A DNA stretch of 64,000 bases from Terriglobus roseus. Lineage in GTDB: Bacteria > Acidobacteriota > Terriglobia > Terriglobales > Acidobacteriaceae. The notes below the pieces were generated by a model. It was not told the origin of the DNA, did not search any database, and saw only the letters and a program-made list of their open reading frames with translations. Numbering within the stretch: position 1 is the stretch's first letter; the number at the start of each line of letters is the position of its first letter. The stretch spans positions 186,001 through 250,000 of the forward strand of contig NZ_LT629690.1 in assembly GCF_900102185.1 (NCBI RefSeq), read 5' to 3'. A program made the translations under genes and the position numbers. This document shows positions 1 to 64,000 of this stretch, one piece after another.

Positions 1-157
1 CAACCCATGCGGCGGTGACGGCCAGTTTGTGCGACTTCGACCGGGGGAGTGCAGCCTCAACAGCCGCAGGAATCTGGGAAAGAGTTTCCTGGATACGTGC
101 TTCGATTTCTTCCAGTTTTTTGCGGCGACTGCGAGACAGCTTCATGCGGAACATCAT
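1..157 (-). CDS. Partial unknown gene, N-terminal 52 residues only
   Basis: Reading leftward from 157 there is an open frame that reaches the window edge without a stop. It begins with two ATG codons and a weak purine-rich stretch lies upstream. The visible part starts with a very basic stretch (RMKLSRSRRKKLEE) followed by a likely amphipathic helix. I do not recognise the family. The only support is an uninterrupted frame, a plausible start and a divergent arrangement with the next gene. Confidence 0.45.
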   Translation of the reverse strand, partial: MMFRMKLSRSRRKKLEEIEARIQETLSQIPAAVEAALPRSKSHKLAVTAAWV

Positions 158-286
158 AGCGCACCCCCGTGTGCGATGGCAGTGGGTGAGACGCACGAAA
201 GGCAACAGGGTTGGCTGTCGCGTATCTGCGTGGGCATGTTTCTGTTCGATATGCGACTCGTGGGAAGAAAGCGGGTCTCACTGGAT

Positions 287-871
287 ATGGGTTTTATCCG
301 TACGCTTTCGACCTTGACCGCTGCTGCCGTTCTGGCTGTGGGAGCTGTTTGCCTGGCAGCCCAGAGCGCGCCTCCGCCATCTGTGGCTGCCGCTCCACCG
401 GTTGGGTGGGCACCAAACTTTGGCGATGTCATTAGCAGCAATACATCGCAGACCTCGTTTACCTTTGACCGCAACATGCTGTCAGCGGCGGACCAGTTCT
501 TTGCCAATAGCGATCCGGAGACGCGTCGTGTGGTGGCCGGGCTGAACAGCATTACCGTGCGGACGTTTCACGCGAAGGATTTCGCGCGGTACGATCCCGG
601 TGCGTTGGGCATGATTGACGCACAGTATCGCGCTGCTGGATGGAAGCACCTGGTGAACGCTAATGGTGCGGCGTCCGTGAATATGACGGATATGTGGCTG
701 CACTTTCAGGGAACGAACATCACAGGCGTGACCGTGCTGACGCGCGGCGACCGGAACATGAGTGTGGTCAGTGTGGATTGCATGCTGCGGCCGCTGGATC
801 TACTGCATCTGAGCGGACACTTCGGGATTCCGAAGGTAGACGAGAACGCCGTCATGGTGCCGGCACACTAG
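287..871 (+). CDS. DUF4252 family exported protein
   Basis: The protein of 194 residues has an N-terminal signal sequence (MGFIRTLSTL then a hydrophobic stretch ending near AAQSA). The rest follows the DUF4252 pattern as I recall it: a 'LNSITVRTFHAKD' strand, a 'YRAAGWKHLV' segment, a 'VTVLTRGDRNMSVVSV' strand and a C-terminal 'LLHLSGHFGIPK' motif. The function of DUF4252 is unknown; members are often exported and found near ECF sigma factor genes, and none is visible here. I chose the ATG at 287 because it gives a standard signal peptide; an in-frame ATG at 251 would add twelve residues. No strong ribosome site distinguishes them. Confidence 0.72.
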   Translation: MGFIRTLSTLTAAAVLAVGAVCLAAQSAPPPSVAAAPPVGWAPNFGDVISSNTSQTSFTFDRNMLSAADQFFANSDPETRRVVAGLNSITVRTFHAKDFARYDPGALGMIDAQYRAAGWKHLVNANGAASVNMTDMWLHFQGTNITGVTVLTRGDRNMSVVSVDCMLRPLDLLHLSGHFGIPKVDENAVMVPAH

Positions 872-968
872 GCGGTTCTCAGTGTTGAACAAGTGAGGCA
901 GGGTTCAAGAGGTAGGAGTTGCCGGATTTGCGGGTGTCGAAATGCTTATATGGACTCCGACATAGGGC

Positions 969-1069
969 AGGCCGCGGGAGAGAGGGAGTGGAGGTACTTC
1001 CCGGTTCTCGCGGCCTGTCTGACCCTGGAACGGGTCTAGGAGTACTTTTAGGCTACTCCTGTCTAAGAC
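969..1069. terminator. Run of four hairpins between convergent genes
   Basis: The gap 872-1127 between two convergent genes holds consecutive inverted repeats: 969-976 with 1009-1016 (AGGCCGCG/CGCGGCCT), 1021-1025 with 1032-1036 (GACCC/GGGTC), 1038-1044 with 1054-1060 (AGGAGTA/TACTCCT), and the short palindrome GTCTAAGAC at 1061-1069. They may act as a bidirectional terminator. No long T tract follows, so this is inferred from position and pairing alone. Confidence 0.4.
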
Positions 1070-1127
1070 GTTTGGCACATAAATCTTTTCCACCAGTGGC
1101 CGTTTGACGCCATTTGTAACAGGATTT

Positions 1128-2231
1128 TCACGCCTGGGCGGGTGAGAACGGCGCACGCGTGTTGCCGTTGTTTCTAACTGCCTTCTGGGCCTTTCGTTGT
1201 GCTTCGATCTCAGACCCTTTTATCGGCTCTCGGTTGCCGTTGGCGGCGGGAAGAGCCAGGTGACTGACCGCTGCTGCAAAGCGGGTGGAGCATTCCGGAG
1301 CGACGCCAACCAGCCGCGCGGCGAGCCATGCCTGCGGTGTGATGGTGATCTCTGCCCGGCGTTCTACGGTGGCGCGGAAGATGGTGCGGGCTGCGGCGCG
1401 AGCAGCAACGGAGATGCCGGGCATCGTGGCGCCGAGTTTGAACCAGCGATATTCCTTCTCTGCGTTGCCAACCACATCCACCTGCACCTGCGAGCCGGTA
1501 CGCATGAGGCCAGGGCAGACGGTGAGCACGTGGACGCCCTTGTGGCGAAGTTCAGCATGCAGGCCTTCGCTGAGGCCAACGAGGGCAAATTTACTTGCGA
1601 CGTACGGCAGCAGGTGCGGTACGGCAATCTTGCCGCCGATGCTGGCAATGTTCACGATCTGTCCTGCTTTTCGCTCCAGCATCTGCGGCAGTACGGCCTG
1701 GATGGCGTAAAGCTGGCCGAAGAAGTTGATGTTCATAGCGTCGCGGAAGGCTTCGGTGGGTTGGTCTTCAAACGGACCTACGGTGATGATCCCGGCGCAG
1801 TTGATAAGGATGTCCACCCGGCCGTAGCGCTCGGTTGCGTCGGCGATCATCCGTTCGCAGTCTTCTTTCAGGCTGATGTCGGCAGTGATGGTGTGGGCCG
1901 TGCCGCCGTTCGGGATGGCACAGTCGCGCATCAACGAGCCGAGGGCTTCCCGTAGTTCGTTATCCTTACGCGCGACAAGCACCAGGTGCGCACCGCCGAG
2001 GCCGAATTGGCGCGCAATTTCCAGTCCTAAGCCGCGGCTGCCGCCAGTGATGAGGACGACCTTGCCGCGCACTGCCGCGTCGCGCTGGTGGGCCTTCCAC
2101 GCTTCACAGGCTGCAACGCCTGCGCCGAGCATCCCCAGGGCCAGGTTGATTTTCATGCCGTGTTTACGCGCCTGTCGTTTTGCAAACCAGATGCCCGCTT
2201 TGCCGCCGAGTTTTAACGCTTTGCCGACCAT
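1128..2231 (-). CDS. SDR family NAD(P)-dependent oxidoreductase
   Basis: A classical short-chain dehydrogenase/reductase of 367 residues. The Rossmann motif TGGSRGLG is at residues 62-69, NCAG at 144-147, and the Ser197-Tyr210-Lys214 triad is in 'NIASIGG...YVASK'. About 50 residues precede the fold and include a hydrophobic segment (GMKINLALGMLGAGVAACEAW), so the enzyme may be membrane-associated. An Ala/Lys-rich tail follows the fold. The substrate cannot be read from sequence. It is divergent from the HspR-like gene and convergent with the DUF4252 gene. Confidence 0.88.
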   Translation of the reverse strand: MVGKALKLGGKAGIWFAKRQARKHGMKINLALGMLGAGVAACEAWKAHQRDAAVRGKVVLITGGSRGLGLEIARQFGLGGAHLVLVARKDNELREALGSLMRDCAIPNGGTAHTITADISLKEDCERMIADATERYGRVDILINCAGIITVGPFEDQPTEAFRDAMNINFFGQLYAIQAVLPQMLERKAGQIVNIASIGGKIAVPHLLPYVASKFALVGLSEGLHAELRHKGVHVLTVCPGLMRTGSQVQVDVVGNAEKEYRWFKLGATMPGISVAARAAARTIFRATVERRAEITITPQAWLAARLVGVAPECSTRFAAAVSHLALPAANGNREPIKGSEIEAQRKAQKAVRNNGNTRAPFSPAQA

Positions 2232-2257
2232 GCAGGGTCAGACGCCGCCGGGTTCAT

Positions 2258-2286
2258 TTGCCGTTGCGTGTGGCGTGGAATATCTA
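2258..2286 (+). promoter_or_regulatory. Possible promoter of the HspR-like gene
   Basis: TTGCCG at 2258-2263 and TATCTA at 2281-2286 are 17 bases apart, placing a transcript start about 40 bases before the regulator's ATG. The match is moderate. I saw no clear HAIR-type inverted repeat (the usual HspR operator). Confidence 0.35.
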
Positions 2287-2331
2287 TAGTGCGGAAACGG
2301 CATCCAAATCAGTAAAATAGGGGCACCCGTC

Positions 2332-2751
2332 ATGGCTACCAAGCGACGTTCCAAAGGCGCGTACATGATCTCCGCAGTATCGGAGATGTATGCCATTCAT
2401 CCTCAGACGCTGCGCCTGTATGAGCGCGAAGGCTTGTTGCGCCCCTCTCGTTCCGAGGGCAACACCCGGCTGTACACCGATGAGGACCTGGAGCGGCTGG
2501 AGTTCATCCTGAATCTGGCTCGCGATCTGGGTGTGAATATTGCAGGCATTGCCATCATCCTGCAGATGCGCGAACGCATGGAGCAGATGAACAAAGACAT
2601 GCAGAACTTTGTGAGCTACATGCGCGACGAAATGTTGAGCCGTATGCAGCAGCCACGCAGTAATGAAGCAGGTCTGGTGCCGCTGCGTCGTCCCGTGCTG
2701 GTAGGTAAGCCGGTCGTGGTGAAGTCTGCCACATCGAAGAAGCGGGGATGA
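2332..2751 (+). CDS. MerR family regulator, HspR-like
   Basis: A 139-residue regulator with an N-terminal winged helix-turn-helix: 'YMISAVSEMYAIHPQTLRLYEREGLL' then 'GNTRLYTDEDLERL' and 'LGVNIAGIAIILQMRERME'. This matches HspR, the MerR-family repressor of chaperone genes, better than metal-sensing MerR proteins, which have Cys ligands that are absent here. No dnaK, grpE or clpB lies nearby, so the target is open. AGGGG precedes the ATG at good spacing. The stop overlaps the start of the next gene by four bases (ATGA), so the two are probably translated together. Confidence 0.8.
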   Translation: MATKRRSKGAYMISAVSEMYAIHPQTLRLYEREGLLRPSRSEGNTRLYTDEDLERLEFILNLARDLGVNIAGIAIILQMRERMEQMNKDMQNFVSYMRDEMLSRMQQPRSNEAGLVPLRRPVLVGKPVVVKSATSKKRG

Positions 2752-3974
2752 GCTTCGTTTCGCTGTCGCAGCTCACAGGGACTGGTCTTGTTTCGCGCAT
2801 CTTGTTCTGGATTGCAGCGCTGGGTTCTCTGACAGCTTTGATCTTCTGCGGCATGGCCGTTGTAGCTGCGTTGCGGTTTGCTGCAAGGCACAAGCGTGTT
2901 CTGCAACGGAAGGAATTGTTCACACCTCCGTTGAGCGTATTGAAGCCCTTGCACGGCGCCGAGCCGGGGCTGGAACGAAACATCGAAAGCTTCTTTCAGC
3001 AAAACTATCCCGCACCATACGAGATTCTTTTCTGCGCACGTCATCAGGACGATGCAGGCCTCCAGATTGCGCGTGAGGTAGCTGCGCGTTATCCCGATCG
3101 CCCGGTGCGCTTCATTGCGGGCGGTGAACCGCTGTATCCCAATCCGAAGATGTTTTCGCTTGGAGTGATGAGCGATGCGGCAACGTATCCGCACCTGATC
3201 ACCTCGGATGCAGATGCGCGTGTGTCCCCCGACGCGTTGTTGCGTTGTGTTCAGTCGCTTGCGCCCGGACACAACGTGAAGGGCCATCAAGTGGTGCTTG
3301 GATCGTGTTTGTACACGGGCTATGTGGATCGCGGCAGTTTGTTTACATGGCTCGATGCGGTGGGTAAGAGCGTGGAGATGGGCGCGGGCGTGCTGATTGC
3401 GGACATGCTGAGCGGTACCGACTTTGCGCTGGGACCGCTGCAGATCCTTGAGAAGAAAACGTTCCTCGACGCTGGCGGATACGAAGACCTGGGCCACTAT
3501 TGGGCAGAGGATTTTGTGCTTGGACATCGGCTTGCCGAACAGGGCAAGGGCGTGGAGATGAGTACGCATGTGATCAAGCTGATGGTGGCGGACCAGGGCA
3601 TGGCTCGCTCGTTTCGTGATCAGCTTCGATGGATGCAGAGCACGCGCAGGTCACGTCCAGCAGGCCACTTCGGAACAGGTCTCACGTTTGCCATGCCGTT
3701 TGGATTGCTCGGGTTTGCGCTGGAGTCTTCGCTCGGCAACTGGTGTGCTGCAGGGGTGTTTCTTGGTCTTGCGCTTGTGAATCGCTGGCTGCAGGCGTTT
3801 ACCATGTTGCGCGTGTTGGGTGCCGAGCGCATCGTGTTTCAGACGCTGGTCTATCCGCTACGCGATCTGCTTGGTTTTGTTGTGTGGTGCTGCAGTTATC
3901 TACCTGCGGACACGCGCTATCACGGTACTCAGTTTCGCATTATGCCGGATGGGCGTTTGAAGGCAGAAGGCTAA
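2748..3974 (+). CDS. hpnI: HpnI-like / GT21 membrane glycosyltransferase
   Basis: This 408-residue protein has an N-terminal membrane helix (about 17-42), a cytoplasmic GT-A domain and C-terminal membrane helices (about 310-390). The GT21 signature is present: KPLHG at 66-70, SDAD at 153-156, the AED catalytic base at 253-255, and QLRW at 292-295. It matches ceramide glucosyltransferase and its hopanoid counterpart HpnI, which transfers N-acetylglucosamine to bacteriohopanetetrol. Without other hpn genes in view the acceptor could be a hopanoid or another lipid. Its start overlaps the HspR-like gene. Confidence 0.75.
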   Translation: MSFVSLSQLTGTGLVSRILFWIAALGSLTALIFCGMAVVAALRFAARHKRVLQRKELFTPPLSVLKPLHGAEPGLERNIESFFQQNYPAPYEILFCARHQDDAGLQIAREVAARYPDRPVRFIAGGEPLYPNPKMFSLGVMSDAATYPHLITSDADARVSPDALLRCVQSLAPGHNVKGHQVVLGSCLYTGYVDRGSLFTWLDAVGKSVEMGAGVLIADMLSGTDFALGPLQILEKKTFLDAGGYEDLGHYWAEDFVLGHRLAEQGKGVEMSTHVIKLMVADQGMARSFRDQLRWMQSTRRSRPAGHFGTGLTFAMPFGLLGFALESSLGNWCAAGVFLGLALVNRWLQAFTMLRVLGAERIVFQTLVYPLRDLLGFVVWCCSYLPADTRYHGTQFRIMPDGRLKAEG

Positions 3975-4537
3975 AGGCGAAGCAGGCCGCGGAATCCTCT
4001 CGCACGATAAAACGATGGTGGCGTGTTGTGATACACGAAGACGCGGCCAAAGCGTCGGTCACCGAATAGTCCTCCGCCAAGCTTCACGAACTCTGCTGGG
4101 GCCTTGATCCAGCTTTGTGATTTCAGGTCGAATTCGCCGAGCTTCTGCAACGCGAAGTACTGTTCTTCATCCAGCGGCTCAATGCCCATGTCGGCTGCGA
4201 TGTCTAACACGCACCCGATAGGCTGCAGTCCTTCTTTGAGGCGCTTTTCATAACCCTTGCGGTCGTAGCAAATATTGCGGCGGCCTTCCGGGCTTTCGGC
4301 GGAGCAATCGCAGAAGATGATCTCGCCTGTCTTTTCATCGCGGCCAATCACGTCGGGCTCGCCGCCACTTTCTTCCATTGCGAAGAGCGAACGCAGGGCA
4401 GCGTTGTTCTTTTCGAGCTTTGCTTCGACGTCACTCCATGCGAGTTTTGCATGGCGCTTGGTGTTCTTTTCAAAGCGCTCTTTCAGCGTGGAGAGCAATT
4501 GTGTGCGTTGCTGCTTTGAGAGTGCTGCAGGTGCCAT
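3971..4537 (-). CDS. DUF4256 family protein
   Basis: A soluble protein of 188 residues matching DUF4256 as recalled: 'LLSTLKERFEKNTKRH', 'EESGGEPDVIGRDEKTGEIIFCDCSAESPEGRR' (in pieces), 'YDRKGYEKR', and the C-terminal 'FGRVFVYHNTPPSFYRARGFRG'. The function is unknown. I set the start at MAPAALSK because a GAG ribosome site lies about nine bases upstream; an ATG at 4591 would add 18 atypical residues. The stop overlaps the stop of the convergent glycosyltransferase gene by four bases. Confidence 0.82.
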   Translation of the reverse strand: MAPAALSKQQRTQLLSTLKERFEKNTKRHAKLAWSDVEAKLEKNNAALRSLFAMEESGGEPDVIGRDEKTGEIIFCDCSAESPEGRRNICYDRKGYEKRLKEGLQPIGCVLDIAADMGIEPLDEEQYFALQKLGEFDLKSQSWIKAPAEFVKLGGGLFGDRRFGRVFVYHNTPPSFYRARGFRGLLRL

Positions 4538-4627
4538 GAATGTGATCTCGCAGGAATATCGCGGCTCGGATGCATTCGAACACGGCCACACGCTTCCGCA
4601 TGGAATGGTATCGCAGCGGCTTGTTCG

Positions 4628-6523
4628 TTAACGATTCGTGAGAATCATCTTGCCGCCGGATGTGGCGAAAAGATGTACCGTGCCAAAGTGTTGCAGGTCT
4701 GCAATGCGCGATTGCTGATAGGTCAGCAGGTACACGTGTTGTGTTCCGCTCCACGCTTTGTGCAGGCTGTTCTCATCTTCAAAGATGGGCGGAGCATCCG
4801 GCCAGAACGAACCGAACCACGGGCCATTCACACGGCCATTCACAAGCTGCAATGGATGCCGCGTGTAAAAGAGCAACGTGGAGCCGCTGGTGAGTTCACC
4901 GTCAAGCATCACGGCATCGTCAGGCTGCACCACCTTTGCAAGCTCCACGGCCAGGCCCTTCGATCCGATGATGGGATAGAAGCGGTCAAGGCCGCCATGC
5001 ACCGCGAGCAACACACCGCACATGCTCACTGCGAGGACCGCGTTGGCTGCGCGCTCTCGATTGGCAATGCGACGATTGCCATGTCGCCGTATCCACCATG
5101 CGATGGGGCCAACGCCGAACATGGACACAGCCATGATGGCCAATGGCGCGCGGAAGAAGCCCATCGCGCGCGTGGTGAGGTCATGCAGATGGCCCAGCGC
5201 CAGGTTGTACTGATCCGGGTTGCTGGTGAGCAGTTCGCTGATGTCTGCACCGGGGCGTGCCGCAGGCGAGATGGCCGCAAGCGTGCCGCAGATGCCGGCG
5301 ATGAGCATTCCTAGGGGCAACAGAAACCATGTATGCGCGCGGAGAATGTTGCGTCGCAGATGCGGATCGCCGTGTTCTGCTCCGGCAACAACACCGCCAG
5401 CCATCAGCGCGAGTGCAGGCAGCGCAGGCAGAGAGTAGTACTCCTGCCGCGAGCTAAGCGTGAAGAAGCCAAGCACCATGCCGCTCCACAGCAACACCGT
5501 CAAAGCGGCCTGCTTGCGTTTAGAGCTTTCCATGGGACGGTCGCGCCACATGCGCGCGTACTGCGTCCAGGCAGCGGGCAGGAAGGCGACCCACGGCATG
5601 AGCCACAGGAAGAACATCAACCAGAAGAGCGGGATGGGAACTTGGCCGTAATCATGCGGGATGCGCAGACCACGGAAGCGCATGAAGTGTTCGTTGATGA
5701 TGTAGAACCAGAACCACCCAGCGCGCGCAGGAAGCCCTGTACCCGCGGGCATGGGGATCGCAGGATTACGCAGCGCCGCAAGGATGTGCCACGGCAACGC
5801 GACAACGGCGAAGAGTAGCAATGAAGTAAACAGCGGCAGTTTTAGTAGCCGCTTACCCTGCTTTGTCAGCAACGCATAAATCACCACAAAGCCGATGGGG
5901 AACACAATGCCGATGAGTCCCTTGGTGAGCAGGTTCAATCCCATCACGACGCCGAAGGCCCACGTGGCCATGCGTGCAGTGCGCATCTGTCCGTTGCGGA
6001 TTCCATCCAACGCAATGAGGAAGAGGTGCACACCCAGCGCCATCCAAAGCGCGTTCATGATGTCGGGAATGTAGAAACGCGTGAAGAGGTATGGTCCAAG
6101 GCTGGTAGCCATGGCGAGCGCTGCATAGAAGCCGCCGCGTTCTCCAAAAAGTTTGCGGCCCAGCGCATATACAGAGAGAAAAAGTCCCAGCACCATCAAT
6201 GACAGCGGCAGGCGTGCCGCCCAGTCATGTGGGCCGAAGAGCTTCATACCGCCAGCGGCCATCCAGTACATGAGCGGCGGTTTGTCGAAGAAGCGGACAC
6301 CGTCCACGTACGGCGTGACGTAGTCGTGGCGCTGCAACATCTCGCGTGCGGCTTCAATGTAAATGGAGTCCACATCGTCTAACAGACCGGGCGTGAACAG
6401 ACAGCCGAGGTGCAGTATCAGCCAGATGGCTACCAATACGGCGATGGAACGGCGGTTGAGCGGGCCGGCAGATGACTGCGAATCCGTGGAGGGTGAAGAC
6501 GACAGTGGTTCAGACAACGTCAC
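4628..6523 (-). CDS. GT39 (ArnT-like) membrane glycosyltransferase
   Basis: An integral membrane protein of 631 residues with about a dozen helices. The GT-C signature lies after the first helix: 'LLDDVDSIYIEAAREM' (about 48-63) with the acidic pair that binds metal and lipid-phosphate sugar, followed by 'DKPPLMYW'. ArnT/PMT-type enzymes move a sugar from a polyprenyl-phosphate donor to lipid A or protein on the outer face of the inner membrane. The acceptor is not known here. The start is GTG. It is divergent from a paralogue (6648-8435), and a GT2 that could make its donor lies at 8510-9499. Confidence 0.85.
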   Translation of the reverse strand: MTLSEPLSSSPSTDSQSSAGPLNRRSIAVLVAIWLILHLGCLFTPGLLDDVDSIYIEAAREMLQRHDYVTPYVDGVRFFDKPPLMYWMAAGGMKLFGPHDWAARLPLSLMVLGLFLSVYALGRKLFGERGGFYAALAMATSLGPYLFTRFYIPDIMNALWMALGVHLFLIALDGIRNGQMRTARMATWAFGVVMGLNLLTKGLIGIVFPIGFVVIYALLTKQGKRLLKLPLFTSLLLFAVVALPWHILAALRNPAIPMPAGTGLPARAGWFWFYIINEHFMRFRGLRIPHDYGQVPIPLFWLMFFLWLMPWVAFLPAAWTQYARMWRDRPMESSKRKQAALTVLLWSGMVLGFFTLSSRQEYYSLPALPALALMAGGVVAGAEHGDPHLRRNILRAHTWFLLPLGMLIAGICGTLAAISPAARPGADISELLTSNPDQYNLALGHLHDLTTRAMGFFRAPLAIMAVSMFGVGPIAWWIRRHGNRRIANRERAANAVLAVSMCGVLLAVHGGLDRFYPIIGSKGLAVELAKVVQPDDAVMLDGELTSGSTLLFYTRHPLQLVNGRVNGPWFGSFWPDAPPIFEDENSLHKAWSGTQHVYLLTYQQSRIADLQHFGTVHLFATSGGKMILTNR

Positions 6524-6647
6524 CGATTCATCTTATGGGTAACGGGCACCTTATGCCGCAGAAAGGCGAAGGATGCCGCGTTTCATACACGTTCGGCGAT
6601 AATATGAACGGTCACTGTTTGGCCGGATTTTTTGCAAAAAGGCGTTC

Positions 6648-8435
6648 ATGCAGGCACAGCGGCGTAGTTCTTTGCGGACAGGGCACATTGCTTTTCTCGC
6701 AATCCTTTGGTTTCTGACACAGTTCGCGGGCATTTTCGGACCGCCGCTGCTGGACGACGTGGATTCCATCCACACCGAAGCAGCGCGCGAGATGATTACG
6801 CGCCACGACTACGTCACGCTGTACGTAGACGGCATCCGCTACCTGGATAAGCCGCCTCTGCCGTACTGGCTGGCGGCGGGTGGCGCGCAGATCTTCGGCA
6901 TGCACGACTGGGCATTCCGTCTGCCATTGGCGCTGTCCGTGCTGGTGTTGATCCTGTACGTGTATAGCTTTGGCACACGGCTGTTTGGAGAGCGGTCAGG
7001 CTTTTATGCAGGTCTGGCGATGGCCACGTGTATTGGCCCTTACATCTTCACGCGATTCTTCATTCCCGACGTGATGGTGGCGTTGTGGATGACCATATGT
7101 GCAGACCTGATTCTGCGCATGGTGGATTCCATTCGCGCAGAAGGCAGAGCGAAGACGTGGCACGCGGTGTTGTTTGCACTGGTATGTACGGCGGGCATGT
7201 TGACCAAGGGACTCATCGGCATCGTCTTCCCTCTGGGTTTGCTGGTGCTGTATCTGCTGGTGATCGGTGAGCTGAAGATGCTGTTGAAGATGCGCGCGGG
7301 CATCTTTACAGTGGCGTTTCTTGTGACCATGTTGCCGTGGCACATTCTTGCGTGGCAGCAGAACGCTCCCAGCGGCGGAGCGAAGGGTTGGTTCTGGTTT
7401 TACATCGTGAACGACCAGATCAATCGTTATCTGAATAAACGTATCCCGCGTGACTATGACAAGGTGCCGCTGCTGACCTTCTGGGCGTTGCTGGTGGTCT
7501 GGCTGATGCCATGGGGCGTGTTCCTGTTTGGAGCAGCGCGCCGTTGGTGGGAACGCAGAGCAGCATGGCGCAATGGCGGACCCACGGTGATGTTGCTGCT
7601 GTGGGCGGCGATGATCCTGCTGTTCTTCAGCTTCTCCACACGCCAGGAGTACTACACACTGCCCGCTGTGCCTGCGCTGGCGCTCCTGGCGGGGCATTAT
7701 CTTTCCGACGCGGAGTCGCGCGAATCAAAGCGTTCGCGGTGGTTCTATGCGGCGCTGTTCTTTGTTGCTGCGATTGCGGCTATTGTTTGCATCGCGCTTG
7801 CAGTAGTAGCAAAGGCTCCTGCTCCGGGGGCGGACTTATTTGAAGCACTGCAGCAGCATCCGGATGATTACCGGCTTTCGTTTGGTCACCTGTTTGATTT
7901 CACAACGAATGCGTTTGGCTTCTTCCGTGTGCCGCTGATCACCATGGCAGCGAGCCTGTTGCTGGCAACAGGTGTACCGCTGTTCCTGAAATTGCGTGGC
8001 AAGACGTTTGCCGCGAATGTCGTGCTGGCCTTAGGTATGTGTGGCGTGTTGGGCAGCGTGCATGAGGGGCTGCGAATCTTCTATCCCATCCTTGGGTCGG
8101 AGCCGCTGGCTCGCGTGATTCAGCAGCACTGGGATCCTGCCGCGCGCATTGTGATTGACGGCGAGTATTCCAATGGCGACTCCATCAACTTCTACATGGG
8201 GCAGCCTGTGTACATGCTGAACGGGCGCGTGAATAACCTCTGGTACGGCTCGCTGTATGCGGATGCGCCGCATCGCTTTGAGGATGATGCTTCGTTCCTG
8301 GCGTTGTGGAATGGCGGGGCGCCGGTGTTCTTCGTAACGCATGATGCGAAGCGCATGCACGAGTGGCAGGCCGCACATGGCGGCACCTTGATTGGATCGT
8401 CTGGCGGGAAGTATGTTCTGCTGAACCGCAGTTAA
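6648..8435 (+). CDS. GT39 (ArnT-like) membrane glycosyltransferase, paralogue
   Basis: A 595-residue polytopic protein clearly related to its divergent neighbour: 'LLDDVDSIHTEAAREM', 'YVDGIRYLDKPPLPYWLAAGG' (in pieces) and near-identical 'FSTRQEYYTLPAVPALALLAG' blocks. The two share the ArnT/PMT fold along their whole length, so they come from a duplication followed by inversion or from paired recruitment. AAGG sits seven bases before the ATG. A strong hairpin terminator follows. Confidence 0.86.
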   Translation: MQAQRRSSLRTGHIAFLAILWFLTQFAGIFGPPLLDDVDSIHTEAAREMITRHDYVTLYVDGIRYLDKPPLPYWLAAGGAQIFGMHDWAFRLPLALSVLVLILYVYSFGTRLFGERSGFYAGLAMATCIGPYIFTRFFIPDVMVALWMTICADLILRMVDSIRAEGRAKTWHAVLFALVCTAGMLTKGLIGIVFPLGLLVLYLLVIGELKMLLKMRAGIFTVAFLVTMLPWHILAWQQNAPSGGAKGWFWFYIVNDQINRYLNKRIPRDYDKVPLLTFWALLVVWLMPWGVFLFGAARRWWERRAAWRNGGPTVMLLLWAAMILLFFSFSTRQEYYTLPAVPALALLAGHYLSDAESRESKRSRWFYAALFFVAAIAAIVCIALAVVAKAPAPGADLFEALQQHPDDYRLSFGHLFDFTTNAFGFFRVPLITMAASLLLATGVPLFLKLRGKTFAANVVLALGMCGVLGSVHEGLRIFYPILGSEPLARVIQQHWDPAARIVIDGEYSNGDSINFYMGQPVYMLNGRVNNLWYGSLYADAPHRFEDDASFLALWNGGAPVFFVTHDAKRMHEWQAAHGGTLIGSSGGKYVLLNRS

Positions 8436-8456
8436 GTGCGTCTTGGTGGTAATGAG

Positions 8457-8489
8457 AAACGGGCGACTGCTCTCCGCAGTCGCCCGTTT
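8457..8489. terminator. Strong bidirectional hairpin terminator
   Basis: A 14-bp perfect stem (8457-8470 with 8476-8489) with loop TCTCC lies between two convergent genes. The left arm begins AAAC and the right arm ends GTTT, so it can serve transcripts from both sides. Confidence 0.8.
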
Positions 8490-8509
8490 GTACTTGGTGG
8501 TGTCTTTGC

Positions 8510-9499
8510 CTAAGAGGTGAGGCTCGTTTCGCGATCGTGCCCGCTGATCATGTGCGCGATGCTGTAATCGCTCTTCTGGCCCCGCTTGTTCAGCCAGAGC
8601 AGCATCTCGCCGATGAGACCGCCCATGAAGCACTGAATGCCCGCCACAATGAGCAGTGCGGCTGCGAGCATTAACGGGCCGTGGTGCAGCATGACGTGAC
8701 GGTCGCGGAAGAGCCACTCATAGATCAGGCCCACTGACATGATGCCTCCGCTGCCGATCAGCGCAAGTCCCCACGATCCGAAGAAGCGCAGCGGCTGCTG
8801 CAAATAGTTCAGCAGGAAGTGGATGCGCAACAGGTCGAAGAAGACAGGAATGACGCGGCCAATTCCGTAGCGCGACTTGCCGTAACGGCGGGGAATGTTG
8901 CGGATCGCCAACTGGCATACGCGTGCGCCCTGCAACGATGCGAGTGCGGGAATGAAGCGTTGCATGCCGCCATAGAGTGGGACTTCGCGCAGGAGTGATG
9001 TGCGATACGCCTTGTATCCACCACCGAAATCGTCAATCTCTACGCGCGAAAGTTTGCGCATGAAGTAGTTGGCAATCTTCGATGGGATGCGACGAACCCA
9101 AAGGTTATCCACTCGCTTCTCGCGCCATCCACACACAATGTCGTAGCCCTCTTCCACGCGTTTGATGAAACGTGGCAGGTCGGAGGGGTCATGTTGCAGA
9201 TCGCCATCCATGGTGATGGTGATTTCGCCGGTTGCCATCTCAAAACCCGCGGCCAGACCGGCGGTTTTGCCATAGGTGCGACGGAACTGGATGACGTTCA
9301 CAGTGGAGTCGATGGAGGCAAGCTCGCTCAGCAGCTTGAAGGTGCGGTCGCGACTACCGTCGTCCACGAAGATGATCTCGTAGCTCTTGCCGTTGGAAGC
9401 GATCTGTTCCAATTCGCTCTTCAGGCGCGTGTACAGTTCGGAAATTGCGTCTTCTTCGTTGAGTAAAGGAATGACGATTGAATAGTCCATGTCGTTCAC
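8510..9499 (-). CDS. GT2 polyprenyl-phosphate glycosyltransferase (ArnC/DPM1-like)
   Basis: This 329-residue protein has a GT-A domain ('YSIVIPLLNEEDAI', 'EIIFVDDGSRDRT', 'TMDGDLQHDPSDLPRF') followed by two C-terminal membrane helices (about 235-260 and 270-300). That layout is typical of enzymes that transfer a sugar from a nucleotide donor to undecaprenyl phosphate. It probably supplies the lipid-linked donor for the adjacent GT39 proteins. The ORF opens with GTG at 9499; an ATG at 9490 (MDYS) is a fair alternative. Confidence 0.87.
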   Translation of the reverse strand: MNDMDYSIVIPLLNEEDAISELYTRLKSELEQIASNGKSYEIIFVDDGSRDRTFKLLSELASIDSTVNVIQFRRTYGKTAGLAAGFEMATGEITITMDGDLQHDPSDLPRFIKRVEEGYDIVCGWREKRVDNLWVRRIPSKIANYFMRKLSRVEIDDFGGGYKAYRTSLLREVPLYGGMQRFIPALASLQGARVCQLAIRNIPRRYGKSRYGIGRVIPVFFDLLRIHFLLNYLQQPLRFFGSWGLALIGSGGIMSVGLIYEWLFRDRHVMLHHGPLMLAAALLIVAGIQCFMGGLIGEMLLWLNKRGQKSDYSIAHMISGHDRETSLTS

Positions 9500-9644
9500 G
9501 CGTCCTGCATGTGTGTATTGCGCTTAAGACGGTAAAGACGCACGCAGTGATTCAACTCTGGCGAGCAATGGCGCAGATCGGCATGGCGATGGCAAACCAT
9601 GTATGTTGCTTAGGGAAGTCTTAACTCGGTCCTGAAGGATGCCA

Positions 9645-11231
9645 ATGCCAACGTTTGCCGCCATCGACATCGGCTCCAACTCCTGCCGTCTTGCTATCGC
9701 CAATGTGGAACAGCACCGGATCAAGGTGTTTCACCAGGATCGCGAAGTGGTGCGGCTGGGCGAAAGCGTTTTTGAAACCGGTGAAATATCACCAGACGCC
9801 ATGGCGAACACCATCCGCGCCCTGAAGCGTTTTCAGAAGGCGGTACAGGCTCAGGTGGTGGATCGCGTGCGTGTGGTGGCGACGTCTGCCATGCGTGATG
9901 CCCGCAACGCTGCGGCGTTTACCGCGTGGGTGAAGTCCGCGACGGGATGGACGGTGGAAGTTGTCTCCGGCCTGGAAGAGGGAAGGCTGATTCATCTTGG
10001 CGTGGTCTCCGGCGAACCCGGGGCACGCGGCAAATGCGTGATGATCGACCTTGGCGGCGGCTCCTGCGAGGTTACGTTGAGCGACAACGGACGTATCCAG
10101 CAGATGGTGTCGTTGCCGCTTGGATCGGTGCGTCTGCAGCAGGAGTTTTTGCACAGCGATCCGCCTTCGGCAGACGAGTTGCGCCAGCTCCACATTTACA
10201 TTGAGCGCGAGATGCGCAAACTGGAACGCAAGCTGGGCAAACCGGATGTGCCGCTTGTCATTGCAACATCGGGTGCGGCTTCGGCCCTGGCAGAAGCAAC
10301 GCAGAGCACGCTTTTGACTAAACCGAAGGCGAAGGTCGTTCGTGCAGGAAAGAAGTCTGCCGCAGTGAAACGCGTGGCGAGTAAGGTTGGCCACCTGGAA
10401 GCCGATACGACATGCGTGCGCAAGCTGGCGAACCGCCTGGTGAAGATGAAGAACAGCGAGCGCATGGTGGTGCCAGGTATCGGACCGAAGCGCAGCGAAA
10501 TCATCATTGGCGGCGCCTTTGTGTACGCGTCCATTCTGGAGCGGCTGGAGCTGAACGGGTTTCGCTATTCATCGTTGGGATTGCGTGACGGCATCCTGGC
10601 GCAGATGCTCTCTGACTCTGACGAACGTGCTTCCGTCCACCGTGCCGTGGAGCAGGAACGTTGGGAGGGCGTGCTGCAGGTTTGCCGCCGATACAACATC
10701 GACCTGAAGCGCGCAGATGCGGTGCGTGCGGATGCAGTGAAGTTGTTCGACGCGTTGGAGCGTGTGCATGGCATGTCGCCGGATCTGCGTGAGTTACTGG
10801 CCGCTGCGGCAATGATGAACGAAGTGGGTAAGTTTATGAACCACCAGGGGCATCATCGCCACGCGCAGTACATCATTGAGAACTCGGAAATCTTCGGTTT
10901 CTCGCCAGCAGAACGCACCATCATGAGCGCGATTGCGCGTTACCTGGGCAAGAGCCGCCCGGATGGGATGGATCGGCCGCTACGCGCGGTTCCGGTGGAG
11001 ATGCAGGCGGATGTGGTGCGCTGCGTTGTGCTGTTGCGCCTGGCGATTGGGCTGAATCAGAATCGCGCCACGCAGCCGGTACACGTGAATGTGCGTGTGT
11101 ATCCCAAGCGCGTGTTGTTGGTGCTGAGTGCCGCAAAAGGCGGTGCGGAGCTGGAGCAGTGGTCGCTGAAGAAAGAAGCGCCTTACTTCCGCGAAATCTT
11201 CCGGCGCGACCTTGTCGTGGAGTTGGCGTAA
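9645..11231 (+). CDS. ppx: Ppx/GppA family exopolyphosphatase
   Basis: The N-terminal half is the actin-like Ppx/GppA ATPase fold: 'FAAIDIGSNSCRLAIA' (phosphate 1), 'VVATSAMRDARN', and 'CVMIDLGGGSCEV' (phosphate 2). The C-terminal part carries an HD-like helical domain ('MNEVGKFMNHQGHHRHAQYII'). Length, about 528 residues, fits long Ppx/GppA proteins that cleave polyphosphate or pppGpp; which one cannot be told. I prefer ATG 9645 because AAGGA lies five bases upstream, while ATG 9639 overlaps that site. The last 49 bases overlap the convergent sixA gene. Confidence 0.88.
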   Translation: MPTFAAIDIGSNSCRLAIANVEQHRIKVFHQDREVVRLGESVFETGEISPDAMANTIRALKRFQKAVQAQVVDRVRVVATSAMRDARNAAAFTAWVKSATGWTVEVVSGLEEGRLIHLGVVSGEPGARGKCVMIDLGGGSCEVTLSDNGRIQQMVSLPLGSVRLQQEFLHSDPPSADELRQLHIYIEREMRKLERKLGKPDVPLVIATSGAASALAEATQSTLLTKPKAKVVRAGKKSAAVKRVASKVGHLEADTTCVRKLANRLVKMKNSERMVVPGIGPKRSEIIIGGAFVYASILERLELNGFRYSSLGLRDGILAQMLSDSDERASVHRAVEQERWEGVLQVCRRYNIDLKRADAVRADAVKLFDALERVHGMSPDLRELLAAAAMMNEVGKFMNHQGHHRHAQYIIENSEIFGFSPAERTIMSAIARYLGKSRPDGMDRPLRAVPVEMQADVVRCVVLLRLAIGLNQNRATQPVHVNVRVYPKRVLLVLSAAKGGAELEQWSLKKEAPYFREIFRRDLVVELA

Positions 11232-11731
11232 AGCGTACGGATGACGCGTGGGTCCAGCATCCATTGCATCGTCGCAGCGCCGCGTTCCAGGTTCAGTTTT
11301 GCAATGGCACCTTTACGCAGACGAATGGATGCAGGCGGACGGCTGGCGCGTGTCTGCTGCGCGGGCTGCATCAATGTGCCGAGGAACTCGACCAGATTGG
11401 GGCTGTGGCCTACCACCAACAGCGACTCGACGCCACTGCACTCCATGAGCAGCTTTTCAAACTGGGCATAGGTAGCGGCAGGTGCAAGCGCGTCGCTTAG
11501 AACGATCTTCTGTTCGTAGCCCGTTTCCGTGCCAACGAGCGATGCGGTCTGCAGGCTACGCTTCAGAGGACTTGAGACGATCATGTCAAAGCTGACATTC
11601 ATGCTGGTAAGCGTATTGCCCAGCAGAAGACAGTCGCGCTTGCCCGCTTTATCCAGCGGACGCTTTACATCGAGGACCGGGTTTGATCGGCGTTGACCAG
11701 CCGACGCATGTCGCAGCATGTACAGGTTCAT
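11183..11731 (-). CDS. sixA: SixA-like histidine phosphatase
   Basis: A 182-residue histidine phosphatase with the catalytic 'MLRHASAG' motif at the N terminus, 'SSPLKRSLQTA' and the second histidine in 'LLVVGHSPNL'. SixA enzymes remove phosphate from phosphohistidine on signalling or PTS proteins. The C-terminal basic tail is unusual. Its ATG overlaps the methyltransferase stop (ATGA, 11728-11731), making it the last gene of a coupled minus-strand operon, and its 3' end overlaps the ppx gene on the other strand. Confidence 0.85.
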   Translation of the reverse strand: MNLYMLRHASAGQRRSNPVLDVKRPLDKAGKRDCLLLGNTLTSMNVSFDMIVSSPLKRSLQTASLVGTETGYEQKIVLSDALAPAATYAQFEKLLMECSGVESLLVVGHSPNLVEFLGTLMQPAQQTRASRPPASIRLRKGAIAKLNLERGAATMQWMLDPRVIRTLYANSTTRSRRKISRK

Positions 11732-12417
11732 TGCAGCTCTGATTTTATGCTTTTGGCTATGTTTGCGTTGTCAGCGCGCTGCCACAACTCGCTGATGAGT
11801 AGTCCGCCGAGGCTTGTCTGCTGTTGCTGCATCTGCCATCCGTTGCGGTGGAGGATTGGTCCATGTGTGGGTAGTTGTTGCGCGCGCAGGCCGGTGAGGA
11901 GCCGAAAGGCGAGATAGAGGAGCCGCACGATGAGTCGCGATGGAAGGCGCATGGCGCCGTGATCGGGGATGTGGAAGTCGGAGATAACCCAGCGGGCATC
12001 GGCAGTGGCGCAGAGGGCGGCGTCGTGCGCGATGTGCTCCACTTCCGCGTCGTTCAGGCAGTCGAGGAAGAAGTGAGTGACGATGAGGTCGAAGTGGTTT
12101 CGCGGAAGTGATTCGGAAAGCCCGTTGTTCAGTGCTGTGCAGAATGTTTGTATGCGACGCTCCGCACCAACCGCAGCGCAACGTTTTTTGAGTGCGTGCA
12201 GCATGCCTCCGCTGGCATCGATCGCGACTGCGTCCGCTGCTGTTGCCTGCCGCAATAACGCAGCGGTGAAACGGCCATCCCCATCGCCTAGCAATAAGGC
12301 GTGTCGCGTGTTGCGTAGTACCGGGAGGAAGTGGAAACGGCAATTTTCCAGCGCGGTGCCGAAGCTGAGATATTCCATCCAGCGGTAGGGCTTCGCCAGG
12401 CGATCGAAGCCACTCAT
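11728..12417 (-). CDS. Class I SAM-dependent methyltransferase
   Basis: A protein of 229 residues with a Rossmann methyltransferase core: motif I 'ALLLGDGDGRFTAALL', an acidic position in 'AVAIDASGGML', and 'HFDLIVTHFFLDCL' as motif IV. The substrate is unknown. The open frame extends far upstream, but the start at 12417 forms an ATGA overlap with the UbiA-like gene, and the upstream part of the frame is a shadow of that gene. Downstream it overlaps sixA in the same way. A role with the membrane protein, for example in quinone or lipid methylation, is only an inference. Confidence 0.8.
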   Translation of the reverse strand: MSGFDRLAKPYRWMEYLSFGTALENCRFHFLPVLRNTRHALLLGDGDGRFTAALLRQATAADAVAIDASGGMLHALKKRCAAVGAERRIQTFCTALNNGLSESLPRNHFDLIVTHFFLDCLNDAEVEHIAHDAALCATADARWVISDFHIPDHGAMRLPSRLIVRLLYLAFRLLTGLRAQQLPTHGPILHRNGWQMQQQQTSLGGLLISELWQRADNANIAKSIKSELQ

Positions 12418-13247
12418 TGGATGTATCGCATCAGCGGCCACAGGATCAGAGGCGTGAGCAGTGCGGCATCGGCAAGTGCACGCATGCGCACTGCGGAGAC
12501 GCGTGGCTCGAGGAGATCTAATGCACGAAGCAGCAAGGCTGCCGTCACAATGGCAAGAGCCACTGCGCGCGCTTGCGGGACGAAAACGGCGATGGCGGCA
12601 CCGGTAATCGCGAAGGCCAACGTGGCGCCTCGGAAATGATTGACAGCCCACGCTGTTGCACGGTCGGTGGCTGCCGACTCGGATCGCGCGATGCGAACAC
12701 AGTTGAGCCAGCAGAGCACACCGAATGTTGCGACGCATAGCCACTCTGCCGGATGGTTGTTGTTGAGAAGGCTCGGTGCGCCAATGGCGACGGCAAAAAA
12801 CAGTCCCACCATCCATTCCTTCGCAACTCGAAGCTTCAGCCAGTGAACGGCAGCCGCATAAGCGATCAAGGGTAGGACAAGGAGCAACCACGCGAGGCGC
12901 ACAGTGTGCGGAACCTCCGCTAGCAGGGCGAGGACCGTCGGGACCGCGAAGCCAATAGCAACGAAGAAGCCACGAGCATGTCGGGCGTGGAAGCGGTGAC
13001 GGTCTTCCAGTGACGATGCCTCGTGCTGCGAGTCGCTGAGGCGGTCTGCGGCGTAGAAGATCCAAACGGCAAGTGCGAGCGCCACAGGAGCGGTCCACGG
13101 CAACGCGACATGGAAGGAGGCCGCAAAGAAGGCAGTCCAAACGGCGGCCACAGTGGGGGCGTCCAGACTTAGAAGATGCCAAATCTCCAGAGGTGCCCGG
13201 CGCGCATGGCGTCCCGTGCTTTGAGCGGCGATGGCAGTGGTAGCCAC
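12414..13247 (-). CDS. Polytopic membrane protein, UbiA prenyltransferase-like
   Basis: A 277-residue protein with about eight hydrophobic helices. The segment 'WIFYAADRLSDSQHE' after the second helix resembles the Asp-rich prenyl-diphosphate motif of UbiA enzymes (NDxxDxxxD), but only weakly, and I could not see a clean second Asp-rich motif. It could be a distant UbiA-type transferase or an unrelated membrane protein. The start is GTG. It sits 53 bases after the GH57 gene and is translationally coupled to the methyltransferase. Confidence 0.6.
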   Translation of the reverse strand: MATTAIAAQSTGRHARRAPLEIWHLLSLDAPTVAAVWTAFFAASFHVALPWTAPVALALAVWIFYAADRLSDSQHEASSLEDRHRFHARHARGFFVAIGFAVPTVLALLAEVPHTVRLAWLLLVLPLIAYAAAVHWLKLRVAKEWMVGLFFAVAIGAPSLLNNNHPAEWLCVATFGVLCWLNCVRIARSESAATDRATAWAVNHFRGATLAFAITGAAIAVFVPQARAVALAIVTAALLLRALDLLEPRVSAVRMRALADAALLTPLILWPLMRYIQ

Positions 13248-13300
13248 CCTTCCAGTCTATCGAGTCTGAGAGGCGGGGGCGCGGTAAACGCCCCGCCATT

Positions 13301-14971
13301 TCAGGATTTCCAATCGGCGGGGTCCAGATCCGGGAAGAGGTTGTCCACGCGTTCCAGTTCCGTCAGCGTGGCTTCTTCCTGCTCTGTCAGTGCGCGATTT
13401 TCATTGATACCGGACCACATCGCCTGCAGTTGGGAGAAAGCGTCGGCGTGTTCGCGGAAACGCTTCTCAGCATAGTCACGGGCGGAACCGGTGGTGATCA
13501 GCATCGGCCAGTCACTCGATTCCATCAGCAAAAGTTCGCGGCACATCTGGCGCGCCACACGTCCCGCCTGCCCCTTAGCAGTCCACTGCGGCGTTTGTGA
13601 GGCGTCGCGCAAGGCAAGCTGTGCGGCGTAAACGGTGCTCAGCAGTGACGAGGTTTCGTTGTTCAGCCAAACGCTGTTGTCACCGTCCGTGCCCCACGAT
13701 CCTTCGGACATGCGCACGCGGCCCGCAGTGCCGTAATGCGCAAGATATTCCTCAGTGGTGGTGGGGTGAACGCCATGCGACCCGTTGTGCAGGATGCGGA
13801 AGACGTTGCCCAGGAACTGCATTCCTTCATGCCACCAATGTCCGAAGAGTTCCAGGTCAAACGGAGCGCAGAGCAGCAGCGGAGCGTTGTCGGGGCTCGG
13901 CTGCGAACGCAGAGTGTCGGCGACCAGCGAAACGAAGTGTTCGGCGTGAACGCGGGAGCGTTCCTGAGCGGCTTCCGGATGGTAGGGTTCCTTGCCTTCC
14001 ATGCCAAGTCCAACACCCGTTACGCGCCAGTAGCGATGTCCGCCGGGCCAGCGCTTCTTGTGGAAGTCCAGATAGGAGAAGTCGCCAGGATAGCCAGCTT
14101 CCGGGCTCCACACCTGCGCGGTGGTACGTGGATCGCGGGCCAGCACTGCCACGTTGCTCTCGCCAATGCGATACGGACGATAGAGCGAGGGAGAGGCCTC
14201 TGAGGTACGCAGCCCATCGTCGATTCGCTCCGCGTTTTCAACCAGATGGGCGTCGACAAAGGTAAATCCCAGGCCAGCATCCTCGAGTGCGGTTTCTGAA
14301 CCAATGCGTTGCGTCGCCTGCCAGGCTTCGCTGCGGCCCTCAGGAGCGACCGGAAAATGCCATTTTCCGCCGGGACGGTATCCGAACTCGGGCAGCCATG
14401 CGCCAGTGGTGTCGGAGCCAATCAGTTTGCGGTGCGCGCGTACGGCTGTCCGGAAATGTGCCAGCACGCTTTCATCGGTGCCCAGTAGAGGAACGTAACC
14501 ATGGGTCGCCGCAGAGGTTATCAGTGATAACGAGCCGGTCTGCTGCGCGGCACGGAACCCGGCGATAAGGTCGCCGTCCAGAATCTGGAGTTCTTCCAGC
14601 GAATGGGTGAAGAATCGCTCCCAGTGACGCGCGAGCCCCAGCATATGTGGCTCGTTGGCGAGTTCGAAGAAGCCGGCGTCTTCACGCGCTGCGGCAATCT
14701 TGCGCTCCAGATAGGCTGGCAGCTCGGCGCGAAAATCGGGGTGCGCCAGTTGCTGCAATAGAACCGGAGACAGGCTCACATTCATGTGGACCGGGATGCC
14801 CTCATCCTGCAACATGCGCAACATGCGCAGCAAGGGCAGATAGGTTTCAGCAGCAGCTTCCAGCAGCCATTCCAGCCCATGAGGCCATGTGCCGTGATGC
14901 AGTACGTACGGAAGATGGGCGTGCAGCACGAAGCTGACATAGCCAGCTGTGCCGGGGAGATGTTTTTTCAT
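13301..14971 (-). CDS. GH57 1,4-alpha-glucan branching enzyme
   Basis: A 556-residue GH57 protein: 'VLHAHLPYV' at 16-23, nucleophile Glu195 in 'WLPEFGYRP', and the acid Asp372 in 'FDLELFGHWWHEG'. The helical C-terminal region (about 430-556) is of the DUF1957 type found in GH57 branching enzymes. It would add alpha-1,6 branches to glycogen in the cytoplasm; no signal peptide is present. It is the first gene of a minus-strand operon with the UbiA-like protein, methyltransferase and SixA, an odd grouping since no other glycogen genes are near. Confidence 0.88.
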   Translation of the reverse strand: MKKHLPGTAGYVSFVLHAHLPYVLHHGTWPHGLEWLLEAAAETYLPLLRMLRMLQDEGIPVHMNVSLSPVLLQQLAHPDFRAELPAYLERKIAAAREDAGFFELANEPHMLGLARHWERFFTHSLEELQILDGDLIAGFRAAQQTGSLSLITSAATHGYVPLLGTDESVLAHFRTAVRAHRKLIGSDTTGAWLPEFGYRPGGKWHFPVAPEGRSEAWQATQRIGSETALEDAGLGFTFVDAHLVENAERIDDGLRTSEASPSLYRPYRIGESNVAVLARDPRTTAQVWSPEAGYPGDFSYLDFHKKRWPGGHRYWRVTGVGLGMEGKEPYHPEAAQERSRVHAEHFVSLVADTLRSQPSPDNAPLLLCAPFDLELFGHWWHEGMQFLGNVFRILHNGSHGVHPTTTEEYLAHYGTAGRVRMSEGSWGTDGDNSVWLNNETSSLLSTVYAAQLALRDASQTPQWTAKGQAGRVARQMCRELLLMESSDWPMLITTGSARDYAEKRFREHADAFSQLQAMWSGINENRALTEQEEATLTELERVDNLFPDLDPADWKS

Positions 14972-15114
14972 GCAGTCTGTGTTCTCGCGCCGATCGTGTA
15001 GGGGCAGTACGGCTTCCTAAGAGCCACGGAAAGTGATTCACGGACGTTCGCCAGCATCGTAGCATCGGCCTTCGCTAATTGGCTGGCAAGGGTCATGCCC
15101 GTGTAGATGCAAAA

Positions 15115-15138
15115 GGCCGGCGAAATGGTTCGCCGGCC
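15115..15138 (-). terminator. Terminator of the BON lipoprotein gene
   Basis: A 10-bp perfect stem (GGCCGGCGAA with TTCGCCGGCC) and loop of four is followed on the minus strand by TTTTGC. It lies about 30 bases past the stop of the BON lipoprotein gene. Confidence 0.8.
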
Positions 15139-15168
15139 CCTTGTTACTCACCCTGCTTGTACGTGCGA

Positions 15169-16254
15169 TTAACGGTTCTGCAGTCCGCTTCCGTCCCCGC
15201 CAGCCGCGTGTGTTGAGGTGCGTACCGCGACAGCATTTGTCAGGCTGAACCGAACGACGCTTTCGCTGGGAATCTGCACCTGCTCACCGCGTGTAACGGC
15301 GTTGATGCCAGCGCCGGTACCGCCGCCTGCCGCAGCGCCGATGGCTGCGCCTTTGCCGCCGCCAAAGATGCCGCCAAGGACTGCGCCTGCCGCAGCGCCT
15401 ACGCCGGTCTTAATGGCGGTGTTCTTGCCGCGGCCCTTGCCTTCCACGCTGTAGGGCGTGACCGCCAAGGGGATGTTCTGGCCGCGTACGGTTACACCCG
15501 TGAGTTCCACAGTAAGCAGCGAAGATCCTTTGAAGTGAGCGGCTTCGTGGACTTCCGTGACGGTTCCGGAGACCACCGCGCCACGTGGAATGACCAGCAT
15601 GCCGTCCTGCACGATGTCCGTCGCCACAGCGCCGGAGAAGCGGTCGCCCTGCTGCGTGCTGGCGCTATCCAGCGTCTGGGTCACGCGTACGGGGATCGTG
15701 GTGCCAGAGGGAATTGTGATGGTGCGGACCACTGGCTGGGGTGGCGGTGGTGGCGGAGCGGGCTGCTGGACCGGAACGGGAACTGGTGCGGGTGCTGATG
15801 CCCGTTCGATGGGAGCAGGCGCCGGCGCGGGAGTGTTGCGTACTGGCGGCGGTGGCGGAGTCTTCTTGGCCACGACAGCTACCTTCGGTGCGGGAGCGGT
15901 CTGTGTGGGGACTTCCGGCTGAGGTGTAATCGCAGCGGCGCTTACCGGAGGTGTTGCGGGGTTGACGGTGATGTTGTTCACCACCTGGCGGACACCTGTG
16001 ACACCCGCTGCATCATTGGCGGCAAGGGTACGCGCTGCAGCGTTGCTGACGTTTCCGCTCAGGGTTACCGAGCCATTGGCCGTGGATACCTGGACCGGTT
16101 CGTTGGCCAGACCGCTTTCAGACGCAATCTTCTGCTGAACCTGCGAAGTTAGTGTGGCGTCGTCAACAGGTGCTGCCTGTTTGCAACCTGTTACGCCAAC
16201 CAGCAATACGGCAGCGAGTGCAATGTGGTTCGTAAACCGGATGCTCATACTCAT
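15169..16254 (-). CDS. BON-domain lipoprotein with glycine-zipper C terminus
   Basis: The 361-residue protein has a lipoprotein signal peptide (LLVGVTGC lipobox), a BON domain (about 30-100, 'VQVSTANGSVTLSGNV'), a long Pro/Ala/Val linker (about 105-165), then a compact 'TITIPSGTTIPVRV...GDRF...VIPRGAVVSGTV' module and a glycine-zipper (GAAAGAVLGGIFGGG) near the C terminus. BON domains bind membranes or envelope polymers. The C-terminal module also occurs at the N terminus of the LssY_C protein at 30485. AGGAG lies eight bases before the ATG. It is probably an outer-membrane or periplasmic envelope protein. Confidence 0.78.
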   Translation of the reverse strand: MSMSIRFTNHIALAAVLLVGVTGCKQAAPVDDATLTSQVQQKIASESGLANEPVQVSTANGSVTLSGNVSNAAARTLAANDAAGVTGVRQVVNNITVNPATPPVSAAAITPQPEVPTQTAPAPKVAVVAKKTPPPPPVRNTPAPAPAPIERASAPAPVPVPVQQPAPPPPPPQPVVRTITIPSGTTIPVRVTQTLDSASTQQGDRFSGAVATDIVQDGMLVIPRGAVVSGTVTEVHEAAHFKGSSLLTVELTGVTVRGQNIPLAVTPYSVEGKGRGKNTAIKTGVGAAAGAVLGGIFGGGKGAAIGAAAGGGTGAGINAVTRGEQVQIPSESVVRFSLTNAVAVRTSTHAAGGDGSGLQNR

Positions 16255-16598
16255 CAGAACTCTCCTGGAATCTCTGCACGATCTTCGCCCTTCTTGCGGC
16301 GGTGTGCGAGATTTTCGTGCATATATCGGGAAGCGCAGTCCCTGTTAAGCAATAGGACGCGCCCCAATTTGTTTCGGCTTCTGTTTTATCTCGGTTTTGA
16401 CATTCCGTGCGGGTTTCTTCAGGGGGCAGCTAAGTCGGCAACCCGGTTGCATTCTCTCGCATCCGTGAGAACTGGGATAGGCTTATCAGGTCTCTGGGAG
16501 CGCTGAAGCATGTAGGCTCAAACCCAGGACTGATGTGCACGATTCCCGTGCCGCAGGAATCCCGGCAGTGTTAGATATTGATTTCAGGAGAAGACGAG
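16255..16598. other. Divergent intergenic region
   Basis: About 344 bases separate the BON lipoprotein gene from the YtxH gene, which are divergent. The region contains TTGACA near 16397 without a convincing -10 partner and the short inverted repeat TTCTC/GAGAA near 16452-16471. I see no coding sequence or RNA gene; it presumably carries both promoters. Confidence 0.4.
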
Positions 16599-16949
16599 AT
16601 GGCAGACGATAACATGAGCGGTCTGGGATGGTTCCTTGCGGGACTTGGTATCGGTGCGCTGGTGGGTGTGCTGTACGCGCCGAAGAGCGGCCGTGAAACT
16701 CGCGAAGACCTTGCTGCGCAGGCTCGCGATGCGAAGGAAAAGGCTAACCAGTATGTGGACCAGGGCCGCGATCAGATCAACGATTACGTGGACAAGGGTC
16801 GCGAGTACTACGACAAGGGCCGCACGCAGTGGAGCCAATACGTCGACAAGGGCAAGGACTTCCTCGCCCAGCAGCAGGACAAAGTCGCTTCTGCCGTGGA
16901 TACCGGCAAACAGATTTATCAAGAGAAAGTCGAAAGCCAGACTTACTAA
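16599..16949 (+). CDS. YtxH domain protein
   Basis: A small protein of 116 residues: an N-terminal glycine-rich membrane segment ('GWFLAGLGIGALVGVLYAPKSG') is typical of YtxH-type stress proteins, followed by a long charged helix with repeated 'YVDKGR' units (about 45-95). AGGAG sits about ten bases before the ATG; an in-frame TTG at 16578 is less likely. It is followed by a terminator, then by a membrane-anchored coiled-coil protein, an arrangement common for envelope stress genes. Confidence 0.82.
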   Translation: MADDNMSGLGWFLAGLGIGALVGVLYAPKSGRETREDLAAQARDAKEKANQYVDQGRDQINDYVDKGREYYDKGRTQWSQYVDKGKDFLAQQQDKVASAVDTGKQIYQEKVESQTY

Positions 16950-16980
16950 AGACCTACTAAAATCGAAACGCAATCAACCA

Positions 16981-17009
16981 GAGCCCGCGACCCGCACGTT
17001 CGCGGGCTC
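16981..17009 (+). terminator. Terminator after the YtxH gene
   Basis: GAGCCCGCGA (16981-16990) pairs perfectly with TCGCGGGCTC (17000-17009) around a nine-base loop, followed by a weak pyrimidine tract (CTGCTCTTTA). Confidence 0.65.
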
Positions 17010-17044
17010 CTGCTCTTTACGCCAATTCTGTAAGTGAGTCACCC

Positions 17045-17677
17045 ATGACCGAGTCGCAAGCGCATTACATACTTATCTTTTCCGGCATCAGCGCCGTTGG
17101 CATTCTGCTTGGTGCCATTGCCTTCAGTATCTTTGCTCTTTCCTGCGCCCATCTCTTGAAAGAACTGCGAGGCCTGATGTCGGAGGCCCAGGGCAAGGTG
17201 TACCCCATCCTTGAAAATGTGCAGGAGATTTCAGAGAAGGTCGCCGACATTTCAACGACGGTACGCGAGACGGCTGCGGACGTTGCGCCGAAAGTGCGTC
17301 GCGTGTCGCAGAACCTGGCTGACACCAGCGACCGTTACCATGCACGACTCGCGGAGGTGGATGAACTTGTTGGCGATACCACGCGACGCGTTCGAAATCA
17401 GACCGAACGCGCCGACGCATTCGTGACGAACAGTCTTGATCGAACGCATGAAGTGGTGAACACAACGCTTGGCCGCGTGCAGCATGTGCTGGATTCTCTC
17501 CACAATGCGATCTACGCACCGGTGCGTCAGATCTCGGGACTTGCGAGCGGTGCAAGGGCAAGCATCGAATCGCTGATCTCCAGCTTTGCGCCGAAACAAA
17601 AGCCGAAGACTCCGAAACCGACAGCCTTTGAAGGCGAGAGTGTGTACACGGGGTATGAGGACGACTATCACGCGTGA
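17045..17677 (+). CDS. Membrane-anchored coiled-coil protein, DUF948-like
   Basis: One membrane helix (about 8-38) is followed by a long helical region with 'ENVQEISEKVADISTTVRE' and similar repeats to about residue 175, then a Lys/Pro-rich C-terminal tail. This layout matches DUF948-type proteins, which often accompany YtxH proteins; their function is unknown. There are no catalytic motifs. Confidence 0.68.
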   Translation: MTESQAHYILIFSGISAVGILLGAIAFSIFALSCAHLLKELRGLMSEAQGKVYPILENVQEISEKVADISTTVRETAADVAPKVRRVSQNLADTSDRYHARLAEVDELVGDTTRRVRNQTERADAFVTNSLDRTHEVVNTTLGRVQHVLDSLHNAIYAPVRQISGLASGARASIESLISSFAPKQKPKTPKPTAFEGESVYTGYEDDYHA

Positions 17678-17699
17678 CGTGATGGATCAGCAGTTAACC

Positions 17700-17722
17700 A
17701 GCGGATGCTACATGCATCCGCT
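17700..17722 (+). terminator. Intrinsic terminator
   Basis: AGCGGATGC (17700-17708) pairs with GCATCCGCT (17714-17722), followed by TTCCTTTTG. It lies just past the DUF948-like gene and faces the convergent mnmA gene. Confidence 0.8.
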
Positions 17723-17734
17723 TTCCTTTTGTCG

Positions 17735-18904
17735 TTAGATCAGCCAGCCGCCGCCGACCACGACATCGCCATCGAAGAACATGGCTGCCTGCCCCGGCGT
17801 GATGGCACGCTGCGGTTCGTCAAAGACAATCTCTACGCGACCATCTTCCAGTGGATGAATGGTTGCATTGGCAGGCTCGTGGCGATGACGAATTTTCGCT
17901 TGCACACGCATGGGCTCGCGCAGAGTGTCGATGCTGATCCAGTTCACTCGATCCGCAACACCGCGCGTCTGGTGCAGTTCTTCTTCCTGACCTACGACCA
18001 CGCGATTGCTTGCAGGCTCAATGCCCAGCACGTAGAACGGTTCGCTGTGGTGGCGATGCAACTGCTGCTGAATGCCCTTGCGCTGCCCCACGGTGAAGCT
18101 GTGGATGCCTGTGTGTGAGCCAACAACTTCGCCGCTCGCGGTGACGAGGTCGCCCGAGGTCTCGGGCATCTCTCGGCCCTGTTCTTCCAGGTAGGCGTGC
18201 AGGAACGCTTTGTAGTCGCCGCCGGGGATGAAGCAGATCTCCTGCGAGTCGGGCTTCTGCGCCACGCGCAACCCCTGTTCCTCGGCCATGGCGCGCACAG
18301 CAGGCTTCTGCATTTCGCCCAGCGGAAAGATCGTGCGGCTCAACTGCTCCTGCGTAAGTCCGAAGAGGAAGTAAGTCTGGTCCTTGCTACGATCCGCAGG
18401 ACGGAGCAGCAGCCAGCGGCCACGCTCTTCGTCGTAGCGTACGCGTGCGTAGTGACCCGTTGCTACGCGCTCCGCACCAATACCGCGGGCGGTCTTCAGA
18501 AGCTCGTCGAACTTCAGGTGGTTATTGCACAGCGTGCAGGGAATGGGCGTGCGGCCTGCGAGGTAGTCGTTCACAAACGGCTGCACGACATCTGCTTCAA
18601 AGCGGCGCTGCTGATTCACCACGTAGTACGGAATGCCAAGCTGACCGGCGACGCGGCGTGCGTCGTAAACGTCATCCAGCGAACAGCAGCGGCCTGTGAC
18701 CTGTTCGGGAATGCCATCCTTGCCGGAGAGTCGGCGCTGATCCCATAGCTGCAGCGTAAGGCCCACCAGCGTGTGTCCCTCCTGCTGCAGCAGAGCGGCC
18801 ACGGCAGACGAGTCCACGCCGCCGCTCATCGCTACAGCGATGGTGGACGTGGGATCAGGAGCGGGAAATGCGTGCTCCGCCGGGTTGGGTGCCGTGGTGG
18901 CCAT
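17735..18904 (-). CDS. mnmA: tRNA-specific 2-thiouridylase MnmA
   Basis: The 389-residue protein has the PP-loop '[15 protein letters not shown]' and the two catalytic cysteines, one in '[13 protein letters not shown]' and one in '[10 protein letters not shown]'. MnmA puts sulfur on U34 of Lys, Glu and Gln tRNAs. The C-terminal beta domain is complete. An in-frame GTG directly precedes the ATG used here. The gene follows a cysteine desulfurase gene on the same strand after 39 bases, a natural pairing because the desulfurase supplies the sulfur. Confidence 0.95.
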
Positions 18905-18943
18905 CACCCTTTATTTTCGCAGGTTTTCGCTGCGGATGCAGCG

Positions 18944-20074
18944 CTACAGGGAACGCAGGCGGCGGACAGCGGCGGAGGTGATGGCGATGGCGAGATCCAC
19001 CTCCTCGTCGGTCGTCAACCGAGAAAGCGAAAAGCGGACGCTGGTGTGAGCCTGTTCGTCGTTCAGTCCCATGGCGCGGAGCACGTGCGAAGGCTCAATG
19101 GCGCCGCTCTGGCAGGCCGATCCACCGCTGATCGCCAGTCCCTGCAAGTCCATTGCAATCACCAGTTCCTCGGCGTTGACACCTGCAAAGCGGATGGAAA
19201 GAGTATTCGGGACGCGCTCGGCATTGCAGCTGTTGACGGTGGCTTCACCCAAATCGAGCAGTGCTGTTTGCAGGCGGTCGCGGCGCTGTTGCAGTTGCTG
19301 CGGGTCCTCGCTGGCGAGCCATTCGGAGGCCAATGCGGCCGCGGCTCCAAAGCCGACGATCCCTGGGACATTTTCTGTTCCGGCGCGACGTCGGCGTTCG
19401 TGCGTGCCTCCGTGCAGCATGGGGCGCAGCGTAACGCCCTTGCGTACCCAGAGAGCGCCAACGCCCTGCGGCGCATGCATTTTGTGCGCGGAGAGACTCA
19501 GCAGATCGCAACGCAGATAGTCCACGTGGACGGGGATTTTTCCTGCGGCCTGCACCGCGTCGGTGTGCAGCAGGGCTTCGTGCTTGTGCGCGATCTTGCC
19601 GATCTTCGCAATGGGTTGGATAACACCGGTTTCATTATTCGCCAGCATCACGGTGACGAGGCGCGTGTTCGGCTGCATTGCTGCGGCGATGGCCTCGGGT
19701 TGAATAACGCCTTCGCTGTCCGGAAGTACACGCGTCACGGCGACGCCTTGCTTCTCAATGGCGTCTGCGGCATGCAATACAGCGTCATGTTCGATGGCGC
19801 TGACGACGAGATGATCACCCGCGTTCAGCACTCCGAAGAGGGCAAGGTTGTCGCTCTCCGTGCCGCCGCTGGTGAAGGTGACTTCCGAAGGCTTACCGCC
19901 AATGAGGGCCGCTACCTGATCGCGTGCCGCGTCCACAGCGTCGCGTGCGTCGCGGCCAAAGGCGTGGACGGCACTGGCGTTGCCAAAACGCGCATTCCAA
20001 TGCGGCTCCATCGCGTGCAGCACATCGGACAGCACGGGCGTGGTGGCATTGGCGTCTAGATAGATACGCGACAT
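18944..20074 (-). CDS. iscS: Cysteine desulfurase (NifS/IscS type)
   Basis: A class V aminotransferase-fold enzyme: 'YLDANATTPV' at the N terminus, 'TSGGTESDNLAL', the PLP lysine in 'SLSAHKMHAPQGVGAL', and the catalytic cysteine in 'SGSACQSGAIEPSHVL'. It takes sulfur from cysteine as a persulfide for tRNA thiolation and Fe-S clusters. No iscU or fdx is adjacent; the next gene is mnmA, so a tRNA role is likely. An upstream TTG (20080) is a possible alternative start. Confidence 0.92.
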   Translation of the reverse strand: MSRIYLDANATTPVLSDVLHAMEPHWNARFGNASAVHAFGRDARDAVDAARDQVAALIGGKPSEVTFTSGGTESDNLALFGVLNAGDHLVVSAIEHDAVLHAADAIEKQGVAVTRVLPDSEGVIQPEAIAAAMQPNTRLVTVMLANNETGVIQPIAKIGKIAHKHEALLHTDAVQAAGKIPVHVDYLRCDLLSLSAHKMHAPQGVGALWVRKGVTLRPMLHGGTHERRRRAGTENVPGIVGFGAAAALASEWLASEDPQQLQQRRDRLQTALLDLGEATVNSCNAERVPNTLSIRFAGVNAEELVIAMDLQGLAISGGSACQSGAIEPSHVLRAMGLNDEQAHTSVRFSLSRLTTDEEVDLAIAITSAAVRRLRSL

Positions 20075-20115
20075 CTTCAAAAGGCTACTATCTCGCGGGG
20101 ATTCTGCAGAATGCG

Positions 20116-20472
20116 CTAGTTGCGGTAATCGCGGTAGTGGATGAGTTCAGATATGCCGATCCACAGATCCAGAACGCCAAGTCCGCTGACGAGTCCGCGT
20201 GCCCAGCCTTTGATCAGAATGGCGTGAAGCGCGGGGAATTGCAGAAGTAGTTCGTTCTGATCCCACATCTGCTTCCACCACGGCAGAACCGCAATCAGCA
20301 GGCCCAGATACAGGCAGAAAACCACCAGCACAACCAGCGAAAGCCGCTGCAACCAGATGGGCGCGGGAGGCGGGCCGATGGGCTCGTCCGTGGCGCGCGC
20401 GTGCGCTGCCTCCACCCGCGACTGATGCGCTGGGGAAGATGCGGCGAACTGGGACTCGGTCGGTGCGGCCAT
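20116..20472 (-). CDS. Small membrane protein of unknown function
   Basis: A 118-residue protein with a disordered Ala/Pro-rich N terminus (to about 38), a clear membrane helix ('LSLVVLVVFCLYLGLLIAVLP' in pieces, about 44-65), and a second hydrophobic segment (about 88-108). I do not recognise the family. Support is the open frame, the TM pattern and a same-strand position between typA and the desulfurase gene. Confidence 0.6.
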   Translation of the reverse strand: MAAPTESQFAASSPAHQSRVEAAHARATDEPIGPPPAPIWLQRLSLVVLVVFCLYLGLLIAVLPWWKQMWDQNELLLQFPALHAILIKGWARGLVSGLGVLDLWIGISELIHYRDYRN

Positions 20473-20548
20473 GCAGTCTTTACGCTACCAGAGCAGCGGA
20501 TTCGGTGCAGGGTTCAGGGGTATTCCCGAATAGTCGGGCAAAAGGAAA

Positions 20549-20576
20549 AAGCGCAGCGATTGTGGTCGCTGCGCTT
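20549..20576 (-). terminator. Terminator of typA
   Basis: AAGCGCAGCGA (20549-20559) pairs with TCGCTGCGCTT (20566-20576) with a six-base loop. On the minus strand the stem is followed by TTTTTCCTTTT, 25 bases past the typA stop. Confidence 0.85.
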
Positions 20577-20601
20577 CTTCTTTTCGTGTTTCGTGTCGCG
20601 A

Positions 20602-22407
20602 TTATTCGCCACCGCTGTTGCGGCGCGGACGGCGGTTCGCCTGCAGCACCTTCTTACGCATGCGCAGCGACTTCGGCGTCACTTCGACCAGTTCGTCGTC
20701 AGCGATGAACTCAATGCACTGCTCCAGAGTGAGCTGCTTGTACGGCACAAGACGCAGAGCTTCGTCAGCAGAAGAAGCACGCATGTTGGTCAGCTTCTTT
20801 TCACGAACGCAGTTCACGTCCAGATCGTTGTCGCGGCTGTTCTCGCCCACGATCATGCCTTCGTACACATCAACGCCGTCGCCCAGGAACAGAACGCCAC
20901 GTTCCTGCAGGCCGTTCAGCGCGTAGGTCGTCGTAACGCCAGTACGATCGCTGATCAGCGCGCCCGTGGGACGCTGCGGAATCTCGCCCTGGTATGCGAT
21001 GTAGCCGTCGAACAGGGTGTTCATCACGATTGTGCCGCGGGTTTCGGTCAGCATTTCGCTACGCAGACCGATCAGGCCACGCGAAGGAACCTTGAACTCC
21101 ATACGGACGCGCGAGTCGCCGTGCATCTTGACCATTTCGCCCTTGCGGGGTCCAAGCTTCTGGATCACGGTGCCGCTGAATTCGTTTGGCACGTCGATGG
21201 TGACGTACTCCACCGGCTCCATCAACTGGCCGTCAATGCGCTTGGTCACGATCTCAGGACGGCCAACGGTAAGCTCAAAGCCTTCGCGGCGCATCATTTC
21301 GATCAGAACGGCAAGCTGCAGTTCGCCACGGCCCAGCACCTTGAAGGTATCCGGGCTTTCTGTGTCTTCCACACGGATGGACACATTGGTCTGCAGTTCC
21401 TTGTCCAGACGCTCACGCAGGTTACGACTGGTAACAAACTGGCCTTCGCGGCCGGCGAACGGCGAGTTGTTCACCGAGAACTGGATCGCAATCGTCGGCT
21501 CATCAATGACGATGGGCGGCAGCGAAGCCGGGTTCTCAAGGCTGGTGATGGTCTCACCAATCGTCAGACCGGCAACGCCAGCAACTGCGATGATGTCGCC
21601 AATCTCGGTCTGTTCGATGTCCGTGCGCTTCAAGCCGCTGAAGCTGAACAGCTTGGTGATCTTCACAGGAGCCAGGGTGCCGTCAACGCGTGCAATGTTC
21701 ACGGTGTCGCCAGTCTTCAGCGTGCCGTTGAAGACGCGCGCAATGCCCAGGCGGCCCAGGTAGTCGCTGTAATCCAGGTTCGTCACCAGAATCTGAAGCG
21801 AACCATCCGCATCGCCGGTGGCGGGCGGAATGGTCTTCACAATGGTTTCGAACAGCGGCTGCAGGTCGGTGCCGGGGGTTGCGAGGTCCAGCGTCGCGGT
21901 ACCGGCCTTACCGTTGGTGTACACCACGGGAAAGTCGAGCTGGTCTTCTTCCGCGTCCAGATCAATGAACAGGTCATAGACCTCGTTCAGCACTTCCTGT
22001 GGACGGGCATCGGGACGGTCGATCTTGTTGACGACCAGCACCGGCTTCAAACCAGCGGCAAGCGCCTTACCCAACACGAAGCGGGTTTGGGGCAGCGGTC
22101 CTTCCGATGCGTCGACGAGCAGAACCACGCCGTCCACCATCTTCAGAGCGCGCTCCACTTCGCCGCCAAAGTCGGCGTGGCCCGGTGTGTCAACGATGTT
22201 GATCTTGCCGTCGCCGTAGTTCACGGCGGTGTTCTTGGCGAGAATGGTGATACCGCGCTCGCGTTCCAGGTCGTTCGAGTCCATGACGCGGTCGGCGACT
22301 GCTTCATTAGCCCGGAAGGTGCCGCTCTGCCGCAGCATGGCGTCCACAAGGGTGGTCTTGCCGTGATCGACGTGCGCAATGATGGCGATGTTGCGAATCG
22401 TGCTCAA
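20602..22407 (-). CDS. typA: Ribosome-associated GTPase TypA/BipA
   Basis: The 601-residue translational GTPase has G1 '[14 protein letters not shown]', G2/G3 'ERERGITI' and '[13 protein letters not shown]', and G4 'NKIDR', followed by domain II, EF-G-like domains and the BipA-specific C-terminal domain. TypA binds ribosomes under stress and aids subunit assembly. The start is TTG, with AAGGA about nine bases upstream and the conserved '[17 protein letters not shown]' directly after it. A long antisense open frame over this gene is a shadow. Confidence 0.95.
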
Positions 22408-22690
22408 ACTTTTGGTTCCTTATCGTTTCGCGAGTGGTATCGCGAGAATCTTGCAGGCGCACGCGTGAATTCAGAATGAACACGCCGTGGGCAGACAGAG
22501 GGAAACGCACAGACGAGACACCTGGAACCGAACCCAGGGACTCCGCGCGCATCCTTTCTAGTCTACAGGACGACGGGCAAGCGCACCTTTGTCGCGACAA
22601 GTTTGTCCGCCGTGCTTTTCCTCAGCCACATGTTTTGCCGCGTTCTGCCAATGCGGTTTGCGTGGCCGATCTTTGGTAGACTAGGTCAGT

Positions 22691-22784
22691 GCCGGGTCCT
22701 ACGCGACTCACTCTCACAAACCCCGCCAGGCCCGGAAGGGAGCAACGGTAGTGAGCTCTTGAGTGCGCAGTGGGTTACCCGGCG
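22691..22784 (+). ncRNA. ffs: Bacterial small SRP RNA (4.5S RNA)
   Basis: The conserved SRP apical domain is present: CCAGGCCCGGAAGGGAGCA with the GGAA tetraloop and the asymmetric A-rich loop that bind Ffh. The 5' GCCGGGT (22691-22697) pairs with 3' ACCCGGC (22777-22783), and the intervening arms are complementary. A TAGACT -10-like box at 22677-22682 fits a start near 22690; no good -35 was seen. The RNA ends in a GC-rich stem and TTTTCTTTTT. It joins with Ffh to target membrane proteins. Confidence 0.93.
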
Positions 22785-22796
22785 CTTTTCTTTTTG
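22784..22796 (+). terminator. T tract ending the SRP RNA
   Basis: GCTTTTCTTTTTG follows the closing GC-rich stem of the SRP RNA directly, so the RNA's own stem serves as the terminator hairpin. Confidence 0.65.
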
Positions 22797-22886
22797 CAAG
22801 TGCTTTGTGGGATGGGAATGGTGGCAGGGGTATGCTGTTGACTGACGTTGACACGCCTTGCGGCCTGTCGCGTGGAGGTCGGTTCG

Positions 22887-23903
22887 TTGAGTTTGGAGTT
22901 GAAGCCGCGGGTAGCAGTCCGCGCAAAGATTTCGTCGGTGGGAACGTACGTTCCGGAACGCATTTTGACCAACGCCGACCTGGAAAAGATGGTCGAAACC
23001 AACGACCAGTGGATTCTGGAACGCACTGGCATTCGTGAACGCCACATGGCCGCAAAGGGTCAGGCGACGAGCGATCTGGCAGTAGAAGCCGCAAAGGATT
23101 GCCTCGCGAAGCGTGGCATCGATGCCAGCGAAATCGACTGCATCATCGTGGGCACGGTAACTCCGGACATGCTATTTCCCGCCACCGCGTGCCTGGTGCA
23201 AGCGAAGCTGGGCGCTACGAAGGCATGGGGATTTGATCTGAGCGCGGCCTGCTCTGCCTTCACCTATGCACTTCAGGTGGGTTCCAAGTTTATTGAGAGC
23301 GGCGCACACAAGAAGGTGCTCGTGATCGGCGCGGACACCATGAGTTCCATCGTGGATTACACGGATCGCTCCACTTGCATTCTGTTTGGCGACGGCGCTG
23401 GCTGCATCTTGCTTGAGCCGTGCGAAGAGGGCGAGGTTGGCCTGATCGACTTTCACCACGAGGTGGATGGAAACGGTGGACCCGCTCTGAATATGCCGGC
23501 GGGTGGCAGCTTGAAGCCGTCAAGCCACGAGACGGTGGATGCTCGCGAGCACTTCATCCGTCAGGATGGGCAGACTGTGTACAAGTTCGCTGTCCGCAAG
23601 ATGATGGAAGCGAGCGAAACTGTGCTCGCCAACAACGGCGTGGCCGGTACGGAGATTGCTGCGTTCATTCCGCATCAGGCGAACAAGCGCATCATTCTGG
23701 CCACGGCAGAGCGTCTTGGCATGCCGCTGGAGCGAGTGGTGATCAACATCGACCGCTATGGCAACACAACCGGCGGAACGATTCCGTTGGCTATGGGAAC
23801 AGCTCTGGAAGAGGGACGCTTGAAGAAGGGCGACCTTGTTCTGTTGGCTTCAGTCGGTGCTGGATTCACTGTTGGCGCGACGCTGTTGCGCTGGGAGTTC
23901 TAG
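22887..23903 (+). CDS. fabH: Beta-ketoacyl-ACP synthase III
   Basis: A thiolase-fold enzyme of 338 residues with the Cys122-His263-Asn293 triad in 'SAACSAF', 'IPHQANKR' and 'YGNTTGG'. It condenses acetyl- or branched acyl-CoA with malonyl-ACP to start fatty acid synthesis. The start is the TTG at 22887: a full GGAGGT lies seven bases upstream, and the length fits the family. The longer frame from TTG 22848 has no such site. No other fab genes are adjacent. A two-hairpin repeat follows the stop. Confidence 0.93.
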
Positions 23904-23911
23904 GCACTTCG

Positions 23912-23955
23912 GCACTTCGTGCTGTTCTCGACGTCGCTTTCGCGACGTGATTCTT
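23912..23955 (+). repeat. Two-hairpin post-stop repeat, copy A
   Basis: GCAC-TTC-GTGC, then TGTTCTCGA, then CGTCGC-TTTC-GCGACG and TGATTC. The same element follows rpsN, rpsH and, in degenerate form, rpmD. In this copy the arms of the first hairpin are swapped relative to copies B and C, which keeps the pairing. Confidence 0.7.
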
Positions 23956-23975
23956 CCCGATTTTCAAAGATCAAA

Positions 23976-23998
23976 AAGCCCGGCCTCGCGCCGGGCTT
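23976..23998 (+). terminator. Terminator of fabH
   Basis: AAGCCCGGC (23976-23984) pairs with GCCGGGCTT (23990-23998), followed by CTTGCGTTT. It also lies before the stop of the convergent TIGR03435 gene. Confidence 0.75.
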
Positions 23999-24060
23999 CT
24001 TGCGTTTCTGGATGCGACGGTCAAGCAGATCCTTCGACTCTATGGTCGTGGCTTGCTCAA

Positions 24061-24834
24061 CTAGTTGGCGGTGGGCTCGGTGACTTTGTCGATGATGATG
24101 ACTGGAGTTGGCGCCTTCGCGGCGGTGAGTTTGAGACCAAGCTGCTGGCGAATGGCGGTGAATAAACCAGGGTTCTCCAGGGTGGCGGCATTCGAGTTGG
24201 CAGATGTGTCGTCCGGGGCGAAGTGAATCTCCATGTCATAGGAGCCCGCGATACCTGTCTTGTCGAGGACGGGACGGCTGGTAACAAAGCGCTGCAGATA
24301 CGCGGCGAGTTCGGGTGGCCCGCCATGGTTGACGGTGAGCAGGCCGGGGGAGTAACCACCGGTTGTCATCGTTAGCTCCTGCTTGGTGGCTGTTAGGTGC
24401 GGATTTTCGGCGGTGAGGAGATAAACAGGCAATTCGCGGGTGCCGGCATGGAAGACGAGTCCAAAGCGGTCCGCCAGTAGGTTGCGCAGCATCTGCTTGA
24501 GCAGGTCTGCGTTGGGCTTCGTAGGTGTATCTGCGCTAACAACGGCGTTGATGGCATAGCCCTGATGCATGAGGCTGTCAGGACCACCAACGATCTGGTC
24601 GCCGTGCAGCCCATAGGCATACTTCAACAAATCGGACACAGAGGTATTCAGGGTATCGACTCGTGTGAAGCTGACAAGGAAACGGATGCCGTGATTTTCT
24701 CCCGGAATGCCAGGCTTGATGGTCGCGACCTCAAAACGAGCATCAGGTGGTGCGCTTAGGGCACTCTGCGCAGAAGTGGTCACGTTCGCGACAGAAAGCA
24801 ACAGAGCGAGAATCATGTTGCGCACTGGGTTCAT
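24061..24834 (-). CDS. TIGR03435 family exported protein
   Basis: A protein of 257 residues with a signal peptide, then the TIGR03435 landmarks: 'RFEVATIKP', 'VSDLLKYAYGLHGDQIVGGP', 'LLKQMLRNLLADRFGLVFHAGTRELPVYLL' (in pieces), 'LDKTGIAGSYDMEIHF', and 'AIRQQLGLKLTAAKAPTPVIIIDKVTEP' (in pieces). The family is abundant in soil acidobacteria and its function is unknown. A second, diverged copy lies at 48565-49467. It is convergent with fabH. Confidence 0.88.
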   Translation of the reverse strand: MNPVRNMILALLLSVANVTTSAQSALSAPPDARFEVATIKPGIPGENHGIRFLVSFTRVDTLNTSVSDLLKYAYGLHGDQIVGGPDSLMHQGYAINAVVSADTPTKPNADLLKQMLRNLLADRFGLVFHAGTRELPVYLLTAENPHLTATKQELTMTTGGYSPGLLTVNHGGPPELAAYLQRFVTSRPVLDKTGIAGSYDMEIHFAPDDTSANSNAATLENPGLFTAIRQQLGLKLTAAKAPTPVIIIDKVTEPTAN

Positions 24835-24846
24835 CGCACGAGTATC

Positions 24847-25545
24847 TCAGGCTGCCGCCGCTGCGGGAGGTGCCGCGGTCTGTTTGCGTAGCCGGTTCTG
24901 GCGTAGTTTCACAACGGCATAGATAACGCCGAATAAAACCGATCCCCACACCACCACCAGCAGTATCCAGCCGTATTTCTCAGCAAAATGAAGATAGGCG
25001 GGCATGATGCGACGTCCGTAGTGCATGCCAAGCCACGCGAAGAAAGCGTGGCGCACGAATCGGCTGATGGTGAAGCTGGTGAAGAACTTCGACTGCGGCA
25101 TCTTCAGTGCCCCCGCCGCGATAAGAAACGGCATGAGTGGCGCGGGCGGCGGAAGGATGGCAGGCAGTGCAGTGGACAGGATGGAGTGTTCCTCGGTCCA
25201 GCGACGCATGCGATCACGGAATCGTTGTGGAACGTAACGGTCCATCAGTGCAAGGCCCCCAATACGGCCTGCATGGTACGACATGGCCGCTCCCACAACC
25301 GAGCCAAGCGTGGCAATCAGAGTGACCACAATCCATTCCTGCCGTTGCGCTGCGAGCAGCGTGACAAGGATGTCGGAGGAGCCGGGGATGGGCAGTGGGA
25401 TTGGGGAGGAATCGATGACGCAGATAAAGAAGAGCCCGAGAATACCCAGACGGAAGAAATAGCGTGTGATGCGATCGGTTGGCGTGTAGGCATGGCGATG
25501 CTTTGCGCTTCTTGCCAAAGGATTTTTGAGCAACGCCAGCATCAT
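24847..25545 (-). CDS. DedA/VTT domain membrane protein
   Basis: A 232-residue polytopic protein with a VTT (SNARE-associated) core: 'SSPIPLPIPGSSDILVTLLAA', 'TLGSVVGAAMSYHAGRIGG', and the C-terminal 'FTISRFVRHAFFAWLGMHYGRR' block (all in pieces). DedA proteins help flip or recycle lipids such as undecaprenyl phosphate. Five or so membrane segments are visible. The C terminus is Ala-rich. The gene lies 12 bases before the TIGR03435 gene on the same strand. Confidence 0.82.
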   Translation of the reverse strand: MMLALLKNPLARSAKHRHAYTPTDRITRYFFRLGILGLFFICVIDSSPIPLPIPGSSDILVTLLAAQRQEWIVVTLIATLGSVVGAAMSYHAGRIGGLALMDRYVPQRFRDRMRRWTEEHSILSTALPAILPPPAPLMPFLIAAGALKMPQSKFFTSFTISRFVRHAFFAWLGMHYGRRIMPAYLHFAEKYGWILLVVVWGSVLFGVIYAVVKLRQNRLRKQTAAPPAAAAA

Positions 25546-25640
25546 TACAGCTTAGGACGCGTATTTGTGTCGCCAGGTCTCGTTTGGGTGGATCATTTGG
25601 GCCCTGCACCTGCTTTACGAGCCATTTTGGTGCGGCGCCG

Positions 25641-26501
25641 CTACTTCGGGTCGTTCAGGAGTCGGAACTTGTAAGCGGGTAGGGTTCCAGTCTTTTCCGC
25701 TAGATGGAAGAAGCGGTGGATTGCCGTGAGGCATTCGGCGTCGAGGATGTAGTGGATGTTTTCCGACAGATAGTAGCGAATGGTCTCTGGCAGCAGCGGA
25801 AGGCGTGGCGTCCACTCGCTGACCAGGTTTTCAATGTGCTCCAGGCCGGCGTCGCGCGATTGCTGTAGATCGCGTGTGAGTTGTTGCGGTGTGATGCCGG
25901 TTTGTTCCAGCGCTGCGGTGCGAACTGCCCACACGGCGGCCACCCAGGGGCGCTGCGTGTGTTTGCGCCAGAGCTTCGCGACGTCGATCCATGTGTGGTC
26001 AGGGAAGTGGTGCTGGCGGTTGTGTTCTTCCAGCGCGAGGAGCGCAGGGTCGCCGATGAGCAGGGCAGCATCACTGGTGGCGAGCATATGGGCCAGGTTC
26101 GCGTCTTCCTCGTGAACATCTGGCGTGTTGCCGTAGAAGTGCTTTAAAAGTAGGCGAACATACGCGGCGGATGAGCGCGAGGCTGCATCCGTGGCCAGTG
26201 TGCGAATGTCTTCCAGCTTCAGTCCGGGCCGCACCACAAGTTGAATGGAGCGCACAGTTTCCAGCGATGCGATGGTGCATCCGGGGACCGCAACAATGCC
26301 GGGGATGAGTGGTAGCGACGCGATGGGCACCAGGCCAAGGTCGGCCTCTCCGCTGGCAAGCTGGGCAGCGCACTGCGAGGGCAGGGTGTAGTGAATGTCG
26401 TATCGGGCGGCGAGGCGCTCCTGTTGCGGCGCATGCTCGAAGTCGTAGAGCAGTGGCGCGGGATTCAGGAAGCTGATAGCGGCAATACGAAGTTTCTTCA
26501 C
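25641..26501 (-). CDS. mqnA: Chorismate dehydratase MqnA (futalosine pathway)
   Basis: The 286-residue periplasmic-binding-like fold begins 'LRIAAISFLNPAPLLYDF' and carries 'YTLPSQCAAQLASGEADLGLVPIASL' (in pieces), the MqnA signature that distinguishes it from MqnD. It converts chorismate to 3-enolpyruvylbenzoate, the first step of menaquinone synthesis by the futalosine route. The start is GTG. No other mqn gene is in the window. It precedes the DedA gene on the same strand. Confidence 0.9.
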   Translation of the reverse strand: MKKLRIAAISFLNPAPLLYDFEHAPQQERLAARYDIHYTLPSQCAAQLASGEADLGLVPIASLPLIPGIVAVPGCTIASLETVRSIQLVVRPGLKLEDIRTLATDAASRSSAAYVRLLLKHFYGNTPDVHEEDANLAHMLATSDAALLIGDPALLALEEHNRQHHFPDHTWIDVAKLWRKHTQRPWVAAVWAVRTAALEQTGITPQQLTRDLQQSRDAGLEHIENLVSEWTPRLPLLPETIRYYLSENIHYILDAECLTAIHRFFHLAEKTGTLPAYKFRLLNDPK

Positions 26502-26555
26502 AACACCAGATTCGATGACTCGTGGGTCAGTTTCGGTGCGGGTAATACGGAGCCA

Positions 26556-28136
26556 TTACACGACGGTGGTCTGTGGCGAGTCCTTTTTCACCTGCGCGTT
26601 GGTTTTAAAGTATTCGATAAACGTCTGCGGATCCACGGGTTTGCCAAAAAGCCAACCTTGACCACAGGCCACTCCGCGTTCCCGAAGATACTGCGCCTGC
26701 TCCTCTCGTTCAACGCCTTCCGCGACGATCATCAGGTGTAGTTCATTCGCCATTTCAATGATGTAAGGGATAACGCGCCCCGAGGCGGAGTCTGATCCAA
26801 TGGCGTCTACGAACGATTTATCGATCTTCAGAACATCAAGCGGCAGAGAGTGCAGTACAGAGAGGCTTGAATAGCCGGTGCCGAAGTCATCCACGGCGAT
26901 GGTGTGTCCGCTGGTGCGGGCCTGGGTGAGTGAGTTACGCGCCATATCCGGATGGATGAAGACGCGTTCGGTCGTCTCCAGCCAGATACGGTCTGGATCG
27001 ATGCCATTGGTCTGGAGCAGACTTAGCAGGAAGGGAAGCGGCCGACCGGTTTCGGCATCGCGGGCGCAGAGGTTGATGGAGACATGGCAACCGGAGTCGG
27101 CCTGCAGCAGCTCCCGCATATCTTCCACCACGCGCTCCATGATGATGTCCGTGATGGCGCAGATCAGTCCGCTTTGTTCTGCCAGCGGGATGAACATATT
27201 CGGCGCTATCATGCTGCCGTCCGGACGTTTCCAGCGGGCGAGCGCTTCTGCACCCACGCAACGACCGGTATTCAGCTCCACGATGGGCTGATAATGCGCG
27301 ACGAACTCGCGCTTGCGTACTGCAATCTCAAGCTCCGCCAGCGGAGATAGACGGCGGCGAAGCGCCCAGAAAACAGCCACCAGAATCAGACCACCGAGAA
27401 GGAATCCCAGAGGTAGAAGAACGTTGCGCTCACGTCTGAAGTCATTTTCCGCGTAGCTGTGCTTCTCTATGGCGACTGCGATCCAGTCGGGCGTCCGGTA
27501 GCTGGAGTAAATCAGATCGTGCGATTCGCCAGAACCGGGTTGCGCAAGAGCCTGCTTCAGCAGTGCAGGATCAGGATTGTTCAGTGTGGAGATGACCTGG
27601 CCTTTTCCATTCGCCAAGGCAAGTGACATTTCGTTGTCGACCAGTACATCCACCATGAACGCGGGATCGACCATCACGTTGTGATCGCCGTATTCCAGAC
27701 CGACGGCAAAGTTTCCGTGGCTCACCTTTGGGCGCACATGCATGTGCACGCCAATGCCGTCCGTGGTGGAGTAGTTCGCCAGGCGACGAGGAATGGCGGT
27801 GTCGACGATGCCCCAGGAGGTGCAGGCGAGGTGATCGCCTTGATAGAAGCCCATCTCGCCCACTGTGCGGTGGGACATCACGTTGAACCGCATGGCCGCA
27901 ATGTGATCGGGAGAGCAGTCGCGGAAGCCTTGGCGATCAATCTCCTTGAGCGCGCCGGTGGCGTCCTGCATCGTTTTCTGGGTTCGCTCGATGGTCCACT
28001 GCGCATATTCCGTCAGATGACGCTGCTCTGCCTGTACGGAACGCGCACGGCTGATGAAATACAGCGTGACCGGCGGCACAGAGGCAGCAGCGCAGGCAAA
28101 CAGGACCGCTCCGGTAATGAGCTTCCAACGACTCAA
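26556..28136 (-). CDS. CSS-motif sensor / EAL c-di-GMP phosphodiesterase
   Basis: The 526-residue protein has a membrane helix (about 5-28), a periplasmic CSS domain with Cys-Ser at 74-75 and Cys-Thr-Ser at 105-107, a second helix (about 240-260) and a cytoplasmic EAL domain. The EAL active site looks complete: EAL at 297-299, Glu in 'ETTE' (387-390), DDFGTGYS at 416-423, 'LKID' lysine 437, and Glu in 'VAEGVE'. It should therefore hydrolyse c-di-GMP, with the redox state of the periplasmic cysteines as a likely signal. The start is TTG with TAGG upstream. Confidence 0.87.
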   Translation of the reverse strand: MSRWKLITGAVLFACAAASVPPVTLYFISRARSVQAEQRHLTEYAQWTIERTQKTMQDATGALKEIDRQGFRDCSPDHIAAMRFNVMSHRTVGEMGFYQGDHLACTSWGIVDTAIPRRLANYSTTDGIGVHMHVRPKVSHGNFAVGLEYGDHNVMVDPAFMVDVLVDNEMSLALANGKGQVISTLNNPDPALLKQALAQPGSGESHDLIYSSYRTPDWIAVAIEKHSYAENDFRRERNVLLPLGFLLGGLILVAVFWALRRRLSPLAELEIAVRKREFVAHYQPIVELNTGRCVGAEALARWKRPDGSMIAPNMFIPLAEQSGLICAITDIIMERVVEDMRELLQADSGCHVSINLCARDAETGRPLPFLLSLLQTNGIDPDRIWLETTERVFIHPDMARNSLTQARTSGHTIAVDDFGTGYSSLSVLHSLPLDVLKIDKSFVDAIGSDSASGRVIPYIIEMANELHLMIVAEGVEREEQAQYLRERGVACGQGWLFGKPVDPQTFIEYFKTNAQVKKDSPQTTVV

Positions 28137-28191
28137 TAAGGCCTATCCGAGATAAGGGAAGTAGCTCGAGAGTTATCCCGTTGGGCGATGT

Positions 28192-28211
28192 ATATCACGC
28201 CCGTGTGATAT
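28192..28211. promoter_or_regulatory. Inverted repeat, possible operator of the EAL gene
   Basis: ATATCAC and GTGATAT form a perfect 7-bp inverted repeat with a six-base centre, 56 bases upstream of the EAL gene start. It has the size and symmetry of a dimeric regulator site. No -35/-10 pair could be fixed next to it. Confidence 0.35.
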
Positions 28212-28243
28212 CAGAGACGACTTTCGCGAAGGCGTGACCAACA

Positions 28244-28288
28244 AACAACAATGTGCATGAACTTTGTCCGCTCATGCGCACTGTTGTT
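28244..28288 (-). terminator. Terminator of the S9 peptidase gene
   Basis: A 17-bp stem with one mismatch (28244-28260 with 28272-28288) and an 11-base loop. On the minus strand it is followed by TGTTTGTTGG and lies 18 bases past the peptidase stop. Confidence 0.7.
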
Positions 28289-28305
28289 TCCGTATTTCAG
28301 GGAGG

Positions 28306-30390
28306 TTACTTCATGTTGTCTTCAAACCACGCAATCGTGCGGGCTGTGCGGTCCTGTGTGTGTAGCGGATTGGAGAAGCCGTGGCCTTCGTTGGGATAGA
28401 CCACAAGCTCAGTCTTCTTTCCGAGAGCCTTCAGCGCGTGCCACATCTCGTAGCTTTGCGGCGCGGGGCATTCACCATCGCGATCACCCACAAGGATGAG
28501 CTCTGGCGTCTCCACGTTCTTGATGAAGTTGATAGCGGAGGATTTTGCGTAAGCTTCGGGTGCGTCATAGACGCTTGCGCCGAAGAACGGAACCATCCAT
28601 TGGTCGATGGAGTTTTCACCGTAGTAGCTCTGCCAGTTGCTGATGCCTGCACCGGCAACCGCAGCGCGGAAGCGATGCGTCTGCGTGATGGCGAACATGC
28701 TCATGAAGCCGCCGTAGCTCCATCCAGTAAGGCCCAGGCGATGGTTGTCGACGGAGTACTGCTTCTCCACTGTGTCGATGCCCTTCAGGATGTCGCGAAG
28801 ATCGCCGTAACCAAAGTCTTTACGATTGGCTTGCACGAACGCTTCACCCTGACCGAACGAGCCGCGCGGATTTGCCGTGAAGTAGAAGTAGCCAAGATGC
28901 GCGTAGAGTCCGGCTCCCGCACCGCCGAAGGACGGGCCAACCTGCGCCGAAGGTCCACCGTGAACGCTGACGATCATGGGGTACTTCTTCGCCGGGTCAT
29001 AGTTCTCAGGCAGCGTGAGCCATCCCTGTACGTGGTAGCCCTCGTTGTCCCATTCCATGGAGAGGGTCTTTGTAGTGGGCTTGGTCGCGTTGGCGTTCAG
29101 GTGCGTAACGGCATTGGCTCCGTGCGTGGTGCCGATGTAAACCTCAGGTGCCTGCTCCGGACCTGCAGAAACGAATGCAGCGATCTTCGCCGTGGTTGAG
29201 AAAGAGAAGGATGCAGCAGCGCGACCACTGGCAACGGATTGCGGCGCGGTCCAAAGCTGAAGGACCTCGGTCTTGTTGGTGCCGAGGACGCCCAGGTGCG
29301 TTTTGCCGGACTGATAGGCCGAAAACAGAATGTGGTCAGGGTCAGCCCATCCTAGGTAAACAGGTGTGTCCTTACGACCGGGTGTCAGGTTCTGCAAGCC
29401 GCTGCCGTCGGCACTCATCAGGTAGATGTCGCCACCGGTGGAGCCCTGGTCAGACATCAGGCCACCGATGAACGCGATGTTCTTACCGTCTGGCGAGTAG
29501 CGGGGCACTGCGATTTGCAGGCCGTGGAGCGAGCCGCCTGCTGTGACCGGGTTCAGGATGGATTTAGCAGCGTCGGGTTGGCCAGTGGGCGCGGTGTACA
29601 TCTGCGCAATCCACCATGTGTTTTCGCCCGGAGGATTCGAGGCGATGAAGGCGATGTGCTTTGCGTCGGGTGCCCAGTCGAACTCGTAAGCGTGCAGAGT
29701 CTTTGGCGTGAGAATGCTCAGGTTGCCGGTGTGTGCGTCTGCTGCAGCCGCCCACTGAATCTCCACACCATCCTGACCAACGATGCCTGCCGGTGGCTTC
29801 ATGGCGGCGAGAGCGCCTGCTGAGCGCGTCGCGTTCTCTACATAAAGAAAGGCGATGGACGAGCCATCAGGAGCCCATGTGGGCGAGGTGAGCGTGCCCT
29901 TGATGTGGGTGAGTTGCTTCACGGCTCCATCTGCGGCGCGGAGCCAGAGTTGTGGCTGTCCGTCAGCGCAGGTGGCTACGAAGGCAAGCGTCTGTCCATT
30001 GGGAGACCAACGCGGAGCGCTGCTAGAGCAGCCTTCGCCAGCGGTGATGGCTGGCTCTGTTGGGCTGGGAGCGAGCGCTTCGCTGATGTGAAGCTGCATA
30101 CCGCTGCGTCCACGACCGTTGCGACCGCCGCCTGCTGCGGTGGGTTCCGATGCGACCAGCCATGCAAGCTTCTTGCCGTCAGGAGAGAGTTCCACTGCGC
30201 CGATCTGTCGGACAGGCGTACCGCTGCGCTGCGACTGTTCATATTCGGCGATGCGCGGATCGGGATGGTCGAAGAACTTCATCTCCGGCGTGAAGACGTT
30301 GGTCGTCTCGCTACCGGGGCGCTGGGCTGTAGCAGAGAGAAAAAGACTGGTGGCGGCAAGGGCCGCGGTGGCAAACAATCTGGTGCGCAT
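28306..30390 (-). CDS. S9 family prolyl oligopeptidase-like peptidase
   Basis: A 694-residue exported protein: signal peptide (MRTRLFATAALAATSLFLSA), an N-terminal beta-propeller built of WD40-like repeats ('LSPDGKKLAWLV', 'RWSPNGQTLAFVA', 'RYSPDGKNIAFIG'), and a C-terminal alpha/beta hydrolase. The catalytic residues are Ser in 'GWSYGGFMS', Asp in 'LVGDRDGECP' and His in 'NEGHGF'. It is probably a periplasmic dipeptidyl- or acyl-aminoacyl-peptidase that releases short N-terminal peptides. It is monocistronic and divergent from the LssY_C gene. Confidence 0.88.
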   Translation of the reverse strand: MRTRLFATAALAATSLFLSATAQRPGSETTNVFTPEMKFFDHPDPRIAEYEQSQRSGTPVRQIGAVELSPDGKKLAWLVASEPTAAGGGRNGRGRSGMQLHISEALAPSPTEPAITAGEGCSSSAPRWSPNGQTLAFVATCADGQPQLWLRAADGAVKQLTHIKGTLTSPTWAPDGSSIAFLYVENATRSAGALAAMKPPAGIVGQDGVEIQWAAAADAHTGNLSILTPKTLHAYEFDWAPDAKHIAFIASNPPGENTWWIAQMYTAPTGQPDAAKSILNPVTAGGSLHGLQIAVPRYSPDGKNIAFIGGLMSDQGSTGGDIYLMSADGSGLQNLTPGRKDTPVYLGWADPDHILFSAYQSGKTHLGVLGTNKTEVLQLWTAPQSVASGRAAASFSFSTTAKIAAFVSAGPEQAPEVYIGTTHGANAVTHLNANATKPTTKTLSMEWDNEGYHVQGWLTLPENYDPAKKYPMIVSVHGGPSAQVGPSFGGAGAGLYAHLGYFYFTANPRGSFGQGEAFVQANRKDFGYGDLRDILKGIDTVEKQYSVDNHRLGLTGWSYGGFMSMFAITQTHRFRAAVAGAGISNWQSYYGENSIDQWMVPFFGASVYDAPEAYAKSSAINFIKNVETPELILVGDRDGECPAPQSYEMWHALKALGKKTELVVYPNEGHGFSNPLHTQDRTARTIAWFEDNMK

Positions 30391-30484
30391 GGAAAGAAGG
30401 CTAGCAGAGAGTGCGGCTGTATTTGCAGCGGGAATGATGCCTCACACCAAACTGGCATGGGCTTCGAAACGCAGGGCGGTTAAG

Positions 30485-32890
30485 ATGGCACCGTCAACAC
30501 AAAAATCTAAGAGCGATGGGGCAGAGCAGTTGAGTACGCTCGTGTTTGCGGTTCGCCGCGTGGTGGAATTGAGCGCTTTGGCGCTGTTATGCAATGGTGC
30601 GGTGGCACAGGTGGTGCTGCCAGAAAAGACCGCGCTTGAGATCCGGCTGACGGAGCGTGTGGCCACGCATACGTCAAAGGAAGGCTCGCCTGTGCGAGCG
30701 ATCCTCGCCGCGCCCGTGCTGCAGGACGACAAGGTGGTGCTGCCGTTGGGCAGCAAGGTGGAAGGCCGCGTCGTTCATCTGAACAGTGTGGGACTTGGCC
30801 TGCGGCACGAGACCTCATCCATTGGCCTGGCGATGGAACGGATTGTTCTGCCGGATGGAACCGTGGTGCCCATCACTGCACAGGTGGCGCAGATTGAAAA
30901 TTCGCGCGAAGTGGTGCAGAAGAACGGACGCATCTCCGGCGTGCGATCGACCGGGACGTTGAGTCATAAGGCTTCGGGTGCGGCGGGAACGCTGGCGTTA
31001 AGCAATCCGATCGCGCTGATATTTATCACGGCATCGTCCGCGTCGTTGCTGCGCTTCTCTGATCCTGAGATCTCGCTACCGGCCAACACGGAATTAATTC
31101 TGCAGACGACGGCTCCCATGCAGGTGGGAGTTGGCGCTGATCCGGGAGTCACCCCAGTAGCGCAGGATGATGCTGCCACGACGAAACTGCAGGCAATGAT
31201 TCGCAAGCAACCGTTCCGCACGATGACGTCGCCAAAGCCTGTGCCGTCCGACATGACGAACCTTATGCTGATCGGCAAAGCCGATGCGATACACCGCGCC
31301 TTCGAGGCCGCAGGATGGATGCAGGTGGATGACCTGACGGCGACGTCAACCTATCAGACGATCCGTTCCATCTCTGAGGAGGACGCGTATCACCGGGCCC
31401 CGATGTCCTTGCTGACACTGGATGGCCAGAAGCCCACGTATGCATTGGCGAAGACGCTCGATACCTTCTCCAAGCGGCATCATCTGCGCGTATTTGCTAC
31501 CAACGATCAATGGGACGGCGAGCAAGTGTGGGTCTCTTCGTCGACGCAGGATATTGGCATTGGATTTTCCGCGGACCAGAAGACGTTCATCCATCAAATC
31601 GACCACAACATTGACCACGAGCGCACGAAGGTCGTGAATGATCTGATGCTGACCGGCTGTGTCACCGGGTTGAATCTGGTGGCAAGGCCGTGGCTGCCGG
31701 AGCATCCGAAGAACGGCACTGGCGAAGAGATTGTGACGGACGGTCGGATCGCCGTGATCAAGCTGAATGATTGCGCAGCCCCGCTCAATGTTCCGTCAAA
31801 AAATCAGACGGCAGAGCTTCCGGTGCATCCCAATGTCGCTACTAAGGCGACACGCCAGACCACGTTGACGTTGCGAAACATGTTGCTGCGCGACAATCTT
31901 GCGGTAACCGCGTATGGCGGCATAAAGCAGGGGTTGGGGTTGAAGCATCCGAAGCCGCCCGAGCAGCCTATTCCGACGGAATCTGTAATCGACATGGATC
32001 GGTATGCCATCGGGGAGTCGGACACTGCGGCTCCTGAGGCGAGTCCGCAGCAACCCATCAAGCCAGGGCTTCCCGTAGGCACTCTCGCTGTAACCAAATC
32101 GGGGCTGCCGCGCTATACGGTGGAGCTCGGAGTTCACAGCGGATATGCCGGATACTCCAGCGGCAATGGCGGCTCAGTGGGCTACGTGTTCCTGCCAGAC
32201 AATCTCAACGATCCCGTCTACATCACGGCTCTGGGGAACGAACATTTTGCAGGATGGAATCTTGGCGGATCGGTGACTCTGAACACGCGCGAGCACTTCT
32301 CGCATGAGTTCACGTTTGACTACAACCGAACTCCGTTTCAGGTGCAGTTTGTGGATCTGAATCTGGCCACTGGGCCGGATGAAACCGACCCGGTAACAGA
32401 AGCGGACTTTGGGTTTGAGGAGTCGATACTCTCAACCACAGAGTTCGGGTACAACCTGCAGTACCACCTGAAGCGACGGGATTCGCGCTGGCGACCCTAC
32501 GTATTTGCCGGACCTTCTGTGCGGTTGATGCACCTGACAGATGCGCCAATCACCAAGGCGTCGCCATGGTTCAAACTGGGCCTCAGCACGGTGGGTATCC
32601 TGACCGCCGCTTGGAAATATGGCACTACACCGCCGCTCGAGGGTGGCGGCGTCTTCCAGATGGGCCTGCAATACGGTGGCGGCGTGAAGTACCGGGTGTC
32701 GCGGCGGGTATTGGTGCGGGCTGACTATAAGGAGACGCTGACTGGTCAGCCGGATTTCTGGTCAAAGTCGAAGAACGATATCTTCGATCCGAACGAACTG
32801 CCGGGCTACACCCTGGAAATCATTGGCCCCTTTACGGAGGGAGTCATGCGCCAGCAGCGGGCTACGATGGGCGTTTCCTTCGTCTTCTAG
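30485..32890 (+). CDS. Large LssY_C domain protein with C-terminal barrel-like region
   Basis: An 801-residue protein with four parts. First comes a likely signal anchor (to about 42). Second is a module (about 43-145, 'LPEKTALEIRLTERVA...VLPLGSKVEGRV') like the one in the BON lipoprotein. Third is an LssY C-terminal domain (about 257-420, 'LMLIGKADAIHRAFEAAGWMQ', 'WVSSSTQDIGIGFS' in pieces). Last is a C-terminal beta-rich region (about 555-801) ending in 'MGVSFVF', like an outer-membrane barrel with a terminal Phe. The function is unknown. The frame extends far upstream, but that part is a shadow of the divergent peptidase; ATG 30485 has AGGGCGG upstream. Confidence 0.72.
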   Translation: MAPSTQKSKSDGAEQLSTLVFAVRRVVELSALALLCNGAVAQVVLPEKTALEIRLTERVATHTSKEGSPVRAILAAPVLQDDKVVLPLGSKVEGRVVHLNSVGLGLRHETSSIGLAMERIVLPDGTVVPITAQVAQIENSREVVQKNGRISGVRSTGTLSHKASGAAGTLALSNPIALIFITASSASLLRFSDPEISLPANTELILQTTAPMQVGVGADPGVTPVAQDDAATTKLQAMIRKQPFRTMTSPKPVPSDMTNLMLIGKADAIHRAFEAAGWMQVDDLTATSTYQTIRSISEEDAYHRAPMSLLTLDGQKPTYALAKTLDTFSKRHHLRVFATNDQWDGEQVWVSSSTQDIGIGFSADQKTFIHQIDHNIDHERTKVVNDLMLTGCVTGLNLVARPWLPEHPKNGTGEEIVTDGRIAVIKLNDCAAPLNVPSKNQTAELPVHPNVATKATRQTTLTLRNMLLRDNLAVTAYGGIKQGLGLKHPKPPEQPIPTESVIDMDRYAIGESDTAAPEASPQQPIKPGLPVGTLAVTKSGLPRYTVELGVHSGYAGYSSGNGGSVGYVFLPDNLNDPVYITALGNEHFAGWNLGGSVTLNTREHFSHEFTFDYNRTPFQVQFVDLNLATGPDETDPVTEADFGFEESILSTTEFGYNLQYHLKRRDSRWRPYVFAGPSVRLMHLTDAPITKASPWFKLGLSTVGILTAAWKYGTTPPLEGGGVFQMGLQYGGGVKYRVSRRVLVRADYKETLTGQPDFWSKSKNDIFDPNELPGYTLEIIGPFTEGVMRQQRATMGVSFVF

Positions 32891-32912
32891 GCGGGCCTGG
32901 GCGTGGTTTTGA

Positions 32913-32941
32913 TTGACGCCCGGTACCGTTCTTGGTACAGT
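32913..32941 (+). promoter_or_regulatory. Promoter of the str operon
   Basis: TTGACG (32913-32918) and TACAGT (32936-32941) are spaced by 17 bases, predicting a start near 32948 and a leader of about 165 bases before rpsL. This is one of the best sigma-70-type promoters in the window. Confidence 0.75.
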
Positions 32942-32947
32942 GGAAGG

Positions 32948-33113
32948 GTTCCGAGGTTTCCCGCCCGTGGTGCGTCTTGACGTGCCGGTGGGTGGGAGGG
33001 GATCGCAGGTGCCATGCGCCGCGGCTCGTCATGAGAAAGCCTGATTGCCTTCCGGCGGTTGGTGCAGACACCCAAAGTTCAGAAGTCAAGTTAAGCAGTT
33101 TCAGGGAGTTATC
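32948..33113 (+). promoter_or_regulatory. Leader of the str operon
   Basis: About 165 transcribed bases precede rpsL. Complementary G/C blocks (CCCGCCC near 32960 and GGTGGGTGGGAGGGG near 32988-33002) could form a hairpin. No reading frame of note was seen. A regulatory role is an inference from length alone. Confidence 0.35.
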
Positions 33114-33497
33114 GTGCCTACGTTTCATCAGCTTGTGAAGAAGGGCCGCACTGCGCCGAACTATAAGACGGCCAGCCCGGCATTGCAGGGATCGCCGCAG
33201 CGCCGCGGTGTGTGCACTCGTGTATACACCCAGACGCCGAAGAAGCCGAACTCGGCTCTCCGTAAGGTTGCGCGTGTTCGCCTGACCAACGGAATCGAAG
33301 TTACCTCGTACATCCCGGGTGAAGGTCACAACCTTCAGGAGCACTCGATCGTGCTTATCCGTGGTGGCCGTGTGAAGGATCTGCCGGGTGTGCGTTACCA
33401 CATCGTTCGCGGAACGCTGGACAGCGTTGGCGTGGCGAAGCGTACGCAGAGCCGCAGCAAGTACGGCGCGAAGCGTCCGAAGCAGGCAGCAAAGTAA
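33114..33497 (+). CDS. rpsL: Ribosomal protein S12
   Basis: The 127-residue protein matches S12 end to end: '[12 protein letters not shown]', '[17 protein letters not shown]' and '[13 protein letters not shown]'. Lys43 and Lys88, the sites where streptomycin-resistance changes occur, are unchanged. S12 sits in the decoding centre of the 30S subunit. The start is GTG, with GGGAG seven bases before; upstream in-frame codons give residues foreign to S12. It is the first gene of the str operon. Confidence 0.97.
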
Positions 33498-33504
33498 TTA
33501 ACGA

Positions 33505-33525
33505 CCTGTCCGGGATACGGACAGG
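33505..33525 (+). repeat. Hairpin in the rpsL-rpsG spacer
   Basis: CCTGTCCG pairs with CGGACAGG around a five-base loop. In enterobacteria this spacer carries the S7 feedback site; whether this hairpin plays that part is unknown. Confidence 0.55.
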
Positions 33526-33583
33526 CCCAAGCCCAGATGCTTGAGAAGTCTACGGCGCTGGGGGAAGAAGAAAGAAGAGAAAG

Positions 33584-34057
33584 ATGCCACGTAAAGGTCA
33601 TATTGCAAAGCGCGAAGTAGCACCGGATCCGGTGTACTCGTCCACTCTGGTCACGAAGTTCGTTAACAGCATGATGTGGGGCGGCAAGAAGTCCACGGCG
33701 CAGAAGATTTTCTACGCGAGCATGACGAACCTGGAAGCCAAGGGCGGCGGAGACGACGCGCTGACGCTGTTCAAGAAGGCTGTTGAGAACGTGAAGCCCC
33801 TGCTGGAAGTGAAGAGCCGCCGTGTTGGTGGTGCGAACTACCAGGTGCCGATCGAAGTGAACCCGGAACGCCGCACCTCGTTGGCGATCCGCTGGCTGGT
33901 GAGCTATGCTCGCTCGCGCGGCGAGAAGGGCATGGTCGACAAGATGACGGCCGAGCTGCTGGATGCTGCGAATGGCCGTGGCGCTGCGATGAAGAAGAAG
34001 GAAGACGTGCACCGTATGGCCGAAGCGAACCGTGCCTTCGCGCACTATCGCTGGTAG
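33584..34057 (+). CDS. rpsG: Ribosomal protein S7
   Basis: The 157-residue S7 begins '[12 protein letters not shown]' and contains '[19 protein letters not shown]' and the C-terminal '[14 protein letters not shown]'. It nucleates assembly of the 30S head and lines the E site. A purine-rich site (GAAGAAAGAAGAGAAAG) precedes the ATG. It is second in the str operon. Confidence 0.97.
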
Positions 34058-34069
34058 TCACGTCGGGTT

Positions 34070-34089
34070 AACTTACTCCGCAGTAAGTT
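34070..34089 (+). repeat. Hairpin in the rpsG-fusA spacer, first
   Basis: AACTTACT pairs perfectly with AGTAAGTT around CCGC; three further pairs with one wobble extend the stem outward. Confidence 0.6.
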
Positions 34090-34131
34090 GACATGAAGTT
34101 GTAACAAGCACGAAATAACTTGGGACCCAGA

Positions 34132-34168
34132 TTCAGGAGTAAGTCAGGCGGGCTGGCTTACTCCTGAA
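34132..34168 (+). repeat. Hairpin in the rpsG-fusA spacer, second
   Basis: TTCAGGAGTAAG (34132-34143) pairs with CTTACTCCTGAA (34157-34168), a perfect 12-bp stem with a 13-base loop. There is no T tract, so it is not a classical terminator. Confidence 0.65.
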
Positions 34169-34216
34169 CCTGCGAAGGACAGCGGACGTCATAAGTTCCG
34201 CAGAAGAGACAAATAC

Positions 34217-36307
<2,091 letters not shown>

Positions 36308-36337
36308 GTCAGTCTTAGTTCTCAGTTTTAGTGGATT

Positions 36338-36367
36338 GGAAGGGCACGGCTTCGGCTGTGCCCTTCC
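36338..36367 (+). terminator. UUCG-capped hairpin between fusA and tuf
   Basis: A 13-bp stem with one G-T pair (36338-36350 with 36355-36367) is closed by a TTCG tetraloop. Only a short GTAAGTTT follows, so it may be a partial terminator or a processing or stabilising structure. Confidence 0.6.
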
Positions 36368-36444
36368 GTAAGTTTCACGAGGGATTTACCTCGACGAAGT
36401 AAGTTTCAAACTTTGCCCGCAGGGCATTAGGGAGCAAGAGAGCA

Positions 36445-37632
<1,188 letters not shown>

Positions 37633-37658
37633 ATCGGAACAACACAACAAGCAGTACC

Positions 37659-37688
37659 GCAGGGGCGAGCCATATGGCTCGCCCCTGC
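37659..37688 (+). terminator. Terminator at the end of the str operon
   Basis: A perfect 30-base palindrome centred on CCATATGG (GCAGGGGCGAGCC and its complement as arms) lies 27 bases after tuf. The T tract is poor (TGCTTGCCC), but the stem is very strong. Confidence 0.6.
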
Positions 37689-37841
37689 TGCTTGCCCTTG
37701 AGCCGCCATTTCCCGCATCGGGCGCTAGCACGATGCAATTTGTGACACAAGTGTTGCGCCGGGATCATCCAATTTGGCTTACTATGGGAGTCCTAGGGCT
37801 GAGTTGGTTAATTCTTCCTACGATTCCGGCGTCTCCGGAAC

Positions 37842-38630
37842 ATGGCGAAGAGAATCACCACACGTCGGCGCTGCGAATCGAACCCAGGAGCTTCTGTCGC
37901 TGTGCCACTGCGCTTCTCTTCGTTAAATCTCGGCCTTGTGTCCGCTCGTACAGTTACCGCTTTCGGCGTCCTTTTGGCGCTCGGCATGACCGCGCCTTCT
38001 GCCAGCGCGCGCAAGTTTGAAGTGCGCAAGCACCCGCGCATCCGCGCCGTGGCTCATGCTTTTGTGAATGCCACTCTGCCGGGTCTCGGACTGCTGCCCA
38101 TCGAGGGCGATGAAGTGACGACGCCTTCCGAAGGCCAGAAGTACGAATTGAAGTTTGCCCATCAGGGCGGCGAGATGATCGACGTGGTCTATCGCGTGGG
38201 CGACACCTATATCCCTGAAGCGCTGGACAAGCTCAACCACTTTCTCCGCGACAGTCACAACCAGGAAGTCACAACGTTTGACCCGCGCACCTTTGATGTT
38301 TTGCATACCGTCATGGCAAAGGTTGGCAAGGCCGGCGGCGTGATCAGCGTGCTTTCTGCGTATCGTTCGCAGGAAACGAATGATGCGCTGCGTGCCAGCG
38401 GGACGACCAATGCTGCGGAGCACTCGCAGCACATTGAAGCCAAGGCTGTAGACATGCGTGTGGAAGGTGTTCCCGCCGCGCGTCTGCGTGATGCTGCGTT
38501 ATCGCTGGACGCGGGCGGCGTCGGTTACTACCCCAAGAGCCAGTTTGTACACGTCGATACGGGCCCGGTCCGCAAGTGGACGTATTCTCCGCATGCTTCT
38601 GGACACAAGCGTCGGCGTAAGCGCGCTTAG
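37842..38630 (+). CDS. DUF882 / M15-type murein peptidase-like protein
   Basis: The 262-residue protein has a basic N terminus and a hydrophobic segment (about 33-55) that would export it, then a C-terminal DUF882 domain related to M15 peptidases: 'SAYRSQETND', 'HSQHIEAKAVDMRV' and 'GVGYYPKSQFVHVDTG' supply the His, Asp and His that bind zinc. Relatives such as YcbK act on peptidoglycan. Only a weak ribosome site precedes the ATG. It lies between tuf and rpsJ, an unusual place. Confidence 0.78.
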   Translation: MAKRITTRRRCESNPGASVAVPLRFSSLNLGLVSARTVTAFGVLLALGMTAPSASARKFEVRKHPRIRAVAHAFVNATLPGLGLLPIEGDEVTTPSEGQKYELKFAHQGGEMIDVVYRVGDTYIPEALDKLNHFLRDSHNQEVTTFDPRTFDVLHTVMAKVGKAGGVISVLSAYRSQETNDALRASGTTNAAEHSQHIEAKAVDMRVEGVPAARLRDAALSLDAGGVGYYPKSQFVHVDTGPVRKWTYSPHASGHKRRRKRA

Positions 38631-38652
38631 AGTCAAGATCATCAAGTCAGTG

Positions 38653-38679
38653 AAAGCCCGATCCTATGGATCGGGCTTT
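38653..38679 (+). terminator. Terminator of the DUF882 gene
   Basis: AAAGCCCGATCC pairs with GGATCGGGCTTT around TAT, followed by CTGTTTG. Confidence 0.82.
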
Positions 38680-38834
38680 CTGTTTGTAGATTCGCAAAGG
38701 TGAAACATCCCAATTCACCGTGAAGAATCGCCAGCGAATACATTCAGCAGTGCGAATGCGGATAGACTTCATGGTGCGTGCGCAACACGTATTTGGCATG
38801 TTGTGCGCGGATCTCTGGTAAGGACTTACCCCTC

Positions 38835-41090
38835 ATGGCTGCAACACGACGCGATTTTCTAAAAGGCACCGGCGCCTTGGCCGTTGCTGCCGGTACACCT
38901 GCTCTGACTGCGGAAGCGGCGGTACAAAAACATAGCGCTGCGTCCACAACACAGGCACATACCGGTGCGTTAAGCGACTACGTGAATGTGTTGCAGGGAA
39001 CGAACTCGAATCCGCAGTTTTCGCGCGGCAATACGTTGCCCATTGTTGCGGAGCCGTTTGGCATGGCGCACTGGACGCTGGAGTCGCGCAGCGGATCGCC
39101 GTGGATGTTCTCGCCGATTGATCAACGCATTCAGGGCTTCCGTCTGACGCACCAGTTGAGCCCCTGGCTCAGTGATTACGGCTTCACCACGATCCTGCCA
39201 GTGACGGGCGAACCGGACGTTCGTGCATCAGCGCGTGCCACTTCGTATCGCCCCGATGAACTGGTGGCGCATCCGTACGGCTTCAAGATGAATCTGCTGC
39301 GCTATTGCATTGATGCGGAGCTGACGCCGACCTGTCGTGGAGCCGTGCTGCGTGCAACAAGCCGATTGGGCGATGACATTTCGCTGGTGATCGACGTGCC
39401 GGAGAAGGGCGCGGAATTTCAGTGGGATGCCAACTCTGGCACCTTGCATTGGAAGACTTCTGCAAGTGCAGGCGGTACGCCGGATGGATTTGCAACGTAC
39501 TACATTTTGCGCGCAGGCAAAGGCGCTACGTTTGAGCAGAAGGCGCTGAAGAGTAATGCTCCGGGACGCAATAACAGCGGCAGCATGGTTGGCGTGCTGC
39601 ATCTGAAGTCGGCGAAGGCTGAGGTTGCCATTACGCATTCGTTTATCTCGTTTGATCAGGCACACCGCAACATCAATACCGAAATCGGCACCAGCAGCTT
39701 CGATGAGGTACAGGCAAAGACGAAGGCCATGTGGGAGGAGCATCTTCGCGCTGTCGTGATTCACGGCGCAACGGAGACACAGATGAAGACGTTCTACTCC
39801 TGCCTGTATCGCACGGTACTGTTCCCGCGCATCTGGCATGAGATCGACGCGAACGGTAAGGCCGTCCACATGAGCCCGTATACCAACAAGCTGACGCCTG
39901 GTGTGATGTATGCCGACCACGGCTATTGGGATGTGTATCGCGCGTGGTATCCCATGATGACGCTGCTGTATCCAGAGCGCCTGGGCGAGATTCTGCAGAG
40001 CTGGGTCAATGCTGGCACGGAAGGCGGATGGATGCCGCAGTTCCCATGCCCGGGTTATCGCGCATGCATGACGGGATCGCTGATTGATTCGCTGTTTGGC
40101 GATGCCGTAGTGAAGGACATCCCGGGTTTTGATCGCGAAGCCGCGTATCAGTTGCTGAAGAAGCATGCCACACAGGTGGGCGACCCTTCGAAGGGCTACG
40201 GACGTCGCGGCTCGGCTTCGTACCAGAAGTTAGGTTACGTACCTAACGATGAGGTTGAGCAGGCATGCGTTGAATCGCTCGACGCGCACTATGGCGACTT
40301 CTGCATTGGACAGATTGCAGCGAAGCTTGGACACACGGAAGATGCTGCGTTCTTCGCGAAGCGTTCGAAGAACTGGCGCATGATGTGGGACCCGCAGGTG
40401 AAGTTCTTCCGCGGCAAGAATGCTGATGGCAAATGGGCACCCGAGTTTCGGCAGTATCAGTGGGGTTCGCCGTATGTGGAGGGCGGAGCGTGGCAGCATC
40501 GCTGGTCGGTTCCACATGAGCCTGAGGCCATGATGAACGAGGCATTCGGCGGCAAAGAAACCTTCGTCGCGGAACTGGTGAACTGCGTGGAGCAGGAGCC
40601 TCGTTTTGAGGTGGGTGTCTATCACCAGGAGATCCACGAGATGAGCGAGATGGCTGCCGTGCGCTTCGGTCAGTACGCGCATAGCAATCAGCCATCGCAC
40701 CACATCCTGTGGATGTTCACGATTGGCGGTCGACCGGACCTGACGCAGAAGTGGGTGCGCAAGGTGCTGGATGAGCTGTATTCGCCGGAGCAGTTCTCAG
40801 GTGATGAGGACACCGGCTCCATGGCGGCGTGGTATGTGCTCGCATCGCTGGGGCTGTACACGCTGTGCCCGGGCAAGCCGGAATGGATGCTCGGTTCGCC
40901 CATGTGGCAGAAGGCCGAAGTGCGTCGCGGTCTGAAGGGAAGCAGCTTCACGGTTGAGGCTGCAGGTGACCCTGCGACTAAGCCGTATCGTGCGGGTCTT
41001 GCCGTTGACGGCAAGGCGCACAGCGGTGATGTGATCTCGCATGGCGACCTGGTGAAGGCTGCAACGCTGCGGTTCACCGTGAAAGCATAA
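38835..41090 (+). CDS. GH92 family alpha-mannosidase, Tat-exported
   Basis: A 751-residue enzyme with a twin-arginine signal ('TRRDFLKGTGALAVAAGTPAL' in pieces) and GH92 blocks: 'WDVYRAWYPMMTLLYPE', 'EGGWMPQFPCPGYRACM', 'SNQPSHHILWMFTIGG', and 'GDEDTGSMAAWYVLASLGLY'. The last holds the catalytic acidic pair, written GNDD in most members and DED here. GH92 enzymes are exo-acting calcium-dependent alpha-mannosidases. I start at MAATRRDF because TAAGGA precedes it and the Tat motif then lies at the N terminus. It stands alone between tuf and rpsJ. Confidence 0.86.
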   Translation: MAATRRDFLKGTGALAVAAGTPALTAEAAVQKHSAASTTQAHTGALSDYVNVLQGTNSNPQFSRGNTLPIVAEPFGMAHWTLESRSGSPWMFSPIDQRIQGFRLTHQLSPWLSDYGFTTILPVTGEPDVRASARATSYRPDELVAHPYGFKMNLLRYCIDAELTPTCRGAVLRATSRLGDDISLVIDVPEKGAEFQWDANSGTLHWKTSASAGGTPDGFATYYILRAGKGATFEQKALKSNAPGRNNSGSMVGVLHLKSAKAEVAITHSFISFDQAHRNINTEIGTSSFDEVQAKTKAMWEEHLRAVVIHGATETQMKTFYSCLYRTVLFPRIWHEIDANGKAVHMSPYTNKLTPGVMYADHGYWDVYRAWYPMMTLLYPERLGEILQSWVNAGTEGGWMPQFPCPGYRACMTGSLIDSLFGDAVVKDIPGFDREAAYQLLKKHATQVGDPSKGYGRRGSASYQKLGYVPNDEVEQACVESLDAHYGDFCIGQIAAKLGHTEDAAFFAKRSKNWRMMWDPQVKFFRGKNADGKWAPEFRQYQWGSPYVEGGAWQHRWSVPHEPEAMMNEAFGGKETFVAELVNCVEQEPRFEVGVYHQEIHEMSEMAAVRFGQYAHSNQPSHHILWMFTIGGRPDLTQKWVRKVLDELYSPEQFSGDEDTGSMAAWYVLASLGLYTLCPGKPEWMLGSPMWQKAEVRRGLKGSSFTVEAAGDPATKPYRAGLAVDGKAHSGDVISHGDLVKAATLRFTVKA

Positions 41091-41112
41091 GCAGCCATTT
41101 GTTCCATCGAAG

Positions 41113-41142
41113 GGCATCTGCACTGAAAATGGTGCAGGTGCC
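41113..41142 (+). terminator. Terminator of the GH92 gene
   Basis: GGCATCTGCAC pairs with GTGCAGGTGCC (one wobble) around an eight-base loop and is followed by TTTTCTTTTG. Confidence 0.85.
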
Positions 41143-41175
41143 TTTTCTTTTGTCTTGTTTGTGGTTGGCGACAGG

Positions 41176-41204
41176 TTAATTTCTGGCAGAAATGCTGCTA
41201 TGAT
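41176..41204 (+). promoter_or_regulatory. Promoter of the S10 operon
   Basis: TTAATT (41176-41181) and TATGAT (41199-41204) are spaced by 17 bases, placing the start near 41211 and leaving a leader of about 200 bases before rpsJ. Confidence 0.6.
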
Positions 41205-41210
41205 CAATTG

Positions 41211-41409
41211 TCTGCTGCGTGAAGGTCGCTTGCGGTATTGGCGGCTGGTTCGGGATGGCGAGTGAGTCCCGGCGCGGTGGTCCCTGACAAATTTTTGCCG
41301 ATCCACCGCATTTTCCTGTGGGAAAAGCGTCGTGCTTCGGTTACACTCAAAAGGTTGGTCTGAAGGCCAGCCGCAGTTGTAGATCTTTGCGTAAAGAGAG
41401 TTCGAACAC
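41211..41409 (+). promoter_or_regulatory. Leader of the S10 operon
   Basis: The untranslated stretch before rpsJ holds a stem GCGGTGG/CCACCGC (about 41274-41309) and a perfect hairpin TTTTCC-TGTG-GGAAAA. In E. coli the S10 leader is the target of L4 feedback. Whether this leader works the same way cannot be read from sequence. Confidence 0.4.
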
Positions 41410-41730
41410 ATGGCTGCACAGCAGAGAATTCGCATTCGCCTGAAGGCGTATGACTATCGTGTCCTGGACACGTCGACCGGCGAGATCGTTGAGACCGCCA
41501 AGCGCACCGGAGCACAGGTTGCGGGTCCGATTCCCCTTCCCACGATGAAGAACAAGTACTGCGTGCTCCGTTCCCCGCACGTCGACAAGAAGTCGCGTGA
41601 GGCGTTCGAAATCCGTACGCATAAGCGGCTGATCGACATCCTGGAACCGACGCAGCAGACGGTGGACGCGCTGATGAAGCTCGACCTGCCCGCTGGCGTT
41701 GACGTGGAAATCAAGACCGTTACCAAGTAA
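41410..41730 (+). CDS. rpsJ: Ribosomal protein S10
   Basis: The 106-residue S10/NusE has '[16 protein letters not shown]', '[39 protein letters not shown]' (in pieces) and the C-terminal '[12 protein letters not shown]'. It is part of the 30S head and also acts in NusB-dependent antitermination. It is the first gene of the S10 operon and has its own promoter here. Confidence 0.97.
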
Positions 41731-41794
41731 CACAAAATTTCAATAAACCGGCAGTGCCCCGCTGCGTGCGTGGGCATGATGAGGAGAGAATCAC

Positions 41795-42529
41795 ATGGCA
41801 GTAACAGGTTTGCTCGGTAAGAAGATTGGCATGACGCAGGTGTTTGACGACGCCGGTGTTGTGCACCCGGTCACCGTGATCAAGGTTGGCCCTTGCGTTG
41901 TCACCCAGGTGAAGACGCAGAAGACTGACGGCTACGATGCCGCACAGATCGGTCTGGTGGAGTTCGTAAAGGCCTCCAAGCTGACCAAGGGTCTGGCTGG
42001 TCACCTGGCGAAGAGCGATGCTCCGCCGGTTCGTGAGATCCGTGAAGTGGGCATTGAGTCCACGACCGGTGAGAACGAGGGTGAAGGCGCTGTGAAGGCT
42101 GGCGATCGCGTTCTGGTCGACATCTTCGACGGTGAGCGTTTCGTTGACATCATTGGTAAGTCGAAGGGCCGCGGTTTCGCGGGCGTGGTTCGTCGCCACG
42201 GCTTCGGCGGTGGCCCCAAGTCGCACGGCCACATGTTCCAGATTCAGGGTTCGATCGGTGCATCGTCGTTCCCCTCGCGCGTATTCCCGGGCCAGCGCAT
42301 GCCGGGTCACCACGGTGACGCGCAGATCACGGTTCGCAACCTGCGTATCCGCGGTATCGACCTTGAGGACAACCTCCTCCTGGTTGAGGGTGCGGTTCCG
42401 GGACCCCGTGATGGTGTGATTCTGATCTCGAAGTCGAAGAACCCGCCGCGTGAGCGTCGTGGATTCGCCGGTTCGGGTACGGTTGATCCGCTGAAGGCTT
42501 CGAAGAAGGCTTCGGGTAAGAAGAAGTAA
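41795..42529 (+). CDS. rplC: Ribosomal protein L3
   Basis: L3 of 244 residues: '[17 protein letters not shown]', '[23 protein letters not shown]' (in pieces) and '[15 protein letters not shown]'. It is an early assembly protein near the peptidyl transferase centre. It is longer than the usual 205-215 residues because of a basic C-terminal tail ending [12 protein letters not shown] lies about nine bases before the ATG. Confidence 0.97.
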
Positions 42530-42536
42530 GAACTGA

Positions 42537-42565
42537 CGGCAGAGCAATCTCTGGTTGCTCTGCCG
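42537..42565 (+). repeat. Hairpin in the rplC-rplD spacer
   Basis: CGGCAGAGCAA pairs perfectly (11 bp) with TTGCTCTGCCG around a seven-base loop. A weaker pair, GACTTA/TAAGTC, follows at 42602-42624. Confidence 0.6.
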
Positions 42566-42687
42566 CTTAGTGTGTAAGTGCAGTAACTCGCATCGTCTGC
42601 GGACTTAGTCGGAATGAGTAAGTCGACAGCAGGATGACAAATTGAACTTAGGGCGCTCGCAATAGAACGAGGGCCAGAGGAAGCAAG

Positions 42688-43362
42688 ATGGCAAAGATTA
42701 ACGTAGTCGATCTCGGCGGGAACAAGGTCAGCGAGCTTGAGCTTGCAGACGAAGTGTTCGGCGTCGAAGTGAATGAGTCCCTGCTGTGGGAGTCGGTAAA
42801 GCATTACCGGGCTGCGCTCCGCCAGGGAACCGCCGCCACCAAGAACAAGAAGCTCGTGTCGGGTTCCGGCAAGAAGCTGTGGAAGCAGAAGGGAACCGGT
42901 CGTGCCCGTGTGGGTTCGGTGCGTTCGCCTATCTGGCGTCATGGTGGTACGGTTCACGGACCCCAGCCCCGCTCGTATGAGTACGCCTTCCCCAAGAAGA
43001 AGCTGCTCGGTGCTCTGAGCTCTGCTCTTGCTTCCAAGCTGCAGGACGGCAAGCTGACGGTTGTTTCGACTCTGGATGTTGCTGAGCCGAAGACCAAGCT
43101 GTACCGCCAGGCTCTGGACAAGCTGGAAGCCAAGAAGACCGCACTGCTGGTCGAGAGCGGACAGAAGCTGACCGACAACCTGTTCCTGGGTTCGCGCAAC
43201 CTGGACGGCGTTGAGCTGGTGCTGAGCTCGGAGGTTCACCCCTACGACCTGCTCCGCTACGAGCACGCCATCTTCTCGCAGGATGCTATTGAGGCTCTGC
43301 AGGAAGTCCTGAAGAAGAATGTGTCGCGCCGTAAGCTGGCTGCGAAGAAGGAGGTTGCGTAA
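42688..43362 (+). CDS. rplD: Ribosomal protein L4
   Basis: L4 of 224 residues, with 'KLWKQKGTGRARVGSVRSPIWRHGGTVHGPQPR' in pieces (the loop lining the exit tunnel) and a C-terminal alpha/beta domain. In E. coli it also represses its own operon. GAGGAAG precedes the ATG, and the stop overlaps the rplW start by one base (TAATG). Confidence 0.96.
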   Translation: MAKINVVDLGGNKVSELELADEVFGVEVNESLLWESVKHYRAALRQGTAATKNKKLVSGSGKKLWKQKGTGRARVGSVRSPIWRHGGTVHGPQPRSYEYAFPKKKLLGALSSALASKLQDGKLTVVSTLDVAEPKTKLYRQALDKLEAKKTALLVESGQKLTDNLFLGSRNLDGVELVLSSEVHPYDLLRYEHAIFSQDAIEALQEVLKKNVSRRKLAAKKEVA

Positions 43363-43655
43363 TGGCAACTGTTTACACCACCATTCGCCGCCCGCTGATT
43401 ACGGAAAAGGGCATGATCGCCAAGGAGACCGAAGGCACTCTGGTGTTTGAGGTTGCTGCTGGCGCGACGAAGAATGAAGTGAAGCATGCAGTGGAGAGCC
43501 TGTTCAAGGTGAAGGTTGCTGCGGTTCGCACCGCCAACTACCTGGGCAAGGAGCGCCGCCGCGGTCGCTTCACCGGTTTCAAGCCGGACTGGAAGAAGGC
43601 ATATGTTCGCCTGGTTCCGGGTTCGAAGATGCCGGAGTATGTCAACTCGCTCTAA
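43362..43655 (+). CDS. rplW: Ribosomal protein L23
   Basis: The 97-residue L23 has 'TTIRRPLITEKGM', 'NEVKHAVESLFKVKV' and 'RRGRFTGFKPDWKKAYVRL'. It sits at the tunnel exit and docks trigger factor and SRP. The start overlaps the rplD stop by one base, so translation is coupled. Confidence 0.96.
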   Translation: MATVYTTIRRPLITEKGMIAKETEGTLVFEVAAGATKNEVKHAVESLFKVKVAAVRTANYLGKERRRGRFTGFKPDWKKAYVRLVPGSKMPEYVNSL

Positions 43656-43795
43656 GGAGCGAAACAGGTCAGCAAGTCAGCGAGTCTGCAAGTCATCGGA
43701 TCTCGCGCAGTAAGTGAACTTGAAGGCTTGAGTACACGAAGTAACCCCAATCCGCGCGCCTGACTAGCTATGCGGATGGTAAGGAAGTTAGGGAA

Positions 43796-44620
43796 ATGCC
43801 GATTAAGACATTCCGACCGATTACGCCGACACTGCGCTTCCAGTCGAAGCTGGTGAACTCGGACATCACGACGAACGAGCCGTACAAGCCGCTGCTGGCA
43901 ACGAAGCAGCGCACAGGCGGCCGTAACTCCACCGGTAAGCTGACGATCCGTCATCACGGTGGTGGCCACAAGAAGAAGCTTCGTATTATCGACTTCAAGC
44001 GCGACAAGTTCGGTGTACCCGGAACCGTTGCGACGATCGAATACGATCCGAACCGCTCCTCGCGTATCGCTCTGATCAGCTACAAGGACGGCGAAAAGCG
44101 CTACATCATTCAGCCGGTTGGCCTGAAGGTTGGCATGACGGTGACCTCCGGTCCCGACGCCGACATTCTGGTTGGCAATGCTCTGCCGCTGCGCAACATC
44201 CCTGCTGGTACGACGGTCCACAATGTGGAACTGCGTCCTGGTAAGGGTGCACAGATGGTCCGCTCTGCCGGTTCGTCCGCGCAGCTGGTTGCGAAGGAAG
44301 GCGACTACGCTCTCCTGAAGCTGCCCTCCGGCGAAACCCGCCGCGTGTTGGTGGACTGCATGGCAACGGTTGGCCAGGTTGGCAACACGGATCATGAGAA
44401 CATCTCGCTCGGTAAGGCCGGTGCAAGCCGCTGGCGCGGTATCCGTCCGACGAACCGTGGTGTGTCGATGAACCCTGTGGATCACCCGCACGGTGGTGGT
44501 GAAGGTAAGACCTCAGGCGGACGTCATCCTGTTACGCCGTGGGGACAGCCGACACGTGGTTACAAGACCCGTAACAACAAGCGGACCGATGTGTTCATCG
44601 TCAACCGCCGCAGCAAGTAA
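43796..44620 (+). CDS. rplB: Ribosomal protein L2
   Basis: The 274-residue L2 has '[20 protein letters not shown]', '[24 protein letters not shown]' (in pieces) and '[18 protein letters not shown]' with the conserved His near the peptidyl transferase centre. AAGGAAG and further purines precede the ATG. The 140-base spacer before it has no coding content. Confidence 0.97.
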
Positions 44621-44641
44621 TTCAGGGAGCGAGAGGAAAAC

Positions 44642-44923
44642 ATGGCACGTTCTACAAAGAAGGGCCCATTTATCGACGCCCACCTGATGACGAAGGTTGA
44701 GGTGCTGAACACCGCGAACAAGAAGGAAGTCGTTAAGACTTGGTCGCGTCGTTCCACCATCTTCCCGGAGTTCGTGGGTCACACCATTGCCGTGCACAAC
44801 GGTAAGAAGTTCATTCCGGTCTACGTGACGGAGAACATGGTGGGTCACAAGCTGGGCGAGTTTGCCGCAACGCGTACCTTCAAGGGCCACGCAGCGAAGG
44901 CTGAGACGGCCAAGGGTCGTTAA
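44642..44923 (+). CDS. rpsS: Ribosomal protein S19
   Basis: The 93-residue S19 has '[14 protein letters not shown]', '[43 protein letters not shown]' (in pieces) and 'TRTFKGHA'. It contacts S13 and the A-site region of the 30S head. GGGAG and GAGGAAAA precede the ATG. Confidence 0.97.
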
Positions 44924-44944
44924 GTCGGGATTAGTTACGTCAGC

Positions 44945-44961
44945 CTCCGGTTCTGCCGGAG
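44945..44961 (+). repeat. Hairpin in the rpsS-rplV spacer
   Basis: CTCCGG pairs with CCGGAG around TTCTG, a short stem shortly before the rplV ribosome site. Confidence 0.45.
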
Positions 44962-44978
44962 CGCGATAAGGAAGAGTT

Positions 44979-45500
44979 ATGGCGAAGACAGCCGAGAAGA
45001 GTGCAGTACGTGAGTTCCGCGCCGAGGCGCGGTTCCAGCGGACCAGCCCGCAAAAGGCGAAGCTGGTGCTGGACACGATCAAGGGCCAGAGCGTGGAAAA
45101 TGCTCTGAACACCCTGATGTTCACCCGCAAGCGCATTGCTCCCATCGTGGAGAAGGCGCTGCGTTCCGCAGTTCAGAACGCAAACTACCTGAGCCAGGAA
45201 CAGGGCTTCGATCTGGACATCGATCGTCTGTTCGTGAAGCAGGCTGTTGCAAACGAAGGCCCACGCATGAAGCGTATCCGCCCTGCCCCCATGGGTCGTG
45301 CGTTCCGCTATCAGCGTCGCCTTGCTCACATCATCGTGACGGTGGCGGAGAAGAAGTCTGTTGAGGCAACAAAGCAGGCTGAGGCTCCGGTAGCGGCTGC
45401 GGAGGGTGGCAAGAAGAAGGCTGCTCCGGCAAAGAAGGCTGCTGCCAAGAAGGCTCCGGCGAAGAAGGCCGCGAGCAAGAAGGCTGCTGCGACTGCGTAA
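44979..45500 (+). CDS. rplV: Ribosomal protein L22 with long basic tail
   Basis: The L22 core (about 1-125) has 'FRAEARFQRTSPQKAKLVLDTIKGQ' (in pieces), 'NANYLSQEQGFDLDIDRLFV', and the tunnel hairpin 'RMKRIRPAPMGRAFRYQRR'. About 45 further residues made mostly of Ala and Lys (AKKAAAKKAPAKKAASKKAA) extend it to 173, against about 110 in E. coli. The tail is probably disordered and could bind rRNA. Confidence 0.95.
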   Translation: MAKTAEKSAVREFRAEARFQRTSPQKAKLVLDTIKGQSVENALNTLMFTRKRIAPIVEKALRSAVQNANYLSQEQGFDLDIDRLFVKQAVANEGPRMKRIRPAPMGRAFRYQRRLAHIIVTVAEKKSVEATKQAEAPVAAAEGGKKKAAPAKKAAAKKAPAKKAASKKAAATA

Positions 45501-45506
45501 ATTTAT

Positions 45507-45526
45507 GGCCGGGCTGTAAGCCGGCC
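45507..45526 (+). repeat. Hairpin in the rplV-rpsC spacer
   Basis: GGCCGG pairs with CCGGCC around an eight-base loop; alternative pairings are possible because GCCGGGC also recurs. Confidence 0.4.
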
Positions 45527-45613
45527 CGGCATCGCCGAGAAGTTGAGGCGGCGAGTAAGTACTGAGTAAGTTCGGAACTAAGTTCTCCGGACGCGAAGTG
45601 AAGGGATTAAGTT

Positions 45614-46282
45614 ATGGGTCAGAAGGTCCATCCGTATGGTTTCCGCCTCGGCGTGAACAAGCCGTGGAAGTCGCGCTGGTTTGTGGAGCGTGACTACGAC
45701 AAGCTGCTGGTTGAGGACGTGAAGCTCAAGGCTGAGCTGCGCGAAAAGCTGAAGGCTGCTGGTGTCTCGTCCGTCGAGATCGAGCGCCCAGGCAACAAGC
45801 TGCGCCTCATCATCAAGACCGCCCGTCCGGGCATCATCATCGGCCGCAAGGGCGCTGAGATCGACAAGCTGAAGGCAGACATCCAGAAGCGTACGAACCG
45901 CGAAGTGTTCATCGACATTCTGGAAGTCAACAAGCCTGAGCTGGATGCGCAGCTGGTCGCAGAGAACATCGCTCTGCAGCTGGAGAAGCGTGTGTCGTTC
46001 CGTCGCGCGATGCGTAAGAGCGTTGATTCGGCTCTGCGTTTCGGCTGCAAGGGCATCAAGGTTCGTGTTTCGGGCCGTCTGAACGGCAACGAAATCGCAC
46101 GTTCCGAGTGGTATCTGCAGGGTCGTCTGCCGCTGCACACGCTGCGCGCAGACATCGACTACGGCTTTGCCGAAGCGAAGACCACCTACGGAATCATCGG
46201 CGTGAAGACCTGGGTCTACCGTGGCGATATCTACGAGCAGAAGCGCCGCCGCGACAACGTCACGACGACGGGTGCGTTCTAA
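45614..46282 (+). CDS. rpsC: Ribosomal protein S3
   Basis: The 222-residue S3 has '[19 protein letters not shown]', the KH-domain '[16 protein letters not shown]', and the C-terminal '[23 protein letters not shown]' (in pieces). It lines the mRNA entry tunnel. GAAGGGATTAAG precedes the ATG. Confidence 0.97.
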
Positions 46283-46297
46283 GGAACGACAAACATT

Positions 46298-46321
46298 GCG
46301 GGGTTGAGTAATCAACCCCGC
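46298..46321 (+). repeat. Hairpin in the rpsC-rplP spacer
   Basis: GCGGGGTTGA pairs perfectly with TCAACCCCGC around GTAA, a GNRA tetraloop. A second short pair, CACTTA/TAAGTG, lies at 46358-46375. Confidence 0.6.
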
Positions 46322-46407
46322 GTAACACCAAGAACAGAAGGCGCGCGGAGACTGGGCCACTTATCTAGGTAAGTGACGCCAAGGCCGCAGCGGGAAAGAG
46401 TGCAGTT

Positions 46408-46854
46408 ATGTTGCAGCCCAAGAAGGTTAAGTACCGTAAACAGCAAAAGGGCAAGATGCGCGGTAAGGCATGGCGCGGTTCCGAGCTTGCATTTGGCGAC
46501 TACGGTTTGAAGGTTGTGGAGTGCGGCTACATCACCGATCGTCAGATCGAAGCAAGCCGTATCGCAATGACCCGTTACATCAAGCGTGGCGGTAAGGTTT
46601 GGCTCCGGATCTTCCCGGATAAGCCGATCACCAAGAAGCCCGCAGAAGTTCGAATGGGTTCTGGTAAGGGTGCGTTGGATCACTGGGTTGCAGTGGTTCG
46701 CCCCGGCAAGCTGCTCTTCGAGATGGAAGGCGTTCCGGTTGAGATCGCGAAGGAGGCCATGCGCCTTGCTTCGAACAAGCTTCCGCTCCGCACCGTTTTC
46801 GTGCAGCGTCCGAACATCAAGGCGATTGACCCCAAGGCTTCCGCAGCCGCGTAA
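46408..46854 (+). CDS. rplP: Ribosomal protein L16
   Basis: The 148-residue L16 has '[19 protein letters not shown]', '[36 protein letters not shown]' (in pieces) and '[20 protein letters not shown]'. It helps place A-site tRNA on the 50S subunit. Confidence 0.97.
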
Positions 46855-46897
46855 CTGCATAGCGTCTCTGAATGCAGACGCTGAATGAGAGATTGAA

Positions 46898-47152
46898 ATG
46901 GAACTGAACAAGATCCGCGAATTTACGGACAGCGAACTGAAGGAGCAGCAGGCCCAGGCGGGCGAGCAGCTCTTCCGCGTTCGCTTCCAGAAGAGCCTGG
47001 GCGATGCCGCAGGCGTGAACAAGCTGCGCGAACTGAAGAAAGACATCGCGCGCATCAAGACTGTGGCGCGCCAGCGTGAGCTTGGCCAGGCCGTGGCTCC
47101 GACGGAGTCGGCTGCGCCCGCGAAGAAGACCCGTAAGGCGAAGAAGGCATAA
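46898..47152 (+). CDS. rpmC: Ribosomal protein L29
   Basis: L29 of 84 residues: '[15 protein letters not shown]', '[12 protein letters not shown]' and '[19 protein letters not shown]', plus a short Ala/Lys tail. It is near the tunnel exit. The ATG follows GAGAGATTG. Its stop is two bases before rpsQ. Confidence 0.94.
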
Positions 47153-47154
47153 CG

Positions 47155-47472
47155 ATGGCTGAGACGACTGCTACGACTACTGCTACGGCAGAGAAGATTG
47201 GCCACCGCACCGAGAAGATCGGCCTGGTGACCTCGACAAAGATGGACAAGACGATCGTTGTGTCGGTGGAAATGCGCAAGGCGCACCCCAAGTACAAGCG
47301 CATCGTGAAGTCGAACAAGAAGTTCTACGCGCATGACGAGCAGAACTCAGCCCGCGTTGGCGATCAGGTCCGCATCCGTGAGACCCGTCCCACCAGCAAG
47401 CTGAAGCGCTGGAACCTCGAAGAGATCGTTCGCCGCTCGAGCCTGAGCGAAGCGACTCCGGCTTCGAAGTAA
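47155..47472 (+). CDS. rpsQ: Ribosomal protein S17
   Basis: S17 of 105 residues: '[45 protein letters not shown]' (in pieces), '[24 protein letters not shown]' (in pieces). Compared with the usual 80-90 residues it has a Thr/Ala-rich N-terminal extension of about 15. Only two bases separate it from rpmC. Confidence 0.95.
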
Positions 47473-47658
47473 GATAAGAGTTTGCCCGTCGCCGGCATCG
47501 TTCGGTGACACTATGGGCATGACGCGTCCAGCGCGACGATCGTTGAAGATGTCGTTCAGCGATCCGCTCCGCGGCCGCGACCATTTAGTGGATTTGACTG
47601 GGGCGAGATAGCCCCCGGCCTTAGGCTCTGGAAGCCTCGAAGGTCAGGAGAAGAAGCA

Positions 47659-48030
47659 ATGTCCGTACAAATGCGTACGATTCTGGACGTAGCCGATAAC
47701 TCTGGCGCACGCCGTCTGCAGGTCATCCTGCCTCTCGGTGGTGGTCTGGGTAAGAAGGCTGGTCTGGGCGATGTGGTGACGGCAGCGGTGAAGGAAGCTT
47801 CGCCCGACGGCACCGTGAAGAAGGGCAAGGTTGTTAAAGCCGTGATCGTGCGCACCCGCAAGGAAGCGCGCCGCAAGGACGGCACCTACATCCGCTTTGA
47901 CCAGAACGCAGCCGTCGTGATCAACGACGCAGGCGAGCCGGTGGGAACCCGTGTATTCGGACCCGTGGCCCGCGAACTGCGCGACAAGAAGTTTCTGAAG
48001 ATCGTTTCGCTCGCTCCGGAAGTTATCTAA
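47659..48030 (+). CDS. rplN: Ribosomal protein L14
   Basis: The 123-residue L14 has '[22 protein letters not shown]' (in pieces), '[11 protein letters not shown]', '[12 protein letters not shown]' and '[27 protein letters not shown]' (in pieces). It forms bridges at the subunit interface. AGGAG precedes the ATG. A 186-base spacer separates it from rpsQ, and a terminator follows it instead of rplX. Confidence 0.97.
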
Positions 48031-48055
48031 CTCTCTCGAAGCGTAGGTTCCATAC

Positions 48056-48085
48056 AAAGACCGCCGGCAGTCGCTGGCGGTCTTT
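48056..48085 (+). terminator. Hairpin terminator after rplN
   Basis: AAAGACCGCC pairs perfectly with GGCGGTCTTT around a ten-base loop, 25 bases after the rplN stop. The trailing T run is short (TTTG), so read-through is possible. It separates the S10 part of the cluster from what follows. Confidence 0.65.
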
Positions 48086-48125
48086 GTCGTCTGGACACAC
48101 AACTTTCTAAGGGAAGAATAGAACG

Positions 48126-48545
48126 ATGGAGTACCGACTTATCTATTGCAGCCGTAACCGGATCGAAGGCTCGGAGCAGCAGATTGCCGAAGAAATTGAA
48201 AAGATCCTCATAAGCTCTCGCAGGAACAATGAGCAGCACAACATCACGGGTGCCCTGCTGTTCAACGGCCTCGCGTTTGCGCAGGTGCTTGAGGGGCCAC
48301 GCGCCGCCGTAGAAGCTATCTACGCCACAATCTGTGAGGACAATCGGAACAGCCACAACGTCCTGCTGGAGACCGGCGACATTGCCAAACGGGACTTTGC
48401 TCGTTGGTCTATGGCGTATTCCGGACCGGATTCCAATGGCCATCTCTACGAACACTTAAAGCTTGCCGACGTCGAGACGGATGGAGCTGGCGTTGCGAAG
48501 CGTGTGCTGGACCTGTTGAAGAGCGTTGTGCACGCGCACGTCTAG
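48126..48545 (+). CDS. BLUF domain blue-light sensor
   Basis: The 139-residue protein is a stand-alone BLUF domain with a short C-terminal helix. Flavin-site residues are present: Tyr7 in 'RLIYCSRN', Asn34/Asn35 in 'SSRRNN', 'NITGALLFNG', Gln53 in 'FAQVLEGPR', and Trp94 with Met96 in 'RWSMAYSG'. BLUF domains bind FAD and switch hydrogen bonds on blue light. No output domain is fused, so it must act through a partner. AAGGGAAG precedes the ATG. It lies inside the ribosomal protein cluster. Confidence 0.9.
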   Translation: MEYRLIYCSRNRIEGSEQQIAEEIEKILISSRRNNEQHNITGALLFNGLAFAQVLEGPRAAVEAIYATICEDNRNSHNVLLETGDIAKRDFARWSMAYSGPDSNGHLYEHLKLADVETDGAGVAKRVLDLLKSVVHAHV

Positions 48546-48564
48546 GTTTGCTTGGCGCTTGGGT

Positions 48565-49467
48565 TTAGTCCGGCGTGGTCTGGGCGATATGGTCCACGAT
48601 CAGATCTTCAATTTGGCCTGTGCCTTTCTTTAGGCGCAGGCCAAGTTGTTTTTCCAGGGCGCCGGTAAAGGTGGGCCCGCCGCCATCGCTGGTGGTCTGC
48701 GGAGCATTCGCTTCGTCGATCTGGAAGTCGAGTGTCATGTCGTAATGGCCGGTCAGGCCGGTCGCATCCACCATGCGATCCATGCCGCGCCCGCCGAGAA
48801 CACCGCCCAGGCCATCGAAGAGGGTGCATGCTTCCGGCAGTGTGACGTCGATCATGCTGACATGCATGATGCCACCTTCTTTGCGGTTGATCTGCAAACC
48901 GCAGAGGACAGGGGATGGTTTACTCGGTACCGATTCTTGAACCGGAGAGCCGGGTTTTAAACAACCGGGTGTCGTTTCATGAGGCTTCAGATTTGGGCCA
49001 GTCACGCCGGGTTTTGCCACGCTGAGCAGGTTGACCATCCCTGTGTGGTTTTCCCGATGGGCCTTCAGAGCGAAACGGTCTTCCAGCAGATTGCGCAACA
49101 TCAGGCGTATGTCTTCCATGTTCTGCGAGCCTTCCGGCGGACGCGCAACGATGGTGTACTTCTGGTGCTGCGCCCACTCGGGCAACCGCGCGCGCATGGC
49201 TCGGGCCTCGACTTCGTCGTTGACACCATAGGCGAACATGATGAGCGGCGGGAGAGCGCCAGTCATCGTGAGCAGGCCGTGCGGCGTCTGTGCTCTGCCC
49301 AGGGCGATCATGAAGCCGAGGCCTTCCATTGGAGCGTCGGGCGCAGCTGGCTTGACCGAGGCGGATTCGAAGGTAAGTGCGGTCGTTGACCTCTGTGCGT
49401 GTATTGGGAGAAAGAGCAGGCAGACCGTGAGACTGATTAATTCATAGCGTCGGGCCTTACGATTCAT
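48565..49467 (-). CDS. TIGR03435 family exported protein inside the r-protein cluster
   Basis: A 300-residue protein with a signal peptide ('LISLTVCLLFLPIHAQ') and the TIGR03435 blocks 'FESASVKPAAPD', 'IRLMLRNLLEDRFALKAHRE', 'VDATGLTGHYDMTLDF', and 'ALEKQLGLRLKKG'. The function is unknown. I start at MNRKARR (49467) because GGAG lies eight bases upstream and the signal peptide is then standard; 49491 is the longer option. It is transcribed against the ribosomal protein genes on both sides. Confidence 0.85.
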   Translation of the reverse strand: MNRKARRYELISLTVCLLFLPIHAQRSTTALTFESASVKPAAPDAPMEGLGFMIALGRAQTPHGLLTMTGALPPLIMFAYGVNDEVEARAMRARLPEWAQHQKYTIVARPPEGSQNMEDIRLMLRNLLEDRFALKAHRENHTGMVNLLSVAKPGVTGPNLKPHETTPGCLKPGSPVQESVPSKPSPVLCGLQINRKEGGIMHVSMIDVTLPEACTLFDGLGGVLGGRGMDRMVDATGLTGHYDMTLDFQIDEANAPQTTSDGGGPTFTGALEKQLGLRLKKGTGQIEDLIVDHIAQTTPD

Positions 49468-49574
49468 GTCGCGGCTCCAAAAGGAAATCATAGGGATGGA
49501 CGGTATGACTGCTTAGACGTCTGGTTCTCGTCTGGCAACGCCTCTAAACTCTAGAAATACGGGGGCCAAAGAAC

Positions 49575-49907
49575 GTGGTGCAACACATTCCAAACACGAC
49601 GGTTGACCGCATCGAAGCCATCGGTATTGATGCAAACGGTTCGTTGTGGGTAAAGCCAGCCACGAAAACTTTCCCGATGATGTACCGGGAAGGCATGGAA
49701 GTCCATTGGGATGCCTCCCGACAGTGCCTGTATAGTCCACTCCCGCGGGAGTGGAGTTATCTGCAGTGGTTTTGCCAAATCAACCGAGCTGCTGCCGAAC
49801 AAGGGGTGGCGTTGGTGGTGGACTCGCAGACTCAATGGAACAACCTTGACCAACATCTTCGCGATGAGATCGTACGCACTGTCAATAAGGCAGATTTGTC
49901 CGGATAA
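49575..49907 (+). CDS. Small protein of unknown function
   Basis: A 110-residue soluble protein with a well-formed amino acid pattern: 'IEAIGIDANGSLWVKP', 'FPMMYREGMEVHWDASRQCLYSPLPREWSYLQWF' (in pieces). I recall similar small proteins among environmental and gene-cassette hypotheticals but cannot name a family. The frame opens with two GTG codons and has no strong ribosome site. It lies directly before the rplX promoter, on the strand of the ribosomal genes. Confidence 0.6.
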   Translation: MVQHIPNTTVDRIEAIGIDANGSLWVKPATKTFPMMYREGMEVHWDASRQCLYSPLPREWSYLQWFCQINRAAAEQGVALVVDSQTQWNNLDQHLRDEIVRTVNKADLSG

Positions 49908-49931
49908 CTAGCAAGATCGATGCTTCTATGC

Positions 49932-49960
49932 TTGTATTCGCGCAAGTTTTCGCGTAAAGT
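49932..49960 (+). promoter_or_regulatory. Promoter in front of rplX
   Basis: TTGTAT (49932-49937) and TAAAGT (49955-49960) with a 17-base spacer lie about 95 bases before rplX. This would restart transcription of the downstream spc/alpha genes after the insert. Confidence 0.65.
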
Positions 49961-50053
49961 AGACAAGTTTGGTCCAACTGCATCACCTCGACCTGCGGAG
50001 GTACTCGCAGAGGCCTGTGTCCGGGACCACGGCACGGGATAGGGAGTAACGAA

Positions 50054-50380
50054 ATGGCACATGTTTTGAAGAACGATCAGGTCATTGTTCTGGCAGGTAA
50101 GGACAAGGGTAAGACCGGCCGAGTACTGCGGATTGTTACGGACAAGAACCGCGTTCTGGTGCAGGGCATCGGCATGATCAAGAAGCACGTCAAGCCGAAT
50201 CCTCAGGCAAACATTAAGGGCGGAATCTTGGAGCAGGAAGCTCCGATCCACCTTTCGAATGTGGCTCTGGTGGATGGTAACGGCAAGGCGACTCGTGTAA
50301 GCATCCGCGTGGTTGACGGCAAGCGTGAGCGCATTGCCAAGACGACCGGCGAAACGATTGCTTATCCGAAGGTGAAGTAA
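50054..50380 (+). CDS. rplX: Ribosomal protein L24
   Basis: The 108-residue L24 has the KOW motif 'DQVIVLAGKDKGKTGRVLRI', 'NIKGGILEQEAPIHLSNVALVD' (in pieces) and a C-terminal 'GETIAYPKVK'. It starts 50S assembly. GGGAG precedes the ATG. It normally follows rplN directly; here it is 2 kb away. Confidence 0.96.
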   Translation: MAHVLKNDQVIVLAGKDKGKTGRVLRIVTDKNRVLVQGIGMIKKHVKPNPQANIKGGILEQEAPIHLSNVALVDGNGKATRVSIRVVDGKRERIAKTTGETIAYPKVK

Positions 50381-50577
50381 GCGATTTTCAGATAGCAGGT
50401 GCGTAAGTGCCTGCGCTGTTCGTTGGAAGACCTCTCTGGCTTGCCAGGTGCGTTCCGGCGAAGTTCTCAAGCGAGCAGCGAATCCAGAAACACAGGAACA
50501 CCCCACGAAACGGTATACGGGCCGTGACGCGAGTCGAAGCCCAATCCGATGACCGTGGAGAAAGCGAAGTAACGACA

Positions 50578-51117
50578 GTGGCACGACTCCGTGAGAAATA
50601 TACAAACGAGTTGAAGACGGCCGTTCAGAAGGAGCTGGGCATCACGAACGTGATGGCAGTGCCGAAGATCGAGAAGATCGTCATCAACATGGGCCTCGGT
50701 GAGGCGACGCAGAACAACAAGATCATCGACCCGCTGGTCAGCGATCTGGCAGCCGTAACGGGTCAGAAGCCGGTTCTGACCAAGGCGAAGAAGTCCATCG
50801 CTCAGTTCAAGGTGCGTGAAGGCCAGTCGATCGGCGCCATGGTCACCCTGCGCGGCGAAGCGATGTTCGAATTCCTCGACCGTCTGATCTCGGTGGCTCT
50901 GCCCCGCGTGCGCGACTTTAAGGGTGTTTCCTCGAAGAGCTTCGACGGCCGCGGCAACTACACGCTCGGTCTGCGTGATCAGCTCATCTTCCCCGAAATC
51001 GATTACTCGAAGGTGGAGAAGCTGAAGGGTATGAACGTGACCATCGTGACGACCGCTGCGGACGATAACAGCGCGCGCGTCCTCCTCAAGCACTTCGGCA
51101 TGCCGTTCCGCGCATAG
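50578..51117 (+). CDS. rplE: Ribosomal protein L5
   Basis: The 179-residue L5 has '[20 protein letters not shown]', '[15 protein letters not shown]', '[21 protein letters not shown]' (in pieces) and the C-terminal 'HFGMPFRA'. It binds 5S rRNA. The start is the GTG at 50578, where L5 homology begins; the frame runs 57 codons further upstream without homology. The 197-base spacer before it has small inverted repeats such as GCAGG/CCTGC. Confidence 0.95.
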
Positions 51118-51143
51118 CCCAATAGAGATCGGAGCAAATAGAT

Positions 51144-51329
51144 ATGTCGACTACTGCAAAAGCAGTCAAGGACGCAAAGAAGCCCAAGTTTAAGTGCCGC
51201 CAGCACAACCGCTGCCAGCTCTGCGGTCGCCCCCGCGCATTCCTCCGCAAGTTCGGCATCTGCCGTCTGTGCTTCCGTGGTCTGGCGCTCAAGGGCGAGA
51301 TCCCAGGCGTCGTAAAGTCCAGCTGGTAG
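51144..51329 (+). CDS. rpsN: Ribosomal protein S14, zinc-binding form
   Basis: A 61-residue type Z S14 with '[33 protein letters not shown]' (in pieces): the two CxxC pairs bind zinc. It lies in the 30S head. GGAG precedes the ATG. The final G of its TAG stop is also the first base of a two-hairpin repeat. Confidence 0.97.
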
Positions 51330-51364
51330 TGCTTCGCACCGTTCTCGACGTCGCTTCTGCGACG
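51329..51364 (+). repeat. Two-hairpin post-stop repeat, copy B
   Basis: GTGC-TTC-GCAC, CGTTCTCGA, CGTCGC-TTCT-GCGACG. It is identical to copy C (after rpsH) across 36 bases except one, and begins at the same point relative to the stop codon. Confidence 0.75.
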
Positions 51365-51505
51365 GATCCGAGTAGCGGTGGAGAGTATGGGCCGGCTCGC
51401 TTTGCGGCGAGCCGGTTGTAACACTTAAGTAAGTTAACGAAATCCCTTGCAGGTTCTGCCGCCATCCTTGGTCGCAGCAAACGAAGGGTAGAGAGAAGAG
51501 TCATT

Positions 51506-51904
51506 ATGAACCTGACCGACCCAGTAGCAGACTTTTTGACCCGCGTTCGCAACGCCATCAATGCCCGCCACCAGAAGCTGGATGTTCCTGCCTCGAACCT
51601 GAAGGCTGAGATTGCCCGCATTCTGAAGGAAGAGGGCTACATCACCAACTACAAGACGGTGGAAGAAGAAGGCAAGCGTACGCTGCGCGTTTACCTGAAG
51701 TACGACGCTGACGGCACCTCTGCCATCCTCGATCTGAAGCGTATCTCCAAGCCTGGTTCGCGTGTGTACCTCGGTTCGCAGGACATCCGCCGCGTTCAGG
51801 GTGGACTCGGTATCTCGATCCTCACCACGCCGAAGGGTGTGATGACGGGCCGTACCGCTCGCAAGGAAAACGTCGGCGGCGAAGTTCTCGCTCACGTCTG
51901 GTAG
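51506..51904 (+). CDS. rpsH: Ribosomal protein S8
   Basis: The 132-residue S8 has 'DPVADFLTRVRNAINARHQ', 'YITNYKTVEEEGKRTLRVYL' and the C-terminal 'RTARKENVGGEVLAHVW'. It binds helix 21 of 16S rRNA and in E. coli represses the spc operon. GAGAGAAGAG precedes the ATG. Confidence 0.97.
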   Translation: MNLTDPVADFLTRVRNAINARHQKLDVPASNLKAEIARILKEEGYITNYKTVEEEGKRTLRVYLKYDADGTSAILDLKRISKPGSRVYLGSQDIRRVQGGLGISILTTPKGVMTGRTARKENVGGEVLAHVW

Positions 51905-51945
51905 TGCTTCGCACCGTTCTCGACGTCGCTTCCGCGACGTGATTC
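51904..51945 (+). repeat. Two-hairpin post-stop repeat, copy C
   Basis: GTGC-TTC-GCAC, CGTTCTCGA, CGTCGC-TTCC-GCGACG, TGATTC. The trailing CGTGATTC is shared with copy A after fabH. Confidence 0.75.
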
Positions 51946-52020
51946 GTGCAACGGTGCAATGTCTTGGCCAGAGCAAAGCTCTGGATGTAGTTCTGAAGTT
52001 TTCGCAGTTACAAGTTATTC

Positions 52021-52091
52021 CCGCGAAGCAATTCGCGGTGGCTGCAGTGGAACGGTCTGCAGTGGTTAGTTCATAAAGCTAACTGCTGCAG
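52021..52091 (+). repeat. Hairpins in the rpsH-rplF spacer
   Basis: CCGCGAA-GCAA-TTCGCGG (52021-52038) is a perfect 7-bp stem with a GNRA loop. CTGCAG (52057-52062) with CTGCAG (52086-52091) and inner GTTAG/CTAAC form a second, imperfect stem. The spacer (51905-52124) has no gene. Confidence 0.6.
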
Positions 52092-52124
52092 GATCCGGGA
52101 CTCGCAAGCCGCAAGGAAAAGTAA

Positions 52125-52664
52125 ATGTCACGTATTGGTTTGAAGCCGATCGCTCTGCCCACAACCGTGAAGTACACGGTGAACGGCAACGACGTTGAAG
52201 TTACCGGCCCCAAGGGCAAGGTCACCGCTCTGCTGCCCACCGGCATTCGCCTTGAGGCGAAGGACGGCGTGCTGCACGCAGTTCGCGACAACGATTCGCA
52301 GAAGGCGATTCACGGCCTGGCTCGCGCACTCATGTTCAACGCTGTTGAAGGCGTGACCAACGGCTGGAAGAAGGAACTGGACATCGTCGGCATCGGTTAC
52401 CGTGCTGAGATGAAGGGAGCGGGCATGGTTGTATTCACGCTCGGCTACTCGCACCCCATCGAGTTCCCGCTGCCTGCTGGCATCACGGTCACCATCGACC
52501 CGAAGCAGACGCACCTGACGGTTGAAGGAATCGACCGCCAGAAGGTTGGCCAGGTGGCCGCCGATATGCGTTCGCTGCGTAAGCCTGATCCATACAAGAA
52601 CAAGGGCGTACGTTACTCGGACGAGAAGCTGAAGAAGAAGGTCGGCAAGACCGGCTCCAAGTAA
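52125..52664 (+). CDS. rplF: Ribosomal protein L6
   Basis: The 179-residue L6 has '[31 protein letters not shown]' (in pieces) and '[32 protein letters not shown]' (in pieces). It lies near the factor-binding site. AAGGAAAAG precedes the ATG. Confidence 0.97.
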
Positions 52665-52671
52665 GTTTTCA

Positions 52672-52713
52672 AGTCTTAGTAGGTAGTTTGAGTTCCGGCT
52701 ACCTACTAAGACT
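52672..52713 (+). repeat. 15-bp perfect hairpin in the rplF-rplR spacer
   Basis: AGTCTTAGTAGGTAG (52672-52686) pairs perfectly with CTACCTACTAAGACT (52699-52713) around a 12-base loop. It is AT-richer than most terminators and lacks a T tract. Confidence 0.7.
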
Positions 52714-52820
52714 AAGAACTACAACCGCAACATCAACCCGAGGCGATGGACGAGATGCCATCGCTCACCATACCGAACGCAGATGCAGGGCATTTGCGCC
52801 GATAGGGAAGGAAAGAAAAA

Positions 52821-53186
52821 ATGATCACTGCACCTCAGCGCAATGTCATCCGGAAGCGCGTTCACAAGCGCGTTCGTGCGAAGATCGCCGGCACCACCGA
52901 GCGTCCTCGCCTGAACATCTTCCGTTCGCTCAACCACATCTACGCACAGGTCATCGACGACTCCACGCACACCACGCTGGCTTCCGCCTCCACCGTCGTT
53001 AAGAAGGGTGAAGAGAAGAAGAGCGGCGGCAACATCGCTGCAGCCCAGGAAGTGGGCAAACTGGTTGCAGAGCGTGCAAAGGAAGCAGGCGTGACCAAGG
53101 TTGTGTTTGACCGTGGTGGTTACCTGTATCACGGCCGCGTCAAGGCCCTGGCCGATGCCGCGCGTGAAGCCGGTCTCGAGTTCTAA
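52821..53186 (+). CDS. rplR: Ribosomal protein L18
   Basis: The 121-residue L18 has '[37 protein letters not shown]' (in pieces) and '[29 protein letters not shown]' (in pieces). It binds 5S rRNA with L5. AAGGAAAG precedes the ATG. Confidence 0.97.
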
Positions 53187-53212
53187 CTCAGGTTTAGCGA
53201 AAGAGGATATAG

Positions 53213-53719
53213 ATGGCAATTCGCAAGAAGATTGATGCAAATAAGCTGAACCTGAAGGACCAGGTCGTCGCGATCAACCGCGTGACCAAGGTCGTTAAGG
53301 GCGGTAAGAATATGTCGTTCGCAGCACTGGTTGTGATCGGCGATCCGGATCAGGGCATTGTGGGCTACGGCAGCGGTAAGGCCAAGGAAGTTCCCCAGGC
53401 GATCCGCAAGGGCATTGAAGCGGCCAAGAAGAACCTGCACAAGGTGAACCTGACCGAGACCTCGATTCCGCACCAGGTGCTGGGCCGTTATGGCTCGGGT
53501 CACGTGCTGCTGAAGCCGGCTCCTGAAGGTACCGGTGTGATCGCAGGTGGCGCGGTTCGTGCGGTGATGACGTCTGCCGGTGTGCAGAACGTTCTGACCA
53601 AGTCGCTGGGAACAGCGAACCCGCACAACGTGATCAAGGCCACGTTTGACGCGCTCATCCAGCTGCGTGACAAGGCTGCTGTTGCAGCTCTGCGCGGCAA
53701 GGATGTTCAGGAACTCTAA
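53213..53719 (+). CDS. rpsE: Ribosomal protein S5
   Basis: S5 of 168 residues: '[31 protein letters not shown]' (in pieces), '[28 protein letters not shown]' (in pieces). It affects decoding fidelity. AGAGGATATAG precedes the ATG. Confidence 0.97.
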
Positions 53720-53772
53720 GGCTGCAACGACATTTGGCGGAACGGATTTCCGTTCCACATGAGGATAAGGTA

Positions 53773-53961
53773 ATGGCAGAAAACACGGGCAAGATCAAGA
53801 TCCAGTACTACCGCTCGAAGATCGCGACGCCGGTCAAGCACAAGCTGGTGGTTAAGGGCCTGGGCTTCACGCGTCTGAATCAGATCGTTGAACGCGAGGA
53901 CACGCCCTCGGTTCGCGGCATGGTTGCGGCAATCCCGCACCTGGTTCGCATCGTCGAGTAA
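53773..53961 (+). CDS. rpmD: Ribosomal protein L30
   Basis: L30 of 62 residues: 'KIKIQYYRSKIATPVKHKLVV', 'LGFTRLNQIVEREDTPSVRGMVAAIPHLVRIVE' (both in pieces). I start at the ATG at 53773, where the family begins and GGATAAGG lies just before. Confidence 0.95.
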   Translation: MAENTGKIKIQYYRSKIATPVKHKLVVKGLGFTRLNQIVEREDTPSVRGMVAAIPHLVRIVE

Positions 53962-54000
53962 GTACTTCGTCCGGTCCTCGGCATCGCTTTGCGATGTGCG
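53962..54000 (+). repeat. Two-hairpin post-stop repeat, copy D (degenerate)
   Basis: GTACTTCGT, CCGGTCCTCGG, CATCGC-TTT-GCGATG. The second hairpin differs from copies A-C by a paired change (G-C to A-T), which keeps the stem. It starts at the base after the TAA stop. Confidence 0.6.
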
Positions 54001-54180
54001 TGGGCTGGCGGGAATGACATGGGTGGTTTGCTTCAGCCTATGAGGCAAGCCACCATCAACTTAGCCTGGCATTGATCAGGCGATAACAAGACTGACATAA
54101 AACTTGTGTCAGCGGCCGCAGAAAGCATCGCGGCAAATGCGAGTCGGACCGAACGGTCTGGCGTGAGCGAGGAAAGCACA

Positions 54181-54666
54181 ATGGCACTGAATCTTTCGAA
54201 TTTGAATGCGCCGAAGGGCGCGAACAGCAACAAGAAGCGCGTGGGCCGTGGTATGGGTTCGGGCATGGGCAAGACGTCGACGCGCGGTCACAAGGGCCAG
54301 CGCTCGCGTTCGGGTTCGCGCTCGATGCGTGGTTTTGAAGGCGGCCAGATGCCGCTGCACCGCCGCCTGCCGAAGCGTGGCTTCACCAACATCTTCCGTC
54401 AGGAGTACCAGGTTCTGGCTCTCGACACGATCCAGCTCTTTGCTGCAACCAAGAACGTCACCGAGCTGACCGTCGAAGCAATGCTGGAGAACGGTCTGGT
54501 TCGCAAGAAGAAGGCCCTGGTGAAGGTCCTGGCAAACGGCGAGATCAACACAGCTGTAACCGTGTACGCGCACAAGGCTTCCAAGGCTGCACAGGCGAAG
54601 ATCGAAGCAGCTGGCGGCAAGCTGGTTCTGCTCGGCGCGCCGGCTGCAGAAGAAGCAGCAGCGTAA
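54181..54666 (+). CDS. rplO: Ribosomal protein L15
   Basis: L15 of 161 residues: 'NLNAPKGANSNKKRVGRGMGSGMGKTSTRGHKGQRSRSG' (in pieces), 'FEGGQMPLHRRLPKRGFTN'. It is a late assembly protein of the 50S subunit. GAGGAAAGC precedes the ATG at 54181, where homology begins. Confidence 0.97.
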   Translation: MALNLSNLNAPKGANSNKKRVGRGMGSGMGKTSTRGHKGQRSRSGSRSMRGFEGGQMPLHRRLPKRGFTNIFRQEYQVLALDTIQLFAATKNVTELTVEAMLENGLVRKKKALVKVLANGEINTAVTVYAHKASKAAQAKIEAAGGKLVLLGAPAAEEAAA

Positions 54667-54732
54667 GTGGCGTCTTCGCTGCGCGCCGCGATATCTGCGC
54701 GTAGAATGAAGACACACGGATTTCAAGGGAAG

Positions 54733-54755
54733 GGTCGAGCCGTGATGGCTCGGCC
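54733..54755 (+). terminator. Hairpin before secY
   Basis: GGTCGAGCC pairs with GGCTCGGCC (one wobble) around GTGAT and is followed by TTTGCC. As secY lies downstream it could be an attenuator. Confidence 0.45.
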
Positions 54756-54827
54756 TTTGCCTGTATCGGATAACTCCGAAAGTTTAAGTAGAACGGGCCG
54801 TAAGGCCTGACTGGATAAGCCCCGCCG

Positions 54828-56225
54828 ATGTTTGACAAGCTGGCCAACATCTTCCGAATTCCTGAGCTGCGCACCCGCGTGCTGTTTACGCTGGGCCTGC
54901 TTGCCGTTTACCGCCTTGGCGGACACATCCCCACCCCCGGTATCAACGCTGACCTGCTTGCGCAATACTTCGCGCAGAACGCGGGTTCGTCGCTTGGTCT
55001 TGTGGATCTGTTCACCGGTGGTTCGCTTCGCCGCCTCACCATCTTCGCGCTGGGCATCATGCCGTACATCACGGCGTCGATCATCTTCCAGCTGCTGACG
55101 GTGATCTATGAGCCGCTGGCCAAGCTGCAGAAGGAAGGCGAAGTGGGTCGCCGCAAGATCACACAGTGGACCCGCTACGTAACAGTGCTGCTGGCCATCG
55201 TGCAGTCGTTCGCGATTGCCATGATGCTGACCAAGTCCACGACCGGCGCGCCGATGGTGACAATGGGTTCGAAGTCGTTCATCGCGCTCTGCGTGTTGAC
55301 GCTCACGACCGGCACTGCCTTCATCATGTGGCTGGGTGAGCAGATTACGGAGCGCGGTATCGGCAACGGTATGTCGCTGCTGATCTTCACGGGTATCGTG
55401 GCTGGCTTGCCGAACGGCATCAACGATCTCTACGAGAAGGCTCGCGATTCAGCATGGGGCGGATTCACGCCGCTGGCAATCGCCATCCTGATCGTCGCCA
55501 TGATCGGTGTCGTGTACTTCATCGTGTTCGTTGAGAAGTCGGAACGCCGCATCCCGGTGCAATATGCAAAGCGTATTGTGGGCCGCAAGATGATGGGCGG
55601 TCAGTCGACGCACCTGCCGCTGAAGGTGAACTCCGGTGGCGTTATGCCGGTGATCTTCGCTTCGTCGATCCTGTCGGCACCGCTGCTCTTCGCGAACACG
55701 CAGTTCGTACAGAACCACACGTTCTTCCGCGTGATTGCAGATGGTCTGAAGCCGGGCGAGCCCTGGTACCAGATTCTCAGCGCCGCCGCGATCATCTTCT
55801 TCGCGTACTTCTACATCTCAATCGTCTTCCGTCCGGATGACATTGCTGACAACCTGCGCAAGTATGGCGGGTTCATCCCTGGCATCCGTCCCGGTCGTCG
55901 TACGAGCGACTTCATCAACGACATCCTGACCCGCATCACGCTGGTTGGTGCTATCTACCTGATCATCATTCAGCTCATTCCGCAGATGATGATCTCTGGT
56001 GTGCACCTGAACCATCTCTGGCTGGTGGGACCGTTCTTTGATCGTCTGCCGAACTGGATCACCAATGGCCTGGGCGTGAACTTCTACTTCGGCGGCACCT
56101 CGCTGCTGATCGTAGTGGGCGTGGCCATGGACACCGTGCAGCAGGTCGAGTCGCAATTGATCATGCGTCACTACGAAGGCTTCACGCCAAAGAGCGGCCG
56201 TTCACGTGGCCGGCGGAGCTGGTAA
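54828..56225 (+). CDS. secY: Protein translocase subunit SecY
   Basis: A 465-residue protein with ten membrane helices and SecY motifs: 'LFTLGLLAVYRLGGHIPTPGIN' (in pieces), 'ALGIMPYITASIIFQLL', and the cytoplasmic loop 'IPVQYAKRIVGRKMMGGQSTHLPLKVNSGGVMPVIFA' (in pieces). It forms the Sec channel. No clear ribosome site is seen close to the ATG. adk follows after six bases. Confidence 0.97.
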   Translation: MFDKLANIFRIPELRTRVLFTLGLLAVYRLGGHIPTPGINADLLAQYFAQNAGSSLGLVDLFTGGSLRRLTIFALGIMPYITASIIFQLLTVIYEPLAKLQKEGEVGRRKITQWTRYVTVLLAIVQSFAIAMMLTKSTTGAPMVTMGSKSFIALCVLTLTTGTAFIMWLGEQITERGIGNGMSLLIFTGIVAGLPNGINDLYEKARDSAWGGFTPLAIAILIVAMIGVVYFIVFVEKSERRIPVQYAKRIVGRKMMGGQSTHLPLKVNSGGVMPVIFASSILSAPLLFANTQFVQNHTFFRVIADGLKPGEPWYQILSAAAIIFFAYFYISIVFRPDDIADNLRKYGGFIPGIRPGRRTSDFINDILTRITLVGAIYLIIIQLIPQMMISGVHLNHLWLVGPFFDRLPNWITNGLGVNFYFGGTSLLIVVGVAMDTVQQVESQLIMRHYEGFTPKSGRSRGRRSW

Positions 56226-56231
56226 GAAGAC

Positions 56232-56984
56232 GTGGCAGAACATGAACTGAATCAAACACCGGCTCCAGTGGATGGCTTCATCCCTGGGCCGGTGCTTCTT
56301 CTGGGCGCACCTGGAGTCGGTAAGGGAACGCAGGCGCAGATTCTGATGGACCTGTGGGGCATCCCGCAGATTTCCACCGGCGACATCATCCGCGAGAACA
56401 TCAAGCTGGGAACCCCGGTTGGCCTCGAGTTCCAGGATCTCGTTGCGCAGGGCATTTTCGTTCCCGATGAGCTTGTTAACCGCATGGTGGCATTGCGTTT
56501 AAGCCAGCCAGATGCCGCTCGTGGATACATTCTGGACGGCTATCCCCGGACATTGGGGCAGGCAGAATGGCTGGATGAGCAACTTGCAGGAGATGGCTTT
56601 CCAGTCGAAGGCTGGGAAGTGTCGCCCGCCGGCAAACTTCCAGTGATTGCAGTAAGTATCGAAGTTCGGTATGATGAGTTGTTGCGTCGTATCACTGGTC
56701 GGCGCACAGGTCCGGTCTCCAAGCGGATTTACAACATCTACACCAATCCTCCGCTCGTTGAGGGGGTTGATGATGTGGATGGTCAGCCGCTTGTGCAGCG
56801 CCCGGACGACACCGAAGAAGTCTTTGCGGAGCGGATGCGGCAGTTTGCGGATCTGACTGCGCCGGTGATCGAGCATTATCGCGCCCAGGGCCGGTTTGAG
56901 GTTGTGGACGGCGAGCAGCCGGTGGAAGTGGTAACGGAAACAATCGTCGCGGCGCTGAAGCGTCTGCGGCGCGAGGGCATGTAA
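56232..56984 (+). CDS. adk: Adenylate kinase
   Basis: The 250-residue enzyme has the P-loop GAPGVGKGT at 25-33, 'GILDGYPRT'-type sequence ('YILDGYPRTLGQAEWLD') and a LID region ('GRRTGPVSKRIYNIYTNPP') without zinc cysteines. It converts ATP and AMP to two ADP. About 20 residues precede the usual N terminus. The start is GTG, only six bases after secY. Confidence 0.95.
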   Translation: MAEHELNQTPAPVDGFIPGPVLLLGAPGVGKGTQAQILMDLWGIPQISTGDIIRENIKLGTPVGLEFQDLVAQGIFVPDELVNRMVALRLSQPDAARGYILDGYPRTLGQAEWLDEQLAGDGFPVEGWEVSPAGKLPVIAVSIEVRYDELLRRITGRRTGPVSKRIYNIYTNPPLVEGVDDVDGQPLVQRPDDTEEVFAERMRQFADLTAPVIEHYRAQGRFEVVDGEQPVEVVTETIVAALKRLRREGM

Positions 56985-56993
56985 GCAGTACCG

Positions 56994-57743
56994 ATGGCGA
57001 TCGCGATCAAAACACCGCAGGAAATCGAGAAGATGCGTGCAAGCGGACGCATCCTGCGTCAGGTCCACATTGCAGTGGAAGCGGCTGTGAAGCCGGGTGC
57101 TACCACCATGGACCTGGAGCGCGTTGCCGAGGCGAAGATTCGTGAACTGGGCGGTAAGCCGGCGTTTAAGGGATACAACGATTATCCCTGCTGCCTGTGC
57201 ACCTCAGTGAACAACGAGGTGATCCACGGGATCCCCTCGGAGAAGAAGGTTCTGCAGGAAGGCGACATTGTGTCGGTGGACTGCGGCGTGATTCTGGAAG
57301 GCTATTACTCGGACGCAGCGGGAACGTATCCCGTGGGTAAGATCAGCCCGGAAACACGCAAGCTGCTGGATGTGACGAAGGCGTCGCTCGAGCAGGCGAT
57401 TCAGGAAGTACGCGTTGGTGGCACGGTAGGTGACATTGGCGCAGTAGTGCAGGAGATCTGCGAAGCCGAAGGTTACGGCGTGGTCAAGGATTTTGTGGGC
57501 CACGGCATTGGCAAGAACATGCACGAAGACCCGCAGGTTCCGAACTACGGAAAGCGCGGCAAGGGAACAAAGCTCAAGGCAGGCATGGTGCTTGCAATCG
57601 AGCCGATGATCAACGCTGGAACGGCTGACGTGAAGGTGTTGAAGGACGGATGGACCGCAGTGACGATAGACGGCAGCATGAGCGCCCACTTCGAACACAC
57701 GGTAGCTGTAACGAAAGATGGTCCGGTCGTCCTGACGCAGTAA
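56994..57743 (+). CDS. map: Methionine aminopeptidase type I
   Basis: The 249-residue enzyme carries the five metal ligands in 'DIVSVDCGVIL', 'YYSDAAGTY', 'GHGIGKNMHEDP', 'AIEPMI' and 'FEHTVAV'. It removes the initiator methionine from new proteins. It follows adk after nine bases, the usual secY-adk-map order. Confidence 0.96.
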   Translation: MAIAIKTPQEIEKMRASGRILRQVHIAVEAAVKPGATTMDLERVAEAKIRELGGKPAFKGYNDYPCCLCTSVNNEVIHGIPSEKKVLQEGDIVSVDCGVILEGYYSDAAGTYPVGKISPETRKLLDVTKASLEQAIQEVRVGGTVGDIGAVVQEICEAEGYGVVKDFVGHGIGKNMHEDPQVPNYGKRGKGTKLKAGMVLAIEPMINAGTADVKVLKDGWTAVTIDGSMSAHFEHTVAVTKDGPVVLTQ

Positions 57744-57790
57744 GTTTTGTAAGTGCAGTAAGTGGTGTTGAGTAGTTACAAGGAGACGGT

Positions 57791-58009
57791 TTGCCGAAGG
57801 AAGATGCAATTGAAGTAATGGCAGTGGTTGTAGAAACCCTGCCGAACGCGATGTTCAAGGTGGAACTGGAGAACAAGCACCAGGTGCTGGCCCACGTTTC
57901 CGGCCGCATGCGCAAGAACTTCATCCGCATCCTCCCCGGAGACCGTGTCGCTATTGAGTTGAGCCCGTATGACTTGAACCGCGGGCGTATTGTGTACCGC
58001 TACAAGTAG
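57791..58009 (+). CDS. infA: Translation initiation factor IF-1
   Basis: The 72-residue OB-fold protein has '[48 protein letters not shown]' (in pieces) and '[12 protein letters not shown]'. The start is TTG: AGGAGA lies just upstream, and no in-frame ATG or GTG fits IF-1. A rare start codon on an initiation factor gene is worth noting. Confidence 0.95.
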
Positions 58010-58070
58010 TTTTGTAGTGGATAACAACACAGCAGGCGCACGATGATCTGCTGGAGAAGGAAAGAAGCAA

Positions 58071-58184
58071 ATGAAGGTACGCGCTTCAGTTAAGAAGATT
58101 TGCGACAAGTGCCAGATCGTTCACCGTAAGGGTGTTGTACGAGTGATCTGCGAAGTTGCAAAGCACAAGCAGCGTCAGGGATAA
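58071..58184 (+). CDS. rpmJ: Ribosomal protein L36
   Basis: A 37-residue L36: '[19 protein letters not shown]', '[17 protein letters not shown]'. The zinc ligands Cys11, Cys14, Cys27 and the histidine near 32 are present. GGAGAAGGAAAG precedes the ATG. Confidence 0.96.
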
Positions 58185-58377
58185 CCTGCCGTAGCTTGTT
58201 TGAGTAACAAACACCGCGGAACCCGCGGCTTCCACTTAGGCAAGACTTACTAAGTGTGAAGACGTTCCTCAGGGGCGAGTTAGCCGAAGCAAAGGCTTGC
58301 GAAGAACCCCGGGTCACACCGCATAACCCGGTCCTGTACGACAGCGTCAGGACCAAGAAGTACACGAGGAAAGACAC
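58185..58377 (+). promoter_or_regulatory. Structured spacer in front of rpsM
   Basis: This 193-base spacer holds CACTTAG/CTAAGTG (58233-58256), CCGGGT/ACCCGG (58309-58331) and GGTCCTG/CAGGACC (58330-58354), the last two mutually exclusive at one edge. In E. coli the S4 feedback site lies before rpsM; the folds cannot be compared without a covariance model. Confidence 0.45.
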
Positions 58378-58758
58378 ATGGCACGTATTGCCGGAGTCGA
58401 TGTGCCCAACAACAAGCAGGCACGCATCGGACTCACCTACATCTACGGAATCGGCGACACTCGCGCGCTGCAGATTCTTGCAAAGGCGGACATCGATCCC
58501 CTGCGCAAGGTAAGCACGCTGGACGAGGATGAGCTGAACAAGATCCGTGCAGTTATCGAACAGGAAGGCGGCATTGAAGGCGATCTCCGCAAGGAAATCG
58601 GTCTGAACATCAAGCGCCTGATGGAAATCCAGAGCTACCGCGGTATCCGTCACCGCCGTAACCTGCCTGTTCGCGGACAGCGCACCCACACGAACGCCCG
58701 CACGCGCAAAGGCCCCCGTAAGGGCACGGTTGCCGGAAAGAAGAAGGCGACTAAGTAA
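58378..58758 (+). CDS. rpsM: Ribosomal protein S13
   Basis: The 126-residue S13 has '[25 protein letters not shown]' (in pieces) and '[31 protein letters not shown]' (in pieces). It bridges the subunits at the 30S head. GAGGAAAG precedes the ATG. Its stop overlaps rpsK (TAATG). Confidence 0.97.
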
Positions 58759-59174
58759 TGGCTAAGCAGCAGAATGCAGCCGGAAAGTCCGGCAAGGGTA
58801 AGAAGTTTAAGAAGCGGGAACGGAAAAATGTCCCGTACGGTCTGGTATTCATCCAGGCATCGTTCAACAACACCATCGTGACCATCACGGACCAGCAGGG
58901 CAACACCCTGAGCTGGAAGAGCTCGGGTTCGCTCGGCTTCCGTGGTTCGCGTAAGGGAACGCCGTTCGCGGCACAGCAGGCTGCTATGAACGCTGCCACC
59001 GCTGCTCGCGATCACGGTCTGCGTTCGGTTGACGTACGCGTCTCCGGCCCCGGTTCGGGCCGCGAGTCGGCAGTACGTGCGCTGGCTGCTGCCGGTATCG
59101 ATGTGCGTAGCATCCGCGACGTCACGCCGATCCCGCACAACGGCTGCCGCCCGCCGAAGCGTCGCCGCGTATAA
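58758..59174 (+). CDS. rpsK: Ribosomal protein S11
   Basis: The 138-residue S11 has '[44 protein letters not shown]' (in pieces) and '[19 protein letters not shown]'. It lies on the 30S platform. The start overlaps the rpsM stop by one base. Confidence 0.97.
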
Positions 59175-59179
59175 GTTCT

Positions 59180-59221
59180 CCCGCTATGTGGAGGCATGGA
59201 GTTCTGTGCCTCCACTGCGGG
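59180..59221 (+). repeat. Strong hairpin in the rpsK-rpsD spacer
   Basis: CCCGC/GCGGG (59180-59184, 59217-59221) encloses GTGGAGGCA/TGCCTCCAC (59188-59196, 59207-59215), a near-continuous stem with a ten-base loop. ATTTC follows. Confidence 0.65.
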
Positions 59222-59308
59222 ATTTCAATCATTTCAACTGGATCGCGATGAAGGGCCAGCCAGGCTGTAAAGCGATCGACATCGGAAGTTTCGAAAGAGA
59301 GTTATTCA

Positions 59309-59938
59309 ATGGCACGTTACACAGGAGCTGTCTGCCGTCTTTGCCGGCGTGATGGAGTGAAGTTGTTCCTCAAGGGATCCCGTTGCTTTAGCGAAAAGTG
59401 CGCAATCGACAAGCGCAACTTCCCCCCGGGGCAGCACGGTCAGGCACGCGCGAAGAAGATCGTAGGCTACGGTCTGCAGCTGCGTGAAAAGCAGAAGGCA
59501 AAGCGCATCTACTTCACGCTCGAAGGCCAGTTCCGCTCGTACTACGAGAAGGCTTCGAACAAGACCGGTGTTACCGGCGAACTGCTGCTTCAGCAGCTTG
59601 AGCGCCGTCTTGACGCTCTGGTGTACCGCGCGGGCTTTGCCCTGTCGCGTCGCCAGGCTCGTCAGCTTGTCCGTCACGGCCACGTGCTCGTGAACGGCAA
59701 GAAGGTAAACATTCCTTCCTACCAGATCAAGATCGGCGATGCCGTTGAACTGAAGGAAGCGACGAAGAAGCTCGACATCGTGGAAGGCGCGGCTCAGTTC
59801 CACGCCGGTCTGGCACAGCCCACCTGGCTGCAGATCGACCGCGAAGGCCGCACCGTGAAGGTTCTCGCTCTGCCGAAGCGCGAAGAGATCCAGATCCCGG
59901 TCAACGAGCAGCTGATCGTCGAACTTTACTCGAAGTAA
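59309..59938 (+). CDS. rpsD: Ribosomal protein S4, cysteine-containing form
   Basis: The 209-residue S4 has '[28 protein letters not shown]' (in pieces), four cysteines that bind zinc, and the S4 RNA-binding domain '[34 protein letters not shown]' (in pieces). It starts 30S assembly. AAAGAGAG precedes the ATG. Confidence 0.97.
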
Positions 59939-59944
59939 GCCATA

Positions 59945-59976
59945 GCGGCAGGTGTGGGTTCGCCCCCATCTGCCGC
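59945..59976 (+). repeat. Hairpin in the rpsD-rpoA spacer
   Basis: GCGGCAG/CTGCCGC closes an inner GTGGG-TTCG-CCCCC stem. The rest of the 212-base spacer has no gene. Confidence 0.55.
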
Positions 59977-60150
59977 ATAGCTTCTTCGAAATCGAGGCGC
60001 GACCACTCGATGTTTTGGTCGCAAGTCCCACCTGGGGCTCTGTAGAAATACAGGGTGTCCCTGAAGTGACTCAACCGAAGGAACCGACCTCCACGCACCG
60101 CAGAATGCTTCGCGGTATGCGATGGAGCCAGGAAATGAGGAGAGTACCCG

Positions 60151-61239
60151 ATGTTGTGGAGAGGTTTTCAGAAGCCGAAGCGTCTTGCGGTTGACACCGA
60201 AACGCTGACAGAGAAGTACGGTAAGTTCAGCGCGCAGCCCTTTGAGCGTGGCTTTGGTACGACGGTAGGCAACAGCCTGCGCCGCACCCTGCTCAGCTCC
60301 ATCGAAGGCGCCGCAGTTACCGCTGTGAAGATTGAAGGCGTGCTGCACGAGTTCCAGTCGATCACCGGTGTGGTGGAAGACGCGACCGACATCATCCTGA
60401 ACCTGAAGCAGATCCCGTTCAAGCTGAACGGTGACGGCCCCAAGGCTCTGTACCTGCGTGCAGATCAGCCCGGCGTTGTCACCAGCGGCATGATCGAAGC
60501 TGACGGCGACGTAGAGATCCTGGACAAGGACATCTACATCGCAACTGTGTCTGAAGGCGGCAAGCTGGACATGGAAATGCGCTTGAAGCGTGGCCGCGGC
60601 TACGTTTCGGCAGACAAGAATTTTGATCCGGATCTTGGCATCGGCTTCATTCCGGTGGATTCGGTTCACTCGCCTGTACGTAAGGTGAACTACGCAGTTG
60701 AGGCAGCACGTCTTGGTCAGATCACTGATTATGACAAGCTGACCATCGAAATCTGGACGAACGGCACGGTGCTTCCGGCGGATGCGCTCGGTCTCTCGGC
60801 AAAGCTGATGAAGGATCACATGACGATCTTCATCAACTTTGAAGAAGAGCTTGAGAGCGGCCTCGACGGCGCTCATGACGGTCCGGCTCTGCGTAACGAC
60901 AACCTGAACCGTTCGGTTGAGGAACTGGAACTCTCGGTTCGCAGCTACAACTGCCTGAAGAACGCAAACATTTCGACGATCGGTGAACTGATTCAGAAGA
61001 CCGAAGCCGAGATGCTGAAGACGAAGAACTTCGGCCGCAAGAGCCTGAATGAGATCAAGGAAATCCTTGCTCAGATGGGCCTCTCGCTCGGCATGAAGAT
61101 CGACGATCAGGGCAACCCGGTTCCGGGACCGACCTCGGTTCTGCCTGCGGCAACGCTGGCCGCCTCCTTCGGCAACTTCGATGATGAAGAAGACGAAGAC
61201 GAGGACGACCTCGTAATGCCGGAGACGGAAAACTTCTAG
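60151..61239 (+). CDS. rpoA: RNA polymerase alpha subunit
   Basis: The 362-residue protein begins '[19 protein letters not shown]' and has the assembly motifs '[26 protein letters not shown]' (in pieces), then the C-terminal helix-hairpin domain '[19 protein letters not shown]...[14 protein letters not shown]'. It scaffolds polymerase assembly and contacts UP elements and activators. A Pro-rich linker and acidic tail ([10 protein letters not shown]) extend the C terminus. GGAG precedes the ATG. Confidence 0.97.
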
Positions 61240-61248
61240 CTCTTAGTC

Positions 61249-61281
61249 GCCGGCTCTTAACTCATTGAGTTAGGAGCCGGC
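61249..61281 (+). repeat. Hairpin after rpoA, first
   Basis: GCCGGCTCTTAACTCA pairs with TGAGTTAGGAGCCGGC with one wobble, leaving a very short loop. No T tract follows. Confidence 0.65.
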
Positions 61282-61293
61282 GGCGGAGCGAAG

Positions 61294-61360
61294 CACTTAG
61301 CTTTCTTCTGGGTATTCACCAGAAGCGATAAGCTAAGAGCTAGTGGCTAAAAGCTAAGTG
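61294..61360 (+). repeat. Hairpin after rpoA, second (nested)
   Basis: CACTTAGCTTT (61294-61304) pairs perfectly with AAAGCTAAGTG (61350-61360) and encloses CTTCTGG/CCAGAAG (61305-61311, 61319-61325). The AGCTAAG motif is repeated at 61331-61337, giving alternative folds. Confidence 0.65.
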
Positions 61361-61414
61361 TTAGCGATGCGCTCAAGTGCGAGCCGTCGAATTTGAAATT
61401 GGAAGGTAAGTACT

Positions 61415-61885
61415 ATGCGTCATCGCAAAGCTGGAAATAAACTTGGACGGAATACGAGCCACCGTCGCGCTCTTCTGCGCAACCTGGTCACCTCGATTCT
61501 GGTAGAAGACCGTGTAGAGACGACCTTGGCTAAGGCTAAGGCTGTTCGTCCGCTGGTTGAAAAGATGATCACCCTGGGCAAGAAGGGCGATGTGCACTCG
61601 CGTCGTCAGGCTCTTGCGTTCCTCATGACGGACGAGTCCGTGACCCGCCTGTTCGCCACCGTGGCTCCCCGTTACGGCGATCGTCAGGGCGGTTACCTGC
61701 GCATCGTCAAGGCGGGCTTCCGTCAGGGCGATGGCGGCGAAAAGGCCATCATCGAACTGCTGGGTGCTGAGAAGGAACTGGGCGCGAAGCAGCAGAAGCG
61801 TGAAGACCTGAAGGCCAGGAAGCGCGAAGAGCTGCAGAAGCAGCTTGCCGAGCAGGGTGGCGACGAGAACAGCGAAGCAGCGTAA
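61415..61885 (+). CDS. rplQ: Ribosomal protein L17
   Basis: The 156-residue L17 has '[29 protein letters not shown]' (in pieces), '[23 protein letters not shown]' (in pieces) and '[21 protein letters not shown]'. About 30 charged residues extend it past the usual 125. GGAAGGTAAG precedes the ATG. It ends the alpha operon. Confidence 0.96.
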
Positions 61886-61911
61886 GCCGTCTTCGAATCA
61901 AAAGTATGACA

Positions 61912-61946
61912 AGGAAGGGCCCATGGAAATCCATGTGGCCCTTCCT
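61912..61946 (+). terminator. Terminator of the alpha operon
   Basis: AGGAAGGGCC/GGCCCTTCCT encloses CATGG/CCATG, giving a long stem 26 bases after rplQ, followed by GTTGTCTGGGTT. Confidence 0.75.
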
Positions 61947-62008
61947 GTTGTCTGGGTTCTGAATTCCCATTCCCCGATGAACACACCGATTTCCCAGCAG
62001 GAGATACG

Positions 62009-62533
62009 ATGAGCCGGCCTGTATGGCTGGGTGGCCGTCAGGCTCCCGACACAAAAACCTTTGTCAGTTGGTTGGTTCGAACGTGGCTGCCTGTAGTGGT
62101 CATGTTGACCGCCATCGCCATTGAATCGACCCACACATTCTCTTCGGACAACACCTCGGGATGGCTGCAGGTTCTCTATCAAGCGATCGCGGGAAGAGTG
62201 TCTCCGGAACGGTGGCACGAAATTCACCATTACATCCGTAAAACCGGGCACTTCACCGGCTACGGCCTGCTTGGACTCGCATGGCTACGAGCGTGGCTGC
62301 TCTTCTGGCAGATTCCGATGAAGCATCGTTCGGAGAGTGTTTGGCGAGGCTTCGCCATGGTGATGGCTGTTGTGTGCACAACGCTGGTGGCATCGCTGGA
62401 CGAGCTGCACCAGAGCTTTATGGCAGACCGCACCGGGCTGGTATCCGATGTGTGGCTGGATACCAGCGGCGCCGTCTGTTTTATCCTTCTGTCGTTTCTG
62501 TTAGGGAAGTTGCTGAGCTCTGCGAGCGAGTAA
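62009..62533 (+). CDS. VanZ family membrane protein
   Basis: A 174-residue protein with four or so membrane helices and the VanZ block 'KTGHFTGYGLLGLAWLRAW' followed by 'ASLDELHQSF...GLVSDVWLDTSGA'. The function of VanZ outside teicoplanin resistance is unknown. AGGAG precedes the ATG. It is convergent with, and overlaps by 53 bases, a second VanZ gene. Confidence 0.83.
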   Translation: MSRPVWLGGRQAPDTKTFVSWLVRTWLPVVVMLTAIAIESTHTFSSDNTSGWLQVLYQAIAGRVSPERWHEIHHYIRKTGHFTGYGLLGLAWLRAWLLFWQIPMKHRSESVWRGFAMVMAVVCTTLVASLDELHQSFMADRTGLVSDVWLDTSGAVCFILLSFLLGKLLSSASE

Positions 62534-63200
62534 ACGTCGGCGTGCGAAGTGAAGGTGCTGACCAGCGTTTGGTATTGCGGACACCGCGACGGATCTCAGC
62601 AATACTCTTAGCTGACTGAGCACGCAGAGCGCGCACATCGTGCGAGTTCGCGAACTGCTCCGGCAACTGAGCGAAGGACAGTCCCAGCGTAATGAACTGG
62701 GTCTGCGGATGCAGCAACGCATTGCGTCGCGCCGCCAGGAACGCAAGGAATATGCCGTTCAGCACAACTGCTCCGCTGGTATCCAGCAGAACGTCCCAAA
62801 CGGACGCGCCTCGCGTCGGCAGGAAGATCTGATGGATCTCGTCTGCGGATGCGACTACAGCGGCGGAGAGGATACCGAACATCGCTGCGCGCATACGAAG
62901 CGTGCTCCAGCTGGCAACAATGCGACGGCGAAGAACTGAATACCAGCCGCGCGCAAAGAAAACTCCCAATAGACCATAGCCGGTGAAATGGCCAGACTTG
63001 CGCAGAATGTGATTGATCAACCAGATCGCGCCGTTGGGATGGCCAGCCCAAGCGGCCAGTTCTGACAACCAGATGCTGGTGTGGACGGCACCCATGGTGT
63101 TGGTAGATTCGCCGCAAATAACGGCAATGCCACAAAGTACAGGAAGCCAAGCAGCCTGTTGATGACGTACAGATGCGGGAGCCGTTGCCGAGATAGCCAT
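62481..63200 (-). CDS. VanZ family membrane protein, paralogue
   Basis: A 239-residue protein with the same block 'RKSGHFTGYGLLGVFFARGW' and 'ASADEIHQIFLPTRGASVWDVLLDTSGAVVLN' (in pieces). After about residue 155 the sequence is low in hydrophobic residues and lies partly antisense to the other VanZ gene, so the tail may be a recent extension. GGAGG lies ten bases before the ATG. Confidence 0.8.
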   Translation of the reverse strand: MAISATAPASVRHQQAAWLPVLCGIAVICGESTNTMGAVHTSIWLSELAAWAGHPNGAIWLINHILRKSGHFTGYGLLGVFFARGWYSVLRRRIVASWSTLRMRAAMFGILSAAVVASADEIHQIFLPTRGASVWDVLLDTSGAVVLNGIFLAFLAARRNALLHPQTQFITLGLSFAQLPEQFANSHDVRALRAQSAKSIAEIRRGVRNTKRWSAPSLRTPTFTRSQSSATSLTETTEG

Positions 63201-63416
63201 AACTGCAGTCCCTCCGGGGGAAGTTAAGTTTCAGGAGACGGTGTTCCATCTCGCGTCTGCACTAGGTACTAGCAAATGGCGTGCCATTCTGGATGTCCAC
63301 TTCAAGGTTATGAAAATAAGGATTTTATCGCGCTTTGGCGGCGTTTGTCGTTGTGGAAGAAATCACGGTCTTTTCGAAACCTTTTGTTCATAGGACGAGC
63401 CGAAAGATACTCGTGC
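63201..63416. other. Intergenic region between the VanZ gene and the rplA promoter
   Basis: These 216 bases lie between the divergent vanZ-like gene and the rplA promoter. Short open frames here lack ribosome sites and recognisable content. I see no RNA gene or repeat. Confidence 0.4.
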
Positions 63417-63445
63417 TTGACAATTCCATCCTTTCGCGGGATACT
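63417..63445 (+). promoter_or_regulatory. rplA: Promoter of the rplA transcript
   Basis: TTGACA (63417-63422) and GATACT (63440-63445) with a 17-base spacer make a near-consensus promoter. The start would be near 63452, leaving a leader of about 290 bases before rplA. Confidence 0.75.
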
Positions 63446-63477
63446 GATAAGAGTGTCCGAGCCTCCGTTTGTGCCCT

Positions 63478-63606
63478 GTGCCTGCGGTCCTCGAATACAT
63501 GGAAGTTGCGAAAGCAGCTTCCGTCCAACACCACGGCCGAACGGCTCGTTCCCCGCAGCAGTTGAGTAATCGCAATTCGGGACGGGTTCAGCGTAGAAGT
63601 AACGCT
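63478..63606 (+). promoter_or_regulatory. Upstream part of the rplA leader RNA
   Basis: The leader contains a 9-bp stem GGAAGTTGC-GAAA-GCAGCTTCC (one wobble, GNRA loop), closing complementarity CTGCGG/CCGCAG around it, and a separate hairpin CAGCGT/ACGCTG (63589-63607 region). This suggests a folded RNA. I do not recognise a known class. Confidence 0.5.
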
Positions 63607-63608
63607 GC

Positions 63609-63707
63609 GGACAAAGGGCGGGGCCCTCGCTGTAAGTGGACGAAAGTCCGGATGTCAGCGCGAGGCATGCCCGCTGGGCTAGAAGAATCCATCAGCCCGC
63701 TTTGTCC
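63609..63707 (+). promoter_or_regulatory. Candidate L1-binding leader element before rplA
   Basis: A three-way junction can be drawn: GGACAAA/TTTGTCC (63609-63615, 63701-63707) closes one arm of GCGGG/CCCGC, CCTCGC/GCGAGG and GGAC-GAAA-GTCC, and another of GGGCT/AGCCC (63676-63680, 63694-63698). The segment GTGGACG..AGTC.G.ATG at 63636-63654 resembles the L1-stalk sequence of 23S rRNA as I recall it from E. coli. L1 is known to repress its own mRNA through such rRNA mimicry, so this is probably its feedback site. Confidence 0.6.
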
Positions 63708-63741
63708 AACGGTTCAGGCGGTGGGAGACAAAGGAATAGGA

Positions 63742-64000
63742 ATGGCACGCAAGATTTCGAAGAATCTGGCTAAGGCGCGCGCGGCTGTTGAGCCCCGCAC
63801 CTACGCCCTGACGGACGCAGTCCCCCTCCTGCAGAAGATCAAGTACGCGAAGTTCGATGAGAACGTCGACATCACCCTGCGCCTTGGCGTAGACACGCGT
63901 CACGCTGACCAGATGGTCCGCGCGACCGTTCTGCTGCCCCACGGTCTGGGCAAGACGAAGAAGGTTGCCGTGATTTCGACCGCGGAAAACCAGCGTCTGG
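63742..64000 (+). CDS. rplA: Ribosomal protein L1, N-terminal part
   Basis: The first 86 residues of L1 are visible: 'ARKISKNLAKARAAVEPRTYALTDAVPLLQKI' (in pieces) and 'FDENVDITLRLGVDTRHADQMVRATVLLPHGLGK' (in pieces). The gene runs off the window. AAAGGAATAGGA precedes the ATG. L1 forms the mobile stalk at the E site. rplK, its usual upstream neighbour, is not present. Confidence 0.96.
   Translation, partial: MARKISKNLAKARAAVEPRTYALTDAVPLLQKIKYAKFDENVDITLRLGVDTRHADQMVRATVLLPHGLGKTKKVAVISTAENQRL

Follow-up and report, generated by a model that had tools for sequence, protein, structure and literature searches.

The question raised by this locus is why rplN and rplX, two genes of a ribosomal-protein cluster with one of the best-conserved gene orders in bacteria, stand about 2 kb apart with other genes between them, and whether one of those genes, which encodes a predicted photoreceptor, is functionally tied to its ribosomal neighbours. 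The window, the whole stretch of 64,000 nucleotides from Terriglobus roseus that was analysed (G000:C1:186001-250000), is part of a single-contig genome of 4.85 Mb that is 99.98% complete. In it, rplN (uL14; 47659-48030; TIGR01067, E 4.9e-49) and rplX (uL24; 50054-50380; TIGR01079, E 9.8e-34) both lie on the forward strand, separated by 2,023 bp. Read 5' to 3', this interval holds a BLUF gene on the forward strand (48126-48545; 139 aa; PF04940, E 1.7e-26), a TIGR03435/DUF3738 gene on the reverse strand (48565-49491; 308 aa; TIGR03435, E 3e-40; DUF3738, E 1.1e-37) and a gene of the Hfx_Cass5 family on the forward strand (49575-49907; 110 aa; PF18287, E 1.6e-22; PDB 3if4, E 8.2e-25). Coordinates and profile matches confirm the 2-kb split of rplN and rplX, with its BLUF gene, antisense TIGR03435 gene and small gene, that a preliminary description of this DNA had reported. 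The small gene had been called unknown there, but its match to PF18287 scores 79.9 bits against a cut-off of 25, and it can be assigned to a family, if not to a function. Wide gaps were also noted further along the cluster, at 50381-50577 (197 bp, given the rplE start chosen at 50578), 51330-51505 (176 bp) and 51905-52124 (220 bp).

The preliminary description had proposed that the interval be compared across Acidobacteriota, and this comparison was run in a family sample of 150 genomes and a genus sample of 19. In the family sample rplN was detected in 132 genomes and rplX in 132; both were on the same contig and strand in 130, of which 125 lie outside the genus. The gap between profile matches was 20-217 bp (median 80) in all 125 of these measurable genomes, a count that omits G178 (rplX match split in two, with a gap to rplN of about 112 bp), G177 (rplX only) and G112 (no rplX match). 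Within the genus sample both genes were found in 17 of 19 genomes; G015 and G016 gave no match to either, and the rplN of G014, at the start of a contig, is incomplete. The gap measures 120-291 bp in 12 of the 17 and 1,219-3,444 bp, with genes, in the other five, and these counts are not independent since the sample includes close relatives (G002/G008/G012; G006/G009; G004/G011). Gene-bearing gaps are thus confined to the genus in this sample, where they occur in five of 17 genomes, against none of the 125 outside it.

We consider it likely, with good confidence, that this genus has a transcription boundary of its own within the spc operon and that the interval, lying at that boundary, is a site permissive to gene insertion. 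The operon of this genus would be split at rplN|rplX: transcription from rplN would end, at least partly, at a hairpin whose conservation is observed and whose activity is presumed, and rplX and the genes downstream would start from a putative promoter of their own, followed by a conserved structured leader. Because DNA placed between hairpin and promoter parts no ribosomal gene from its promoter, inserts would be tolerated there and could differ between species.

The contents of the five gene-bearing gaps do differ. The gap of G013, the closest relative and a genome of another species, begins with a BLUF gene 93.5% identical to that of G000, after which come a BKACE-family gene, a 121-bp copy of a TIGR03435 3' end, a short ORF, a TIGR03435 gene and two further short ORFs. 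The 121-bp copy (91%) is present on both sides of the first short ORF (L025:2423-2543 and L025:2971-3091), an arrangement that suggests insertion by duplication. G007 carries a TIGR03435 gene and a short ORF; G014 carries, at its contig start (L027), a ParE-like gene, the presumed partner upstream of it (without a Pfam match) and a UDG-superfamily gene barely above cut-off; and G004 carries a gene whose DUF5677 match is under cut-off. In a tree built from rplN, rplX and rplE, G000 and G013 form a pair (support 96) that G007 joins (100), G004 pairs with the insert-free G011 (100), and G014 falls outside both groups, without a firm placement. Since the tree splits the insert-bearing genomes and their cargo is unrelated, at least three insertion lineages are indicated (G000/G013/G007; G004; G014). 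Gene content within the first lineage implies further additions after the initial insertion: the TIGR03435 gene, common to G007 and G013, was probably the earliest arrival, the BLUF gene, common to G013, would have been the second, and the Hfx_Cass5 gene, matched in this genome only among the 19 of the genus, would have come last. The TIGR03435 family has 49 matches in this genome and from 0 to 58 over the 19 genus genomes; its name did not occur in the literature searched.

Repeated use of the same site is also what suggests that the inserts are, or derive from, site-targeting mobile elements such as integron cassettes. This explanation is compatible with a permissive site, and we judge it unlikely. 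One insert protein is a member of a family whose first structure came from an integron cassette, according to passages of PMC3548836, and another insert (G014) has the ParE-like gene. However, the integron integrase search gave 13 sub-threshold matches and none above the curated cut-off in this genome, on which an integron array was rejected; the 12 insert ORFs large enough to be scanned include no transposase or integrase family; and no repeat of at least 16 nt is present in 48000-50060. No insertion mechanism was found by these searches. A plasmid origin of the Hfx_Cass5 gene was likewise considered and rejected; one distant plasmid record (43.5% identity) bore on it.

If the inserts occupy a permissive site at a transcription boundary, the features on either side should belong to the genus rather than to the inserts. 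On the rplN side lies a terminator-like hairpin with a 15-pair stem (48054-48087, forward strand), identified by folding and genus comparison. The 80 nt at 48031-48110 fold to -34 kcal/mol (z -5.6), but the T tract is weak, with two T in the eight bases after the stem, and a terminator scan of 47400-50700, which listed five sites against 2.9 expected, did not list the hairpin on the forward strand. The hairpin claimed earlier is strong, but these two points count against it as a terminator, and read-through from rplN into the BLUF gene may occur. Perfect-stem hairpins of -19 kcal/mol or lower occur near the rplN stop codon in 12 of 17 genus genomes, seven of them without an insert, whereas the best 5% of 500 random 110-nt pieces of the window reach -12.8; counting perfect stems only, the hairpin is weak or was not detected in G001, G003, G005, G010 and G018. 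The same terminator scan placed a terminator-like hairpin at 50395-50414, in the gap after rplX.

On the rplX side, the promoter-like site TTGTAT-17-TAAAGT (49932-49960, forward strand) is present letter for letter as first described, with 24 bp between the Hfx_Cass5 stop codon and the -35. With 7 of 12 consensus letters it fell short of the threshold of 9 used in the promoter scan and was not listed there, and on its own the site is weak; its support comes from the genus comparison. A GTTTGGY motif lies upstream of rplX in 15 of 17 genus genomes. In 13 of the 17, eight of them insert-free, a -10-like hexamer stands exactly 12 nt before this motif and is preceded, at 17-bp spacing, by a -35-like hexamer, the two together matching 7 or 8 of the 12 letters; for this count -10 offsets of 9-14 and spacers of 16-18 were allowed and the best taken, and some of the genomes counted are close, hence non-independent, relatives. 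G003 and G010 are without the start motif, the promoter match is poor in G005, and G017 has none. Seven genomes have TAAAGT or TAGAGT as the -10, and all seven have, at 17-bp spacing, a -35 that begins with TT, a dinucleotide found at 4.7% of window positions. They do so although their spacers and the sequence further upstream vary; it was by the -10 that these seven had been selected. In the other six of the 13 the -35 reads ATGACT, TGGAAC or TGGACG. TTGTAT itself is common to G000 and G007. G000 and G013 are identical across 103 bp from about 49947, within the spacer, and their alignment breaks off immediately before that point, so that the G013 insert junction probably lies inside the promoter, with a new -35 (TTGCAA) in place of the old one.

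These genus comparisons support a working rplX promoter without proving it. The preliminary description had taken the hairpin and the promoter-like site as the edges of the insert. Their positions are as claimed, but both also occur in relatives that lack inserts (the hairpin in 7 of 12, the promoter layout in 8 of 12) and hence look native to the genus. As the insert lies between them, rplX and the genes after it probably start their own transcription, as had been proposed.

A predicted 5' leader of rplX (49967-50053, forward strand) starts with GTTTGGTCC at the predicted start site and runs to the rplX start codon. Across the genus its order is the GTTTGG start, a hairpin P1, a conserved AGG, a second, variable hairpin and the ribosome-binding site. 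P1 (49993-50010; five pairs), which the AGG follows, is present in 17 of 17 genus genomes by alignment, including all 12 that are insert-free. In an alignment of 13 sequences, from which the near-identical leaders of G013, G004, G012 and G009 were omitted, pairing holds in 65 of 65 cells and two of the five pairs are changed on both sides. None of 500 shuffles reached the covariation score or the percentage paired, but 286 of 500 had at least as many doubly changed pairs; as the rows are related, the compensatory changes provide moderate evidence for P1. By eye, 5' GGTCC appears to pair with the GGACC loop of the second hairpin, a pairing that breaks in G014. Run against this genome, a model built from the 13 sequences (R1) gives a single strong match, which lies at rplX (E 1.3e-14); the next best match has E 4.4. 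In the 150 family genomes R1 matched at rplX in five genus genomes, all of them training sequences and so matching by construction, and at none of the rplX places of the other 145 (located in 127), in a search that scored 35 candidates per genome under strict filters and that a diverged leader may escape. Eight weak matches outside the genus (E 5.5e-4 to 0.097) all lie away from located rplX places. Rfam gave no match up to E 1 in 47900-50100. The rplX leader is, on this comparative evidence, a candidate ribosomal-protein leader RNA. In E. coli the spc operon is known to be regulated by S8.

The leader also bears on the alternative that rplN and rplX are still co-transcribed through the insert, the element before rplX being a translational leader and no promoter. 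All 17 genomes have the leader hairpin but two lack the start motif, the T tracts are weak, and neither the hairpin after rplN nor the promoter-like site was listed by the scans. This alternative is nevertheless quite unlikely: the TT-starting -35 is kept at 17-bp spacing in seven of seven genomes despite differing spacer and upstream sequence, and read-through would meet the TIGR03435 gene on the opposite strand.

The cargo that drew attention to the locus, the BLUF gene, starts 95 bp after rplN on the same strand. Its domain scores 92.6 bits against a family cut-off of 25 and stands alone, without an output domain, in a PixD/BlrB-like layout with predicted helices at 108-116 and 120-138. Y7, N35, Q53 and W94 are invariant in four homologues, and the Met after the Trp is shared with Slr1694; we take Tyr, Asn, Gln and Trp/Met to be the photocycle residues of BLUF domains. 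The structural model, based on a four-sequence alignment, has a mean pLDDT of 78.1 (five models range from 59 to 78), with the linker at 104-106 below 50. The predicted fold matches TePixD, Slr1694, BlrB and BlsA, and the best-ranked matches are light-regulated adenylyl cyclases, aligned over their BLUF part. The protein is probably functional as a short photoreceptor of the PixD/BlrB/BlsA type, and the partner on which it would act is probably encoded at another locus. Between G000 and G013 dN/dS is 0.068 at a dS of 0.55 (0.16 for TIGR03435), which indicates retention by purifying selection. The dS of 0.55 compares with 0.03-0.14 in four neighbouring ribosomal genes, and could reflect codon constraint on the ribosomal genes or separate exchange of the BLUF gene.

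BLUF genes are present in six of 19 genus genomes, in none of 42 other relatives and in 16 of 300 family genomes. They adjoin rplN in two of the six, or in two of the 17 genomes with a readable interval. The BLUF proteins of the other four genus genomes are 35-42% identical to this one, and those of three Erythrobacter and Novosphingobium genes found by a contig scan are 35-45% identical. In G003 and G006, genes with GGDEF/EAL motifs, recognised by eye, directly adjoin the BLUF gene (L003:2-1923, L004:593-1803); from this, c-di-GMP signalling is a fair guess, and no more, for the partner of the protein.

Position beside rplN had suggested, speculatively, that light might act on translation. 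In such a coupling, the BLUF level would follow growth by read-through and light would feed back on translation or growth. The gene lies on the rplN strand close downstream; the sole promoter-like site nearby (9 of 12 letters, with 1.1 expected by chance in the region) would place the transcript start at about the ATG; the T tract after the rplN hairpin is weak; and the position is retained in G013 with purifying selection. Set against this, the interval lacks a BLUF gene in 15 of 17 genus genomes, three of which have it filled with other genes, and four genus genomes keep their BLUF gene elsewhere, two of them next to GGDEF/EAL genes. A more elaborate scheme, in which the genus divided its spc operon, the second half came under an rplX leader RNA, so far undescribed, that detects free ribosomal protein, the gap serves as a neutral harbour and read-through makes the BLUF level follow ribosome synthesis and ties light sensing to growth rate, is highly doubtful; the coupling itself is given very little credence, and light control of translation was rejected, with nothing in its favour beyond position and retention in two species. 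An assembly artefact is very unlikely, to the point of being negligible, as no point was found to support it, the genome is one contig and G013 shares the rplN-BLUF junction. We regard the BLUF gene as unremarkable for a photoreceptor gene; what is unusual, and constitutes the finding, is where it sits.

The genus offers a natural test of what holds this cluster together, co-transcription or mere proximity, and the region before rplX is marked as a candidate regulatory RNA. A functional link should not be read from the position of the BLUF gene beside rplN without further evidence.

Each component has known counterparts. The BLUF protein resembles the short BLUF photoreceptors (PixD/Slr1694, Tll0078, BlrB, BlsA) in its 139 aa, its one domain with two C-terminal helices and its photocycle residues, but it is 25-31% identical to them among the fold alignments listed and its gene sits in a ribosomal cluster. 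The Hfx_Cass5-family protein aligns with Hfx_Cass5 (PDB 3IF4) over residues 12-101 and keeps YRE..E and PxPREW, which passages of PMC3548836 call conserved; here, however, the gene is chromosomal, with no integron integrase above cut-off. The rplX leader resembles ribosomal-protein leader RNAs (Eckert and Weinberg 2020, PMC7247131) in being a structure, supported by compensatory changes, that immediately precedes a ribosomal-protein gene, but it matches no Rfam family, and a term search found none of rplX, uL24, uL14, rplN or Acidobacteri in the main text of that paper. As for the cluster, passages of a published survey describe two gene insertions in Gammaproteobacteria, tusDCB and bfd-bfr, between operons of the cluster, and mention recombination at rpsN inside spc as well as transposon integrations. 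By those passages, the cases are alike in that small gene sets entered an operon cluster of exceptional conservation, for which transposons or duplication have been put forward as the means of entry, and they differ in that the site here is rplN|rplX, an apparent genus-specific boundary.
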